Assembly (NCBI GenBank): GCA_018402015.1
Contig: JAGYJL010000004.1
Span: 1 to 64,000 of the forward strand
Reading direction: 5' to 3'
From: Flavobacteriales bacterium
GTDB taxonomy: Bacteria > Bacteroidota > Bacteroidia > UBA10329
Length of the DNA: 64,000 nucleotides
Shown in pieces: positions 1 through 64,000 of this stretch (position 1 is the stretch's first letter; each line of letters opens with the position of its first letter). Made by a program: the position numbers and the translations under genes. The notes under the pieces were generated by a model. The model saw only the letters and a program-made list of their open reading frames with translations, did no database searches and was not told the origin of the DNA.

Positions 1-660
1 GGTTCCGAGTTGCGGGCACCAATTCACGTAGGCTTCACTCAGATAAGCAATACGATAATTGAGGAGGATTGTTTGTTGTTTCGCTTCATCCCAACTCTTC
101 CATTCATCCGCAGAAAACAAAGGCGTTTCATCGCAGTGCGCGTTCACTTTTGAGTTACCGTTATTCTTGAATTCAGAAATCAGATCAGCAATCGGACGGG
201 CCTTATCGGCAGCGTTATCGTACCACGCATCAAACAATTGCAGGAAGATCCACTGCGTCCATTTGTAGTAAGATGGGTCTGAAGTTCGCACTTCGCGGTC
301 CCAATCGAAACTGAAACCAATGTTGTCCATTTGCCTGCGGAACGTGTCAATATTGGCAACGGTGGTTATTGCAGGATGCGTCCCGGTCTGAATCGCGTAC
401 TGCTCGGCAGGCAATCCGAACGAATCATATCCCATTGGATGCAGCACATTGAAGCCTTTAAGGCGCTTGTAGCGCGCGTAAATGTCGGAGGCAATATAGC
501 CGAGCGGATGACCCACATGTAATCCAGCACCAGAAGGGTAGGGAAACATATCCAGCACATAGAATGGTTGTTTTGCAGAGGCATTTTTTGCTTCAAACGT
601 TTTGTTCTTGGCCCAATACTGTTGCCACTTCTTCTCGATCTTCTCTGGGTGATATTGCAT
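1..660 (-). CDS. leuS: Leucyl-tRNA synthetase, N-terminal part (runs off the window start)
   Basis: Reverse-strand translation from ATG at 660: [25 protein letters not shown]...[61 protein letters not shown]-type motif HVGH. Missing from the ORF track because it is open at the edge. Confidence 0.95.
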
Positions 661-766
661 GCTTTGATTTTTCGAAGCGCGAAGTTAACGATCAACACTT
701 CTTAAATCGAGTTAAAACGGTCTTTGTCGGTAGGCAAAAAGTGTAATTTAGCCCGACCTGATAACA

Positions 767-1645
767 ATGGCAGCAGCAGAAGAAAAGGCACACAAGCGGC
801 AGATATGGCGGAGTAACATCACGGCCATGGTGAGTATTTCGCTGGTACTTTTCATGCTTGGGCTGTTAGGCCTGGTGTTGCTTTACGCCAATGCACTTTC
901 CAGTTATGTGAAAGAGAATATCGGTTTCACCATCTATATGAAGGATGAAGCAAAGGAGGTGGACATCATTCAATTTCAGAAGTTTCTAGATACATCAGAT
1001 TTCGTAAGGAGTACGAAGTATGTATCGAAAGAAGATGCTGCGGAATACCTTCAAGAGGCGTTGGGTGAGGATTTCGTAGGTTTTATGGGATACAATCCAT
1101 TGAAGCGTTCCATTGACGTGAAGATCAGATCGGACTATGCTAACGAGGAAGGAATTGTGGATATTCAATCAGACCTCCTGAAAAACCCAATGATTCACGA
1201 AATCGATTATCCGGTGGATCTCATCAGGGTTATCAACCGAAACGTTCGTAAAGCGGGAATTGTCATATTTATTTTCTGTGGGCTGCTTTCGGTTATTGCC
1301 ATCTCCTTGATCAACAATAACATCAGGCTTTCAGTCTACTCAAAGCGTTTTCTCATCAACTCAATGAAATTGGTTGGAGCCACACAAGGTTTCATTAGAA
1401 GACCTTTCGTTATTGAAGGAGTATTGCGCGGTCTAATAGGAGCTTTGGTTGCCAATGTATTGCTTGCGGGCGTAATTTATCTGGCTAACCAGAACGTTCC
1501 TGAGTTGTTCGGATTAGAGAATATACAGATCGTACTTACGTTGTTTGCAGTGGTGTTGACGCTCGGATTCATCATTTCATTCTTAAGTACGACATTTGCC
1601 GTAAGAAAATATCTGCGTTTGAACGCAGACGAATTATACTACTGA
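767..1645 (+). CDS. ftsX: Cell division protein FtsX (permease-like)
   Basis: 292 aa, N-terminal TM, large extracytoplasmic loop, three C-terminal TMs, FtsX-like core (INNNIRLSVYSKRFLINSMKLVGAT). Confidence 0.88.
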   Translation: MAAAEEKAHKRQIWRSNITAMVSISLVLFMLGLLGLVLLYANALSSYVKENIGFTIYMKDEAKEVDIIQFQKFLDTSDFVRSTKYVSKEDAAEYLQEALGEDFVGFMGYNPLKRSIDVKIRSDYANEEGIVDIQSDLLKNPMIHEIDYPVDLIRVINRNVRKAGIVIFIFCGLLSVIAISLINNNIRLSVYSKRFLINSMKLVGATQGFIRRPFVIEGVLRGLIGALVANVLLAGVIYLANQNVPELFGLENIQIVLTLFAVVLTLGFIISFLSTTFAVRKYLRLNADELYY

Positions 1646-1647
1646 TC

Positions 1648-1890
1648 ATGGGAAAAGAAACAGAGGGCGAAAAAGAGTTCGCATTCGGGAAAGAGAATTA
1701 CATCATCACTATAGCTGGGCTTCTCTTTATCATGGTAGGCTTCATCCTCATGGCAGGTGGTGGCCCTGAAGATCCAACAGCTTTCAGCGAAGAGATCTTC
1801 AGCACCAGAAGAATAACGATTGCCCCAATAGTAGTATTGATTGGTTTCGCGTTGGAGATCATCGGTATCATGTACCGCTCTAAATCCTGA
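1648..1890 (+). CDS. DUF3098 family small membrane protein
   Basis: 80 aa two-TM protein (FAFGKENYIITIAGLLFIMVGFILMAGGGPEDP), between ftsX and uppP as is common in Bacteroidota. Confidence 0.75.
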   Translation: MGKETEGEKEFAFGKENYIITIAGLLFIMVGFILMAGGGPEDPTAFSEEIFSTRRITIAPIVVLIGFALEIIGIMYRSKS

Positions 1891-1893
1891 TAA

Positions 1894-2694
1894 ATGGGTT
1901 TTTGGGAAGCCCTTATTCTCGGCATTATTCAAGGCCTCACGGAATTCCTTCCAGTAAGCAGCAGTGGCCATCTCGAACTTGGAAAAGCAATTTTCGGAGA
2001 CAATAGTCTACCAGAAGAGAGTTTGCTTTTCACGGTCGTGGTCCATGCTGCCACTGCCCTTAGTACCATAGTGGTATTCAGAAAAGACATTTGGACCATC
2101 ATTAAAGGCCTTTTCCAATTCAAGCGAAACGAAGAATCTGAATTCTCTCTCAAGATCATCATCTCCATGGTGCCCGCTGCCATTGTCGGCATTTTGTTCG
2201 ATGAGCAGATAGAGGCGCTTTTCAGCAGACAGATTCTGCTCGTAGGTTGTATGCTTCTGGTTACAGGAGGGCTGTTGTTTCTTGCAGACAAGGCCAAGAA
2301 CACCAACAAACCTGTGAGTTTTCAGAATTCATTGATTATTGGAATTTCTCAGGCGATAGCCATTCTGCCCGGAATAAGCCGTTCGGGAGCTACCATCTCC
2401 ACCTCGGTTCTGTTGGGAATAGACCGCGATAAGGCTGCGCGGTTCTCCTTCCTAATGGTTGTTCCGCTTATCCTCGGCAAGATTGCCAAGGATATTTTGG
2501 ATGGTGCACTCGGAGCAGATTTTGTCAACTCCATGCCGTTGGTGGTAGGTTTCACAGGCGCATTCTGTGCTGGTTTGGTTGCCTGTCAGTGGATGATATC
2601 CTTGGTTCGAAACGCTCAATTGCGCTATTTCTCTTACTACTGTTTTGCAGTAGGTTTTGTAGCTGTTGTTGTAGCCATAATGCCAAAAGTCTAG
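1894..2694 (+). CDS. uppP: Undecaprenyl-diphosphate phosphatase (BacA/UppP)
   Basis: ALILGIIQGLTEFLPVSSSGHLEL and PGISRSGATIS signature motifs. Confidence 0.95.
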   Translation: MGFWEALILGIIQGLTEFLPVSSSGHLELGKAIFGDNSLPEESLLFTVVVHAATALSTIVVFRKDIWTIIKGLFQFKRNEESEFSLKIIISMVPAAIVGILFDEQIEALFSRQILLVGCMLLVTGGLLFLADKAKNTNKPVSFQNSLIIGISQAIAILPGISRSGATISTSVLLGIDRDKAARFSFLMVVPLILGKIAKDILDGALGADFVNSMPLVVGFTGAFCAGLVACQWMISLVRNAQLRYFSYYCFAVGFVAVVVAIMPKV

Positions 2695-2695
2695 T

Positions 2696-3418
2696 TTGAG
2701 CACGCTCGAATTTCAAAAAGGCGAAGTGATGCTTTTCGATAAGCCACTTGGCGTGTCGAGTTTTTCCATTGTGAATCGTGTTCGCGGAATCATCAAACGC
2801 AAACTGAAGGTTAAGAATATCAAGGTTGGCCACGCAGGAACGCTCGATCCCCTTGCTACGGGGCTTTTGGTGATCTGCACAGGCAAGATGACCAAATCCA
2901 TTTCTGCCATACAAGATGCGGAGAAGGAATACACTGGAACCATTACCCTTGGAGGCATGACACCATCTTACGACCTGGAATCTGAAGTTGAGACCGGTTT
3001 TCCTATAGATCACATAACCGAAGAACTTGTTCGCCAAACGGCTAAGCAGTTTGAAGGCCAGATCGATCAGATGCCACCCGCCTTTTCCGCCAAACAGGTA
3101 GACGGAAAACGTGCCTACGAACTAGCGAGGAAAGGCGAGGAAGTGGTGCTTCAGACCAAACGGATCACCATTCGCGAATTTGAGATAGTAGATTTCCGAG
3201 CAGGAGAAATGCCAGAGGTTGATTTTCGCGTTTCCTGTACAAAAGGAACATACATCCGTTCCTTAGCTCACGATTTTGGCAAAGCCCTCCATTCTGGCGG
3301 ATACCTCTCTGCTTTAAGAAGAACACGCATCGGTAAATACGCGATAGAAGATGCGATTACTGCCGACCAGTTTCAATTCCTAATGCACGGAGACGAATGG
3401 GAAACAAGACAGGGCTGA
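2696..3418 (+). CDS. truB: tRNA pseudouridine(55) synthase TruB (TTG start)
   Basis: [42 protein letters not shown]. Confidence 0.95.
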
Positions 3419-3485
3419 AACACGAACTCTTTTCTTACCTTCGCAGCCCCATAAAAAATGGGCCCGTAAGCTCAATACATACACT

Positions 3486-4535
3486 ATGAAATTATCACAA
3501 TTCAAATTTGACATTCCGCAAGAACTGATCGCCTATTATCCAGCTCCAGACAGAGAGGAGAGCCGATTGATGGTGCTTGATCGCAAAGCAGGAACAATTG
3601 AACACAAACTTTTTAAAGACGTTCTCGATTATTTCGATGATGGCGATTCAATGCTGTTGAACAACACACGTGTGTTCCCAGCAAGATTGATAGGAAAGAA
3701 AGAGAAGACCGAAGCGAAGATTGAGGTTTTTCTACTTAGAGAATTGAACCGCGAGAGCCTTCTTTGGGACGTACTGGTTGATCCAGCCCGTAAGATCAGA
3801 ATTGGTAACAAGCTTTACTTCGGAGACGATGATAGCTTGGTTGCTGAAGTAATTGATAACACTACATCGAGAGGTAGAACACTACGTTTCCTTTATGATG
3901 GCCCGCATGATGAGTTTAAGAAAACCATCTTCGACATGGGCGAAACGCCACTTCCGAAATACATCAAGCGTGCCGCAGAGCCAGAAGATGAGGAGCGTTA
4001 TCAAACCGTATTTGCAAAGCACGAAGGTGCTGTTGCGGCTCCAACAGCTGGTCTGCACTTCAGTAAGCAATTGTTGAAGCGATTGGAACTGAAAGGCGTG
4101 AATTTCGCAGAGCTGACACTTCATGTTGGTCTTGGAACCTTCCGCTCAGTTGAGGTAGAAGACCTTACCAAGCATAAAATGGACAGTGAGCAGTTGATCA
4201 TCACGCAAGAAGCGTGCGATATTGTTAACGCTTCTAAAGATGCAAGGAAGAAGGTCTGTGCAGTTGGAACAACAACTGTTCGTGCAGCAGAAACATCTGT
4301 AAGTACAATCGGTCATATGAAGCCGTATGACGGTTGGACGAATAAATTCATCTTTCCTCCACACGATTTCCAAGTACCTAACTGTATGATCACCAACTTC
4401 CATATGCCACAATCTACATTGTTGATGATGGTTGCAGCATTTGCCGGATATGATTTCATGCGCGAAGCATATGATCAAGCAATTAAGGAGAAATACAGAT
4501 TCTACTCTTACGGAGATGCAATGCTGATCCTGTAA
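3486..4535 (+). CDS. queA: S-adenosylmethionine:tRNA ribosyltransferase-isomerase
   Basis: [33 protein letters not shown]...[11 protein letters not shown]; full-length QueA-like 349 aa. Confidence 0.95.
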
Positions 4536-4555
4536 GTGTTTAGAAAGCTTAATTT

Positions 4556-4592
4556 AAGCCCCGATTGTCACATGATGGTCGGGGCTTTTTCT
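4556..4592 (+). terminator. Rho-independent terminator downstream of queA
   Basis: AAGCCCCGA (4556-4564) / TCGGGGCTT (4579-4587) perfect 9-bp stem followed by T-tract. Confidence 0.85.
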
Positions 4593-5270
4593 ATGAAAAA
4601 ATCAATGATAATAGTTGCTGGTGGTAGCGGAACCCGAATGGGTGCCGAAATACCAAAGCAATTCATGGAAGTAGCAGGGAAACCTATTTTAATGCATACG
4701 CTCGATGTTCTTCACAATGCAGACAGAACCATGCAGCTCATTTTGGTGCTACCCAACGATCAATTCCAATTTTGGGAATCACTGAAGAATAAGCACCACT
4801 TTAAATTGCAGCATGAAATGGCCGTTGGCGGGGCTACACGGTTTTTATCTGTAAGCAGCGGGCTTGAGAAAGTCACTGGAGAACTTGTTGGTGTTCATGA
4901 TGGCGTTCGGCCGTTTGTGAGTGAGAAAATGGTTGAAACATGCTTTTCCAAGGCGGAAGAAACGGGAGCCGCGGTTCCAGTTGTTCCAATTGTTCAAAGT
5001 CTCAGGCGGTTAGAGGAAGATAGAAGCGAAGCCGTGGACCGGAATTTATTTCGAGCGGTTCAAACACCACAGTGTTTTAAAACCCACATTCTCAAAGCAG
5101 CATTCAAATCGGCCTCCGGAACAGACTATTCTGATGATGCTACCGTTGTTGAAGCCAATGGGCAAACAGTAGCGTTGGTCGATGGCGATCTGATGAATAT
5201 AAAGATCACATCGCCATTGGACATCGAACTTGCTGAATTGATAACAGCAAGACGAACAATCTCGAATTGA
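4593..5270 (+). CDS. ispD: 2-C-methyl-D-erythritol 4-phosphate cytidylyltransferase
   Basis: MKKSMIIVAGGSGTRMGAEIPKQFMEVAGKPILMHT; the track start at 4536 would place the queA terminator inside the CDS, so ATG 4593 is preferred. Confidence 0.92.
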   Translation: MKKSMIIVAGGSGTRMGAEIPKQFMEVAGKPILMHTLDVLHNADRTMQLILVLPNDQFQFWESLKNKHHFKLQHEMAVGGATRFLSVSSGLEKVTGELVGVHDGVRPFVSEKMVETCFSKAEETGAAVPVVPIVQSLRRLEEDRSEAVDRNLFRAVQTPQCFKTHILKAAFKSASGTDYSDDATVVEANGQTVALVDGDLMNIKITSPLDIELAELITARRTISN

Positions 5271-5303
5271 ATTAACATATTCGTGTTAATAGAATAATCT
5301 GCC

Positions 5304-6380
5304 ATGTTCGAACCTTATGTTGCTTGGTTGGGTATACTTGTGGAGAAAGCTATGGGAGAACGAATGACAAAACAGGTTTTGGAGAAGAAATTGAAGTCTG
5401 CAGGACTTCTGCTTTCACCTATTGTTCTATTTGCTGTTCTTTTGTTCTCAGAACCAGTTATGCTGTTTGGATGGACAGATGGCAATAAGGAGAATCCTGA
5501 TTCCGATAAATCCTCTTATCCACACAAGCAACACAGCTACATCAATATTCAAATTGATAGCAGTTTGGCGTACGCACCTTCGCTTATCAAAGCTGGGTTG
5601 GTGTATGATTATACCGAAAACAGATTGGTTTGGGAGAAGAATCTAGAAGAGCAATTTCCCATTGCATCTCTTACAAAGATGATGGTTGCCCTTATTACCA
5701 TGGAGCAAGTAACCGCAGGGATAGTTCACTTAGATGATGTGGTTACCATAAGCCAGAACGCAACTTGGGTTGGCGGTTCAAAGGTTTATGTCAAAGCTGG
5801 TCAGGAACTCACGGTATCCGATCTGCTCGAGGCTGCTATGATCCGTTCTGGAAACGATGCCGCATACGCGTTAGCCGAATTTATTGGTGGTACGGAGGAA
5901 GATTTCGTGTCGCTCATGAATCAGAAATCGGAAGACCTTGGTATGGAATATACCTGTTTCGCCAACTCCACAGGAATGCCAGTAAAGTCTAAGGAACTAT
6001 CCGATAATGAATCTACGGCTGGCGATCTTTTACTACTGGCCAGAGAACTTGTAAAGTACGAGGGGATTCTCAACATGACTTCAAAAAGCACTTCCGATAT
6101 TAGGAATGCAAACGGCATTTACACGTACGATAACCGTAATACTCTTGTGAAAAAGTATGACGAGATAGATGGTCTAAAGACCGGGTTTACCAACGCAGCC
6201 AAATACTGCATTGTAGCTACTTCAAAGCGTTGCGATCATCGCGTTATCACCATACTTTTGGGTGTAGAGACCAAGCATCAACGGTACGATATTGCTGTAA
6301 ATCTCTTCAATAACTATTACTCAACCATTGGTTTGGGTAAACTTGGCGAGGATTTTGAAGAGCGAGCAAGTGCCGATTGA
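5304..6380 (+). CDS. D-alanyl-D-alanine carboxypeptidase (PBP5/DacA-like)
   Basis: SxxK (SLTKMM), SxN (SGND) and KTG (KTGFTN) motifs in canonical order. Confidence 0.92.
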   Translation: MFEPYVAWLGILVEKAMGERMTKQVLEKKLKSAGLLLSPIVLFAVLLFSEPVMLFGWTDGNKENPDSDKSSYPHKQHSYINIQIDSSLAYAPSLIKAGLVYDYTENRLVWEKNLEEQFPIASLTKMMVALITMEQVTAGIVHLDDVVTISQNATWVGGSKVYVKAGQELTVSDLLEAAMIRSGNDAAYALAEFIGGTEEDFVSLMNQKSEDLGMEYTCFANSTGMPVKSKELSDNESTAGDLLLLARELVKYEGILNMTSKSTSDIRNANGIYTYDNRNTLVKKYDEIDGLKTGFTNAAKYCIVATSKRCDHRVITILLGVETKHQRYDIAVNLFNNYYSTIGLGKLGEDFEERASAD

Positions 6381-6404
6381 ACAATAACCATTTAAAAACA
6401 GAAC

Positions 6405-6962
6405 ATGAGAATTTTTGCATTGATGCTACTAGCATCGCTATCAATTAACGCCTTTGGCCAAAAGAAAGGCGAACTGAACTGGCCAGCCATGCAGGTTGAC
6501 CCTAAGACCAATTTGATAACCTATACCGAAGTACCAGAAGTGGATGGAGTATCAGCTGCAGACATTTACGACCGCGCCATGAAATGGGGAGGTGAGTATT
6601 TCAAGAATTTCTCTGAGAAATTAAAGAAGCAAGACAAAGCTGCTGGAGAAATGGAGATATTCTACCGTTTCCCGATCTATGCTTACGACAAGAAAGGAGT
6701 TAAAACAACCACCAAGCAAGGTTTGGCACAGTTTACCCTTACCATTATGTTCAAGGATGGTCGATACAAGTACACCATAACCGACCTTAATCTAAAAGCA
6801 ACGAGCTACATGCCATTAGAGCCATGGTTGGATAGAGAAGATCCAGATGCTGAGAATCATTCTTATTATCTAACTGATATCGATACAGAGATCCGAGCGA
6901 TCATAGATAGTATGAAAGCAGGGCTAGATACCAGTGGACCGAAATCCTCGGAAGATTGGTGA
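6405..6962 (+). CDS. DUF4468 domain-containing secreted protein
   Basis: Signal peptide MRIFALMLLASLSINAFGQ followed by a DUF4468-like region (YTEVPEVDGVSAADIYDRAMKW...). Confidence 0.6.
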   Translation: MRIFALMLLASLSINAFGQKKGELNWPAMQVDPKTNLITYTEVPEVDGVSAADIYDRAMKWGGEYFKNFSEKLKKQDKAAGEMEIFYRFPIYAYDKKGVKTTTKQGLAQFTLTIMFKDGRYKYTITDLNLKATSYMPLEPWLDREDPDAENHSYYLTDIDTEIRAIIDSMKAGLDTSGPKSSEDW

Positions 6963-8147
6963 TCACATAATGCGTTGTACAGAAGCCGCTGAAAGGTTTC
7001 CAGTTTCAACGTCAAGGTTCTTTAACCAAAGAACTCCAGGCAGTTTCCCTTTTTGGAAGCTGCCTTTTTCTTGGTCTAAATTCAGGGCGCTTGCTCCGTT
7101 CAGCGTGGCAATTTTCAGTAATTGGCCTACGGTCAGCTGCGGATGATACTGCTGAATCAAGCGTAATTCCTCGAACACGCTCAGTTGATGATTACTTGCC
7201 AGACTATCGGTTCCAACGCAGACTTTAGCTCCACTTTCCAACCAGATCGGAACATTCGGAACACGGTTTTCTATATACAGATTGGCATTTGGGCAAGCAC
7301 ACCAGAAAAGGTTGCTTCGGCTTTGGTTGGCGCTTACGAATTCTTCTGGTCTTGTCTGTGCATTATGAACCAGAATAGCATTCTGATCCTGTGGGAGTTC
7401 TCTAAGATGATAATCCAAAGAACTCGCAAACTGCGGTTCGAAATCGGAAAAATCCTCACCGAACTTTTGAAAGATCTCCACCAACTCTCCGCTGCCAGAA
7501 ACAAACATTTCGTTTTCGCTTGCAGTCTCTTGGTTGTGTATGCTAATGGTTCCTGTAAAATTCTCCTGTTGTTCTCTTATTCCTGAGAATAATTGTTTGC
7601 TTACAGAATACGGTGCGTGCGGAACGATGGTCGCCCTTAGCCCGCGTTCCTTATACTGGCTTGCCACTCGAATTCCTTCTTGCAAGACCTCATCTGCTCG
7701 CGATGAATCGAATGAGAATACTTCTACGAACGAATGATATTTGATCCTGCTGCTGGCTTTGATCTCTAACGTATCAGCGGTGTTGCAGATATCGCCAACG
7801 GCTTCAATACCATTCCGCCACATTTCCTCATCGGCCAATTTGATGGCTTCAAGTTTCTGGTCGGCATTCTCGTGTCTGCGAGAAACGATCTGCATGATGA
7901 ATTCAGGCAGCCCCGTCTTTTCAGGAACGAGACCTTTCATGTGCGATAGTTCCAGATGGCAATGCGTGTTGACAAAGCCCGGGCATAGCGCGCCTCTAAA
8001 ACGCTCTATCCGACTTTTCTCAGGAGCGCTAGAATCGCTTTCTGATAGAATGTCTATGATCTTTCCTTCTGGTCCTAAAACCAGAATTCCGTTAGGTATT
8101 GGCGCAGTATGAATCGGAAAGATGAGGTCGGCAGAGAGGAATCGCAT
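6963..8147 (-). CDS. Amidohydrolase family protein (chlorohydrolase / aminofutalosine deaminase-like)
   Basis: GFVNTHCHLELSHMKG metal-binding motif, VPHAPYSVS, GTDSLASNHQLSVFEEL. Confidence 0.82.
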   Translation of the reverse strand: MRFLSADLIFPIHTAPIPNGILVLGPEGKIIDILSESDSSAPEKSRIERFRGALCPGFVNTHCHLELSHMKGLVPEKTGLPEFIMQIVSRRHENADQKLEAIKLADEEMWRNGIEAVGDICNTADTLEIKASSRIKYHSFVEVFSFDSSRADEVLQEGIRVASQYKERGLRATIVPHAPYSVSKQLFSGIREQQENFTGTISIHNQETASENEMFVSGSGELVEIFQKFGEDFSDFEPQFASSLDYHLRELPQDQNAILVHNAQTRPEEFVSANQSRSNLFWCACPNANLYIENRVPNVPIWLESGAKVCVGTDSLASNHQLSVFEELRLIQQYHPQLTVGQLLKIATLNGASALNLDQEKGSFQKGKLPGVLWLKNLDVETGNLSAASVQRIM

Positions 8148-8171
8148 TGTAAGCCTGTATCTTTGTGCAAT

Positions 8172-9215
8172 ATGGCTGAGAAACAGGACATACGCGCGTT
8201 ATCTGACGATGAAATTAGTGCATTTTTCATCGCCAATGGAGAGAAGGCATTTCGTGCAAAACAAGTGAGCGAATGGCTTTGGAAGAAGGCAATTCACTCC
8301 TTCGATGATATGACCAATCTATCCAAGTCTACAAGAGACCTGCTTACCGAGAATTTCGTGATCAATGCAGTTTCGGTAGATGAGATGCAGATAAGTGAGG
8401 ATCGGACCATCAAAAGTTCATTCAAAACAGCTGATGGAAAATTTGTGGAAGGCGTACTCATTCCTACAGCCAGTAGAATGACTGCCTGTATTTCATCACA
8501 GATAGGGTGTAGTCTTAGTTGCAAGTTTTGCGCTACCGGAAGGCTTGATAGGTTACGCAATCTGAATGCCGATGAGATTTTCGATCAAGTGGTTCACATT
8601 GCGCGTCAGTCGGAATCTGAATATGGAATTCCGCTAAGCAACATCGTTTACATGGGTATGGGAGAACCGCTGCTCAACTATAAGAACGTATTGGAAAGTA
8701 TTGACCGCATCACTTCCGAAAGCGGTTTGGGCATGTCACCCAAAAGAATTACTGTTTCTACGGCCGGAATTGCTAAGATGATCCGCAAACTGGCTGACGA
8801 CAAGGTGAAGTTCAACCTTGCTTTGTCCTTGCATGCTGCCAACGAGAAGAAGCGCGATTATATTATGCCAATAAACGAGTCGAACAATCTAGAGGTACTA
8901 GCAAACGAAATGCGCTACTTCTACGATCAAACCGGAACGCGTCCAACTCTCGAGTACATCATCTTCAAGGATTTTAACGATTCGTTGGAAGACGCGAGAG
9001 AACTCGCAGAATTCTGTAAGAATTTCCCAACCAAGATCAATATCATCGAATATAATCCCATCGATGGTGGAGAATTCCGAAAGGCCGATATCGCCAAAAC
9101 AGACAAATTCAAATTGTATCTGGAGGAGCGGAACCTCATTGTCAATATCAGAAGAAGTAGAGGAAAGGACATAGATGCCGCTTGCGGACAATTGGCCAAT
9201 AAACTTTCTGCGTAA
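8172..9215 (+). CDS. rlmN: 23S rRNA (adenine(2503)-C2)-methyltransferase RlmN
   Basis: CSLSCKFCATG radical SAM CxxxCxxC; start moved to ATG 8172 (MAEKQDIRAL), avoiding overlap with the divergent amidohydrolase. Confidence 0.95.
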   Translation: MAEKQDIRALSDDEISAFFIANGEKAFRAKQVSEWLWKKAIHSFDDMTNLSKSTRDLLTENFVINAVSVDEMQISEDRTIKSSFKTADGKFVEGVLIPTASRMTACISSQIGCSLSCKFCATGRLDRLRNLNADEIFDQVVHIARQSESEYGIPLSNIVYMGMGEPLLNYKNVLESIDRITSESGLGMSPKRITVSTAGIAKMIRKLADDKVKFNLALSLHAANEKKRDYIMPINESNNLEVLANEMRYFYDQTGTRPTLEYIIFKDFNDSLEDARELAEFCKNFPTKINIIEYNPIDGGEFRKADIAKTDKFKLYLEERNLIVNIRRSRGKDIDAACGQLANKLSA

Positions 9216-9246
9216 ATAGCTTGTTTAGTTACATTCGTCCGCTACG

Positions 9247-10221
9247 TTGGCTTCACTCAATGACATACAGAAACCCATCCGACTAGAGATGGAGGAATTT
9301 GAAGGACGATTCCGTTCTTCTATGCGAAGTGAAGTTGCCCTTCTCGATAAGATCACGCATTACATCGTTAAGCGAAAAGGCAAGCAAATGCGGCCCATGT
9401 TCGTGTTTCTAACAGCTAAAATGCTCGATGACACGAATGATACCACCTATCGTGCAGCCACATTGATTGAACTATTGCACACGGCCACTTTGGTGCATGA
9501 TGATGTGGTAGATGATTCACAGAAACGGAGAGGTTTCTTCAGCATCAATGCATTATGGAAGAATAAAGTAGCCGTGCTGGTAGGCGATTACCTTTTGAGT
9601 CGCGGATTGCTGCTATCTGTAAAACATAAGGATTACAGACTGCTGGAGATCACGTCCAATTCGGTGCGTGAAATGAGTGAAGGCGAGCTGCTTCAGATGG
9701 AAAAGGCACGCAAACTGGATATTACCGAGGAGGTTTATTTCAATATCATCCGTCAGAAAACGGCTTCGCTTATTGCCAGTTGTTGTGCTTCTGGAGCTGC
9801 AAGCGTTTCGGAAGATGAAACACTGATAGAGAAGATGCGATTGTTCGGGGAAACGGTTGGAATTGCATTTCAAATACGGGACGATCTGTTCGATTACGGA
9901 AGCGATTCGAACATCGGAAAACCAACCGGCATCGATATCAAAGAGAAGAAGATGACGCTTCCGTTGATCTATGCGCTGAATAGATCGGACCGTTCAGAAA
10001 AGCGTTTCATCATCAATACCATAAAGAATCACAACACGGACGAAAAGCGAGTTGCTCAGGTGATTGATATGGTGAAAAAGAAAGGCGGTATTGATTACAC
10101 CGTAACTCGGATGAACGAGTATCGAGACGCGGCAATCGGAATGCTGAAAGATCTGCCGAATAATCCAGCTAAAGAATCGCTGATCCAACTGGTCAATTTT
10201 GTAATTGACCGAACCAAGTGA
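9247..10221 (+). CDS. Polyprenyl (octaprenyl-type) diphosphate synthase (TTG start)
   Basis: HDDVVDD and IRDDLFDYG Asp-rich motifs. Confidence 0.93.
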   Translation: MASLNDIQKPIRLEMEEFEGRFRSSMRSEVALLDKITHYIVKRKGKQMRPMFVFLTAKMLDDTNDTTYRAATLIELLHTATLVHDDVVDDSQKRRGFFSINALWKNKVAVLVGDYLLSRGLLLSVKHKDYRLLEITSNSVREMSEGELLQMEKARKLDITEEVYFNIIRQKTASLIASCCASGAASVSEDETLIEKMRLFGETVGIAFQIRDDLFDYGSDSNIGKPTGIDIKEKKMTLPLIYALNRSDRSEKRFIINTIKNHNTDEKRVAQVIDMVKKKGGIDYTVTRMNEYRDAAIGMLKDLPNNPAKESLIQLVNFVIDRTK

Positions 10222-10225
10222 CCTT

Positions 10226-10672
10226 TTAGGAAAGCAGTTGTTTTACAACCATTGAGATGGTTTTTCCATCTGCTTTACCCGCCAACTCTGCAGATGCTGC
10301 GCCCATCACTTTGCCCATATCCTGTGGTCCGGCAGCGCCAACCTTGTCAATAATGGCCTGAAGTATAGGCTTCAATTCATCTTCTGTAAGCTGCTTAGGT
10401 AAGTATCTCTCAATAATGGCAGCTTCAGCTAGTTCCGGGTCGGCCAGGTCATTCCTTCCTTGACCCTTATACAACTCTGCACTTTCCTTACGCTGTTTTA
10501 CCAGTTTCTGAAGCATTTTAATTCCCGCCTCATCCGAAGATTCGCCACCGCCTTTCTCCGTAGCCGCCAAAAGCAATTGCGATTTTATAGCACGCAAAGC
10601 AGTTAACGTAGTGGTATCCTTGGCCTTCATGGCCTCTTTCAGGTCGTTGTTTATTTGGTCGGTTAAACTCAT
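10226..10672 (-). CDS. GatB/YqeY domain-containing protein
   Basis: MSLTDQINNDLKEAMKAKDTTTLTALRAIKSQL...; typical YqeY family. Confidence 0.92.
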   Translation of the reverse strand: MSLTDQINNDLKEAMKAKDTTTLTALRAIKSQLLLAATEKGGGESSDEAGIKMLQKLVKQRKESAELYKGQGRNDLADPELAEAAIIERYLPKQLTEDELKPILQAIIDKVGAAGPQDMGKVMGAASAELAGKADGKTISMVVKQLLS

Positions 10673-10707
10673 TTTTCAATCTTTTTGTAATGACTCAGTG
10701 CTGATTT

Positions 10708-11373
10708 CTAGCTGTCAAAGCTATCAACAATCTTGGCAAGCGTTGGCTTGTTCATCACGTGTTTTCCTTCGAAGGACCAAACTTTCAGCTGCATTCCCAT
10801 TTTTTCAAACTCGCTGGTCTTTTCTGTAACATTTATGTCCTTCAGAAACGGATCTTCATTGCCATACACGAAATGCACCGGAAGTTCATTGAATATCTGA
10901 TGCTTTTCTACTGCATTCACATCATGAGGAAATGAACCTGCCCAAAGCACCAGTTGTGAAGGACGAATACCGTTGTTGGCAAACCATCGTACTGCTGTGG
11001 CTGTTCCCTGAGAGAATCCCAGTACTATAAAGTTGACGCTTGGGTCTTTGGGGTCGATTCCACAATCGTTCAGTACTGCGTTGATGTAATTGGATTGGTC
11101 TTTTATCTCCGTTTCCCGATCTTCCTTGGTCATCCAACTTGCTCCAACGCGGCCTGTCAGACCCTCCACGTAGAAACGCGATAAACCTTCAACAGCTATT
11201 ACATAATTCTCTGCTGCATTCAATTCTTCGAAGTGTTTGATGAAGTATTCTGCCAATTGTCCGTAGCCATGAAAGACAAGCCAGATATTTTTTGTCTCCT
11301 GCTGTACCGAATTCAGCGTGAAATAGCGGCCAGTTCTAGGAACTTCGACAAACGACTTGTTGGAATGTGGCAT
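10708..11373 (-). CDS. Alpha/beta hydrolase (carboxylesterase-like)
   Basis: WLVFHGYGQ and GFSQG nucleophile elbow; start MPHSNKSF at 11373 preferred over the track start. Confidence 0.8.
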   Translation of the reverse strand: MPHSNKSFVEVPRTGRYFTLNSVQQETKNIWLVFHGYGQLAEYFIKHFEELNAAENYVIAVEGLSRFYVEGLTGRVGASWMTKEDRETEIKDQSNYINAVLNDCGIDPKDPSVNFIVLGFSQGTATAVRWFANNGIRPSQLVLWAGSFPHDVNAVEKHQIFNELPVHFVYGNEDPFLKDINVTEKTSEFEKMGMQLKVWSFEGKHVMNKPTLAKIVDSFDS

Positions 11374-11484
11374 GTTAACACTTATTGGTCGGGTACATGT
11401 CCCGGTTGGTCTAATAATACGTGATTCTCGCAGTGGATTAGCTAGCTTAATTGACCCGTAACTGACCATTACTAAGCGCATCCA

Positions 11485-13231
11485 TTGAGAATCCAAAAGT
11501 ATATCATTCTGGCCCTGCTGTCTGTTGTTATCGGACTTCAAAGCAATGCCCAGTGCCTTATGCTTCCGTCTGCGCTCGAAACACAGCTACAGGAATCCAC
11601 TGATATTTTCGAAGGTCGGGTCAGCTATCAAGAGTCTTTCATGGGAGATGATGGCAACATATATACCGCCAATCAATTTGAAGTTTACCGCGTACTTAAA
11701 GGAAATGTCGGTTTCAATTACACGATTGTAACAGAAGGTGGTATTTACGGTGACCTGATGCAAGTTGTAACTCCTAGCGTTGGTCTGGCTATTGGAGATT
11801 ATGGTCTTATTGTCTCAAAGACCGATATGTTCAGATCGTCAATGAACGTAGCACAAACCTTCTACCCGATCAACGAAACGAATGGAGAAGTTTTTCGGCT
11901 TAAGGGAATCGATCAACGAGAGCAGTTGTATGAGCTTGTTTCAAGAGCAACAGCCACCAACATTATTGAGCTTCGAAGAATATCATTAGAAATTGAAAGT
12001 GCTGAGAACAGAGCTGCACCTCAAATAGCATCAATTGGCCCTGTACAGGTTACTGCCGGCACCCAGACGGTCATCACCATAACTGGTCAGAATTTCGGGC
12101 AAGAGCAAGGAAACGGTTATGTAGCGTTCCATAATGCAGACGATGGCGGGCAAAGTTTCGTCAGTCTTGCTCACGGCCCGCATTATCTGTCTTGGTCTGA
12201 TACTGAAATTCAATTGTACGTGCCATCTGCAACGCTTTACAATCAGGCTGTTGCCGGAACGGGTACCATACGCGTGGTTACCGGTTCGGGAAACTCAATT
12301 GAAAGCGTGCAGAATCTATCAGTTCGTTACGCCAAAAGCGAGGTGATCTATTCCAGTCAGCTAAGTTCTACCTTGCTGGTTGGAAATCAGTCGGGAGGCT
12401 ATGTTTTTACACCAAACGCGAATTTGGTCACTGCTAGTGGTGGAACAGAATTGGCTCACGATGTTTTGGAAAAATGGGCCTGTAACACCGGTGTCAATTT
12501 CCGGTTAGCAGACGAAGTTGTGAATTCTAACGAGTATGCTTACGATGAAGTGAATCTTTTAGGCTTATCGGCACCAGGCCAACTTCCAAACTACTTGTTG
12601 GGAAGAACCGTAACCACCTTTTCGGGTTGTGGTGGCACTGATGGTCTTCAATGGAATCTGGTAGAAATAGACATACTCCTGAATAGCGATATCGCTTGGT
12701 GGACAGGCGAAGACCACCCGATGCCCGGCACCTTCGATATGGAAACGGCTCTGTTGCACGAAGTTGGTCATGCGCATCTGCTTCAGCACAATAACAATCA
12801 GGCATCTTCCATGTATTTTCAGCCACTGATTTTATGGCGAGAGCAGATTTTCATCCTGCACGGATGAAGGTGGCGACATACCGCTACCATTCTTCCAACG
12901 CTGAATCGGTTTGTGGAGAAGACAATCATCAGAGTTACGATTTTCTTCTGCAATTTGAGCGTCATAAACGCGTTGGAGAAAGCTGGCGCCCAACGTGTAC
13001 ATGGCATAACTGAATCCATTTGAAGATGTACTGAACTTGACCGTAGAGAAAGTGGAAATACGGTTTACCAGCTTTTGATGCTCTAGGCAGGAAGATGCTT
13101 TCTGAACATTGGCAATCGGTTTCAAAACGAAATAGCATCAGCCTGACTTCCAGCAGAGTTTACTTAGATTCTTTCTGAAATCAGAGAGGGAAGTATTGCG
13201 ATTGGTTAAACTGATTTCCTTAGCTGCATGA
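11485..13231 (+). pseudogene. Secreted IPT/TIG-domain, matrixin-like metalloprotease with T9SS C-terminal domain; open to about 12830, then multiply frameshifted
   Basis: Intact part 11485-12867 carries a signal peptide, TIG domain (IASIGPVQVTAGTQTVITITGQNFG) and HEVGHAHLLQH zinc site. The 3' part is readable only by hopping frames: YRYHSSNAESVCGEDNHQSY, NVY..LNPFEDVLNLTVEKVEIRFTSF, FDALGRKMLSEHWQSVSKRNSISLTSS, SEREVLRLVKLISLAA* (ends 13231). Confidence 0.78.
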
Positions 13232-13867
13232 AAGCAGCATTGGCAGGTTCAACAGGGTTTATCGGTTCTATCTGATAGACATTCTCCACAGACTACCTCT
13301 ACACCTCTGTTCAAGTTCTAAGTCGAAGACCCATGGGAACTCGCCTGAGAAATTCTTTGCGCATGTAACGGATTTCCATCTTTCTAGTCAAGATCTTGGC
13401 GATCGATACAGTGGCTTTCTGTGCATTGGGAACTACCATAGCTACTGCAGGTTCGCAAGATGCTTTTATCACGTGCATCAGCGATCTTGTGCTAGCATTT
13501 GCCAATAACGCAAAACAAGCAGGAGCCAAAACTTTGTGCTTAGTTTCCTCAGTTGGAGCAGATTCCGATCGTCCAATCTCTATTTAAGAGTAAAAGGAGA
13601 AACCGGAAGAAGCATCTTCAGGTTAATGGTTTCGAGTCGTCGATCATTCTGCGTCCTTCTATGCTGGGATGGGTGAACGGGCAGTTGAAGCTTGTGGAGA
13701 GTCGATCGGTAAAGGAATAATGACGCTTTCAATCCATTGATGCTAGGTCCACGATAAATACCGTGTGGCTCAGTGCAGAACAGTAGTCAACGCAATGGCT
13801 AACCGCCAAGGAGAATTTAGCTGGCGTTCACGTTTTGGAAGGCAACGACCTTCAGGCTTTTTTCTGA
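13228..13867 (+). pseudogene. NAD(P)-binding Rossmann-fold oxidoreductase (TIP30/NAD(P)H-binding type), multiply frameshifted
   Basis: Frame-hopping translation: MKAALAGSTGFIGS, TDYLYTSVQVLSRRP, SPEKFFAHVTDFHLSSQDLGD, DTVAFCALGTTIATAGSQDAF, DLVLAFANNAKQAGAKTLCLVSSVGADSD, RVKGET, SSIILRPSML, MGERAVEACGESIGKGIMTL, ENLAGVHVLEGNDLQAFF*. ATGA overlap with the end of the upstream gene. Confidence 0.8.
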
Positions 13868-14238
13868 ATTCGATCCTTATCGGTTTTCACGAAAATGCTG
13901 ATCCAAATTGATCGGGAAACTCTGAAGATAGGAGGGAAAAGCAGAATGATTGCAGTTGCGTTCAATCCCAAATACCACATGATATCGAAATGCCAAAGAA
14001 CGATCATTGCAACAAAAACTGAGACACTCAGTGCAATGGTAAGCGCGTAGCTTATATACATTGCACCGTAGTAAAACCCAGGCTCAAGCCAATATTTCTG
14101 CTCGCAAACAGGACACTTATCAGGCATCTTATCCATATCTGAGAAGCTGTACGGATTCTTAGTTAGAAACAGATCGCCTTCGTGGCAACGTGGGCATTTC
14201 AGGTTGAGAATGCTATACAGTTTGGTTCCTTTCAGCAT
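13852..14238 (-). CDS. DUF983 domain-containing protein
   Basis: KCPRCHEGDLF...MPDKCPVCEQKYWLEPGFYYGAMYISY two-CxxC pattern plus two TMs. Confidence 0.88.
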   Translation of the reverse strand: MLKGTKLYSILNLKCPRCHEGDLFLTKNPYSFSDMDKMPDKCPVCEQKYWLEPGFYYGAMYISYALTIALSVSVFVAMIVLWHFDIMWYLGLNATAIILLFPPIFRVSRSIWISIFVKTDKDRIQKKA

Positions 14239-14333
14239 GACTTAGTAAGATGGTTGGCCAAAGGAACACATTACCTGCAATTTCAACTGCAACATTGGTT
14301 ACTTAACCCAATTGGATTCCCCACTTTTGCGGC

Positions 14334-16274
14334 ATGATATCACTTAATCAGGTTTCCGTACAATTCAACGGAAAATTCCTCTTCAATAACATATCCTTTT
14401 TGGCAAATCCAAAGGATAGGATCGGACTTGTAGGTAAGAATGGAGCGGGTAAATCTACCTTGCTCAAAGTCATAGCGGGTCAATTGGAACCAGAATCTGG
14501 CGCTATTTCTAAGCCAAGTGGCGCAACCATCGGCTACCTCTCTCAGGACATCAAGCCAAAAGCAGGTAAGACTATTTTCGATGAGACCTATAGCGCACTT
14601 CAGGAATTGAAAGAACTGGATGCCAAGGTGAAGTACTATACCAAGCAGTTGGAAGAGCGCACCGATTATGAAACAGATTCGTACATGGATCTCATTCATG
14701 ATATGACTGTTGCAACGGAACGTTTCAGTTTGCTTGGAGGCGATACAGCAGATGCAGAGGTGGAGAAAGTTCTACTTGGACTTGGCTTTTTACGCTCCGA
14801 TCTTACCAGAAAAATGGAAGAGTTCAGCGGTGGTTGGCAAATGCGCGTTGAATTGGCCAAGATCCTTGTGCAGCGACCAGATGTGCTGTTACTCGATGAG
14901 CCTACCAATCACCTCGACATCCTTTCTATTCAGTGGTTGGAAGATTTTCTCAAAGATCACAGCGGCACGGTCATCCTTGTTTCTCACGATAGGGCGTTTC
15001 TCGATAACATCACCAATAGAACCATCGATATTACCCTTGGTAGGATCAATGATTATCGCGTGCCCTATTCGAAGTATGTCGAGCAGCGTGCCGAACGCAT
15101 AGAACTGCAGATGGCATCTTACGAGAACCAACAGAAGTTCATTGCCGATACCGAGAAATTCATCGAACGATTCCGTTATAAAGCCTCGAAGGCCACGCAG
15201 GTTCAAAGCCGAATAAAGGCTTTGGAAAAAGTGGATAGAATTGAGGTGGAAGAGCAGGACAGGTCTGTAATGCGACTTCGCTTTCCACCAGCTCCAAGAG
15301 CTGGAAAAGTTGTGGTTCTGGCCGAAGGCGTTTCCAAACGCTATGGTGATCTGGAGGTGTTGAAGAACGTTGACCTGATGCTTGACCGTGGCGAGAAAGT
15401 GGCATTGCTAGGTAAGAATGGCGAAGGCAAGACCACGTTTTCGAAGATCGTTGTGGGAGAACTGGATTATACTGGAAAGTTGGAACTGGGTCACAACGTT
15501 TCCATGGGGTACTATGCTCAGGATCAAGCCGAATCACTCGATTCATCCAAAACTGTTTTCCAGACTTTGGACGATGTGGCACGAGGCGATATCAGAACCA
15601 AGCTGCGCGATATTCTAGGTTCATTCCTTTTTGGTGGAGAAGACGTGGATAAGAAAGTAAGTGTGCTTTCTGGAGGAGAAAGAGGTCGTTTGGCGCTGGC
15701 CAAGTTGCTGCTGGAACCTGTCAATCTGCTTGTACTCGATGAGCCCACCAACCACTTGGATATGCACTCGAAAGATGTACTCAAACAAGCGTTGCAGAAG
15801 TACGATGGAGCGATGATCATCGTATCGCACGACAGGGATTTTCTAAGTGGATTGACAACCAAGGTCTACGAGTTCAAAGACAAGAATGTGAAGGAACACA
15901 TTGGCGATGTTTACGAGTTCTTGAATAAGGTTAAAGCAACAAGCATTCAAGAATTCAGTGCCAAGGCCAAAGTGGTAGAACCGAAGCCGAATTCAAACAA
16001 GGAAAGCAAAGAAGAACAGCGCGTAAGAAAAGAGCGGGAAAAGGAGCTACGCAAGGCAAAGAACCGTGCAGATAGATTGGAACAGGAAATTTCTGCAATC
16101 GAAAAGGAGATTGCAGATCTGGACGAGTTGATGCTGGATGCCGAAGGCTACAAAGAAGCACTTGCCGAGCGCGATGTTTTCAAAGAATACCAGGAAAAAC
16201 AAGCACAATTGGATGCAAGAATGGCAGAGTGGGAAGACGCACTTAACCAAGTTGAGCAGTTAGATAATCAATGA
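14334..16274 (+). CDS. ABC-F family ATP-binding cassette protein
   Basis: Two ABC domains: GKNGAGKST / LSGGERGRL..LDEPTNHLD and a second GKNGEGKTT; charged coiled-coil C-terminus; no TMs. Confidence 0.93.
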   Translation: MISLNQVSVQFNGKFLFNNISFLANPKDRIGLVGKNGAGKSTLLKVIAGQLEPESGAISKPSGATIGYLSQDIKPKAGKTIFDETYSALQELKELDAKVKYYTKQLEERTDYETDSYMDLIHDMTVATERFSLLGGDTADAEVEKVLLGLGFLRSDLTRKMEEFSGGWQMRVELAKILVQRPDVLLLDEPTNHLDILSIQWLEDFLKDHSGTVILVSHDRAFLDNITNRTIDITLGRINDYRVPYSKYVEQRAERIELQMASYENQQKFIADTEKFIERFRYKASKATQVQSRIKALEKVDRIEVEEQDRSVMRLRFPPAPRAGKVVVLAEGVSKRYGDLEVLKNVDLMLDRGEKVALLGKNGEGKTTFSKIVVGELDYTGKLELGHNVSMGYYAQDQAESLDSSKTVFQTLDDVARGDIRTKLRDILGSFLFGGEDVDKKVSVLSGGERGRLALAKLLLEPVNLLVLDEPTNHLDMHSKDVLKQALQKYDGAMIIVSHDRDFLSGLTTKVYEFKDKNVKEHIGDVYEFLNKVKATSIQEFSAKAKVVEPKPNSNKESKEEQRVRKEREKELRKAKNRADRLEQEISAIEKEIADLDELMLDAEGYKEALAERDVFKEYQEKQAQLDARMAEWEDALNQVEQLDNQ

Positions 16275-16358
16275 TCTGTCGTTGATAACTACCTATGGTT
16301 ATTTACATCACTATGTTAGACACAACTAAATTTGCCATCAGTTAAAAACCTAAACAAC

Positions 16359-17072
16359 ATGAAACAAAGAATTCAAATTCAAGCTTTGATAGCGGTTCTT
16401 GCCGCTGGAATGATGTTTTCATCATGCGGAAATGTGGACATCGTGAAACGAAGATATCGCCCAGGTTTTCACGTTGATGTGTCTCAAAAACGTCAGAAAA
16501 TGAAGGAGGCTGAAGCGGCTGAAATTGCAGACAGTCGCAAAACGGAGAAAATGACCGCAGCAGACAGAAGAGATGCGGAACTCGAAACGGCAATTGTTTC
16601 TGATGAATTGACAGCCAGCAACAGTTCCACGCCATCAGCATTCTCTGGCATTAAGGAGACGCGAGAAAACCTGAAAAGAGAACTCCACTCGCCAGATTTC
16701 AGTGGATTGTCCTTTGAACGAAAGATGGATAGAATAAAGCGTGAGGTCTTAAAGCCATCTGCTCCAGTTGCTAACCTTGAGTGGATGAAATGGGTGTCTT
16801 TCGGCACAGGAATCGGCTCGTTGGCCTTTGGCGCTATGGCAGTGTTATTTTCCATACTTACCGTAGTGTTCTGGACCTCTTTCGTTTGGGGCGCAGCTGT
16901 TCTGGCTTTGTTGCTTGGTGCTGCCGCAATTACATTCTCCATTATCTACAAAAAGAATAACGGAACAGACTCTAAGGCGCGTCTTGGTTTCATTTTCGGG
17001 ATCATTGGGGCCGGATTGGCCGTTCTTGCCATCATTCTTGGTGCCATTTTCTTTGCCATTTTTGTTCTTTGA
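16359..17072 (+). CDS. Predicted lipoprotein with CGNVDIVKRRYRPGFHV motif and C-terminal TM segments (paralog 1)
   Basis: Signal peptide with lipobox MMFSSC, then CGNVDIVKRRYRPGFHVDVS; start at ATG 16359 rather than 16332. Confidence 0.8.
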   Translation: MKQRIQIQALIAVLAAGMMFSSCGNVDIVKRRYRPGFHVDVSQKRQKMKEAEAAEIADSRKTEKMTAADRRDAELETAIVSDELTASNSSTPSAFSGIKETRENLKRELHSPDFSGLSFERKMDRIKREVLKPSAPVANLEWMKWVSFGTGIGSLAFGAMAVLFSILTVVFWTSFVWGAAVLALLLGAAAITFSIIYKKNNGTDSKARLGFIFGIIGAGLAVLAIILGAIFFAIFVL

Positions 17073-17096
17073 TAATTTTTTCATTGCCTGAAATAG

Positions 17097-17130
17097 AAAA
17101 AGCCCGCTCTATATGAGTGGGCTTTTTCTT
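17097..17130 (+). terminator. Rho-independent terminator
   Basis: AAAAGCCCGCTC-TATAT-GAGTGGGCTTTTT. Confidence 0.85.
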
Positions 17131-17165
17131 TCACGGCCAATTATATTTAAGGCCAAATCGTTATC

Positions 17166-17918
17166 ATGAGATTCAACGGAAAACACTTAAGTATTGCAAT
17201 CCTGTTGGCCGCATTCATCCTTCAATCGTGCGGTAATGTCGATATCGTAAAAAGAAGATACCGTCCTGGTTTCCATGTGGAAATGTCTAAGAACAGGCAG
17301 GATAGAAAGCAAACGGATGAAACTGCTGCTGTCGACCGCGCTCAGGTAAGCGAAGCAGATAAACTAGATCAGAAACCATCTGCGGAACCTATTTCTGCAG
17401 AGAAATCGATTTGGCCAGATGTTGAAATGACCGCTTCGGTGGTAAGTGCTCAGACTTCGGGAACCATCATCAAGACCAATAAGCTTGAGAAAGCATCCGA
17501 TTTTCTCTTCGTCCCATTTACGGAGCTGAAACAGGAAAAGTTCAACAGTGAACTGCGTAGAGCGGTATTCAATAGCCAAGATGATGAGAAACATGGCTGG
17601 TCGGTCATTTCCTTTATATCAACTGGCTTAGGTGCCGTTGGTCTTGGATTGGTTGTAGCTGGCTTAATCTTGTTGGTATCGTTCATTTTTGCAGGAGGCT
17701 TCTTCTACTGGTGGATTTTTGCTTTGGCCGGTCTGGTCTTCGGTATTGCAGGCATGGTAACTGGCATACTCGGCATGAGACAAACAGGCAGAGGTGAAAA
17801 ACGAGGTCGCGGTTTCGCTTTGGCGGGAATGATTTCCGGAATAGTATCGCTTGCTTTAGGACTTGTTGGTCTACTTTGGGGACTTCTCTACTCGGTCATT
17901 CAACGCTTGGGTGAATAA
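17166..17918 (+). CDS. Predicted lipoprotein with CGNVDIVKRRYRPGFHV motif and C-terminal TM segments (paralog 2)
   Basis: Lipobox FILQSC, then CGNVDIVKRRYRPGFHVEMS, identical to paralog 1 over 17 residues. Confidence 0.8.
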   Translation: MRFNGKHLSIAILLAAFILQSCGNVDIVKRRYRPGFHVEMSKNRQDRKQTDETAAVDRAQVSEADKLDQKPSAEPISAEKSIWPDVEMTASVVSAQTSGTIIKTNKLEKASDFLFVPFTELKQEKFNSELRRAVFNSQDDEKHGWSVISFISTGLGAVGLGLVVAGLILLVSFIFAGGFFYWWIFALAGLVFGIAGMVTGILGMRQTGRGEKRGRGFALAGMISGIVSLALGLVGLLWGLLYSVIQRLGE

Positions 17919-17937
17919 TTCTCCGTTGAGAGTTGGC

Positions 17938-18525
17938 TCAACTCAGCAGGTGCAGGTCATCCGCGGTATCCAGATCCGACAGTTGAACCAGCTCACCAAA
18001 ACGTAAGCGATGTTCTGTTAGCTGAGTTATCGTATCATTAAAAACCGAATCCGTGCTCCATTCTTTCTCCTCAAACAGGAAAGGATGGAGTTTTTTCATT
18101 CCTAAGAGATAGTAGCCGCCATCTTTTGCCGAACCGATACAAACATCATTTTTGTCGAGTTCGATAAAAGAAGCTTCAAGAATTTCAGCACGTATCTCAG
18201 GGCAATCACTACCAATTATCACCGCTTTTTCTGCTCCCAGAGCAAACACTTGTTCAAAGGCATTTTTCATTCGATCGCCAAGATCATTTCCTTGCTGAAC
18301 AAACTTATTGAAGTGGTCATCGTCCCAACAATCGCTTTCAATCTCATCAGAATAGAACACATTTCTCACACAGTTCGTTCTTAACGCTTCCTTGCGAGTA
18401 ATTTCCAGAAGTTTCAAATAGATCTCCAGCGCTTTTTCATCACCTATACCAGCAGCTAAACGGGTCTTTACTTTACCCAACTTTGGATTCTTTACAAAAA
18501 TGATGAGGTGATGATCTTGTTGCAA
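17938..18525 (-). CDS. TIGR04282/DUF2064-type glycosyltransferase
   Basis: LIIFVKNPKLGKVKTRLAAGIGDEKAL; VIIGSDCPEI; SAKDGGYYLLGM. Confidence 0.87.
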   Translation of the reverse strand: MQQDHHLIIFVKNPKLGKVKTRLAAGIGDEKALEIYLKLLEITRKEALRTNCVRNVFYSDEIESDCWDDDHFNKFVQQGNDLGDRMKNAFEQVFALGAEKAVIIGSDCPEIRAEILEASFIELDKNDVCIGSAKDGGYYLLGMKKLHPFLFEEKEWSTDSVFNDTITQLTEHRLRFGELVQLSDLDTADDLHLLS

Positions 18526-18651
18526 TTGCTGAGGGTTTTAGCCAAATGACCGAAAAAATTTAGACCTACTGGAATAAATGCATGCATTGTTTCTAATTTT
18601 AGCTGTGGCCGTCAATGCGCGGCCGATCTTACTCAAAACACTTTAGGAGTC

Positions 18652-20406
18652 ATGTATGAAGTAGGCGTTGGAAAGGCCGACATCACCGCGTTTAAACTCG
18701 GTGTAGGGATGATGGGTTATGGCATGTATTTCAACATTGTAAAAGGTGTTGAAACGGATCTTTATGCTAGAGCAGTGGTTATTAGAGATACCGCAACGGG
18801 TAAAAAGGTTGCCTTGGTAAATGCCGAAATATGCTTCGTTACCATTGCTATTAGGCGTGGTGTGATGAAGAAGCTACAGCGAAAGCACGAGCATCTTGGG
18901 TTTACAGAAGACGCAGTAATGATAACCGCCCAACATACACATAGCGCTCCGGGCGGTTATTCTCATTTCGGTCTTTACAACATGTCTATTCCTGGATTTG
19001 TACCAGAAGTGTATCAAAAAGTGGTGGACGGAATAGTTGATGCGATCGTTGCAGCTGCCGAAAGCATTCGTCCTGCTACCATCAAAGTATCAAAAGGCGA
19101 GATTGAAAGCGACAAGGAAGTTGCTTTCAACCGTTCGTTGGAAGCTTACAATGCCAATCCGGAAATTAAAACCAAACTAAAGAAGGAAGAAACGGACCAA
19201 GCAGTAGACCGGAACATGCTCTTAATGCGGTTCGATGATCTGGAAGGAAACCCTATTGGTTCTTGGAACTGGTTTGGGGTTCATACAACCAGCTTGAGCA
19301 ACGATAACCATCGGATCTGCTCGGATAATAAAGGCTATGCTGCCAAGTATCACGAAGACAAGGTGCGAAAGCGCAAGAAGGACACGTTCATTTCGGTATT
19401 TGCGCAGCGAAAGGCCGGAGATGTTACGCCAAATTACAAGTGGGATAAGAAAAAGAAGTGGACAAGAGGCAAGTTCGAGGACGATTTTGAAAGTGCCAAG
19501 TTCAATGGGAATATCCAGTTTGAACACGCACACAACCTATTCAAAGCCGCCAAAAAAGCTGAAGATCAACCAACGCAAGTTGATCATGTAATGACCTTTG
19601 TTGACTTCCGGAAGGTAATAGTTGACAAAGAATTTGCCTGTGGGCAGAAAGATGCCAGAACAGGACCTGCCTGCCATGGTGTTGCCTTTTTTGAAGGAAC
19701 AGTAGAAGGTCCGGGCATGCCTCACGCAGTGGGCGCTCTAGCACGCACATTGATCAGAGCTCAAAAAGCCTACGAGTTGGCTGCTGCACCATTCAAACCG
19801 AAAGAGAAGGCTGATCGCATCTACCTTAAGTACCATACTCAAGGCCCGAAGGATATTCTCATTGAAGCAGATGATAGAAGAATTCTAGGTACACGAGACA
19901 TCAAGAATTTGGTTGTTCCTGCTTGGGCAGATCCAGCAGTTGGGCAATTCAAGCGCTTTCATGCTAACGGAAGCTTAGGAGAGAAACCATGGATTCCTCA
20001 GATTCTACCCATTCAGCTCATTATTATCGGAAATCTGGCGCTAGCAGGAATTCCGGCCGAGATAACAACAGTTGCAGGTCAGCGTTTGGAAGATACACTG
20101 CTTGAAGTGCTCGCAGACCGTGGCGTAACAGAAGTTGTTTGTTCAACTTACACCAACGCTTACTGCGGTTACATTACTACTTATGAGGAGTACCAGTTGC
20201 AACTTTACGAAGGTGGTCATACCGTTTTCGGTCAACACTTCTTAGGCGCTATTCAGACCAAATTTCGCCAGTTGGCAATGGAAATGATAAAGCCAGAAAA
20301 TGAACGGAATGTGGTGGAAGATGGTCGCCCGGCAACGTTTACAGACGAAGAACTCGAACTCCGTTCTTTTGATATTGAAACGCAGAAAAGGTTGATCCAG
20401 CTGTAG
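18652..20406 (+). CDS. Neutral/alkaline non-lysosomal ceramidase-family protein
   Basis: VGVGKADITAF, TAQHTHSAPGGYSHF (Zn His), GDVTPN (variant of GDVSPN), TYTNAYCGYITTYEEYQLQLYEGGHTVFG. Confidence 0.85.
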   Translation: MYEVGVGKADITAFKLGVGMMGYGMYFNIVKGVETDLYARAVVIRDTATGKKVALVNAEICFVTIAIRRGVMKKLQRKHEHLGFTEDAVMITAQHTHSAPGGYSHFGLYNMSIPGFVPEVYQKVVDGIVDAIVAAAESIRPATIKVSKGEIESDKEVAFNRSLEAYNANPEIKTKLKKEETDQAVDRNMLLMRFDDLEGNPIGSWNWFGVHTTSLSNDNHRICSDNKGYAAKYHEDKVRKRKKDTFISVFAQRKAGDVTPNYKWDKKKKWTRGKFEDDFESAKFNGNIQFEHAHNLFKAAKKAEDQPTQVDHVMTFVDFRKVIVDKEFACGQKDARTGPACHGVAFFEGTVEGPGMPHAVGALARTLIRAQKAYELAAAPFKPKEKADRIYLKYHTQGPKDILIEADDRRILGTRDIKNLVVPAWADPAVGQFKRFHANGSLGEKPWIPQILPIQLIIIGNLALAGIPAEITTVAGQRLEDTLLEVLADRGVTEVVCSTYTNAYCGYITTYEEYQLQLYEGGHTVFGQHFLGAIQTKFRQLAMEMIKPENERNVVEDGRPATFTDEELELRSFDIETQKRLIQL

Positions 20407-20494
20407 CAAGAAATCCGAAGAACACCGAGAAAAGAATTCAATACGGTGTTTTTAGTGATTCGTATTCATTGTTGTAATTTGTACTTTCATCGCC

Positions 20495-21073
20495 ATGTCA
20501 ACAGACAAAATAGATAGAGAACTACAGGAGGCAAGCCGTGTGCTGGAGGAGTTCATGAACGATGCATCCAATCTTCAGGCTATTCGAAAAGCTGCTTCCA
20601 TTCTGGTCAGATGTATTGACACAGGTGGAAAGATCATTTCTTGCGGTAATGGTGGGTCGATGAGTGATGCCATGCATTTTGCTGAAGAATTGAGCGGCCG
20701 TTTCAGAGGCGATAGGCCCTCCATTCCCGCTATCGCAATTTCTGATGCAGGCTTTATAACATGTACTGCAAACGATTACGGTTATGAGAAAGTTTTTTCG
20801 CGTTTTGTAGAAGGATTAGGAAATACTGGCGATGCTTTACTTGCAATCAGTACATCAGGCAACTCTGCAAATGTTATCAACGCGGCTAAGGCAGCAGCGG
20901 AAAAAGGAATGTCGGTTATTGCGCTAACGGGAAAAGATGGTGGCGAGTTAGCCAAGTTTTGCGATGTTGAAATTCGTGCACCGCATTCAGATTATTCAGA
21001 TAGGGTTCAAGAGATCCATATCAAGGTTATTCACATACTCGTATTGCTTATTGAGCAGGAAGTTTCGCATTAA
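20495..21073 (+). CDS. gmhA: Phosphoheptose isomerase (SIS domain)
   Basis: [49 protein letters not shown]. Confidence 0.93.
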
Positions 21074-22615
21074 ATGCTTGTAAAAACGTTTGGTAGCGCG
21101 GTTTATGGGGTTGATGCTAACATCATCACGGTAGAAACCAATGTAGCAGGGCAAGGCGTTAATTTTTACATGGTCGGGCTGCCAGACAATGCAGTGAAAG
21201 AAAGCCAAATGCGCATTAACGCTGCGCTGAAGAATATCGGGTACAAGATCCCAGGGAAAACCATTACGATCAATATGGCTCCAGCCGACCTACGAAAGGA
21301 AGGCTCTGCCTATGATCTTACCATTGCTGCAGGAATTCTTGCCGCAAGCGAACAGATCAAGTCGGAAGGAATTTCCGACTATATCATCATGGGAGAGCTT
21401 TCGCTCGATGGTGGACTTCGTCCGATAAAAGGTGTGTTGCCAATTGCCATTAAAGCGCGGCAAGATGGATTCAAGGGTTTTATTCTTCCAAAGCAGAACG
21501 CTCGCGAAGCGGCCATTGTGGATGATCTGGATGTTTACGGTATTGAGAATATCCAGGAACTCATTCACTTTTTTGATGGAAAGATTCCGCTTGAGAAAAC
21601 AGAGATCAACACAAGAGAAGAGTTCTATAAGAAGCTCAGTAGTTCTGACCTCGATTTCTCTGATGTAAAAGGTCAGGAAAACATAAAGCGTGCAATGGAA
21701 ATTGCCGCAGCCGGGGGGCACAATCTCCTACTTATCGGTCCGCCTGGTGCTGGAAAAACCATGTTGGCCAAACGGCTTCCGTCTATACTTCCTCCGCTTT
21801 CTCTCAAAGAAGCGTTAGAAACAACCAAGATCCATTCTGTAGCGGGAAATCTGGGTTCAGAAACTTCTCTTATGACCTTGCGTCCATTCAGAAGTCCGCA
21901 TCACACAATATCAAATGTAGCTCTTGTTGGAGGCGGTCAGGTACCACAGCCGGGCGAAATTTCCCTTGCACATAACGGAGTTTTATTTCTGGACGAACTC
22001 CCAGAATTTCAGCGAACGGTTCTGGAGGTAATGCGTCAACCTTTGGAAGATCGCGTAGTCAACATTTCACGGGCTCGACTTTCGGTTGAGTATCCGAGTA
22101 GCTTCATGTTGGTGGCATCAATGAACCCATGTCCGTGTGGTTTTTACAACCACCCAGAGAAAGATTGCGTGTGCGCGCCAGGCGTAGTGCAGAAGTATCT
22201 CAACAAGATTTCGGGCCCTTTACTCGATAGAATTGACATTCATATAGAAGTAACGCCCGTACCGATCAACGAATTGGCAGATTTCCGTCCGGCGGAAAAA
22301 AGCGAGAATGTTCGCGAACGTGTTATTGCAGCAAGAGAAAAACAAATTGCCCGTTACAAAGACAATCCGCAAGTGCATAGTAATGCCATGATGGGAACCA
22401 AACTGCTGAAAGAAGTTTGTAAGATCGATGAAGCTGGGCGCGAAATGTTGAAAAAAGCTACCGATCGATTGGGACTTTCTGCCCGTGCCTTTGATCGGAT
22501 ATTGAAGGTTGCTCGTACCATTGCCGATCTAGAGGATTCAGAGAATATTGAACCAGGGCATTTGGCAGAAGCCATACAGTACAGAAGTTTAGACAGACAG
22601 AACTGGGCAGGTTAA
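21074..22615 (+). CDS. YifB/ComM family Mg-chelatase-like AAA ATPase
   Basis: LLIGPPGAGKTMLAKRLPSILPPL; MNPCPCGFYNHPEKDC; RPFRSPHHTIS. Confidence 0.94.
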   Translation: MLVKTFGSAVYGVDANIITVETNVAGQGVNFYMVGLPDNAVKESQMRINAALKNIGYKIPGKTITINMAPADLRKEGSAYDLTIAAGILAASEQIKSEGISDYIIMGELSLDGGLRPIKGVLPIAIKARQDGFKGFILPKQNAREAAIVDDLDVYGIENIQELIHFFDGKIPLEKTEINTREEFYKKLSSSDLDFSDVKGQENIKRAMEIAAAGGHNLLLIGPPGAGKTMLAKRLPSILPPLSLKEALETTKIHSVAGNLGSETSLMTLRPFRSPHHTISNVALVGGGQVPQPGEISLAHNGVLFLDELPEFQRTVLEVMRQPLEDRVVNISRARLSVEYPSSFMLVASMNPCPCGFYNHPEKDCVCAPGVVQKYLNKISGPLLDRIDIHIEVTPVPINELADFRPAEKSENVRERVIAAREKQIARYKDNPQVHSNAMMGTKLLKEVCKIDEAGREMLKKATDRLGLSARAFDRILKVARTIADLEDSENIEPGHLAEAIQYRSLDRQNWAG

Positions 22616-24175
22616 GTGATGAAAGACACAGAGATTTATAAGCTGGTTTACGAAATTGTGACCGAAGCCATGATAGTGGTGGATAGAAAGGGAACAATTG
22701 TGGAAGCTAATCCATCAGCGGTAAGAATGTTCAAGTATCCAATGGGACAGTTGGTCGGTATGAATGTGGATGAACTTCTGCCTGATGCTTTGAGGAGGGC
22801 TCATGCATCGCATCGGCACGGATATACCGAAACTCCTCAGAGAAGGACAATGGGAAACAACCTTGACCTCATTGCCCAAGATGCTGAAGGGAATTTCATT
22901 CCGGTTGAGATATCACTGAACCATGCAGAACTGGATGGAGAGCTGCGCGTTGTGGCACTCATAACCGATATTTCTACAAGAAAAGAAGCGGAGCAGAAAA
23001 TCATTCGTATCAATAAAGAGTTGGAAGAAGGCGTTAAGCAACGTACTCAGGAGTTGAATGCTGCAGTAAAAGCACTGGAGGAAAGTCAGCATCTCTACAC
23101 CCTTATTGCTCAGAATTTTCCAGATGGAACCATCAATGTTCTCGATAGAAAGCTCAACTACATTTTTGCGGAGGGAAAAGAGTTTGTAAGAAGCGGAATC
23201 GACCGAAAAAAGGTGATCGGGCTGAATTACATCTCGTTACTTCCCAAAGAATACCAAGAAAAGGTGGAAACCGAGTTGAACCGAGTATTTGAAGGATTGC
23301 CACGCACGTTCGAAATTGTCACACGTGGTAACACTTTCATCATGAGTGCAGTTCCGCTTTACGATGATGAGGTTGGAGTGAACCGAATACTGTTGGTAGA
23401 AAAGAACATTACCGAGCAGAAGCAGGCCGAACAGGATATGGTGGCGGCTCTGAAGAAAGAGCGCGAACTGAACGAGATGAAATCGCGGTTCGTTTCCATG
23501 GCATCGCATGAGTTCCGTACACCGCTGGCCACTGTACTTAGCTCGGTTAATTTGGTCAGTCGCCATGCCGAGAACAACAATCAGGAAGGAATAAATAAAC
23601 ATGTTGGCCGCATAAGGAATTCTGTTCGGAACCTAACATCCATCCTTAACGATTTCCTATCGCTCGAAAAGTTAGAGCAAGGAAAAGTGCAGTTTAAACC
23701 TGAGAATTTTGACATGTGCGAACTCGCAGCCTCGGTTACGGACGAGATCAGCGGCATGACCAAGGAAGGACAGACCATTCGCTTAGACTGTTGTAAGGGA
23801 AATACTTGTTCTGGAAGGATTGTAACCAACCTCGATCCACAATTGATACGTAACGTGCTATTCAATCTGCTCTCGAATGCGATAAAGTATAGCTCGGAGA
23901 ATAAGGAGATCGTCTTTTCGGTAGAAATTGGCGATGAACTTGTTATTCAGGTTCAGGATAAAGGAATGGGCATTCCGGAAGAGGAACAACAGCATCTTTT
24001 CGAGCGGTTCTTCCGCGCAAAAAATGCCACTAATATTCAAGGAACCGGGCTTGGTCTCAACATTGTTCAGAAGCACGTTGACCTGATGGGCGGAATCATC
24101 GATTTTATTAGCAAACTAGACGAAGGAACTACCTTCACCATAACATTACCCACCAACCAAAAATCACCCCTATAA
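22616..24175 (+). CDS. PAS-PAS sensor histidine kinase
   Basis: Two PAS regions; H-box ASHEFRTPLATVLSS; N, G1, G2 boxes (NAIKYSS, DKGMGIPEE, GTGLGLNIV). Confidence 0.9.
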   Translation: MMKDTEIYKLVYEIVTEAMIVVDRKGTIVEANPSAVRMFKYPMGQLVGMNVDELLPDALRRAHASHRHGYTETPQRRTMGNNLDLIAQDAEGNFIPVEISLNHAELDGELRVVALITDISTRKEAEQKIIRINKELEEGVKQRTQELNAAVKALEESQHLYTLIAQNFPDGTINVLDRKLNYIFAEGKEFVRSGIDRKKVIGLNYISLLPKEYQEKVETELNRVFEGLPRTFEIVTRGNTFIMSAVPLYDDEVGVNRILLVEKNITEQKQAEQDMVAALKKERELNEMKSRFVSMASHEFRTPLATVLSSVNLVSRHAENNNQEGINKHVGRIRNSVRNLTSILNDFLSLEKLEQGKVQFKPENFDMCELAASVTDEISGMTKEGQTIRLDCCKGNTCSGRIVTNLDPQLIRNVLFNLLSNAIKYSSENKEIVFSVEIGDELVIQVQDKGMGIPEEEQQHLFERFFRAKNATNIQGTGLGLNIVQKHVDLMGGIIDFISKLDEGTTFTITLPTNQKSPL

Positions 24176-25237
24176 ATGTCTACAAAGAAGATTCTTGTGA
24201 TTGACGATAACTTGGAAATGCGCGAGAACATTGCGGAGATCCTTGAACTTGCTAGCTACGAGACCGTGACTGCCGAAGATGGAAAGAAAGGTGTGGCTGC
24301 TGCAAAATCGGAGAAGCCCGACCTGATCATCTGCGATGTGATGATGCCCGAGTTAGATGGCTACGGAGTGTTGCACATTCTTAACAAAAGCCCCGAAACA
24401 CTGGGTATTCCGTTCATATTCCTTACTGCAAAGTCGGAATCTACGGACATGCGTAAGGGCATGAGTTTGGGAGCAGACGATTACATTACTAAACCATTTG
24501 AAGAAGCCGACCTGCTAGATGCTGTAGAGATGCGCCTCAAGAAAAGTGAGGCGATGAAGTCTGGAGCAAACCGCACCATTCCGGGTGTGCAAGGCTTTAT
24601 GGCCACCGCTACAGGACAAGTGTTTGATCAGGTTACTAAGAATCATCGTACCAAACAGTATTCGCTGAAGGAATATGTTTTCCGCGAAGGCGATTCGCCC
24701 ATTTATCTCTACTTCCTCAGTAAGGGAAAGATCAAGACCTTTAAGATGAATGAAGATGGGAAGGAATACATTACTGGATTGTTCAATTCGGGCGATTTCT
24801 TCGGTTATACCGCGCTGCTAGAGCATTCCAATTACAGCGATTCTGCACAGGTTCTGGACAATGCAGAAGTATTACTGATCCCTAAAGAAGATTTCTATCA
24901 CCTAATGGGTTCAAATACAGAAGTGATAGGAAGTTTTATCAAGCTTTTGGCAGACAACATCCATCAGAAAGAAGAGCAACTGATAGAGTTGGCGTATAGC
25001 TCGGTACGTAAACGAGTGGCCAATGCGCTGGTTCAGGTTTACGAAAAATACAATGCCGAGCACAGAGAAGATTTTACCATTAGCCTTGGGAGAGAAGATC
25101 TGGCAAGTATTGTTGGAACGGCCACAGAAACGGTTATCCGTGCACTTTCTGAGTTCAAGGAAGACGGCTACATCGCTTCCAAAGGGCGTGAAATAAAAGT
25201 ACTGGATATTCAGGCATTGAAGAATTATCGCTTTTAA
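24176..25237 (+). CDS. Response regulator fused to a CRP/FNR-type cyclic-nucleotide-binding domain and HTH
   Basis: REC domain (ILVIDDNLEMRENI, LIICDVMMPELDG, FLTAKSES, KPFEEADLL), CNMP-like domain (KEYVFREGDSPIYLYFLSKGKIKTF), Crp HTH (ISLGREDLASIVGTATETVIRALSEFKEDGYI). Confidence 0.92.
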   Translation: MSTKKILVIDDNLEMRENIAEILELASYETVTAEDGKKGVAAAKSEKPDLIICDVMMPELDGYGVLHILNKSPETLGIPFIFLTAKSESTDMRKGMSLGADDYITKPFEEADLLDAVEMRLKKSEAMKSGANRTIPGVQGFMATATGQVFDQVTKNHRTKQYSLKEYVFREGDSPIYLYFLSKGKIKTFKMNEDGKEYITGLFNSGDFFGYTALLEHSNYSDSAQVLDNAEVLLIPKEDFYHLMGSNTEVIGSFIKLLADNIHQKEEQLIELAYSSVRKRVANALVQVYEKYNAEHREDFTISLGREDLASIVGTATETVIRALSEFKEDGYIASKGREIKVLDIQALKNYRF

Positions 25238-25243
25238 GCGAAT

Positions 25244-25257
25244 CTGACAAATGTCAG
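25244..25257. promoter_or_regulatory. Candidate CRP/FNR-family operator upstream of ccoI
   Basis: CTGAC-AAAT-GTCAG perfect palindrome in the intergenic gap between the REC-CRP gene and ccoI. Confidence 0.5.
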
Positions 25258-25327
25258 TTTTCTGTTTGAGGGCCATCACGCCTTAGGCTTGATTGTGCGC
25301 CCACTTTTGTGGTCGTAATTACCATCC

Positions 25328-27763
25328 ATGTCTTCTGTTACGAAAACCACCACTTGCTATCATTGTAATGATGAGTGCACAGATGAGATCATCGAGCACG
25401 ATGGTCATGATTTCTGTTGTAACGGCTGCAGTACGGTCTATCAGTTGCTGCAAGATGTTGGTTTAGACGAGGCATACGCCAACGGTCCGTTGGGTATTCG
25501 CCCAGAGGAGAGTTCCAATACCGATTTGGCGTATCTCGACAATCCGGAAGTAAAGCAGAACCTTCTTGATTTCTCAGACGGAAAGAAGGCTCGCATCTCT
25601 TTTGAACTGCCGGCCATTCATTGCAGTGCATGTGTGTATTTGCTTGAGCGCTTGGAGCGCTTGAATAAAGGCGTGAAACAATGCGAGGTCAATTTTCCAA
25701 AGAAGCGCGCCAATATTCTTTTCGATGAAACAGAAATCACACTGCGCCAATTGGTGGCGCTGTTGCGTTCCATTGGTTACGCGCCCAATCTGAATTTGCA
25801 GAACACAACCGAGAAAGGCGATAAACCAACAACCGATAAAGCTTTGCTCTATCGGATCGGTGTTGCGGGATTCTGCTTCGGCAACATTATGCTGCTAAGC
25901 TTTCCAGAATATCTCATCGGAGAAAAAGTTTTGGAAGAGAAATGGTCTGAGCTTTTCAATTATCTCAACCTATTGTTGGCACTGCCTGTTGTACTATTTG
26001 CTGGGCGCGATTATCTGGTTTCGGCCTACAAGGGTCTAAAGGTGCGCCACGTGAATATGGATGTGCCTGTTTCCATCGGTATTCTGGCCATATTCGGCCG
26101 TAGCGCGTATGATATTCTTGCAGGAGTTGGCCCTGGGTTCTTAGACTCCTTGGCAGGATTCGTCTTCTTTCTTCTCATCGGAAAATGGTATCAGGCCAAA
26201 ACCTATTCAGGGCTTTCTTTTGAGCGCGACTACAAGTCGTTTTTCCCAATTGCGGTGAATAGAATAGGGGCCGATGGGCAAGTGGATGCTATTATGATCA
26301 AGCACTTGCTTACGGGAGATGAAATTCAGATACATAATGATGAGCTGATTCCTTGCGATTGCGAGTTGCTATCGGAAAAAGCTTCCATCGACTACAGTTT
26401 CGTTACGGGAGAAGCCGAGCCATCTTCAAAAAATGAAGGGAATCGCATTTATGCTGGTGGCAAGAATCGTGGGTCTGTTATACGATTACGTGTGATGAAG
26501 CCTGTTTCGAGCAGTTATCTTACTTCGCTTTGGAACAGTGCCGATACAAGCAAGGATGCAGCGGTTCCTCCATTGCTCAACTTCTCAAACAAGATCGCAT
26601 CTTGGTTCAGTGCAGCGGTTCTTTCCATTGCGGTCATCACGGCTATTTATTGGCTTATTGTAGATCCTACAAACTGGTTGAATACAACAACTGCGGTATT
26701 GATCATTGCGTGTCCATGCGCATTGGCGCTCAGTATTCCATTTACTTACGGTTCAATGCTTCGACATTTTGGTCGTCATGGCTTTTTTGTGCGCTCCGTG
26801 GAAGCAATCGCCAAACTGGGGCAGATCGATAATGTGGTCTTCGATAAGACCGGGACCATTACTATTCGTCTGAAAGGAAGTGTGCTTTTTGGCGGGGCTG
26901 AACTGACCGTTGATCAATTGGAAGCGTTAGTAAATGTGGCGCGGCAGTCGCTTCACCCGCTCAGTAAAACCTTTGCAGCAGCGTTTCCTAAAACACCACA
27001 GGAACAGGTAGTCGGTTTTACAGAGAATGCGGGCGTTGGCATTTACGGTATGGTCAATGGCACATTGGTTGAACTGAAGAATCCGAACAACCTTTCTGAG
27101 CAAGAACGTAAGCAGTTCGATAGTTGGCAGACCGATTTCCACGGTATGGGTAAAACAGCCGTGCTCATTAACGGCCATCTGCATGCGCGGGTAGAGTTCA
27201 CCACCAGTTATCGCGTTGGACTGCACCGAACAATTGAGCAGATGAAGGAAAAGTTAACGGTGTGGTTGCTTTCTGGTGATAACGATACAGAGGCCGCGGC
27301 ACTTTCCAATGATCTTATTGCCGGGTTTGAAAAAGACCACATGTTCTTCAATATGGATCCGCACCAGAAGCGCCAATGGGTTGAGGAGAAGCAATCTGAT
27401 GGAACGGCTAAAGTGCTGATGGTAGGTGATGGACTGAATGACGCTGGTGCATTGCGTGAGGCCCATTTCGGTATTTCCATTGCGGAAGACAACAGTCAGT
27501 TTACACCAGCTTCCGATGGTATTCTCACGGCATCGTCCTTTGAGAAATTACCACAATTGATAGCGCTTGCAAAGCAATCGCGAAGCGTGGTTCTCGGTGC
27601 CTTCGCCTTATCAATGGTCTACAACGTTATCGGTGTTACAGTGGCCGTACAAGGCCTGCTTTCGCCTGTTATGGCTGGCGTACTCATGCCCTTGAGTTCC
27701 GTTTCCATTGTACTGTTCACTACAGTTAGCACCGCCATTTTGGCGAAGAGCAAGCTCCAGTAA
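25328..27763 (+). CDS. ccoI: Heavy-metal (Cu+) translocating P-type ATPase, CcoI/FixI type
   Basis: N-terminal CYHCNDEC...FCCNGCSTVYQLL; HMA (AIHCSACVYLLERL); CPCALALSIP; DKTGTIT; MVGDGLNDAGAL. Confidence 0.93.
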   Translation: MSSVTKTTTCYHCNDECTDEIIEHDGHDFCCNGCSTVYQLLQDVGLDEAYANGPLGIRPEESSNTDLAYLDNPEVKQNLLDFSDGKKARISFELPAIHCSACVYLLERLERLNKGVKQCEVNFPKKRANILFDETEITLRQLVALLRSIGYAPNLNLQNTTEKGDKPTTDKALLYRIGVAGFCFGNIMLLSFPEYLIGEKVLEEKWSELFNYLNLLLALPVVLFAGRDYLVSAYKGLKVRHVNMDVPVSIGILAIFGRSAYDILAGVGPGFLDSLAGFVFFLLIGKWYQAKTYSGLSFERDYKSFFPIAVNRIGADGQVDAIMIKHLLTGDEIQIHNDELIPCDCELLSEKASIDYSFVTGEAEPSSKNEGNRIYAGGKNRGSVIRLRVMKPVSSSYLTSLWNSADTSKDAAVPPLLNFSNKIASWFSAAVLSIAVITAIYWLIVDPTNWLNTTTAVLIIACPCALALSIPFTYGSMLRHFGRHGFFVRSVEAIAKLGQIDNVVFDKTGTITIRLKGSVLFGGAELTVDQLEALVNVARQSLHPLSKTFAAAFPKTPQEQVVGFTENAGVGIYGMVNGTLVELKNPNNLSEQERKQFDSWQTDFHGMGKTAVLINGHLHARVEFTTSYRVGLHRTIEQMKEKLTVWLLSGDNDTEAAALSNDLIAGFEKDHMFFNMDPHQKRQWVEEKQSDGTAKVLMVGDGLNDAGALREAHFGISIAEDNSQFTPASDGILTASSFEKLPQLIALAKQSRSVVLGAFALSMVYNVIGVTVAVQGLLSPVMAGVLMPLSSVSIVLFTTVSTAILAKSKLQ

Positions 27764-27862
27764 AAGTTGTTTCCAGTTCCTCGTTATTTCTCAAACCACG
27801 GCCAGGCAAAACGATTGTTTTGTTTAGGGTTTTGAATTCAATAGTGGACAACGCTCATTTTT

Positions 27863-27876
27863 CTGACAACGATCAG
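27863..27876. promoter_or_regulatory. Candidate CRP/FNR-family operator upstream of ccoS/ccoNO
   Basis: CTGAC-AACG-ATCAG, same geometry as 25244-25257 with one arm mismatch. Confidence 0.4.
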
Positions 27877-27937
27877 TTTTGACTGTGACTGCACTCAGCA
27901 AGTGCCCGATGCACGCTTAATTTCTTTGCTGCCTAAG

Positions 27938-28099
27938 ATGGAAGTGATATTTCTACTCATAGCAATCAGTATCGTAGCGGCAGTCGGATTTCTGGCTGCT
28001 TTTCTATGGGCGGTAAGAAGTGGTCAGTACGATGACGACCAGACACCAGCCATGAGAATCTTATTTGACGAGAAACAATCAACAGAAACCAATAAATAA
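27938..28099 (+). CDS. ccoS: cbb3 oxidase maturation protein CcoS
   Basis: MEVIFLLIAISIVAAVGFLAAFLWAVRSGQYDDDQTPAMRIL; start at 27938 preferred over 27902. Confidence 0.9.
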   Translation: MEVIFLLIAISIVAAVGFLAAFLWAVRSGQYDDDQTPAMRILFDEKQSTETNK

Positions 28100-28103
28100 C
28101 TCA

Positions 28104-30242
28104 ATGGAAAAGGAAACATTCCGTTACGACAACAGCATCGTCCGCAAGTTCGCGTTCGCCACCATGGCGTTCGGTATAATCGGTATGCTAGTAGGATTGA
28201 CCGCTGCCCTGCAGATGGTGGATCCGTGGTTCAACTTTTTAACCCCATATCTGACCTTTGGTAGGATTCGGCCACTGCATACCAATGCGGTGATCTTTGC
28301 CTTTGTGGGGAATGGCATCTTTATGGGTGTTTATTATTCGCTACAGCGTTTGCTGAAAACCAGAATGTGGAGTGATGCACTGAGCAACATCAATTTCTGG
28401 GGTTGGCAGCTCATTATTCTTTCGGCCGTAGTTACGCTTCCATTGGGTATAACAACAGGTAAGGAATATGCCGAGTTGGAATGGTGGATTGATATCTGTA
28501 TCGCTCTTATCTGGGTAGTGTTCGGTTTGAACATGTTCATGACCATACTGAAACGAAGAGAGCGTCACTTGTACGTAGCTATCTGGTTCTATATCGCCAC
28601 CTTCGTTACTGTAGCAATGCTTCACATTGTGAACAGCTTTGAGCTTCCTGTTTCATTCTTCAAGAGTTATAGCTGGTATGCTGGTGTTCAAGATGCATTG
28701 GTGCAATGGTGGTATGGTCATAACGCAGTGGCATTCTTCCTAACCACGCCTTATTTGGGATTGATGTACTACTTCATCCCTAAAGCATCGAACCGACCTG
28801 TTTATTCTTACCGACTTTCAATCGTTCACTTTTGGGCGCTGATCTTCATTTACATCTGGGCGGGACCACACCACTTGTTGTACACTGCTCTTCCAGATTG
28901 GGCTCAGAACCTTGGGGTAGTATTCTCATTCATGCTTATTGCGCCAAGTTGGGGTGGTATGCTCAACGGACTCCTAACCCTTCGTGGAGCTTGGGATAGA
29001 GTTCGCGAAAGCGCTGTACTCAAGTTCATGGTTGTAGCAGTTACTTGCTACGGTATGTCAACTTTCGAAGGGCCAATGATGTCGCTGAAGAACGTGAATG
29101 CCATCAGTCACTTTACTGACTGGACCATTGCCCACGTGCACATCGGTGGTCTGGGTTGGAACGGTTTCATGACTTTCGGTATCCTTTACTACTTGATCCC
29201 AAAACTGTGGAACACTAAAATGTACTCTGATAAGCTTTCTGATTTCCATTTCTGGATCGGAACACTCGGAATCATTCTTTACGCATTGCCAATGTACTGG
29301 GCCGGATTCACACAGAGTTTAATGTGGAAAGAATTCACCGCAGAAGGATTCTTGGCTTACCCTAACTTCTTGGAAACTGTAACCCAGTTAAAGCCGATGT
29401 ACGCTGCAAGAGCATTTGGTGGAGGTATCTACATTATTGGTGTAATAGCAATGCTTTACAACCTGATAATGACCATGAAGCAAGGAACTTTCCAACCAGA
29501 AGAAGAAGCTTCTGCTGCTCCGTTAACAAATGATTACACGGCTCATAAAGGCGAAGGATGGCACAGAGCCATTGAAAGAAGACCGATACAGATGTTGGTT
29601 TTCAGTTTGGTTGCCGTGGCAATTGGTGGCGCGATAGAGATCATTCCTACTATGTTGATCGACAGCAACATTCCTACCATTGCCAGTGTAAAACCATACA
29701 CACCGCTTGAGTTGGAAGGCCGCGACATCTACATCCGTGAGGGTTGCTACAACTGTCACTCTCAGATGATCCGTCCATTCCGATCCGAAACGGAGCGTTA
29801 CGGTGAGTACTCTAAGGCAGGCGAATTTGTGTATGACCACCCATTCCAATGGGGTTCTAAGAGAACTGGTCCAGATCTGCACAGAATTGGAGCCAAGTAT
29901 TCAGATAGCTGGCACTACAACCACATGTGGGATCCTGCAAGTATGTCGCCAGGAACTATTATGCCATCATATCCATGGTTGTTTGACAGTGAACTGAGCA
30001 CAGACCTTACTGCAGGTAAGATCAGAGCAATGCAAACGCTAGGTGTGCCGTACGAAGAAGGTTATGATCAGCTAGCTGTAGAAGACCTTAATGCGCAAGC
30101 ACAGCAGATCGCTGATAACCTGAAAAAGGACGGCATTGAAGTGCTTCCGCAGACAGAGATCGTAGCGCTGATAGCCTACTTGCAACGTCTTGGTACAGAT
30201 ATTAAAGTGAAGGACGCGCAGGCGGCCATGGTAAACCAATAA
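28104..30242 (+). CDS. ccoN: cbb3-type cytochrome c oxidase subunits I and II fused (CcoNO)
   Basis: Heme-copper oxidase subunit I core (YGHNAVAFFLTTPYLGLMYYFIPK, WAGPHHLLYT, HVHIGGLGWNG) followed in one frame by a CcoO region (YIREGCYNCHSQMIRPFRSETERYGEYS); start at 28104. Confidence 0.95.
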   Translation: MEKETFRYDNSIVRKFAFATMAFGIIGMLVGLTAALQMVDPWFNFLTPYLTFGRIRPLHTNAVIFAFVGNGIFMGVYYSLQRLLKTRMWSDALSNINFWGWQLIILSAVVTLPLGITTGKEYAELEWWIDICIALIWVVFGLNMFMTILKRRERHLYVAIWFYIATFVTVAMLHIVNSFELPVSFFKSYSWYAGVQDALVQWWYGHNAVAFFLTTPYLGLMYYFIPKASNRPVYSYRLSIVHFWALIFIYIWAGPHHLLYTALPDWAQNLGVVFSFMLIAPSWGGMLNGLLTLRGAWDRVRESAVLKFMVVAVTCYGMSTFEGPMMSLKNVNAISHFTDWTIAHVHIGGLGWNGFMTFGILYYLIPKLWNTKMYSDKLSDFHFWIGTLGIILYALPMYWAGFTQSLMWKEFTAEGFLAYPNFLETVTQLKPMYAARAFGGGIYIIGVIAMLYNLIMTMKQGTFQPEEEASAAPLTNDYTAHKGEGWHRAIERRPIQMLVFSLVAVAIGGAIEIIPTMLIDSNIPTIASVKPYTPLELEGRDIYIREGCYNCHSQMIRPFRSETERYGEYSKAGEFVYDHPFQWGSKRTGPDLHRIGAKYSDSWHYNHMWDPASMSPGTIMPSYPWLFDSELSTDLTAGKIRAMQTLGVPYEEGYDQLAVEDLNAQAQQIADNLKKDGIEVLPQTEIVALIAYLQRLGTDIKVKDAQAAMVNQ

Positions 30243-30254
30243 AGAGAAAAGATC

Positions 30255-30446
30255 ATGCTAAAGTTTGTAAAACATCATATGGAGACCATTATGGGGATTG
30301 AAATATTCCCGATCATCTCCTTCATCATCTTCTTCACATTCTTCATTGTGGTCCTCGGCTACCTCGTTGTGCAGCGCACATCGTATTTCGATAAGATGAG
30401 CCTCATGCCATTGGACGACAACCAAGCATCAACCAATAAACTCTAA
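30255..30446 (+). CDS. ccoQ: CcoQ/FixQ-like small membrane subunit
   Basis: 63 aa, single TM, between ccoNO and ccoP. Confidence 0.7.
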   Translation: MLKFVKHHMETIMGIEIFPIISFIIFFTFFIVVLGYLVVQRTSYFDKMSLMPLDDNQASTNKL

Positions 30447-30449
30447 GAC

Positions 30450-31640
30450 ATGAAATGGTTTAATAATAGAACAAGACTGTTGAGCGCGGTTGCGCTGAGC
30501 ACGCTTTTGGCCACCAGTGCCAGTGCACAGGAATCAGTAGTTCCGGTTCCGTGGGAGAACATCGTTTCGGCAAATGACACGGCCGTGTTCTGGGTACTTG
30601 CATCATTTGCAGTGCTGTTGCTCATCCTTATATGGGTTGTTGCCGGAGTTACCAAAGGTCTGCTGTCTGATACAGAACTGTGGAAAGGAAAATGGGAGCA
30701 ATCTGCTAAAGCGGTGGCTGTATTCATTGGAACGTCAATGTTGTTGAGTGCTACAGATACGTTGGCACAGACAGAAGTTGCTGCGTCTCCTTTGTTCGAA
30801 ATGTCCGATGGACTTTTCTGGATAATGGTAGTAGTTGATGCTTTCCTGCTCTTCGTATTGCTAGGTATGCTTTACAATCTGAGTAGCCTTATAAAGTCGC
30901 TTAGAACCACAGAAGCCCAGGCAGAAGTTGTTGTAGAGAAATCTATTTGGGAAGGAAGCCTTTCTGCTGCAGTTCCATTGGAGCAGGAAAAAGACATCTT
31001 AATGGACCACGAGTATGATGGTATTATGGAGTTGGACAATAAGCTCCCACCGTGGTGGTTGTACATGTTCTATTTCACCATTGCATTCGGAGTGGTTTAC
31101 ACGATCTACTATGAGTTTTCTGACGGTCCTAGCCAATTGGATGAATACAATACCGAAATGGCAATTGCAGCAGAACAGAAAGCCGCTTTCCTTGCCAATG
31201 CTGCCAATAATGTTGACGAGTCTACAGCAATGCTGTTAACCGATGCGAGTTCTATCTCGAACGGTAAAGCCAAGTTCGAGACGCTTTGTGTAGCATGCCA
31301 TGCCAAATCGGGCGGCTCTACACAGGTGCCAATGGGTGTTGGTCCAAACCTTACAGACGAGTATTGGATTCATGGAGGCGGTATGCAGAACATCTTTAAA
31401 ACCATAAAATATGGTGTGCCAGCAAAGGGTATGATCTCTTGGGAAGCACAATTGACCCCAGTACAGATACAAGAGGTTGCCTCGTATATCATTTCGCTTC
31501 AGGGCACCAATCCTGAAAATGCAAAGGAACCGCAAGGCGATATATGGGTAGAGGATGGTGCTGTTGCACCAGCGGCCCCAACAGATTCTACAGAACAAGC
31601 TCCAGTTGCAGAGGCCGAAACGGCCTCCGCAGCGGAGTAA
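30450..31640 (+). CDS. ccoP: cbb3-type cytochrome c oxidase subunit III (CcoP), one c-type heme motif
   Basis: N-terminal TMs; DGIMELDNKLPPWWLYMFYFTIAFGVVYTIYYE; single CVACH. Confidence 0.92.
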   Translation: MKWFNNRTRLLSAVALSTLLATSASAQESVVPVPWENIVSANDTAVFWVLASFAVLLLILIWVVAGVTKGLLSDTELWKGKWEQSAKAVAVFIGTSMLLSATDTLAQTEVAASPLFEMSDGLFWIMVVVDAFLLFVLLGMLYNLSSLIKSLRTTEAQAEVVVEKSIWEGSLSAAVPLEQEKDILMDHEYDGIMELDNKLPPWWLYMFYFTIAFGVVYTIYYEFSDGPSQLDEYNTEMAIAAEQKAAFLANAANNVDESTAMLLTDASSISNGKAKFETLCVACHAKSGGSTQVPMGVGPNLTDEYWIHGGGMQNIFKTIKYGVPAKGMISWEAQLTPVQIQEVASYIISLQGTNPENAKEPQGDIWVEDGAVAPAAPTDSTEQAPVAEAETASAAE

Positions 31641-31691
31641 GTACTGATAATTAATAAAGGGCAAATTTTTGTCCGACCCAAAGTAAAGGCC

Positions 31692-33107
31692 ATGGAGACG
31701 AAAGATGAAAAAGGGTCATTCAGAGACCACCTGTCAACGCTAGACGATAGCGGAAACAGAAAGTGGATCTATCCAAAAATGCCAATTGGTAAGTACTACA
31801 ATTGGCGTAAGTGGTTGAGCTACGTATTGCTTGCCGTATTGTTTGCGGCTCCGTGGATCAAAATAGGTGGAGAACCGCTGTTGATGATCAACGTGTTGCA
31901 ACGGAAGTTCGTCATCTTCGGGCAGGTTTTCTGGCCACAGGATTTCTACCTGTTCGGTTTGGCAATGATCACGTTCGTGTTGTTCATTGTGCTTTTCACT
32001 GTAGCATTCGGACGTATCTTCTGTGGTTGGTTCTGTCCGCAGACCATCTTCATGGAAATGCTCTTTCGCAGAATCGAGTATTGGATCGAAGGCGATTGGA
32101 AACATCAGCAGCGCTTAGATAAAATGCCTTGGAATGCGGAGAAGATCCGTAAGAAAGGAATCAAGCATTTTCTGTTTCTGATAGTCTCTTTTCTTATTTC
32201 CAACACGTTTCTGGCTTACATTATCGGTAGCGATGAGCTTGTCAACATCATTACCGATTCTCCCTCAGAACACATCGTTGGGTTGGTTGCCATCATCATT
32301 TTCACCTTGGTTTTCTATGGCGTTTTTGCCAGAATGCGAGAGCAGGTTTGCACCAATATCTGTCCGTACGGACGTTTGCAAGGCGTACTTCTCGATCGCA
32401 ATTCCATGATTGTTGCTTACGACCACAAACGTGGCGAAGGAAGAAGTAAATGGCGCAAAGGAGAAGATCGCGCAGCAGAAGGCAAGGGAGATTGTATTGA
32501 TTGCAATGCTTGTGTGGATGTTTGTCCAACAGGAATAGACATTCGTAACGGTACCCAGCTCGAGTGCATCAATTGCACTGCATGTATGGATGCGTGCGAT
32601 AATGTGATGGAGAAGGTTGGATTTGAAAAAGCCCTTGTTGGTTACAAGAGCGAAGAGACCATTTCAACAGGTAAGCCATTTACATACACCGTACGTTTGA
32701 AAGCATACACCGTGGTGTTGAGCATTCTCACCGTTGCCATGTTTGCGCTTATTATCACAAGAGCAGATATTGGAGTAACGGTTCTCCGAACACCAGGAAT
32801 GTTATTTCAGGAAGGCGAGAACAATACAATTACCAACCTGTACAACTATAAGGTGATCAACAAAACGGCCGAGAACATGGTTTTGGATCTTCGCGTGGTT
32901 AAAGGACCAGGCAAGGTGAAAATGGTGGGCGAGATGCTGAAACTGGATGCGCAAGGAACATCGGAAGGTGTGCTTTTTGTGGAGGTTCCGAAAGATGAGC
33001 TGACAGGTAGAAAAACGGATGTAACAGTAGGTATTTACAACGGGGAAAAACTACTGAAGAAGGTGAAGACCAACTTCATTGGCCCAGCACCCGGCTTAAG
33101 CAGATAG
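31692..33107 (+). CDS. ccoG: Cytochrome c oxidase accessory protein CcoG (FixG/RdxA polyferredoxin)
   Basis: GRIFCGWFCPQTIFMEMLFRRIEYWIEGD; CIDCNACVDVCPTGIDIRNGTQLECINCTACMDACD. Confidence 0.95.
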   Translation: METKDEKGSFRDHLSTLDDSGNRKWIYPKMPIGKYYNWRKWLSYVLLAVLFAAPWIKIGGEPLLMINVLQRKFVIFGQVFWPQDFYLFGLAMITFVLFIVLFTVAFGRIFCGWFCPQTIFMEMLFRRIEYWIEGDWKHQQRLDKMPWNAEKIRKKGIKHFLFLIVSFLISNTFLAYIIGSDELVNIITDSPSEHIVGLVAIIIFTLVFYGVFARMREQVCTNICPYGRLQGVLLDRNSMIVAYDHKRGEGRSKWRKGEDRAAEGKGDCIDCNACVDVCPTGIDIRNGTQLECINCTACMDACDNVMEKVGFEKALVGYKSEETISTGKPFTYTVRLKAYTVVLSILTVAMFALIITRADIGVTVLRTPGMLFQEGENNTITNLYNYKVINKTAENMVLDLRVVKGPGKVKMVGEMLKLDAQGTSEGVLFVEVPKDELTGRKTDVTVGIYNGEKLLKKVKTNFIGPAPGLSR

Positions 33108-33110
33108 ACA

Positions 33111-33533
33111 ATGAATTGGGGATGGCGCATAGCAATATTTTATAGCACGTTTGTCGTGTTTATGATCGGAATGGTGGTAATGGCTTTTCGACAGGATTTC
33201 GACCTTGTTTCAGACGACTATTACGAGCAGGAAATTGCCTATCAAGGCCGCATAGACCAGATGACAAACGCATCGGACGATGGCCAGAAAGTCACTGTTT
33301 CCAAATCTGATAACGGGTATGATCTTGCTTTTTCAGAAAAAGCGGAAGAGGTAAAGGTTCACTTTTTTCGCCCTTCAGATGACACCCAGGATTTCAAGCT
33401 GGAAGAGGCTGTAGTCGAATCTATTTTGCCGGTTTCTTCAGAGAAGTTTGCCATGGGCAAATACTTGGTTAAAGTAGAGTGGAAGGCCAATGGTAAAACC
33501 TATTTCCAAGAACAGGATCTTTTTGTAAACTGA
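33111..33533 (+). CDS. ccoH: FixH/CcoH family protein
   Basis: MNWGWRIAIFYSTFVVFMIGMVVMAFRQDFDLVSDDYYEQEIAYQGRID. Confidence 0.9.
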   Translation: MNWGWRIAIFYSTFVVFMIGMVVMAFRQDFDLVSDDYYEQEIAYQGRIDQMTNASDDGQKVTVSKSDNGYDLAFSEKAEEVKVHFFRPSDDTQDFKLEEAVVESILPVSSEKFAMGKYLVKVEWKANGKTYFQEQDLFVN

Positions 33534-34240
33534 TGTTTATAACTGCATTTGCCATAGGGGCTTTGGGAAGTTTCCACTGCATTGGCATGTGTGGTCCAAT
33601 TGCTTTATCTGTTCCAATGGCAGGCAGATCTGGCCTCGCAGGAATCATTAGAGGTTTGGCTTACAATCTGGGTCGGGTTACTACTTATGCTGTTCTCGGC
33701 CTGATCGTAGGATTCGTTGGCAAGCAACTCATGTTCGGCAATTTCCAACAAGGCCTTTCCATTGTCGTAGGAATCCTCATTCTTGGCTTTTTGTTCTTGC
33801 CAAAAGCCATCACCAAAAAACTTGATCCCACTACAAGATTTGCACAGCTGTTTTTAAAGTTGAAGTCAACGTTTCAAGGACTTTTTAAAAGCAGGTCCAT
33901 TTTTGGGCCTCTTTTTCTCGGACTCGTAAACGGGCTCTTACCCTGCGGATTGGTTTACGTTGGATTGGCGGGCGCATTGGCACTTGGAGACCCTTTTTCA
34001 AGCGCTGGTTTCATGGCTGCATTCGGGTTGGGAACAGTGCCGATCATGATAACTGTCATACTTGCGGGTGACCTCATTTCGCTTCAATGGCGCGCAAAAG
34101 TCCGAAAATTGATGCCAGTAATGTTTGCCATCATGGGCGCACTTTTCATACTACGAGGAATGAATTTGGGAATACCTTATGTAAGCCCAAATATGGAAGT
34201 GCCGGAAGTTGGCGGAATTCCACAATGCCACACGCCATGA
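33533..34240 (+). CDS. Sulfite exporter TauE/SafE (UreH-like) family membrane protein of the cco cluster
   Basis: AFAIGALGSFHCIGMCGPIALSVP; GLVNGLLPCGLVYVGLAGAL. Confidence 0.88.
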   Translation: MFITAFAIGALGSFHCIGMCGPIALSVPMAGRSGLAGIIRGLAYNLGRVTTYAVLGLIVGFVGKQLMFGNFQQGLSIVVGILILGFLFLPKAITKKLDPTTRFAQLFLKLKSTFQGLFKSRSIFGPLFLGLVNGLLPCGLVYVGLAGALALGDPFSSAGFMAAFGLGTVPIMITVILAGDLISLQWRAKVRKLMPVMFAIMGALFILRGMNLGIPYVSPNMEVPEVGGIPQCHTP

Positions 34241-35592
34241 ATACCGATTTTATCAAGAAATACAATATCCCAAGTCCCAGGTACACGAGTTATCCTACCG
34301 TGCCGCATTGGAACAATGCCGAGTTTGATAAACATGAACACCTGAACCGTTTGGTTACAAGTTTCAAGAAGGATAAGAAAGAGGGCATTTCACTTTACAT
34401 TCATTTGCCTTACTGCGAGAGTTTGTGCACTTATTGTGGTTGTAACAAACGCATCACAATCAATCATTCGGTAGAAGGACCATACATTGATGCTGTTCTA
34501 AAGGAATGGAGGATGTACTTGGATGTGTTGGGTGAAAAACCCAAGTTGGCCGAACTACACTTGGGTGGAGGAACTCCAACATTCTTCTCGCCAGAAAATC
34601 TCGGCATGTTGATGGATGGTATTTTGGAACACGCCACTACTACCGATAAGTCTGAGTTCAGTTTTGAAGCACATCCGAATAATACCACTATTGATCACTT
34701 GCGCACGCTACGCAAGAAAGGATTTACGCGGATAAGTTTGGGAGTGCAGGATTTTGATACGGTTGTACAGCGTACAATTAATCGCGTGCAAACTTTTGCT
34801 CAGGTTCGGAAAGTAACCCATGACGCTCGCGCACTGGGTTTCAAGTCGGTGAACTTCGACCTGATTTATGGATTGCCGAAGCAAACGATGCAGGGGATGT
34901 TAGACACCTTTGACAAGGTTTCCGTATTGAATCCCGACCGTATTGCGTTTTACAGTTACGCACATGTGCCTTGGAAAAGCCCTTCTCAGCGCGGATATGA
35001 CGATAACGACCTGCCAAATGAGTTAGAAAAGATAGAACTTTACAATGCAGGTCGAGAAAAACTCCTCGCGAACGGTTATGTAGAGATCGGAATGGATCAC
35101 TTTGCAAAACCGGATGATGGCCTTGCTTTAGCCGCTCAGAATGGCACTATCCATCGGAATTTCATGGGGTATACTACCAGCAAGAATGACACGTTGATCG
35201 GGCTAGGTGTGTCATCCATTAGCGATGCGTGGAGTTCGTTGGCTCAGAATCCGATTGTTGTTGAATCGTATTTGGAGAAAATCGAAAAAGGTGAGATTCC
35301 GTTAGTTAAAGGACACCTGCATTCCGATCGTGACATGGCTATTAGAAAGACCATTCTCGACCTGATGTGTACCTTTCATTGTAAGTTGGATTATCTCAAA
35401 AACGAGAAAGAGTTTGAGACCATTGTTCAGCGCCTGTCGGAACATCTTACAGATGATCTTCTCAGTATTGAGGAGCACGGCATACACGTTAAACCGGAAG
35501 GTCGTGCTTTTATTAGAACCATTTGTATGGCCCTTGATGAGTTTGTTTGGAGTAAGGATTCAGGCCAACAGATGTTTTCTAAGAGCGTCTGA
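34237..35592 (+). CDS. hemN: Oxygen-independent coproporphyrinogen III oxidase
   Basis: YNIPSPRYTSYPTVPHW; SLYIHLPYCESLCTYCGCNK; ATGA overlap with the upstream gene, start 34237. Confidence 0.95.
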   Translation: MNTDFIKKYNIPSPRYTSYPTVPHWNNAEFDKHEHLNRLVTSFKKDKKEGISLYIHLPYCESLCTYCGCNKRITINHSVEGPYIDAVLKEWRMYLDVLGEKPKLAELHLGGGTPTFFSPENLGMLMDGILEHATTTDKSEFSFEAHPNNTTIDHLRTLRKKGFTRISLGVQDFDTVVQRTINRVQTFAQVRKVTHDARALGFKSVNFDLIYGLPKQTMQGMLDTFDKVSVLNPDRIAFYSYAHVPWKSPSQRGYDDNDLPNELEKIELYNAGREKLLANGYVEIGMDHFAKPDDGLALAAQNGTIHRNFMGYTTSKNDTLIGLGVSSISDAWSSLAQNPIVVESYLEKIEKGEIPLVKGHLHSDRDMAIRKTILDLMCTFHCKLDYLKNEKEFETIVQRLSEHLTDDLLSIEEHGIHVKPEGRAFIRTICMALDEFVWSKDSGQQMFSKSV

Positions 35593-38286
35593 TCAGGCCA
35601 CCCACTTCTTTATCATCCGCTCTATATCGTTAGAAACAACAGGTTTTAGCAGAAGGTCGTCCATATCGGATTTTAGGTTGCCGTTTTCATCTCTCTGAAG
35701 CACGTTACCGCTAAGCCCGATCACTGGCGGTACGTCTTGGAATCGCTTCTTTATTTCCGATGTTGCTTCCAACCCATCCATTTCGGGCATTTGAATGTCC
35801 ATAAAAACGATGTCATACTTGCTTTTGTCGAAGTTGTCAACAGCCTGTTTTCCGTTAGAAAGAACATCTACCTCGCAACCCATTCTCTGAAGCATGATCT
35901 TAAACGCCTGCTGATTGATGAGATTGTCTTCGACCAAAAGCACTTTAACGCCTTTTACATCTTTTGCGACTGCCTTTTTCGGTTTGGTAAGTAATAGTTT
36001 TTCGGTTTTGGCAATAGTATTACTGAACGGAACAGTAAACCAGAACGTACTGCCTTTGCCGTTTTCGCTTGTAACGCCAATTTCACCACCTAACAGTTCT
36101 ACCAACTTTTTGCAGATGGAAAGCCCAAGTCCGGTTCCTTCTAGATTTTGAGCAACCGTATGCGTTAGTTGAGAAAAGTCTTTGAACAGTTTAGACTGCT
36201 CCTCCTTCGGAATTCCAAGCCCTGTATCGGTTACTTCAAACAGCAATTTGTCGTCATCTTGGTTTACAGAGACGCTTACTTGGCCCGATGGGGTGAATTT
36301 TATCGCGTTCCTAACAAGATTTGATAGAACCTGGGTCAGTCGCCTTCGGTCTGTATCAAGCCTGATTCCTGTAGTAAGTGTTTCAAATACAAGCTCCAGA
36401 TTTTTAGCATTGGCTTCTACTTTGTACCGCTCGGCAATGGTCTGGATCAGGTCGGTCACGTCAAAGTTTTCTTTTTGGATAACCACTTTGCCAGCCTCCA
36501 ACTGCGATAGGTTCAATACATCGTTTACTATGGACCGAAGGTCTTTACTGGCGCCAAGTATATTCTGAATCTTTGAGCGTTGCTCGGAGTTGAGTTCCGT
36601 ATCGAGAAGAATTTCACTCAAACCCATGATCCCATTCAAAGGCGTGCGTATTTCATGGCTCATACTTGCCAAGAAATCTGACCTGAACTTTAGCGAGCGC
36701 TCAGCCAGTTGTTTTTCCTGTTTAAGTTGCTGCGTTTTCCGTTGTTCGGATATATCGATAACGGTACCAACATAACCCCTGTACTCTCCTAGATGATTGA
36801 AAAGTGGCTGAGCCTGTTCAAGAATGTGAACAGTAGCTCCGTCATAACGGGAATAGCGGTATTCCATGGAGAACGACTCCTTACGGTTTTCAACATCTTT
36901 CCAAGTGCTTTTTACTTTCTCAACATCATCTGGGTGTATCTGCTTGGTCCAAGAACCATCCAGTATACTCACCATGTTATTACCAAGAATAAGTTGAAGG
37001 CTCTCGTTGATATAGGTAGAGTTCCCATTAACATCTACTTGATAGATGCCTACAGGCAACAATGAAGCTAATTTTCTGAATTTCGATTCATTCTCCTTCA
37101 GTGCCTTTTCGGCCAACTTCCGCTCTGTAATATCTATAGACCAAACTGTTACTCGGTCAATCTCACCCTTTCCGTTCTTTACAGGGTTAATGTGTCTATC
37201 GAACCAATATTCTTTTCCGTTAAAAGCGAAGTGTTTTTCAACCTGCACTTTTCTTCCAGAGAATGCACGCTCTGTTTCTACTCGGAATTGAACAAGGTTT
37301 TCTTTGGCCGTAATATCCAATACGTTCATTCCCTCTTTCAGCTCAATTCCGAACTGATCCTTTACCATACCGTATGCTGGTTCATTGAAAGCCAGAATAT
37401 TCAACTGCCTGTCGAGCAGATAGAATGTTTGCGAACTGGAATTGAATACTGCTCGCAGGTTATCTTCCGATCGTCTTAGGCTCCGCTCAGCATCAACCTT
37501 ATCGGTTATATCATATGCCCAGATAGATACCATGTTGTGCTTGGCCGATCTGTCTTTGACCGGAGTGAAGCGTATCTCAATAGTACGGTTGTCGGGAGCC
37601 GGCTTGTCAAATTCTACGGAGACCGTTCCGCCCGATCGTGCCACTTTTAGTCCGCCTTCAAACTCATCTTTCCAATAAGGATGGATGCATTCTATTACAT
37701 TCTTTCCGAAAGTATCGTCCGTAGCTTCTTCTGTAGCAAGCAGATTGGGTGCCATCAAATTACAACTGATGATGCGGTCGTCTTCATCGATGAGAATGAA
37801 TCCCTGCGAATCATTATGGTCGATAGCTTGAAGCACATTGGCCTGTTCTTGTGATTGTAGCTCTGCCTTTTTCTTATCGGAAATGTTCTTGTAAGAGTAA
37901 ATTACCCCGTTTATCTCACCGTTTTTTCCGCTTAGTGGACTAAAGCGACCATCGACCCAGAGCTCTCCGCCACTATTCTTTGGATTAGGAATGTGCTGCT
38001 CAACACTAATGGTTCTGCCCTTTAGCGATGACTGGAAGTTTCTGATAAAACGTTTGTTATTGTTCTCATCAACATAATCCCAGTAGGAATTTCCTGTTTT
38101 CAGTTCTTCTTTGAAAAACGAATACATGTCTTTCGAAGCCTTGCTATTGAACCAAAGCAAACGGTATTCCTTGTCGAGGATGATGATACTACGGTCAGAG
38201 TGCTCCAACAGAGATTTCATCTCAGCACTTGGTGCCAAGGATTCGAAGGTTCTATTGTTAGAGTCTTTGTTCATCGTTACCATCAC
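35593..38286 (-). CDS. Multi-PAS hybrid sensor histidine kinase/response regulator
   Basis: Several PAS/PAC repeats; H-box [20 protein letters not shown]; HATPase [23 protein letters not shown]-terminal [19 protein letters not shown]...[17 protein letters not shown]. Confidence 0.93.
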
Positions 38287-38357
38287 GTTCGTAGAACGGA
38301 ATAGTTACGAAAATCGTGCTTAAAAGTTCAGGTTTTCGACCAACGATGCAATTGGAC

Positions 38358-39524
38358 TTACGAAGCCTTTCTTCTTGCCTTCTCTTTGATGATGAGCGAA
38401 AGTTCGCGCCCGGTCTGGCCAGCTATTGAAGTGTTCTCTTCGGCCCTTCGGATCAGGTATGGCATTACTTCCAAAACCGGACCGTACGGAACGTATTTGA
38501 CCACGTTGTATTTATTGGAAGCTAAATTGAAACTGATATTATCGCTCATGCCATAAAGCTGCGAGAAAAAGATGTGCGCATCGGTAGCTTGAAGGTTTTT
38601 CTCAGCCATCAACTCCGTTAGGTATTTCGAGCTTTTCTCGTTGTGAGTTCCAGCGAGTACATGTATGTGCGGATGATTCTCGATACAGAATTGCAGTGCA
38701 AGATCATAGTCTCTGTCGGTATCTGCTTTAGATTCATGAATGGGCGAAGGATAGCCTTGCTCCTTGGCCCGTTCGCGCTCCTTTTCCATGTATGCGCCCC
38801 GCACAAGTTTAACCCCCAATTTATAGCCGTCTTTCTGGGCTTGAGCAAAGCTTTCTTTCAAGTATTGAAGTCGGTCTTTCCGATAAAGCTGAATGGTGTT
38901 GTACACCATTGCTTTTTCCGTGTTGTACTTCCTCATCAATTCTTCTGCTAAACGATCTATGGCATCTTGAAACCAGGTTTCCTCAGCGTCAATGAAGATC
39001 GGAACATTGTTTTCCTTACTCGCTTCGCAGATCATGGTAATACGTTCCATGGCCAGTTTCCACTCTAACTCTTCTTCCTCGCTCAGTTTAGAGTGAGCGT
39101 TTTTCTTGGCCAGCAGTCGGTAAGGTATAATGCCGGTTGGTTTGAACACAGAAAAGGGGACTCTTGGGTCTTGATGCGCCATTCTTATTGCGGCAATGGT
39201 TTCTGTTGCCGCGTACTCAAAATCGGCAGTGGTTTCCTTGCCTTCGGCCGAATAATCCAGTAGCGTGAAAACGCCTGATGAATGCAGTCGCTCGATGGTA
39301 GATTCGCAATCTGTTATGTGTTCGCCACCACAGAAATGGTTGAATACGGTGGAACGGATTATTCCCTTTACTGGGAGTTTAAGCGACAAAGCAACGTTGA
39401 GCGCCAATTTTCCCAGTTTAACCAAGGTTGGACTACCAACCAATCGGAATAGCAAATGAGCACGGTTCAACTCGCGGTCTGTTCGATCCGAAAAGGCAGT
39501 TTGGGTATTGTCAAAAGAGACCAT
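38358..39524 (-). CDS. Proline dehydrogenase family protein
   Basis: VRGAYMEKERERAKEQGYPSPIHESKADTDRDYD, GTHNEKS, QLYGMSDNISFNLA; start MVSFDNTQ at 39524. Confidence 0.93.
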   Translation of the reverse strand: MVSFDNTQTAFSDRTDRELNRAHLLFRLVGSPTLVKLGKLALNVALSLKLPVKGIIRSTVFNHFCGGEHITDCESTIERLHSSGVFTLLDYSAEGKETTADFEYAATETIAAIRMAHQDPRVPFSVFKPTGIIPYRLLAKKNAHSKLSEEEELEWKLAMERITMICEASKENNVPIFIDAEETWFQDAIDRLAEELMRKYNTEKAMVYNTIQLYRKDRLQYLKESFAQAQKDGYKLGVKLVRGAYMEKERERAKEQGYPSPIHESKADTDRDYDLALQFCIENHPHIHVLAGTHNEKSSKYLTELMAEKNLQATDAHIFFSQLYGMSDNISFNLASNKYNVVKYVPYGPVLEVMPYLIRRAEENTSIAGQTGRELSLIIKEKARRKAS

Positions 39525-39594
39525 CAGTAGACCATATTGCTGCGGCAAATATAGGTTGCCGATCTAGCGTTTTTGACTGATTCAGGACAGGTTT

Positions 39595-41703
39595 TCAGAA
39601 CTTGAATCGTAACTGAACCTTGATGTCGGTTCGGTGTTTGCCGGAAATCGTTTCCAAGCCCGAACCAACTTGATCGCGATTGCTGAAAAAGACATTGGAA
39701 ACGCGCACCCAAGCGTCAATATTCTTGTAAATATTGTACCGAAGTGTAACGTATGCCTTCATGCCGCGATAAAAATATGCTGGAAACGAATACGCGTACA
39801 GTACATCGTTCTCGTAAACGTAGATGCGCGCGTTGTAGCTCTCCGTATCGAAATAGGCCAATCGGGCATTGAAAGAAAGCGGGAAGTTGAGCGGATTGTA
39901 AATGATGTCCTGATAAAGCATGAAGCCTTGCTCAACGTCTCGTTCTCCACGCTGATATCTCGAATACTCTATTCGGCTCCTGAGTTTTACCTCTTTGGTA
40001 AGGCTATAACTAAGGTTGAGTCGGTAATAAGACCGTAATTCGTTCTCAATTCCGCGGATGGGCGCATCGCTGAAGGCAGCAGATTCTGTCAACTGTCTGT
40101 TCTTCTGCCGGAATCGGAAATAGACCTCAAATGTTTTTGAAGGGCGATAGATCAGCTGTCCGATGGTCTCGTATCCGAAGGATGGGCCGTTGGCCTGAAA
40201 GCGCAGCCATGGAAATTTGAAAATGTCGAAGAATCCATTCAGAAACCAGTTTTTAAATGGATTTACGCTGAAACCGAGATAATAGCCGGTTTCATTGTTC
40301 ATCCTAGAATTCTCAGTAACCGCATTGGCGTAAAGCGCTTGGTATTTTGGTTGCAGATGGCGAACCATAGCAGTGATGGTAACTCGGGGGTCAATGGTCA
40401 TGAAAAGCCCATGTGTTGTGGCAAAACCCAGGTTCTGACTCAAGGCAAACTCTCCGAAAAAATGGAAGTTTCGGAATATGTAACTGTAGTCAAGACCATA
40501 ATTGCTGTTCTGTTTTCCAGAGAATTCGAAGATGTTGGACAAGGCATCGCTGCGCTGAATCGGTTTCGAGAATTGGTAACCAACGGCTGTAATGCCTACA
40601 GAAAGTTTCCTGCCTTTGTAACTCACGTTTCCACCGTAAACGGCTTCAGCTATCGATTGTCTATCCTGCAATTCTCCTGGCGTGCGGTGAAATCCGCCAC
40701 TGAAAATAGAACTGACGGTTTCTTCCTGCTCGGTGAGCGTGTCTGTGGTGGCCGTAATGTTGCCATCGATCAGTTTGTACGATCCGAATGCCGTCACCTC
40801 AAACTTCCCGAATTGAAGCGTTGCTCCGCCACCTCGCAAGAAACGGTTCTCGTCAACAGAAGTGTAAGGTCTCAATCCTTGCGCGTTGCGCTTTATGCTC
40901 ACTCCATCCGATGATTTTCCAAATGCCAGGCCGCTCCAAAATGTCAATCCTTGTCCGAACTGTGCCTGAAAGTCACCGATACCGGCCGCTTTTACCACAC
41001 CAAGATTCCGAACAAAAAGATGACCGCTGTAGAAGTCGAACCCTTGCTTCATACTGCCTTTGAAGAATTCTTCTCCGGCATCTTTTTCCATTGTCAAACC
41101 CCAACTTACCTTGTTGGAATACGTGAAACGATAGCGTGCCCAATATTTCTGGGGCGAGCCCAAATATCTTCGGTTCGGGTTTTCTTCAAGCAGGCTATCG
41201 GCAATAGGAGCGTAGCCTTCCTGTTGTTCCAATACTTGCTGGTACCGCATTACAAATTCGTGGTTTCCTTCCTTCAGCATTTCCTTAAACGAGAAGGTGA
41301 ATGCATCTGGATTGTCTGAAACCTTGATAAATGGCTCCAATTGGCGGATAAGACCTATGGTGAAGCCTTTGACCGCTTGCAATTCGTAGATGTTCAGCAG
41401 TTTTCCGTTGGCATCAATGTGATCGAGCAGATTGGCAATCGCAATATCATCCAACATGGGTAATTGGGCCAACTCGTTGGGAGTTGTTGAGTTGATATTG
41501 ATCGGATGTTCAGAAAAGTAAAGCAACTCATCGAGTAGCGTGTTGTAATCAATGTTCTCATCGCCTTCGCCAAGCTGTTCCGCAATGGTCTCAATTCTTC
41601 GTTGGATCAGTTGTTCCTGGTCGGCCTCTTCAACTTGGCCAAAGGCAAAAATGCTCCCGAAAAGGAGCACCGCTAAGAGACCGTATCTCAAAAAGAATTT
41701 CAC
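39595..41703 (-). CDS. Helix-hairpin-helix N-terminus plus predicted outer-membrane beta-barrel protein
   Basis: Signal peptide; HhH-like INSTTPNELAQLPMLDDIAIANLLDHIDANGKLLNIYELQAVKGFTIGLIRQLEPFI; long beta-rich remainder ending ...KVQLRFKF. Confidence 0.75.
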   Translation of the reverse strand: MKFFLRYGLLAVLLFGSIFAFGQVEEADQEQLIQRRIETIAEQLGEGDENIDYNTLLDELLYFSEHPININSTTPNELAQLPMLDDIAIANLLDHIDANGKLLNIYELQAVKGFTIGLIRQLEPFIKVSDNPDAFTFSFKEMLKEGNHEFVMRYQQVLEQQEGYAPIADSLLEENPNRRYLGSPQKYWARYRFTYSNKVSWGLTMEKDAGEEFFKGSMKQGFDFYSGHLFVRNLGVVKAAGIGDFQAQFGQGLTFWSGLAFGKSSDGVSIKRNAQGLRPYTSVDENRFLRGGGATLQFGKFEVTAFGSYKLIDGNITATTDTLTEQEETVSSIFSGGFHRTPGELQDRQSIAEAVYGGNVSYKGRKLSVGITAVGYQFSKPIQRSDALSNIFEFSGKQNSNYGLDYSYIFRNFHFFGEFALSQNLGFATTHGLFMTIDPRVTITAMVRHLQPKYQALYANAVTENSRMNNETGYYLGFSVNPFKNWFLNGFFDIFKFPWLRFQANGPSFGYETIGQLIYRPSKTFEVYFRFRQKNRQLTESAAFSDAPIRGIENELRSYYRLNLSYSLTKEVKLRSRIEYSRYQRGERDVEQGFMLYQDIIYNPLNFPLSFNARLAYFDTESYNARIYVYENDVLYAYSFPAYFYRGMKAYVTLRYNIYKNIDAWVRVSNVFFSNRDQVGSGLETISGKHRTDIKVQLRFKF

Positions 41704-42542
41704 TTTTTCTTCTTCTTGCTGAATACATCGAACCGATAAGCCAACGAAGCTTTTGGCGAGAAGCCAAGTACTGGATGAATGGATCCAGCAATATCGAAAT
41801 GAAGGAATTTCAATCGGAGGCCAAGACCAAAATCAGCACGGAATGGCGCTGTGCCGACTCCAACTCTAATAGCCACAATATCGGCCGGGAAATACTCTAC
41901 ACCAGCCTTGAAAACGGCAGGCAGCTCCAGATCTTTTTCTGCTTCAACTGCAAGCTTCACTTTCTTCGAGAAATCGTATTGAGCGCCTAAACGGAAATTC
42001 ATTGGAACGCGCTCGTCAAATCCATCTGCAAGCCTTGTTCGGGTAAGATTGAACGCATGAAATCCGATACGCAGTTTGGAATTTACTTGAGACAGGAGAC
42101 CGATCTCTGCAATAAAACTGTGTTTAGAACCATAATTCTCGGCCAAAGTTGTGTTCAAATAACTCAACTGCAGGCCAACCGAAAGGAATTTCCACAGCCG
42201 TTTTCCGTACGCAAACCCATAGCGACTCTGATTGTAAAGTTGGTTTCCAAAACGAGCATAACTAATGCCGAAAACTCCCGCTTTTGGAGTTGGCAGAACA
42301 GCAGTGGCCGCCTGTAAATTTAGGTTGGAAAGCAGAAAACGATTTTCGTAGTAAGCAGCAACACCAGCTTGCTCAAGCCCAACCATTGCTGCTTGATTGT
42401 GATGAACGGCCCAAAGATCGGTAAGCGCTACGCTTGCATTTCCCATTCCTGCAGAACGTGCACCAATGGGAAAATCGCTGGTTTGAGCACTGACCGCAAT
42501 AGAGAAAACGAAGGCTAAAAGGAAAAGTAGCGGTTTCTTCAT
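41700..42542 (-). CDS. PorV/PorQ-like outer-membrane beta-barrel protein
   Basis: Signal peptide, then FPIGARSAGMGNASVALTDLWAVHHNQAAM, the characteristic UPF0164/PorV-family N-terminus; beta-rich. Confidence 0.7.
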   Translation of the reverse strand: MKKPLLFLLAFVFSIAVSAQTSDFPIGARSAGMGNASVALTDLWAVHHNQAAMVGLEQAGVAAYYENRFLLSNLNLQAATAVLPTPKAGVFGISYARFGNQLYNQSRYGFAYGKRLWKFLSVGLQLSYLNTTLAENYGSKHSFIAEIGLLSQVNSKLRIGFHAFNLTRTRLADGFDERVPMNFRLGAQYDFSKKVKLAVEAEKDLELPAVFKAGVEYFPADIVAIRVGVGTAPFRADFGLGLRLKFLHFDIAGSIHPVLGFSPKASLAYRFDVFSKKKKK

Positions 42543-42602
42543 CCAGCTGGTTGGTGTTGTCGAATTTACAACTATTGCTTTACTCGATTTGTTAAACTTG
42601 AG

Positions 42603-43103
42603 TTAAGCAGAATAGCCTTCAACCTCGTCTTTACTTTCCATCACTTTATCTTTCAACCCCTCTTTGAAATCGGCAATTCGTTGTAAAACAACTTTGTCTG
42701 AAGAACCGATGATCTGAGCCGCTAGAATGCCAGCGTTTTTGGCTGCGTTGAGTGCAACGGTGGCAACGGGAACACCATTTGGCATTTGTAGAATGGAAAG
42801 AATACTGTCCCAACCATCAATGGAATTGGAACTTTTTACGGGAACGCCAATAACAGGAAGTGGCGTTAAGGACGCTACCATTCCTGGTAAGTGTGCTGCA
42901 CCGCCAGCTCCGGCAATGATCACTTTCAATCCGCGGTTGGCAGCGCCTTTTGCGTATTCGAACATGCGGTCTGGAGTTCGGTGTGCAGAGACAACCGTCA
43001 TCTCAAATTCGATTCCCAGTTCTTTTAGAACATCAGCAGCATCTTTCATCACTTTAAGATCGGAGCTGCTGCCCATGATTATACCAACTTGTGCGTTGCT
43101 CAT
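42603..43103 (-). CDS. purE: 5-(carboxyamino)imidazole ribonucleotide mutase
   Basis: VGIIMGSSSDLKVMKDAADVLKELGIEFEMTVVSAHRTPDRM; GAGGAAHLPGM. Confidence 0.96.
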   Translation of the reverse strand: MSNAQVGIIMGSSSDLKVMKDAADVLKELGIEFEMTVVSAHRTPDRMFEYAKGAANRGLKVIIAGAGGAAHLPGMVASLTPLPVIGVPVKSSNSIDGWDSILSILQMPNGVPVATVALNAAKNAGILAAQIIGSSDKVVLQRIADFKEGLKDKVMESKDEVEGYSA

Positions 43104-44233
43104 GCTTTTACTTTCAAGGTTTGTTGCACTTTTTTAGCTGTTGTTTTGGCTTCTTCTAAGGTTTCCGCAATCACAGTCACATGGCCCATTTTGCGGAACG
43201 GCTTAGTGAACCGCTTCCCGTAAAGATGCACATTCACGCCTTTCAGGGCAAGCACATCTTCTAAGCCTTCGTATTGGGCTTCGCCCGAAAAACCGTCTTC
43301 GCCCAAAAGATTGACCATTACCGATGGCTTTACAATTTCCGTATTTCCAAGGCTGATGTTGAGAATTGCTCGAACATGCTGCATGAATTGCGAAGTGTAA
43401 TTGCCTTCAATACTCTGATGACCGCTGTTGTGTGGGCGTGGCGCAATCTCATTCACCAGTACATTTCCCTCTTTATCGAGGAAAAGTTCCACGGCCAAAA
43501 GACCAACGATCTGCAATTTCTCGGCAATGGTTTTAGCAATTTTCTGTGAGGTTTTCTCTACTTCATCGCTCACATTGGCAGGACTGAAAAGGAACTCTAC
43601 CAAATTGGCTATTGGGTTGAATTCCAACTCAACGGTTGGGAAAGTTTTTATTTCTCCAGCGGCATTTCTCGCCACGATCACTGAGAGTTCTTTGTCAAGA
43701 TCAACGGCTTTTTCAAGAACTGATGGTTCTGAGAAAGCTTTGGAAAGATCAGCAGCCGTTTTCAGCGACTGAACGCCTTTTCCATCATAGCCACCTTTTC
43801 TGAGTTTCTGAAAAACAGGGAAGAAATCGCTGTGATTTTCAGCATCGTTTTTCCCGATCAATCGATAATCAGATGTTGGAATTCCATGTTTATCGTAAAA
43901 TTCCTTTTGCGCTCCTTTATCTTGGATCAAACGAATCACGTTCGGTTGCGGATAGACTTTCACGCCTTGCTTCTCCAGTACCTCCAGTGCATCAACATTC
44001 ACATGCTCGATTTCAATCGTGAGCACATCCATTCCTTTTCCGAACGCAAGCACGGTTTCATAATCATTGAAACTTCCGTTAGTGAATGAATGTGCTATAT
44101 CGCGACAAGGTGCATCGGGATCGGGGTCGAGTACGTGAACGTCCACATCAAGATTGATCGTCTCCTGAATAAGCATACGGCCAAGCTGTCCGCCACCCAA
44201 AATTCCAAGCTTGGTCTTTGGTCTGTAACTCAT
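43100..44233 (-). CDS. purK: 5-(carboxyamino)imidazole ribonucleotide synthase
   Basis: LGILGGGQLGRML; NEIAPRPHNSGHQSIEG. Confidence 0.96.
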   Translation of the reverse strand: MSYRPKTKLGILGGGQLGRMLIQETINLDVDVHVLDPDPDAPCRDIAHSFTNGSFNDYETVLAFGKGMDVLTIEIEHVNVDALEVLEKQGVKVYPQPNVIRLIQDKGAQKEFYDKHGIPTSDYRLIGKNDAENHSDFFPVFQKLRKGGYDGKGVQSLKTAADLSKAFSEPSVLEKAVDLDKELSVIVARNAAGEIKTFPTVELEFNPIANLVEFLFSPANVSDEVEKTSQKIAKTIAEKLQIVGLLAVELFLDKEGNVLVNEIAPRPHNSGHQSIEGNYTSQFMQHVRAILNISLGNTEIVKPSVMVNLLGEDGFSGEAQYEGLEDVLALKGVNVHLYGKRFTKPFRKMGHVTVIAETLEEAKTTAKKVQQTLKVKA

Positions 44234-44302
44234 GTCGCAAAAGTAGCCCTTAGAAAGCTTCGCACCATTGGATATTGGTAACTACCTTTGCGCGCCTTAT
44301 TC

Positions 44303-44848
44303 ATGGCCAACACAGTTAAACTTCACGATCTAGAGTTCATGCCTTATCTCACTGAAAGTGAGCTAAGCGTGATAGTGAGCGGTCTTGCCAACAGGATCAA
44401 CGAGAAATACAACGGTAAATCGCCCTTATTCGTGGTTGTTCTTAATGGAGCGTTCATGTTTGCGTCAGATCTTATGAAGGAAGTTACCATTGATTGCGAA
44501 GTAAGTTTCTTGCGCGTTAGTTCTTACAGAGGAACAGCTAGCACAGGCGAAGTGAAGGAGATGATGCCAATAGGAACAGATGTTTCGGGACGGGACGTTG
44601 TGTTGCTGGAAGATATTGTGGATACAGGAAAAACCATGGGAGAGATAAAGAGGAAGATGCTTGAGAACAACGCAAGTTCGGTCAGCATCTGCACCTTGCT
44701 TTACAAACCAGATGCCTTTCAGGGCGATTATATGGTTGACCTCATAGGAAAAGAAATACCAGACAGATTTGTGGTAGGATACGGATTAGACTATGATGGT
44801 CTTGGCCGTAATCTACCTTCATTATATCAGATCAAACCAAAATCATAA
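44303..44848 (+). CDS. hpt: Hypoxanthine phosphoribosyltransferase
   Basis: VVLNGAFMFASDLM; VVLLEDIVDTGKTM PRPP motif. Confidence 0.93.
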   Translation: MANTVKLHDLEFMPYLTESELSVIVSGLANRINEKYNGKSPLFVVVLNGAFMFASDLMKEVTIDCEVSFLRVSSYRGTASTGEVKEMMPIGTDVSGRDVVLLEDIVDTGKTMGEIKRKMLENNASSVSICTLLYKPDAFQGDYMVDLIGKEIPDRFVVGYGLDYDGLGRNLPSLYQIKPKS

Positions 44849-44850
44849 TC

Positions 44851-45420
44851 ATGCTGAATTTAGTGTTGTTCGGACCTCCAGGAGCAGGAAAAGGAACCCA
44901 ATCGGAAAAACTTATTGCACACTACGGATTGGTGCATATTTCTACAGGCGATGTTTTTCGAGCGCTTAATCCAGAGTCGGATCTTGCAAAATTGGCCAAG
45001 AGTTATTCAGACAAAGGAGACCTTGTGCCAGACGATGTAACCATTAAGATCCTTGAGAACGAAGTGCTGAAGCACCCAAATGCCAAAGGCGTTATTTACG
45101 ATGGATTTCCGCGTACAAATGCACAAGCGGAAGCTTTGGATAAATTCCTTGAAGGAAAAGGAGATTCTATTTCGTTGATGGTAGCGCTGGATGTTCCAGA
45201 AGAGGAATTGAAAACAAGACTTCTTAAACGAGCCGAAGTTTCTGGTCGCGCAGACGATGCCGATCCAGAGATCATTGCCAATCGAATTGCCAATTACAAA
45301 CGACAAACCGCACCTGTTGCTGAATTCTACAAGGCACAAGGAAAACTGCGCTTGGTTGACGGAATCGGAACGATTGACGAAATATTCGGCCGTATTTGCG
45401 CTGCCGTTGATAAGGTATAA
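44851..45420 (+). CDS. adk: Adenylate kinase
   Basis: LVLFGPPGAGKGTQSEKL; YDGFPRTNAQAEALD. Confidence 0.96.
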   Translation: MLNLVLFGPPGAGKGTQSEKLIAHYGLVHISTGDVFRALNPESDLAKLAKSYSDKGDLVPDDVTIKILENEVLKHPNAKGVIYDGFPRTNAQAEALDKFLEGKGDSISLMVALDVPEEELKTRLLKRAEVSGRADDADPEIIANRIANYKRQTAPVAEFYKAQGKLRLVDGIGTIDEIFGRICAAVDKV

Positions 45421-45442
45421 TTCATTCAACTAACTGATGAGG

Positions 45443-45479
45443 AGGAGAACCATACCTTTGGTTCTCCTTTTCTTTTTTC
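45443..45479 (+). terminator. Rho-independent terminator downstream of adk
   Basis: AGGAGAACCA-N6-TGGTTCTCCT followed by a T-rich tract. Confidence 0.75.
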
Positions 45480-45482
45480 ATT

Positions 45483-46469
45483 ATGAAAAGTAACTTCATA
45501 GACCACGTAAAGATCTGCTGTAGAAGCGGAAATGGAGGATCTGGATCTTCGCACTTATTCCGCTCGCGCGGCAACCCCAAAGGTGGACCCGATGGCGGAG
45601 ATGGCGGACGCGGTGGTCATGTGATCATTCGCGGAAATAAGCAAATGTGGACCTTACTTCACTTGCGCTACAAGAAGCACATCATTGCAGGTCATGGGCA
45701 TAACGGTGGAAAATCTGAAGCCACGGGTGGCTATGGTAAGGACGAAGTGATAGAAGTGCCACTTGGTACGGTTGTAAAAGATGCCGAGACAGAAGAAGTG
45801 TTGATGGAGATAACCGAAGAAGGGCAGGAATTGATCCTGACTCCAGGCGGAAGGGGTGGCCGTGGTAATACACATTTCAAATCTGCTACTAATCAAACAC
45901 CTCGCAATGCTCAGCCTGGAGAACCGGGACGTGAAGAGTGGAAAACGCTGGAGTTGAAAGTGCTGGCCGATGTTGGACTGGTAGGGTTCCCAAATGCCGG
46001 AAAATCAACACTGCTTTCTGTTGTGTCTGCCGCTAAACCGGAAATTGCCAATTATCCGTTTACCACGTTGGTTCCGAACTTGGGAATTGTGAGTTATCGT
46101 AATCACAAATCGTTTGTGATGGCAGACATTCCAGGAATAATAGAAGGAGCGCATGAGGGCAAGGGGCTTGGACTTAGATTCCTGCGTCACATAGAGCGGA
46201 ATTCTATTCTTTTGTTTATGGTTCCAGCAGATTCGGGAGATGTAGAAAAAGAGTACAGGATTCTGTTGAATGAATTGGAGCAGTTCAATCCGGAATTATT
46301 GGACAAGGAACGAGTTCTGGCCGTTACCAAGTGCGATATGTTAGATGATGAATTGAAATCGGAACTTTCGTCAACCATTCAGTTAGACGTTCCGGTAGTT
46401 TATATATCATCGCTTACACAAGAAGGAATTCAAGAATTGAAGGATGTGTTATGGCAAAAAATGCAGTGA
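45483..46469 (+). CDS. obgE: GTPase ObgE/CgtA
   Basis: [82 protein letters not shown]. Confidence 0.96.
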
Positions 46470-46547
46470 ACCTTCAAATCTGCCATACATTATGTTGACA
46501 TATTCTTTACTTTCATCGCTTCATTTAAAACCCTTTAATAACACACA

Positions 46548-47612
46548 ATGAAAAAAATCTACTTAAGTCTATCTCTTTTGGTGGCGGCTGGAGCGTCTAT
46601 GGCGCAAAGCGTTTCAACAATGGAGGTAAATCATTCTTCGGCAAAAGATGTTCCTACAATTGAGCACTCTGTAGCGCTTGATGCTACCGATACGCTTGGT
46701 TTGGAGGAATTCGGAACCGAAATTTGGCAGTACGGTTCTCCGTCTGGATACGTTTTCGGAACAAACGATCTAGAGGATTCACAAAGTATTCCTGGACAGA
46801 CGATTCACCAATTGAACTATGAATATGCTGCTGGTTTCATCGTTAACGGAAGCTACAACGTAGTTGGAGCAATGGTATGGTTCGGTGGTAAAGCAGATGT
46901 GTCTGGTAGCCCAGCTGACCTGAAAGTAAAGATGTACTCGTTGGCTGACAACAAGGCTCTTGCCTCAGCACAGTCCACAGCTCCGGATGCGATTGGACCT
47001 AACCAGATGTTAGGTTCAGTGAACTTGCCATTTGCTGATGTTGATACTGTTGACGCTACTTATGCACTTTTCGCTAACCCACTTTGGGCTAACGGAGATT
47101 TCGCTCTTGCAGTAGACATCAAAGATCTTTATGGTTCTCCAGCAGATACTGTTTGGATCTATGCTAGCGAAGATGGTTCTTCTGATGGTACTTACACTTG
47201 GACCAATATTGGATTTGACATTTCTCCGCAAACTTTGTGGGCACGCTCAACTGGTCTTCTTCAAGGAGGATTGGATGTGAACTTGGGAATTTTTGCCCTT
47301 GTTGACGAAAGCGGTGTTGGCATTGAAGAGCAAGGTTTCTTGAACGGTGTTAAAATGACAACTTATCCTAACCCAGCTCTTTCTAGCGATGTAGTACGTA
47401 TTCAGTATGCATTGGAGAACGCTGCTGATAAGGTAGAGATCAGAATCATGGACTTGAACGGAAAATTGGTATTCGCTGCCTCTGAAGGAGCTAAAGCTAG
47501 CGGACTATACACATTGGAAGTTCCTGCAGGTTCACTTAGCGCTGGTTCTTACATCTACTCTTTGGAGGCTAACGGTGGAAGAATGGCTAAGAGAATGGAG
47601 ATTTTGAAATAA
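46548..47612 (+). CDS. Secreted protein with T9SS type A sorting domain
   Basis: Signal peptide; C-terminal MTTYPNPALSSDVVRIQYALENAADKVEIRIMDLNGKLVF...GSYIYSLEANGGRMAKRMEILK. Confidence 0.88.
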   Translation: MKKIYLSLSLLVAAGASMAQSVSTMEVNHSSAKDVPTIEHSVALDATDTLGLEEFGTEIWQYGSPSGYVFGTNDLEDSQSIPGQTIHQLNYEYAAGFIVNGSYNVVGAMVWFGGKADVSGSPADLKVKMYSLADNKALASAQSTAPDAIGPNQMLGSVNLPFADVDTVDATYALFANPLWANGDFALAVDIKDLYGSPADTVWIYASEDGSSDGTYTWTNIGFDISPQTLWARSTGLLQGGLDVNLGIFALVDESGVGIEEQGFLNGVKMTTYPNPALSSDVVRIQYALENAADKVEIRIMDLNGKLVFAASEGAKASGLYTLEVPAGSLSAGSYIYSLEANGGRMAKRMEILK

Positions 47613-47634
47613 GATTGTTCTTTAAAGCAGAACA

Positions 47635-47665
47635 GAAAGGGCGGCCATTTGGCCGCCCTTTCTTA
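47635..47665. terminator. Bidirectional-looking rho-independent terminator between convergent genes
   Basis: GAAAGGGCGGCC-ATTT-GGCCGCCCTTTC. Confidence 0.85.
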
Positions 47666-47683
47666 TTTCAATAAGCTCAAAAT

Positions 47684-48442
47684 TTACTTGGCAAGATCGG
47701 CACGCACTCGTTTCATGAATTTGGATGCGTACACAAAATCAACCACCTCCTTATTTTCGGTTCTGAGAATCTCTTCTTTCGAACCTTCCCACCATTTCTC
47801 ACCTTCGTAGATAAACTGAATATTCTCTCCGATCTCTATCACAGAGTTCATATCGTGTGTGATCACAATTGTAGTGATCTGATATTCTTCCGTAATCTCC
47901 TTGATCAATTGGTCGATAACCAAGCCTGTTTTCGGGTCGAGGCCAGAGTTGGGCTCATCGCAAAACAAATACTTTGGGTTTGTAGCAATGGCACGTGCAA
48001 TTGCCACACGTTTTTTCATACCACCACTTAATTCTGATGGCAGCAATTTGGCGGCATTCGGAAGGTTGACCCGATCCAGACAGAACTGAGATCTTGCCCG
48101 TCTTTCGGCCAATGTCTGATCCGTGAACATGGAAAGTGGAAACATGATATTGCCCTCCACGGTCATTGAATCGAACAGCGCCCCACCTTGGAAAAGCATT
48201 CCAATATCCTTACGAATCGACTTCTTTTCTTTGAAACTCATTGAGGCAAAGTCAACCCCATCGTATTCAATGGTTCCAGAATCTACATCGTGCAGACCAA
48301 CCATGCACTTGGTAAGAACCGTTTTTCCAGAACCACTCTGACCAATAATGATATTCACCTGGCCTTTGTGAAACTGTGCGCTGATGTCCTTTAGAACATG
48401 ATGATCGCCAAAACTTTTATTCAGTCCCTTTAACTCTATCAT
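47684..48442 (-). CDS. ABC transporter ATP-binding protein, MlaF type
   Basis: IIGQSGSGKTVLTKCMVGL; LSGGMKKRVAIARAIATNPKYLFCDEPNSGLDP. Confidence 0.93.
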   Translation of the reverse strand: MIELKGLNKSFGDHHVLKDISAQFHKGQVNIIIGQSGSGKTVLTKCMVGLHDVDSGTIEYDGVDFASMSFKEKKSIRKDIGMLFQGGALFDSMTVEGNIMFPLSMFTDQTLAERRARSQFCLDRVNLPNAAKLLPSELSGGMKKRVAIARAIATNPKYLFCDEPNSGLDPKTGLVIDQLIKEITEEYQITTIVITHDMNSVIEIGENIQFIYEGEKWWEGSKEEILRTENKEVVDFVYASKFMKRVRADLAK

Positions 48443-49182
48443 TACTGAAGCAGCATTTGGGTTAGAATAAGATTGAACGTGAGAATGATGACAATACTGT
48501 ATACCACAGAAATTGTACTTGCTTTGCCTACTTCCAAGGCACCACCCGAAGTATGATATCCGAAGTAAGCGGGAACGGTGGTAATGATGATGGCAAATAT
48601 CACCGTTTTAATGAGGGCGTACGTAATGTAGAACGGTTGGAACCAATACTGAATTCCGAAGATGAACGTGTTGCCCGAAACCTCTCCTGTTAGAATTCCC
48701 GCAGCGTATCCTCCAACGAGTCCAAGTATCATACTTATGATAACGATGAATGGATTGCAGATAATGGCAGCGATCATCTTTGGCCCAACCAAGTAATTGG
48801 TAGAGTTAACGCCCATGATGTCCAGTGCATCGATCTGATCCGTTACTCTCATGGTGCCAATTTCGCCAGCAATACTTGAACCTACTTTTCCAGCAAGAAT
48901 TATGCTGATGATGGTAGGCGAGAATTCAAGTATCAACGAATCTCGCACTCCCAAACCCACTGTGTAAAGTGGAATCAAAGGACTGTCTATGTTGTACGCC
49001 AACTGAATGGTGAGTACAGCACCCATAAAGCCACTTACAATAGCTACTAATCCAAGAGACGCGTAACCTAGATTCTGTACCTCTTCAAAGATTCGCTGTC
49101 TGTAAATACGCCATTTTTCAGGCCTTTTGAATACCTTACTGATCCAAAGTACGTAACGGCCGATGTGGTGGATAATTCCCAT
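48442..49182 (-). CDS. MlaE family lipid ABC transporter permease
   Basis: SLGLVAIVSGFMGAVLTIQLAYN; VGSSIAGEIGTMRVTDQIDALDIMGVNSTNYLVGPKM; start MGIIHHIG at 49182. Confidence 0.92.
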   Translation of the reverse strand: MGIIHHIGRYVLWISKVFKRPEKWRIYRQRIFEEVQNLGYASLGLVAIVSGFMGAVLTIQLAYNIDSPLIPLYTVGLGVRDSLILEFSPTIISIILAGKVGSSIAGEIGTMRVTDQIDALDIMGVNSTNYLVGPKMIAAIICNPFIVIISMILGLVGGYAAGILTGEVSGNTFIFGIQYWFQPFYITYALIKTVIFAIIITTVPAYFGYHTSGGALEVGKASTISVVYSIVIILTFNLILTQMLLQ

Positions 49183-49270
49183 GTAGTTGCGGCTAAATTT
49201 AGGGATTCTGCCGATTGCAGAAAACTCCAATTGCAATTCGATGTTGGTTCTTACGTTACCTTTGCAATCC

Positions 49271-49432
49271 ATGAAAAGCCTACGCACTATTCTCATCCTT
49301 TCCATTGCAGTGGTTCTTCTTGTTTCCTGTTCTAGTAGAAGGAGAGGAAAAGGGAAAGGTTGCGACTGTCCAACGTTCGGAGAATACCTGCCGGAGCATG
49401 GTACTTCCAAGCATACCACATTTAGGGTATAA
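49271..49432 (+). CDS. Small predicted lipoprotein (53 aa)
   Basis: MKSLRTILILSIAVVLLVSCSSRRRGKGKGCDCPTFGEYLPEHGTSKHTTFRV; lipobox LLVSC; TACCTTTG element 6 nt upstream of ATG. Confidence 0.65.
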   Translation: MKSLRTILILSIAVVLLVSCSSRRRGKGKGCDCPTFGEYLPEHGTSKHTTFRV

Positions 49433-49501
49433 GTTAATCTAACGAAACCTTAACGCTGTTTTCTAGTTACTTTCGAACTGTTTAGAATCATTCTTTATAA
49501 G

Positions 49502-49729
49502 GTGACAGCGAAAGACCTCATATTAGGACAACATGCAATTGTAGCTTCATTCTCAGACGAGAAGTTGGCTGTATTTCTGGCTGAACGAGGTGTTGTTGCA
49601 GGCGAGCGCCTGTGTGTTGAACGCATTGCCCCGATGGGCGATCCAATTGCCATTCGTGTTTCTGATCATCTTCTTTGTCTCCGCAGAAGAGACGCATCAG
49701 CCATCATTGTTCAGCCAGAGGCGCTCTGA
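49502..49729 (+). CDS. feoA: FeoA family protein (GTG start)
   Basis: 75 aa FeoA/SH3-like, immediately upstream of feoB. Confidence 0.87.
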   Translation: MTAKDLILGQHAIVASFSDEKLAVFLAERGVVAGERLCVERIAPMGDPIAIRVSDHLLCLRRRDASAIIVQPEAL

Positions 49730-49748
49730 GTAAAACTCAACCTTGTTC

Positions 49749-51647
49749 ATGAACGAAGGGAGTAGGAGGCTGAAAGTAGCACTGGTTGGTAACCCAAATA
49801 GCGGAAAAACCTCACTTTTCAATAAGCTTACTGGCCTTCATCAGAAAGTTGGCAATTTTCCGGGAATTACTGTTGAGAAGAAATGGGGTAAATTCAAGTT
49901 CAATGGATTGACAGTTGACTTGGTCGATCTACCTGGAACATACAGTTTGCAACCTCGTTCCATGGACGAAGAAGTTGCATCCAAAGCCATTCTTAACAGG
50001 GATAATCCAGATCATCCAGAATTGGTTCTGATCGTTGTTGATGCTTCTCATCTGAAGACCAGTTTGTACTTGGCGCTTCAAATAATTGAGCAGAAGATTC
50101 CGGCCGTACTCGTAATGAATATGGCCGATCAACTTACCCGGCTTTCGCCCGACCTGGACATTGATTCGCTTGCTGCGCAATTGGATGTTCCCATTGTGAA
50201 AACCGTAGCACGAGATGGTGATGGAATTCAGGAACTGCAGCAAGTAATTGCGCAACACGAACTCAAATCGCCCATTGTTGCTTGGGATTCATTGAAAGAG
50301 GAACGTCATGTAATAATTAAGAGGATACTTTCTAACGCCAAGGCCGAAGCTCCAGTTATGGCGCATGCCACCACTCAGAAGTTGGATGATTATCTCACAC
50401 ATCCGGTATGGGGGGTTGGTTTTTTCGTGCTTCTTCTCGGTCTCATGTTCCAATCGGTTTACAGTTGGTCGGCATTGCCAATGGAATTCATCGAAGGGTT
50501 CTTCTCCAACGCGTCAGAATGGTTTGCGGCCTCTCTTCCTGATTCTTTTCTTACCAGATTATGGATTGAAGGTATTTGGGCAGGTCTTGGTGGTGTTGTG
50601 ATTTTTATTCCGCAGATAGCGTTCTTATTTCTCTTTATCTCCTTGCTGGAAGAAACGGGCTACATGGCCCGTGTAAGTTTTCTGGCCGATCGTTGGCTGA
50701 GAAAATTCGGATTGCAGGGCAGATCCATTGTGCCATTGATCGGGGGCGTGGCATGTGCCGTGCCTGCCATCTTAGCGGCACGCACCATTGCCGATCGCAA
50801 AGAGCGACTGCTCACCATCATGGTAACACCATTCATGAGTTGTTCTGCGCGCTTACCGGTTTACACGCTACTTATTGGACTGGTCATACCAATTGGCTTT
50901 CAAGGTTTATCCTTACTCTTTCTTTATTTGTTAGGAACGGTTGCTGCCTTGGGTGCGGCAATTGTCCTTAATAGGATGGTTCCTGCAACAGAGGAAAGCC
51001 ATTTTCTGATGGAATTACCAGACTACCGAGCTCCAAGGTTCATGAATGTGATCTTGGAGATCATTCGGAAAGTAACTCAGTTTGTTTCCAGCGCTGGAAA
51101 AATAATTGTGCTTGTTTCGGTGTTCCTTTGGCTTGGAGCATCATATGGGCCAGGTCAAAGATTCGACCAGATAGAAGCTGAATACGCTGGCATTCAAGAT
51201 GAATCTGCTTTGCATCAAAAGGACGCAGAGCTGCTAGAAAATTCTTACATCGGTATCTTAGGAAAGACCATCGAACCCGCCATTGCTCCTTTGGGTTACG
51301 ATTGGAAGATCGGTATTGCATTGATAACCTCGTTTGCTGCACGCGAAGTGTTTGTTGGAACCATGGCAACCATATACAGCGTTGGAACGGCTGACAGTGA
51401 AGCGGTTTCTGTGCGCGAAAAGATGAAATTGGAACAGAAACCCAATTCGGAAGAGCCATTATATGACCTCCCGTTCGGACTATCGTTGCTGATTTTCTAT
51501 GCCTTTGCTATGCAGTGCATGAGCACGCTAGCGGTGGTAAAAACGGAAACGGGATCTTGGAAATGGCCGTTGATACAGCTTGTAATGATGACCGGGCTAG
51601 CCTACGTTGCAAGTTTTGCAGTCTACAATATCATGCGTTTACTTTGA
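49749..51647 (+). CDS. feoB: Ferrous iron transport protein B
   Basis: VALVGNPNSGKTSLFNKLTG; DLPGTYSL; GLQGRSIVPLIGGVACAVPAILAARTI; start 49749. Confidence 0.96.
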   Translation: MNEGSRRLKVALVGNPNSGKTSLFNKLTGLHQKVGNFPGITVEKKWGKFKFNGLTVDLVDLPGTYSLQPRSMDEEVASKAILNRDNPDHPELVLIVVDASHLKTSLYLALQIIEQKIPAVLVMNMADQLTRLSPDLDIDSLAAQLDVPIVKTVARDGDGIQELQQVIAQHELKSPIVAWDSLKEERHVIIKRILSNAKAEAPVMAHATTQKLDDYLTHPVWGVGFFVLLLGLMFQSVYSWSALPMEFIEGFFSNASEWFAASLPDSFLTRLWIEGIWAGLGGVVIFIPQIAFLFLFISLLEETGYMARVSFLADRWLRKFGLQGRSIVPLIGGVACAVPAILAARTIADRKERLLTIMVTPFMSCSARLPVYTLLIGLVIPIGFQGLSLLFLYLLGTVAALGAAIVLNRMVPATEESHFLMELPDYRAPRFMNVILEIIRKVTQFVSSAGKIIVLVSVFLWLGASYGPGQRFDQIEAEYAGIQDESALHQKDAELLENSYIGILGKTIEPAIAPLGYDWKIGIALITSFAAREVFVGTMATIYSVGTADSEAVSVREKMKLEQKPNSEEPLYDLPFGLSLLIFYAFAMQCMSTLAVVKTETGSWKWPLIQLVMMTGLAYVASFAVYNIMRLL

Positions 51648-51650
51648 CGC

Positions 51651-52262
51651 ATGAACCGTGAAGAGCGCATACGCAACGCCATAAAACCGTTTCTTCCGCC
51701 CGGAACCGAGCACAGATTGGCCAAGCAGATCGTGGATCATCGTTGTCATTTAACCATTACGCGAGAACGGAAGACCAAAGCAGGAGATTATCGTCATCCA
51801 TACGGCAATCAAGGCCATCGTATTTCTGTTAATGGAACGCTTAACCCGTATGCTTTTCTCATAACCTTGGTACACGAAATGGCGCACCTGGTAACTTGGG
51901 AGCAGAACCGAAACCGTGTAAAGCCGCATGGTAAAGAATGGAAGGATGCTTTTAAACTGGAGATGCAACCGTATCTGACAGAAGGTGTTTTTCCGAAAGA
52001 TGTGCTCAGCGAGCTGAAACGGCACATGCGAAGTCCATTATCAGCTACGTCCAGAGACCTCAATTTGGTCCGTGTATTAAAATCATACGATGAGCCCAAC
52101 GCGCAGGTTTTTCTAGAAGATGTACCGTTCAACTCGGAGTTCACCTTGGGTAATAAGCGCTTTGTAAAAGGAGAACAACTTCGGAAACGATTCAGATGTA
52201 CCGAAGTAGGTACTGGAAAGGTCTATTTGGTAAGCTCCATTGCGGAGGTACTGACGGATTGA
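51651..52262 (+). CDS. SprT-like domain protein
   Basis: ITLVHEMAHLVTWEQN zinc motif; GKEWKDAF. Confidence 0.85.
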   Translation: MNREERIRNAIKPFLPPGTEHRLAKQIVDHRCHLTITRERKTKAGDYRHPYGNQGHRISVNGTLNPYAFLITLVHEMAHLVTWEQNRNRVKPHGKEWKDAFKLEMQPYLTEGVFPKDVLSELKRHMRSPLSATSRDLNLVRVLKSYDEPNAQVFLEDVPFNSEFTLGNKRFVKGEQLRKRFRCTEVGTGKVYLVSSIAEVLTD

Positions 52263-52312
52263 TTACGAAGCTACTAGAATGGTTATCTTCGCGTCCCGAT
52301 CAACACACGCCC

Positions 52313-53596
52313 ATGTCAGAGTCTATTATACAACAGGTACCAACCGTTTCAGATCTTGCCGAGAATCTTGTAGGTTCAGAGATCATCAAAATAGCTGGAG
52401 AGATCAATGCTCGGATTTCGCAGGGCGAGGATATCACTAATCTTACCATTGGCGATTTCAATCCGGCAATTTATCCTCTACCTAAGGGTTTGCTCAACGA
52501 GATAATTGCTGCCTACGAGGCTGGTCATACCAACTATCCGCAGGCAAACGGTATGGAGGTGTTGCGAGAAGCGGTAAGCAATTACATTTCAAGTAGACAG
52601 AACCTGAAGTACTCTAAAGAGGATATCCTGATTTCGGGTGGAGCGCGACCATTGATCTATGCAGCTTACAGAGCATTGGTGAATGAAGGCGAAAAGGTCA
52701 TTTTTCCAATACCAAGTTGGAACAACAATCATTACACCTACCTCAATTTTGCTAAGCCGGTAGAAGTGGAGTGCACTCCTGAAAATAAATTTCTCCCAAC
52801 TGCAGATGACATAAGACCACACGTTCAAGATGCAGCGCTGATTGCCTTGTGTTCTCCTCTTAATCCAACCGGAACGTCATTTACCAAAAAGGCGTTGGAG
52901 GAGATTTGTGATCTGATAATAGCTGAGAACAAAAGACGAGTAGGGCAGAAGCCACTTTATCTTCTTTACGACCAGATCTATTGGGCACTTACCTTAGGAA
53001 AGTCCAAGCACTACGACCCGGTTTCTTTACGCCCGGAAATGCGTGAATACACGGTTTATGTTGATGGAATTTCTAAAGCATTTGCAGCTACTGGTGTACG
53101 TGTTGGTTGGGCGTTTGGTCCAACAAGGGTTATTGCCAAAATGAAAGCATTACTTAGCCATGTTGGAGCTTGGTCGCCAAAGCCCGAGCAAATTGCCACT
53201 GCAGCATTCCTTCAACGCGAAGATGCTGTAGAAGCAACCATTCAGAAGCACAGAGACATGATCTCTGAACGAGTGAACAAACTATTCAACGGATTTTCTG
53301 CATTACGAGAAGTTGGCTATCCGGTAGATGCTATTCAGGCAGAAGGTGCCATGTATCTCACTGTTAAAATTGACCTCGTTGGAAAAACAACCTCCGATGG
53401 AGAGTTGCTTCAAGACGCACAAGATGTAACCATGTTCCTTATTAAAAAGGCCAAGGTTGGAATTGTGCCATTCTATTGTTTCGGAGCTTCTAGACAGAGT
53501 CCGTGGTTCAGAATTTCAGTAGGAACACTCAAGACCGAATCGATCTCTGTTGTAATTGAGAATCTCCGCGAGGCGTTAAGCCAATTCAGAAAATGA
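52313..53596 (+). CDS. PLP-dependent aminotransferase class I/II
   Basis: NYPQANGMEVLREAVSNYI; SPLNPTGTSFTKKAL; DGISKAFAATGVRVGW (PLP Lys); start MSESIIQ at 52313. Confidence 0.92.
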   Translation: MSESIIQQVPTVSDLAENLVGSEIIKIAGEINARISQGEDITNLTIGDFNPAIYPLPKGLLNEIIAAYEAGHTNYPQANGMEVLREAVSNYISSRQNLKYSKEDILISGGARPLIYAAYRALVNEGEKVIFPIPSWNNNHYTYLNFAKPVEVECTPENKFLPTADDIRPHVQDAALIALCSPLNPTGTSFTKKALEEICDLIIAENKRRVGQKPLYLLYDQIYWALTLGKSKHYDPVSLRPEMREYTVYVDGISKAFAATGVRVGWAFGPTRVIAKMKALLSHVGAWSPKPEQIATAAFLQREDAVEATIQKHRDMISERVNKLFNGFSALREVGYPVDAIQAEGAMYLTVKIDLVGKTTSDGELLQDAQDVTMFLIKKAKVGIVPFYCFGASRQSPWFRISVGTLKTESISVVIENLREALSQFRK

Positions 53597-54684
53597 GCAA
53601 AAGAAATCCAAATCACTATGTAGTGATAATGGCCGGTGGAGTCGGATCACGATTCTGGCCAATGAGCCGAACACCACATCCAAAGCAATTCATCGATATT
53701 CTAGGAACTGGAAAATCGTTGCTCCAACAGACCTACGAGCGATCGAAGAAAGTCGTTCCTGTTAAGAACATATTTATTGTTACCAATGCGGATTACAGAT
53801 CGTTGGTAATGGAGCAATTGAAGGGAATAAAACCTTCTCAGATTCTTCTTGAGCCTGGTCGCAGGAATACTGCCCCATGCATTGCCTATGCAGCTTTCCG
53901 CATCAATGCCATCAATCCCGAAGCAAGTATGGTCGTAGCCCCTTCGGATCACCTTATTTTGAAGGATAAGGAATACGTTGATCTGATAAATAAGGCCTTG
54001 GCCGAAGTAGAGCAGAAAGATGCGTTGATAACGCTTGGTATTACACCAACCCGACCTGATACTGGCTACGGCTATATTCAGTTTGAAGAAAGTGATGATG
54101 ATCAAGGCGTACATAAGGTGAAAAGTTTTACCGAAAAGCCCGATCTGGCCATGGCCAAAGAGCTGGTAAAAAGCGGTGAATTCCTGTGGAATGCCGGTAT
54201 TTTCATCTGGTCTGTAAAGAGCATTTTGAAGGCATTGGAAACGCACATGCCAGAAGAATTCCAGCTGTTCAACGAAGGAGCGGACAGGTTCAATACGCGC
54301 GATGAGAAGAAATTCATCCAAACGGCCTACATGCAGTGCAAAAGCATTTCCATCGATTATGGTATCATGGAAAAAGCCAAGAACGTATTTACTCTTGCAG
54401 CCGATATTGGTTGGAGCGACCTAGGAACTTGGGGCTCGCTCTATTCTTATTCAAACAAGGATGAGGAAGGCCACGTAATTCAAGGTCGGAACGTGTTGAC
54501 CTATGATTCTAAGAACTGCATTGTGAATGTTCCAAAGCATAAATTGGTCGTTCTTCAGGGAATGAAGGATATGATCGTGGTAGAAAACGATGATATTCTG
54601 CTCATTTGCAAGCAATCAGACGAGCAGCAGATCAAGCGAATCGTTAACGATGTAAAAGCTACAAAAGGCGAGAAGTTCGTTTAG
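53593..54684 (+). CDS. manC: Mannose-1-phosphate guanylyltransferase
   Basis: VVIMAGGVGSRFWPMSRTPHPKQFIDILG; EPGRRNTAPCIAYAA; FTEKPD. Confidence 0.94.
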   Translation: MSKRNPNHYVVIMAGGVGSRFWPMSRTPHPKQFIDILGTGKSLLQQTYERSKKVVPVKNIFIVTNADYRSLVMEQLKGIKPSQILLEPGRRNTAPCIAYAAFRINAINPEASMVVAPSDHLILKDKEYVDLINKALAEVEQKDALITLGITPTRPDTGYGYIQFEESDDDQGVHKVKSFTEKPDLAMAKELVKSGEFLWNAGIFIWSVKSILKALETHMPEEFQLFNEGADRFNTRDEKKFIQTAYMQCKSISIDYGIMEKAKNVFTLAADIGWSDLGTWGSLYSYSNKDEEGHVIQGRNVLTYDSKNCIVNVPKHKLVVLQGMKDMIVVENDDILLICKQSDEQQIKRIVNDVKATKGEKFV

Positions 54685-55028
54685 TCCTTTTGGTCTTCGG
54701 TTGGCTTTTTGCTGAACCCATATTTGGTGAGCCCAGCCACGTTAACCCAAAACATAGCGAAGTAATGCCCAGGAGCGAATACAGCTTCTAGGGCTTTCCC
54801 TTTTTTCTCTCCGTGTTCTGATACGCATGCTTTTCCTATGTAAGACATCCGTTTCCAGTGGTGCGACCACTTACCATTTGAACCATCTTCAAAAACTTCT
54901 TTAGCGGTTATTTTGATGCACAACGCATGCCCCTTGTGGTTACAATACTGCACGGGGTTTTCAGCCTCCTGAGAAAATCCAACAAAAGAGGCGCCAACAA
55001 ACGTTATGACCAAAAGAAAACGGAGCAT
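54681..55028 (-). CDS. Hypothetical secreted protein
   Basis: MLRFLLVITFVGASFVGFSQ signal peptide; 115 aa; start codon lies within a perfect inverted repeat. Confidence 0.65.
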   Translation of the reverse strand: MLRFLLVITFVGASFVGFSQEAENPVQYCNHKGHALCIKITAKEVFEDGSNGKWSHHWKRMSYIGKACVSEHGEKKGKALEAVFAPGHYFAMFWVNVAGLTKYGFSKKPTEDQKD

Positions 55029-55048
55029 GTTTGAATTAACATGCTCCG
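55021..55048 (-). promoter_or_regulatory. Terminator/attenuator-like hairpin spanning the start codon of the 54681-55028 gene
   Basis: Minus strand CGGAGCATGT-TAATTCAA-ACATGCTCCG followed by TTTTCTTTT; perfect 10-bp arms. Confidence 0.7.
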
Positions 55049-55075
55049 CTCAGTAAAGTTTGTCGGTTGGGCGTC

Positions 55076-56473
55076 TTACAAACTACCGATCATCTTTTTA
55101 GGGTCAACCCACTCATCATATTCTTCAGAAGTAAGGTAGCCAAGAGACAGCGCAGCAGCTTTCAAGGTCGTTCCTTCTTCGTGTGCTTTACCAGCAATTT
55201 CGGCTGCTTTGTAGTAACCGATCTTGGTATTCAGCGCAGTCACAAGCATCAAGCTATTGTTCACTAATTCGGTGATTCGTGAATGATTTGGTTCAATGCC
55301 TTGCGCACAATGCTCATCAAAAGAAACGCACGCATCTCCGATCAACCTTGCTGACTGAAGCACGTTGTAAGCCATTACTGGTTTGAACACGTTCAATTCG
55401 TAATGTCCTTGTGTTCCGGCAATGGTAACGGCCGTGTCGTTACCCATCACTTGCGCACAGACCATCGTCAAAGCCTCGCATTGAGTTGGATTTACTTTTC
55501 CTGGCATAATAGAAGAACCTGGTTCGTTTGCCGGAATGATCAATTCGCCAATTCCTGAACGCGGTCCAGAAGCCATCATTCTGATGTCGTTGGCAATTTT
55601 ATTCAAAGAAACCGCCAATTGCTTCAACGCTCCGTGTGTTTCAACCAATGCGTCATGAGCTGCCAAAGCCTCAAATTTGTTCTCGGCAGATACGAATGGA
55701 AGACCCGAGAATTCAGCAATCTTTTTCGCTACCAGATCAGCGTATCCTGCTGGTGTGTTAATTCCTGTTCCAACAGCGGTTCCACCAAGTGCCAGTTCAG
55801 AAAGGTGGGCTAAGGTGTTGTTCAAAGCTCTTAAACCATGATCCAATTGCGAAACGTATCCGCTGAACTCTTGACCAAGTGTTAATGGTGTAGCATCCAT
55901 CAAATGCGTACGCCCAATTTTTACCACATCTTTAAATGCTTCAGACTTGGCTTTCAGCGTATCACGCAGTTGCTTTACTCCAGGAATGGTATTCTCAACG
56001 ATCAGCTTATAGCACGCAATGTGCATTCCTGTAGGATAGGTGTCGTTAGATGATTGACTCTTGTTTACATCGTCATTCGGTTTTAAAACCTTTTCCTTGT
56101 CTGTTAAGCTTCCACCATTCAATACATGACCTCGGTTGGCAATTACCTCGTTTGCGTTCATGTTACTCTGCGTTCCCGAGCCAGTTTGCCATATAACCAA
56201 CGGAAATTGGTCATCGTGCTTTCCTGCCAAAATCTCATCGCAAACGGCAGAGATCAAGTCTCTTTTTTCCTCAGCCAAAACGCCTAATTCGCAGTTGGTG
56301 TGTGCAGCTGCTTTTTTCAAATAGGCAAAACCATATACCACTTCTAAGGGCATGCTGGCCGCTGGTCCAATTTTGAAGTTGTTTCTAGAACGCTCCGTTT
56401 GCGCTCCCCAGTATTTATCGGCAGGTACTTGTACCTCGCCCATCGTATCTTTTTCTATTCTGAAATCTGACAT
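55076..56473 (-). CDS. fumC: Class II fumarate hydratase
   Basis: [16 protein letters not shown] signature; [13 protein letters not shown]; start MSDFRIEKD at 56473. Confidence 0.96.
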
Positions 56474-56573
56474 AATGAATGTTTTATCCGTGAGAATTGG
56501 CCGCAAATTTACCTGCCGTTTCGCAGCTTCCAAACTCGGGTTGAAATATGGCTACTTTTGAGGCTTACCATCA

Positions 56574-57731
56574 ATGATATTCCTCATGACAAGATTATTA
56601 CCAATTGTAATTGCGCTTTTTGTTTCGCTAAGTGCGCTAGCACAGGTTCCATCCCTTCCTGGAACAATAACACACGAAGGATCGCAAAGAGCTTATCGCT
56701 TATATGTTCCAACGGTTTATGATGGTTCCGAAGCTGTACCCTTGGTTCTCAATCTTCATGGTTATGGCTCTAATGCCTTTCAGCAAGAGTTGTATGGCGA
56801 TTTTAGAAGGATTGCCGACACGGCCAACTTCATTATTGTACATCCTGAAGGAACGTTGGATCCAACGAACAGCCAGTATTGGAATTCTTTTGGTGCAATG
56901 GGCGGAGTGGATGATGTGGATTTTCTCTCTGCTTTGATCGATTCCATTTCTGATGAGTATAACATTGACGCTGAGCGTATCTATAGCACAGGCATGAGCA
57001 ACGGTGGTTTTATGAGCTACAAATTGGCCTGCGAATTGGGCGATCGCATTGCAGCCATTGCTTCGGTTACAGGAACAATGGTTCAGACTGAATTGAACGC
57101 GTGCAACCCTGCACATCCTACTCCGATTTTGCAAGTGCACGGCACAAACGATCCAACCGTACTCTACAACGGGAACCCTGCGCAGCAGATGGTTGCAATT
57201 GAATCGGTAGTGGATTTTTGGGTTCAGTTTAACAATTGTAACTCTACGGCTGCAGTTACAAGCGTGCCTGATATTGACATGACAGATATGTGCACTGCTG
57301 AGCATTATGTGTACACAGGTGGAGATAACGGCACTTCGGTCGAGTTCTTCAAAATCATTGGTGGCGCGCATACGTGGCCAGGTTCTCCGGCCATCATTGC
57401 TTTTGATGTTACGAATCAGGATTTTTCTGCTTCGCTGGAAATCTGGAGATTTTTCAGTCAGTACAATCTTACCGATGTAGTAAGTGTTGAAGACCAACAG
57501 ACACAACAAGATTGGTTCACCGTGTTTCCAAATCCAAGTTCAGAAGATATTACCATACGCTTGAATCAGCCTATGGCAAGCACATACAAACTCGTAAATA
57601 CAGTTGGACAATTGATTGATGAAGGAACAATTGTTGGCAGTTTACAACTGGATATTGCAAAGGCAGGTATTTATTTCCTCACGATTTCCTCAGAACTCGG
57701 AACGGTAACGGAAAAATTGATTCGGGAATGA
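56574..57731 (+). CDS. Secreted PHB-depolymerase/LpqC-like esterase with T9SS sorting domain
   Basis: PLVLNLHGYGSNAFQQ; YSTGMSNGGFMSYKLACE nucleophile elbow; C-terminal FPNPSSEDITIRLNQ... Confidence 0.9.
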   Translation: MIFLMTRLLPIVIALFVSLSALAQVPSLPGTITHEGSQRAYRLYVPTVYDGSEAVPLVLNLHGYGSNAFQQELYGDFRRIADTANFIIVHPEGTLDPTNSQYWNSFGAMGGVDDVDFLSALIDSISDEYNIDAERIYSTGMSNGGFMSYKLACELGDRIAAIASVTGTMVQTELNACNPAHPTPILQVHGTNDPTVLYNGNPAQQMVAIESVVDFWVQFNNCNSTAAVTSVPDIDMTDMCTAEHYVYTGGDNGTSVEFFKIIGGAHTWPGSPAIIAFDVTNQDFSASLEIWRFFSQYNLTDVVSVEDQQTQQDWFTVFPNPSSEDITIRLNQPMASTYKLVNTVGQLIDEGTIVGSLQLDIAKAGIYFLTISSELGTVTEKLIRE

Positions 57732-57789
57732 CGATTATCACTTGCTCGAATCCGCTACAAGCCTTACTTTCGCCTCAAATTCTAACAAG

Positions 57790-57954
57790 ATGAGTGTCGG
57801 TATCGTTGTAATTTTCGCATATATGCTAATGGGATTCTGGATGTTGGTTTTCCTCGGACTTTGGATTCCGTTGATGGCAACATTGCTTTTCATGGAGCGG
57901 TTCAGCCCAGAAATGGGAGAGAAGTTGGCTGCGTTTATCGCACCACGCGACTAA
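57790..57954 (+). CDS. Small predicted membrane protein (54 aa)
   Basis: MSVGIVVIFAYMLMGFWMLVFLGLWIPLMATLLFMERFSPEMGEKLAAFIAPRD; preceded by TTG-N20-TACTTTCG and followed by a terminator. Confidence 0.65.
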   Translation: MSVGIVVIFAYMLMGFWMLVFLGLWIPLMATLLFMERFSPEMGEKLAAFIAPRD

Positions 57955-57957
57955 GAC

Positions 57958-58296
57958 TTAAAGTAACGTTATAAAGTTTTCAGGAGGCCGTCCCAAGACG
58001 GCCTTTTTTTGTTTCACAACAATAGGTCGCTCAATCAATTTCGGGTATTTCACCATTGCCGCGATCCACTCATCATCTGAAAGTTCTTTGCCCTTGAAGT
58101 GATCTTTGAAATCGGCCTCGCCACGTCTTAATAGATCGTAAGGTTTGATTCCCAGCAGGGCAATTAATTCCTTCAATTCCGCTTCTGAAGGAACGTCATT
58201 CAAGTATTCAATGATCTCTGGTTCAATTCCTGCAGTGCGTATCAATTCCAAAGTTTGTCTGGATTTTGTGCAACGAGGGTTGTGATAGATCTTCAT
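57958..58296 (-). CDS. arsC: Arsenate reductase (ArsC/Spx-like thioredoxin fold)
   Basis: MKIYHNPRCTKSRQTLELI; RRGEADFKDHFKGKELSDDEWIAAMVKYPKLIERPIVV. Confidence 0.93.
   Translation of the reverse strand: MKIYHNPRCTKSRQTLELIRTAGIEPEIIEYLNDVPSEAELKELIALLGIKPYDLLRRGEADFKDHFKGKELSDDEWIAAMVKYPKLIERPIVVKQKKAVLGRPPENFITLL
57985..58010 (+). terminator. Rho-independent terminator lying inside the 3' end of arsC on the opposite strand
   Basis: AGGCCGTC-CCAA-GACGGCCT followed by TTTTTT on the plus strand. Confidence 0.8.
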
Positions 58297-59396
58297 CCTT
58301 CTGATTTTTCTTCGTTTCCGAACTGCAACAAGTATCCTTTGATGAATTTATTCAGGTTACCATCCATTACGCCCTGAATATCGGAGGTCTCAATACCTGA
58401 ACGCAGGTCTTTGACAAGTTTATACGGATGGAAAACGTAGTTCCTGATCTGCGCTCCGAACTCAACTTTCATTTTTGAGCCTTCCACTTCGGCTCTCTTC
58501 TCCAATCGTTTTCGTAGTTCAATGTCGTAAAGTTGCGACTTGAGCAATTTCAAAGCAGCCTCTCGGTTGGCCAACTGTGATCGGCTTTCGGTGTTTCGAA
58601 TAATGATACCACTTGGATGATGCGTTACACGAACTCCGGTCTCAACCTTATTCACGTTCTGTCCACCTGCACCGCCCGATCGGAAAGTATCCCAAGTAAT
58701 ATCGGCCGGATTGATCTCGATATTGATGGAGTCATCGACTACCGGATAAACGAAAACAGAAGCGAACGAAGTGTGTCGTCTGGCATTACTATCGAACGGA
58801 GAGATTCGAACCAATCTGTGAACACCGTTCTCGCCTTTCAGGTTTCCGTAAGCGTATTCTCCTTCTATCTGTAAAGAGCACGAACGTATTCCTGCAATAT
58901 CGTCTTCCTGAATGTCGTTTTCTGTGACTTTGAAACCGTTCTTTTCGGCCCACATGATGTACATACGCATGAGCATTCCTGCCCAATCACAGCTTTCTGT
59001 ACCACCTGCACCAGAGTTGATCTCTAGCACTGCGCTCAGCTCGTCTCCTTCATCTCCTAGCATATTTCTGAACTCAAGGTCTTCCAAAAGTTCTGTGAAT
59101 AATGCTTGTTGTACGCTAACCTCTTCTTCCGATGCCTCGCCTTCTTTATTGAATTCGTAAAGTACCACTAGGTCTTCTAAAGCGGTTTCTGCTTTAGCAT
59201 AGGCTTTTGTCCATTCCTTTTTGGCATTGGTTTTTTTCATTAATGCTTCGGCCCGTTGTGGTTCGTCCCAAAAACCAGGGGCAAGGGTGGTTTGCGTTTC
59301 CTCTTCGATCTCTCGCAGTTTGCGGTCAATTTCCAAATAGCCGCGTAGGTCGGAAAGACGTTTTTTCAGATCTGTAAGTTGATCGTTTGTGATCAT
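58293..59396 (-). CDS. prfB: Peptide chain release factor 2 (single continuous frame)
   Basis: RSGGAGGQNVNKVETGVRVTHHPSGI; no in-frame UGA near the RGYL region. Confidence 0.95.
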   Translation of the reverse strand: MITNDQLTDLKKRLSDLRGYLEIDRKLREIEEETQTTLAPGFWDEPQRAEALMKKTNAKKEWTKAYAKAETALEDLVVLYEFNKEGEASEEEVSVQQALFTELLEDLEFRNMLGDEGDELSAVLEINSGAGGTESCDWAGMLMRMYIMWAEKNGFKVTENDIQEDDIAGIRSCSLQIEGEYAYGNLKGENGVHRLVRISPFDSNARRHTSFASVFVYPVVDDSINIEINPADITWDTFRSGGAGGQNVNKVETGVRVTHHPSGIIIRNTESRSQLANREAALKLLKSQLYDIELRKRLEKRAEVEGSKMKVEFGAQIRNYVFHPYKLVKDLRSGIETSDIQGVMDGNLNKFIKGYLLQFGNEEKSEG

Positions 59397-59461
59397 AGTA
59401 TTTCAGTTTTGGGGAGCTTTTCCCGTGCCGCAAATGTAAGACAAGTGCTGTTGCTTGAAAG

Positions 59462-59917
59462 TCAGCTTTCGCGAAGCATTTCGTTGATCAAAGAACTTTC
59501 AAAACCACGTTGAGCGGCAAAACGATAAATGGCAGATCTGCGCTTCCAAGGGTTCTTTTCTTTCAGCTTAGACTTCTTTTCTTCAATTGTATCTCGAAGT
59601 ACACTTAGATAGCGGTCTTCATCAATTTCCGTAAGTCCGAGTTTCACGCACTTCGCACTAACTTGGTGTTGTTTCAATCCTTGAATGATCTTTACACGCC
59701 CCCATTTTTTGATGTTGAATTTGCCGCGCACGTAGGTTCGGGCAAAGCGCTCTTCGTTGAGGAAATTTTCTCGCATCAAATCTAGAATGAAGTCGTCTCT
59801 CCATTCCATCGGAATTTCCAAATCCCACATTTTCTGAACAACATCCTGATGGCTGCGTTCCTGATAGGCGCAATACTTCTTCAGTTTTTCCAATGCCTCT
59901 TTTGGGCCTCCATCCAT
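59462..59917 (-). CDS. recX: Regulatory protein RecX
   Basis: CAYQERSHQDVVQKMWDLEI; NEERFARTYVRGKFNIKKWGRVKIIQGLKQHQVS. Confidence 0.87.
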   Translation of the reverse strand: MDGGPKEALEKLKKYCAYQERSHQDVVQKMWDLEIPMEWRDDFILDLMRENFLNEERFARTYVRGKFNIKKWGRVKIIQGLKQHQVSAKCVKLGLTEIDEDRYLSVLRDTIEEKKSKLKEKNPWKRRSAIYRFAAQRGFESSLINEMLRES

Positions 59918-59974
59918 GCTTGAAAATTAACGATATGCGAAACAAAAAGCGGCATAGCTTTGCTGCCTATATCC

Positions 59975-61255
59975 ATGGAAAATAAACGCGCGCTAGCCCT
60001 TCTGTTCACATCCCATGTGGTTTCGAGTTTCGCGCAGGGCATTACCATGCTTTCCATTCCATGGTATTTCGCTTCCATTGTCAACGAATCGGTGGTGTTC
60101 GGAAAAGTACTTGCCGTTGCCACATTCATCAGCATTTTTTGGAGCCTTTTTGCAGGAACACTCATCGACCGTTATCCACGAAAGAACATTTTCTGGATTG
60201 CATCTGTGGTTGGTTTTGTGGTGCTTGGAGCAGCTGGTATCTACGGAGAAGTGTATCAGGAATCTCCCATTTGGTTGGTGGCCGCCATCTTCGTTTTCAC
60301 CTTTTTCGGCTTCAATATCCATTACCCTAATCTCTACGCGTTTGCGCAGCAGCTGGCAGCCCGTGGCGATTACGGTCGGGTCAATTCGTTGATAGAAGTT
60401 TTAGGACAAAGCACGAATGTGCTTTCTGGGGCATTCGGAGCGGTTCTGCTTTCTGGAACAACGAGTGGTGCGATCGATCTGATGGGAGTTCAAATTTCTT
60501 TTCCGTTTGAGATTGAACGCTGGAGGATTTGGGAAATATTTCTGCTTGATGCAAGTACGTACGCTTTGGCTGCGTGCATCATTCCGTTCATTAAATATGT
60601 TGATGCCAATCCGCTCCCTATCGATCTTGACCGAATTGCAGAACGGTTTAAGCGCGGATGGAGGTTTCTAATGATGAACAAGGAATTGCTCGTTTTCGGA
60701 CTGGCGTCCTATTCCATCTTCGTTGTGCTTTTGGTAGAAGTCCAATTCTTGCTACCCATTTTTGTGGATAACCAACTGGAAGCAGGTGCAGATGTGTACG
60801 CAAGTAGCGAGGTTTATTTCGCGTTGGGAAGTCTGGCTGCTGGATTCCTCATTATGAAGCTGACCCGCAATCTGGCCCCTTCGAAAACCATTGTACTGCT
60901 CATGCTTATAGCTGGAACTTCATTTACAGTTATAGCATTTACCAAAAGCATTATAGGATTTTACCTCTTCTCCATTCTTATTGGTTTTACCAATGCAGGA
61001 ACGAGAATCACGCGTGTTACCTTTCTGTTCAATCACGTGCCGAACAACATTATTGGCCGTGCCAACAGCATTTTTTACATCTACAACATTGCTAGTCGAG
61101 GTGTGCTCATCACCATTTTCTCGATGCCTTTCTTTTCGGCATCAAACAATATCATTTACAGCTATATGATCTGTGGCGGATTTATCCTTGTATCTGTAAT
61201 TCCGCTGTTTCTTGCCTTGCCGAGATTGCAGACGATGAAAGTTCGCACCGAGTGA
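59975..61255 (+). CDS. MFS transporter
   Basis: About 12 hydrophobic segments; AGTLIDRYPRKN loop motif. Confidence 0.85.
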   Translation: MENKRALALLFTSHVVSSFAQGITMLSIPWYFASIVNESVVFGKVLAVATFISIFWSLFAGTLIDRYPRKNIFWIASVVGFVVLGAAGIYGEVYQESPIWLVAAIFVFTFFGFNIHYPNLYAFAQQLAARGDYGRVNSLIEVLGQSTNVLSGAFGAVLLSGTTSGAIDLMGVQISFPFEIERWRIWEIFLLDASTYALAACIIPFIKYVDANPLPIDLDRIAERFKRGWRFLMMNKELLVFGLASYSIFVVLLVEVQFLLPIFVDNQLEAGADVYASSEVYFALGSLAAGFLIMKLTRNLAPSKTIVLLMLIAGTSFTVIAFTKSIIGFYLFSILIGFTNAGTRITRVTFLFNHVPNNIIGRANSIFYIYNIASRGVLITIFSMPFFSASNNIIYSYMICGGFILVSVIPLFLALPRLQTMKVRTE

Positions 61256-62203
61256 TCACTTCAGCCAAACAATCTTGCTGAAGATCCATGCAGGATGCTT
61301 TGGAGGAATGGTGGAAGTTTGAAATTGAAGGTTTTCAAGAATCGATTTCAGCTCATTGCTCTTTTCCTCGTTCATGGCATTGGTTGCAAGGTCGTAAATC
61401 GTTGTGTTGCGCCACTCGGTATGGCCGCTTACATCCAATTTGAATTCAATTTCCATCCTGAACTTTGCTTCATTCGGAATTGTTTTTTCAATTTTCAGTA
61501 AGGCGGAAACGGCATCTATCAAACTTCCACCGGACTTTGTTTGAGGAAAAGACTGAGGAAAGTATTCTTCAGAAGAATATTCTACTCGGTAAGGCGCATT
61601 TGGCAGCGAGTAGTAATTCTGATGAAAGTGATTGGCTCCATCTCCTGTGTAAATGTGAAACAGTTGATTCAGGTCGAAAACGGCCAATGTCGGCTTATCG
61701 AACGAGAGATACAGTCTGTCTTCCGTAATGTAGAACGGATGAGTAGCCATTTGGTGGTAGATGCTATCGTTCCGCAGCCAACCGCTTGTTGGAAGACGGT
61801 CTCTGCTTTTTGCAGAAACCAGTTCGTAATGAACAAGTCGCTCTAACTGAGCCGTGTCAAACTTCTTTCCGTTCCTGTACATACTCAATAGGCTATGATC
61901 CAATGGTTCCTTGTCTTTTTCAGAAACTAGGTGAGCAATGGTTTGGCCGTTATTGCTTAATGCCACCCAACCATTGAGGAATTCCTCAAGTTGATAAACG
62001 GTATCGCCATCCTGTTTATGAATGACGTAGGTAATACCTTCTGAATTGTCTAGATCGTGCGAGAACGTAAGTGAGATCAGCTTGTAAGTTCCGACCTCAT
62101 TCATCAATTCGTACGACACACTTTTGTGCTGAGCTTTGGATAGAAAAGGTATCAGAATGAGAACAAGAACAAGTCGCATTTGAATTGATTTTGAACTCAG
62201 CAT
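61256..62203 (-). CDS. Hypothetical secreted protein
   Basis: Signal-peptide-like N-terminus (MRLVLVLILIPFLSKAQ); 315 aa, no family recognised. Confidence 0.6.
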   Translation of the reverse strand: MLSSKSIQMRLVLVLILIPFLSKAQHKSVSYELMNEVGTYKLISLTFSHDLDNSEGITYVIHKQDGDTVYQLEEFLNGWVALSNNGQTIAHLVSEKDKEPLDHSLLSMYRNGKKFDTAQLERLVHYELVSAKSRDRLPTSGWLRNDSIYHQMATHPFYITEDRLYLSFDKPTLAVFDLNQLFHIYTGDGANHFHQNYYSLPNAPYRVEYSSEEYFPQSFPQTKSGGSLIDAVSALLKIEKTIPNEAKFRMEIEFKLDVSGHTEWRNTTIYDLATNAMNEEKSNELKSILENLQFQTSTIPPKHPAWIFSKIVWLK

Positions 62204-62218
62204 GACAAAAATTATACC

Positions 62219-63397
62219 CTATGTGAAGGCGTTGAACCCGGTCACATCCATTCCAGTAATGAGCAAATGGATGTCGTGCGTGCCTTCGTAGGTCACAACG
62301 CTTTCCAAATTCATCATGTGGCGCATGATCGGATATTCGCCTGTAATGCCCATTCCGCCAAGCATTTGGCGTGCTTCACGAGCAGTTCGCAGAGCAATTT
62401 CAACGTTGTTCCTTTTAGCCATGGAAATCTGCTGCGGAGAAGCGCGATGGTCGTTTTTCAAAACTCCTAAACGCCAAACCAACAACTGAGCCTTGGTGAT
62501 CTCGGTGATCATTTCGGCCAATTTCTTCTGTTGGAGCTGGAAACTTCCGATCGGTTTTCCGAACTGGATACGTTCTTTGGAATAACGCAAAGCGGTATCG
62601 TAGCAATCGAGTGCCGAACCCAATGCGCCCCAAGCAATGCCGTAGCGAGCAGAGTTCAAACAGCTCAACGGCCCTTTCAGTCCGCGGATATCTGGGAAAA
62701 GATTTTCCTTCGGAACCTTCACATTATCGAACACCAACTCGCCAGTGGCTGACGCACGCAAACTCCACTTTCCGTGGGTGGTTGGCGTGGTGAACCCTTC
62801 CATTCCACGTTCTACTACAAGACCGCGGATGGTTCCTTCTTCATCCTTTGCCCAAACAACTGCAATGTCTGCAAACGGGGCATTACTGATCCACATTTTG
62901 GCTCCGTTAAGAATAACGTGGTCGCCAGCATCTTTAAAGTTGGTAACCATTCCGTTTGGGTTAGAACCGTGGTCTGGTTCGGTAAGCCCGAAGCAACCCA
63001 ACAATTCTCCGGTGGCCAAACGTGGCAGCCATTTCTGCTTCTGAGCTTCTGTTGCATAGCTCCAAATTGGAAACATGACCAATGAACTTTGAACAGATGC
63101 CGTGCTTCGTAGTCCGCTATCGCAACGCTCCAATTCCTGCATAATGATACCGTAGGATATTTGGTCCAAGCCTGGTCCACCGTACTCTTGAGGGATATAA
63201 GGTCCGAATGCCCCTATCTCGCCTAAACCAGGAAGCAAGTGGCGCGGGAACTCGGCTTTTTGAGCGTATTCTTCAATGATCGGTGATACGTTCTGCTTTA
63301 CCCAACTTCTAACGGTCTCTCTAATGAGTTTATGTTCTTCGGTAAGGAGTTCGTCAATGAGGTAGTAATCGTGTCCTTGATATCTATCGTCAGCCAT
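62219..63397 (-). CDS. Acyl-CoA dehydrogenase (glutaryl-CoA dehydrogenase-like)
   Basis: CFGLTEPDHGSNP; RYGIAWGALGSALDCYDTALRYSKERIQFGKPIGSFQLQQKKL; YEGTHDIHLLITG. Confidence 0.93.
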   Translation of the reverse strand: MADDRYQGHDYYLIDELLTEEHKLIRETVRSWVKQNVSPIIEEYAQKAEFPRHLLPGLGEIGAFGPYIPQEYGGPGLDQISYGIIMQELERCDSGLRSTASVQSSLVMFPIWSYATEAQKQKWLPRLATGELLGCFGLTEPDHGSNPNGMVTNFKDAGDHVILNGAKMWISNAPFADIAVVWAKDEEGTIRGLVVERGMEGFTTPTTHGKWSLRASATGELVFDNVKVPKENLFPDIRGLKGPLSCLNSARYGIAWGALGSALDCYDTALRYSKERIQFGKPIGSFQLQQKKLAEMITEITKAQLLVWRLGVLKNDHRASPQQISMAKRNNVEIALRTAREARQMLGGMGITGEYPIMRHMMNLESVVTYEGTHDIHLLITGMDVTGFNAFT

Positions 63398-63573
63398 GTT
63401 TATTGCTTTGGTGGGCAAATGTAGAAAAAGCCTATGTTGGAAATTGTCTTAATTCAGGCAACCCGAACGTAGATTAATGGTCTATTGTTCGAACCTTTTT
63501 GAACATTGTCCGTAAGGCGATGTTTTGTCAGTCATCCAATTCTAATTTCGTAAAACCATTTAAAACAAATTAT

Positions 63574-64000
63574 ATGAAGAAGAAGTTTACCATCGCCTTA
63601 TCGTTGCTATTGATGACCGGAATGGTCTATGATTACAATATGCGAACGGTTCAATCGAGTAGTTCAGGTGCTCCAAACGGTTATACTGGAGATCCTGCTG
63701 TTAACAATGGAGCTACATGTGGTTCTGGAGGCGGATGCCACGGAAGTCAGCCAGGTACCCCATCTGGAAACGAGTCTTCTATGATAACCTCCAATATTCC
63801 TCAAGCAGGATACGTTGCCGGACAGACCTATGATATGACTGTTTCTGTATCTGGTGGTGGTAATAAATTTGGGTTTTCGCTTTCTGCTCAAGGAAACGCG
63901 GGTTCGCTTATCGCTTCCTCTTCTACGCAGCTCAATGGAAGCGGTAACTTCGTTACGCACACCTTTAGTTCAAATACGGGTTCTGGTGGCCGATCTTGGA
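63574..64000 (+). CDS. Choice-of-anchor V (reelin-like) domain protein, truncated by window end
   Basis: MKKKFTIALSLLLMTGMVYDYNMRTVQSSSSGAPNGYTGDPAVNNGATCGSGGGCHGSQPG...; signal-like N-terminus, open at window end. Confidence 0.65.
   Translation, partial: MKKKFTIALSLLLMTGMVYDYNMRTVQSSSSGAPNGYTGDPAVNNGATCGSGGGCHGSQPGTPSGNESSMITSNIPQAGYVAGQTYDMTVSVSGGGNKFGFSLSAQGNAGSLIASSSTQLNGSGNFVTHTFSSNTGSGGRSW

Follow-up and report, generated by a model that had tools for sequence, protein, structure and literature searches.

A PAS histidine kinase and a receiver–CRP fusion ahead of a Bacteroidota cbb3 oxidase locus: a probable two-protein counterpart of FixL–FixJ–FixK

The window analysed here is a 64,000-nucleotide stretch of a Flavobacteriales genome (contig JAGYJL010000004.1, positions 1 to 64,000) and, unless stated otherwise, its features lie on the + strand. 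Directly after comM, a gene at 22616..24175 encodes a sensor histidine kinase of PAS-PAS-HisKA-HATPase architecture (ORF and Pfam). The kinase frame counts 519 aa from the GTG at 22616, the ATG at 22619 being the alternative and more likely start. It is followed at 24176..25237 by the gene of a 353-aa regulator in which a receiver (REC) domain, a cNMP-binding fold and a Crp-type helix-turn-helix (HTH) are fused (ORF, Pfam and alignment). An earlier note had described a PAS-PAS kinase running into a REC-CRP/FNR fusion 90 bp before ccoI, and both the ORFs and the Pfam domain search agree.

The genes on the 3′ side of the pair form a standard Bacteroidota cbb3 locus with a fused CcoNO. After the gap of 90 bp that follows the fusion stop, ccoI (25328..27763; ORF and homology) encodes a copper P-type ATPase and is a probable target of the pair. 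Next come a ccoS-like ORF of 53 aa (MEVIF...; 27938..28099) and the fused ccoN-ccoO gene for the cbb3 oxidase subunit (28107..30242; NCBIfam PRK14485, 1287 bits), also a probable target. The rest of the locus, recognised by homology across loci, comprises ccoP, ccoG, ccoH, a SafE-like gene and hemN (30450..35592). At its end, a large hybrid histidine kinase that combines multiple PAS domains with a C-terminal REC lies convergent to hemN (35593-38286, − strand).

In the kinase, Pfam reports PAS (two stretches), HisKA and HATPase_c, all far over cut-off. The N-terminal PAS-A (22643..22987) was compared with PDB sequences, and all 14 matches belong to FixL, DosP or 10jx, a heme PAS. A Foldseek search with its AlphaFold model (pLDDT 83) returned 27 top hits that are all FixL, DosP or 10jx heme PAS, the last being annotated as a heme-binding PAS in the Foldseek results. 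Sequence and predicted fold thus support grouping PAS-A with the FixL and DosP heme PAS domains. In an ungapped alignment, H63 (GTG numbering; codon 22802..22804) falls on the proximal axial histidine of FixL and DosP, at the position of BjFixL H200 and DosP H77, and is therefore a candidate proximal heme ligand. We take FixL H200, which matches the H63 position, to be the proximal ligand; for DosP this role of H77 is documented (PMC4263535). A histidine occupies the position in 38 of 39 aligned kinase rows, that is in all 38 true orthologs, the sole exception (L155_16) being an unrelated ORF that entered the pairing solely through its position. The surrounding positions vary among orthologs while the histidine is essentially invariant.

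The distal side of the putative heme pocket is less uniform. Twenty residues past H63, at the position of the O2-stabilising arginine (FixL R220, DosP R97), the alignment has Arg in 25 of 39 rows and Leu83 (22862..22864) in the window kinase. Mutating R97 of DosP is reported to change O2 binding, and some of the mutants autoxidise much faster (PMC4263535). The ligand or the affinity of the window kinase may therefore differ, since Leu83 replaces the O2-contacting Arg. The HisKA phospho-acceptor H298 (23507..23509; Pfam) is invariant in 39/39 rows. Most orthologous kinases are ~400 aa long with a single PAS that corresponds to PAS-A; PAS-B of the window kinase is a variable extra found only in some kinases.

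The fusion regulator likewise matches its Pfam families far over cut-off: Response_reg at residues 6-118 (9.8e-29), cNMP_binding at 160-246 and HTH_Crp_2 at 279-351. Across 44 fusions, the receiver phospho-acceptor D54 (24335..24337) and K106 are invariant (44/44 each) and T84 is kept in 38/44. Its only cysteine lies within IICDVMMP of the REC domain, so the N-terminal Fe-S cysteine cluster of the FNR type is absent, and the view of the earlier note that an FNR-type 4Fe-4S sensor is unlikely stands. E72 and R82 contact cAMP in E. coli CRP; in the alignment these positions are Tyr and acidic or Ser residues across the fusion family. In CRP/FNR proteins, a Glu and an Arg of the recognition helix contact the TGA core. 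The fusion HTH carries GTATE-x-x-IR, and the residues E318-x-x-I-R322 (25127..25141; alignment) are common to it and to the FNR-type regulators of relatives. An AlphaFold model of the whole fusion has folded domains in an unreliable interdomain arrangement (pTM 0.41).

In a survey of 198 sampled Bacteroidota genomes, with the best 10 candidates scored per genome, full-length fusion homologs were found in 32. All of these belong to the class of the window (32 of the 49 listed same-class genomes), and their identity is 40-56%, the window's own copy excluded. Absence was cross-checked with the CRP part as query: in fusion-lacking genomes the best matches were stand-alone proteins with frames of ~250 aa or less. 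In most of 44 loci the gene before the fusion encodes a relative of the window kinase, and the two genes usually overlap or abut; kinase and fusion are neighbours in nearly all loci. The pair is thus conserved and operonic. REC-CRP fusions outside Bacteroidota were also considered and rejected, the longest non-Bacteroidota matches checked (L018, L019) being REC-only or REC-HATPase proteins. Searches of the open literature, several of them by narrow phrases, turned up no account of a Bacteroidota REC-CRP fusion. The pair recurs across many Bacteroidota and is apparently undescribed so far.

Some loci depart from the usual layout. Two or three fusion copies occur in the genomes G045 (L155), G033 (L156/L162) and G190 (L157/L141/L173), and L155 additionally has a shortened copy of 228 aa that adjoins a further kinase-like ORF. 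At L142 and L168, a protein of ~1080-1090 aa replaces the usual kinase ORF before the fusion; its PAS segment, conserved His included, aligns. At L144, L145 and L148 the pair clusters with Usp, Hsp20, an ATP-cone protein, an MBL-fold protein and a BON-domain protein, a composition recalling a dormancy or hypoxia regulon.

The earlier note had made its reading depend on an association of homologs with terminal oxidase genes in Bacteroidota. Such an association is found: cco genes lie within ~10 kb of the pair in 13 of 44 loci, as compared with a roughly estimated ~1% chance that 20 kb taken at random from a 4-Mb genome would include its single cco cluster. About 70% of the loci are without nearby cco, and when hemN, usp and hsp20 are counted along with cco, 31/44 loci have at least one of them near the pair.

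Two sequences in the cbb3 locus, neither assigned to a strand, are FNR/FixK-type boxes. CTGACAAATGTCAG (25244..25257), a perfect palindrome, lies directly behind the fusion gene and upstream of ccoI, and its near-copy CTGACAACGATCAG (27863..27876) upstream of ccoS-ccoNO. The palindrome was absent from the earlier note, although the interval considered there ends exactly on it (25257). When 143 kb of intergenic DNA from the 44 fusion loci was searched for spaced dyads without supervision, TGAC-N4-GTCA and TGAT-N4-ATCA came out on top; this is the TGAY-N4-RTCA motif seen before ccoI and ccoS-ccoNO in the window. Of 228 box matches in these loci, 165 are intergenic, standing before the kinase gene, usp, ccoN, hsp20, ccoI and hemN. 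All 28 fusion-bearing genomes with a ccoN locus have the box before ccoN (28/28; 35 sites against 0.93 expected by shuffling), while the same test on the control gene comM gave 1/28. The strict form CTGAYN4RTCAG occurs at 10 sites in the window genome against 1 for the reversed pattern; two of the 10 precede ccoI and ccoS, and the genes downstream of other sites include one for PEP carboxykinase and one, next to a usp gene, for a CBS protein (families judged by eye). The degenerate box shows no excess across the window (5 found, 6 expected); the signal lies in placement, not in number. Before the operon of the pair itself, a box is present in 24/43 loci and none is found before the window kinase gene. 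The palindrome at 25244 was also read as a terminator (5-bp stem, 4-nt loop, then TTTT). This was rejected as the sole explanation because the dyad is found again in front of ccoS and, in 28 genomes, in front of ccoN, with the spacings that promoters favour.

These spacings were derived from 196 box-to-gene segments, in which the Bacteroidota −7 element TAnnTTTG was scored with at most one mismatch. Measured from the box centre, it was found 76 times at precisely 29 nt and 29 times at precisely 51 nt, the shuffle maximum at any offset being 11. The two preferred offsets differ by 22 bp, ~two helical turns. Judged from this spacing, and assuming the usual distance from −7 element to start, they would match class II (−41.5) and class I (~−63.5) activator sites; two fixed distances between box and −7 element are an activator geometry. 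The ccoN promoters repeat the 29/51 pattern, though in several of the fusion-only ones both offsets lack an element. In the window, all assignments are tentative: upstream of ccoI, a possible −7 element TAGGCTTG (25284..25291, one mismatch) lies 33 nt from the box centre and an alternative, CACTTTTG (25302-25309), lies 51 nt from it; upstream of ccoS, the possible element TTTCTTTG (27921..27928, one mismatch) is again at 51 nt, only ~10 bp before the ATG. That both window boxes have a one-mismatch candidate at 51 nt is suggestive only as support for activator spacing. Tandem boxes 22-23 bp apart occur at L145 (10507/10529), L154 (3504/3526) and L170 (7738/7761), a spacing that fits the pair of favoured −7 offsets.

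Which protein reads the box is a separate question. In fusion-lacking genomes the box precedes ccoN in 13/16 ccoN loci and is therefore not diagnostic of the fusion; for this reason an assignment from cco promoters alone was rejected. These genomes carry stand-alone CRP/FNR proteins, mostly with an N-terminal CxxC plus additional conserved Cys, and their genes often lie only a few kb away from ccoN. The fusion and the stand-alone FNR-type proteins have the GTATE-x-x-IR helix in common. Sixteen of the 32 fusion-bearing genomes have no CxxC FNR-type protein (judged by reading, with the ambiguous G088 counted as having one), and the 12 of these with ccoN all keep the box (12/12); in genomes with both fusion and FNR, boxes are not assignable to the fusion. 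The search of the window genome found no FNR-type protein, but one could have been missed since the assembly is 83% complete. The two other CRP-like proteins of this genome have a TGTSRQ-type helix that lacks the E and R. The fusion is thus the only CRP-family protein found there with an E-x-x-I-R helix, and the best candidate for reading the box. What supports the putative assignment is the FNR-lacking subset of genomes and the recognition helices, and these only. In one genus, G012 (L188, L190) and G095 (L187, L189) have two ccoN copies, and near cco both the fusion and a CxxC FNR are missing; what adjoins cco there is a CRP-like protein poor in Cys, with a GTATESAIR helix (L224, L227).

Comparison with the FixL-FixJ-FixK cascade of Rhizobiales and Caulobacter reveals the same ingredients in a different arrangement. 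As interpreted here, both have a heme-PAS kinase with an axial His, a HisKA-type phosphorelay, a final CRP/FNR-type output without Fe-S Cys, and TGAY-N4-RTCA-type boxes before cco and hemN (PMC7078487, PMC4999443). In the cascade FixJ directs the synthesis of FixK as a protein of its own, whereas in the window a single polypeptide combines receiver and CRP-type output. Taken singly, the window kinase has the axial His (BjFixL H200 position) and the HisKA/HATPase_c core of FixL, but its PAS is missing the distal Arg (R220). A further mark of FixL is that O2, acting through the heme, inhibits the kinase. The receiver shares the phospho-acceptor Asp with FixJ, which carries a LuxR-type (GerE) HTH in place of cNMP_binding and HTH_Crp_2. 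With FixK, the regulator shares the cNMP-binding fold, the Crp HTH without Fe-S Cys ligands and the TGAY-N4-RTCA-type boxes before cco; FixK, however, stands alone and its gene is induced by FixLJ, while the window regulator is fused to its own receiver. The window regulator is therefore not FixJ (HTH), not FNR (Cys) and not strictly FixK (fused), and the circuit resembles FixL-J-K while lying outside those families as defined.

Other systems share parts of this design. The FixK of Alphaproteobacteria has no Fe-S Cys and relies on FixLJ, while FnrN senses O2 itself (PMC4999443). FNR, FnrN and FnrL have the box core and much of the core FNR regulon (cco, ccoI, ccoG, hemN, uspA; PMC2908626) in common with the fusion, but they sense O2 with their own Fe-S cluster, whereas the fusion has its single REC Cys and would be controlled by phosphorylation. 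The stand-alone CxxC FNR-type regulators of Bacteroidota (L219, L225 and others) are alike in the E-x-x-I-R helix, the box before ccoN and equal spacing, and unlike in having no receiver domain and a conserved N-terminal CxxC with additional Cys. E. coli DosP and FG214 (PDB 10jx) resemble PAS-A in sequence, fold and axial His; unlike the window kinase, DosP is a phosphodiesterase and 10jx comes from a one-component transcription factor. In Myxococcus xanthus NmpRSTU, a heme-dependent kinase also controls cbb3, hemN and other oxygen-utilisation genes, but with a protoglobin sensor, an NtrC-like regulator, a multi-step relay and an unrelated output domain, which shows that other lineages met the same task with unrelated parts (PMC11841059).

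We consider it probable that the pair is a low-oxygen two-component system in which two proteins do the job of the three rhizobial proteins, the fusion activating the cco genes. In this mechanism a soluble kinase with a heme PAS of the FixL/DosP kind would detect a fall in oxygen and autophosphorylate on H298, and the phosphate would pass to D54 of the fusion. The phosphorylated fusion would then dimerise or reorient its HTH, bind TGAY-N4-RTCA boxes at class II (~−41.5) or class I (~−63.5) positions and activate −7 (TAnnTTTG) promoters of ccoI, ccoS-ccoNO-P, usp, hsp20, hemN and often its own operon. What the analysis shows directly is the domain architecture, its conservation, the position of the axial His, and the box with its statistical placement and its presence before ccoN; heme and O2 binding, phosphotransfer, DNA binding and the direction of the response are what we infer. 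The compressed FixL-FixJ-FixK-like circuit proposed in the earlier note gains computational support from the conserved adjacent pair, the heme-PAS matches of PAS-A with their axial His, the intact phospho-acceptors, the missing Fe-S Cys, the recognition helix, and the statistics and activator spacing of the box. Against it speak Leu83, the box in fusion-lacking genomes, the ~70% of loci without nearby cco, the missing box before the window kinase, the one-mismatch −7 elements and the 83% completeness. The suggestion of the earlier note that the pair controls cco is supported, boxes preceding the window cco genes and ccoN in 28/28 genomes, with the correction that cco would be one target among several (usp, hsp20, hemN, own operon) and that related species would use a stand-alone FNR-type protein on this box. 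On the best reading, the circuit belongs to a wider Bacteroidota regulon.

Three rival explanations deserve weighing. It is rather unlikely that the pair is real and the fusion reads TGAY-N4-RTCA while the signal is another ligand or redox state in place of O2 on heme, or that the second PAS dominates. PAS folds bind many ligands, PAS-B is present in only some kinases, and the distal Arg is Leu in the window kinase and missing in about a third of orthologs; yet heme PAS domains account for every sequence match and for the 27 best structural hits, the axial His hardly ever changes although its neighbours do, and the target genes are classic low-oxygen genes. That a different CRP/FNR protein reads the cco boxes, the pair being linked to cco by position only, seems distinctly unlikely. 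The genomes that keep the box without the fusion, with a stand-alone FNR-type protein near cco, would fit it, as would the 83% completeness of the window genome. Against this reading, no FNR-type protein was found in that genome and its two other CRP-like proteins differ in the helix, all 12 FNR-lacking fusion genomes with ccoN keep the box, and the fusion has the GTATE-x-x-IR helix in common with the stand-alone proteins. Finally, the cNMP-like domain matched Pfam cNMP_binding and might still take cAMP or another small ligand, with REC only modulating a CRP-type, not FixK-like, regulator. This is highly improbable, as the residues at the E72/R82 positions are not kept in the family and the REC phospho-site is invariant.

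Returning to the low-oxygen two-component system, we lean towards a broader proposal: Bacteroidota would have two interchangeable readers of the same low-oxygen promoter box. One would be an FNR-type protein with an Fe-S cluster, the other a heme-PAS kinase with its REC-CRP fusion, an independent condensation of FixL-FixJ-FixK. The sensors would be swapped or combined by lineage while box, class I/II spacing and regulon are kept. Bacteroidota outside the gut are among the commonest aerobic and microaerobic bacteria, and to our knowledge how they sense a fall in oxygen is poorly described. A widely conserved candidate sensor-regulator pair now comes with a DNA box, a promoter spacing and a predicted regulon. 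The three-tier rhizobial cascade appears here as two tiers, and a phosphorylation-driven regulator appears to replace Fe-S FNR on the same promoters.
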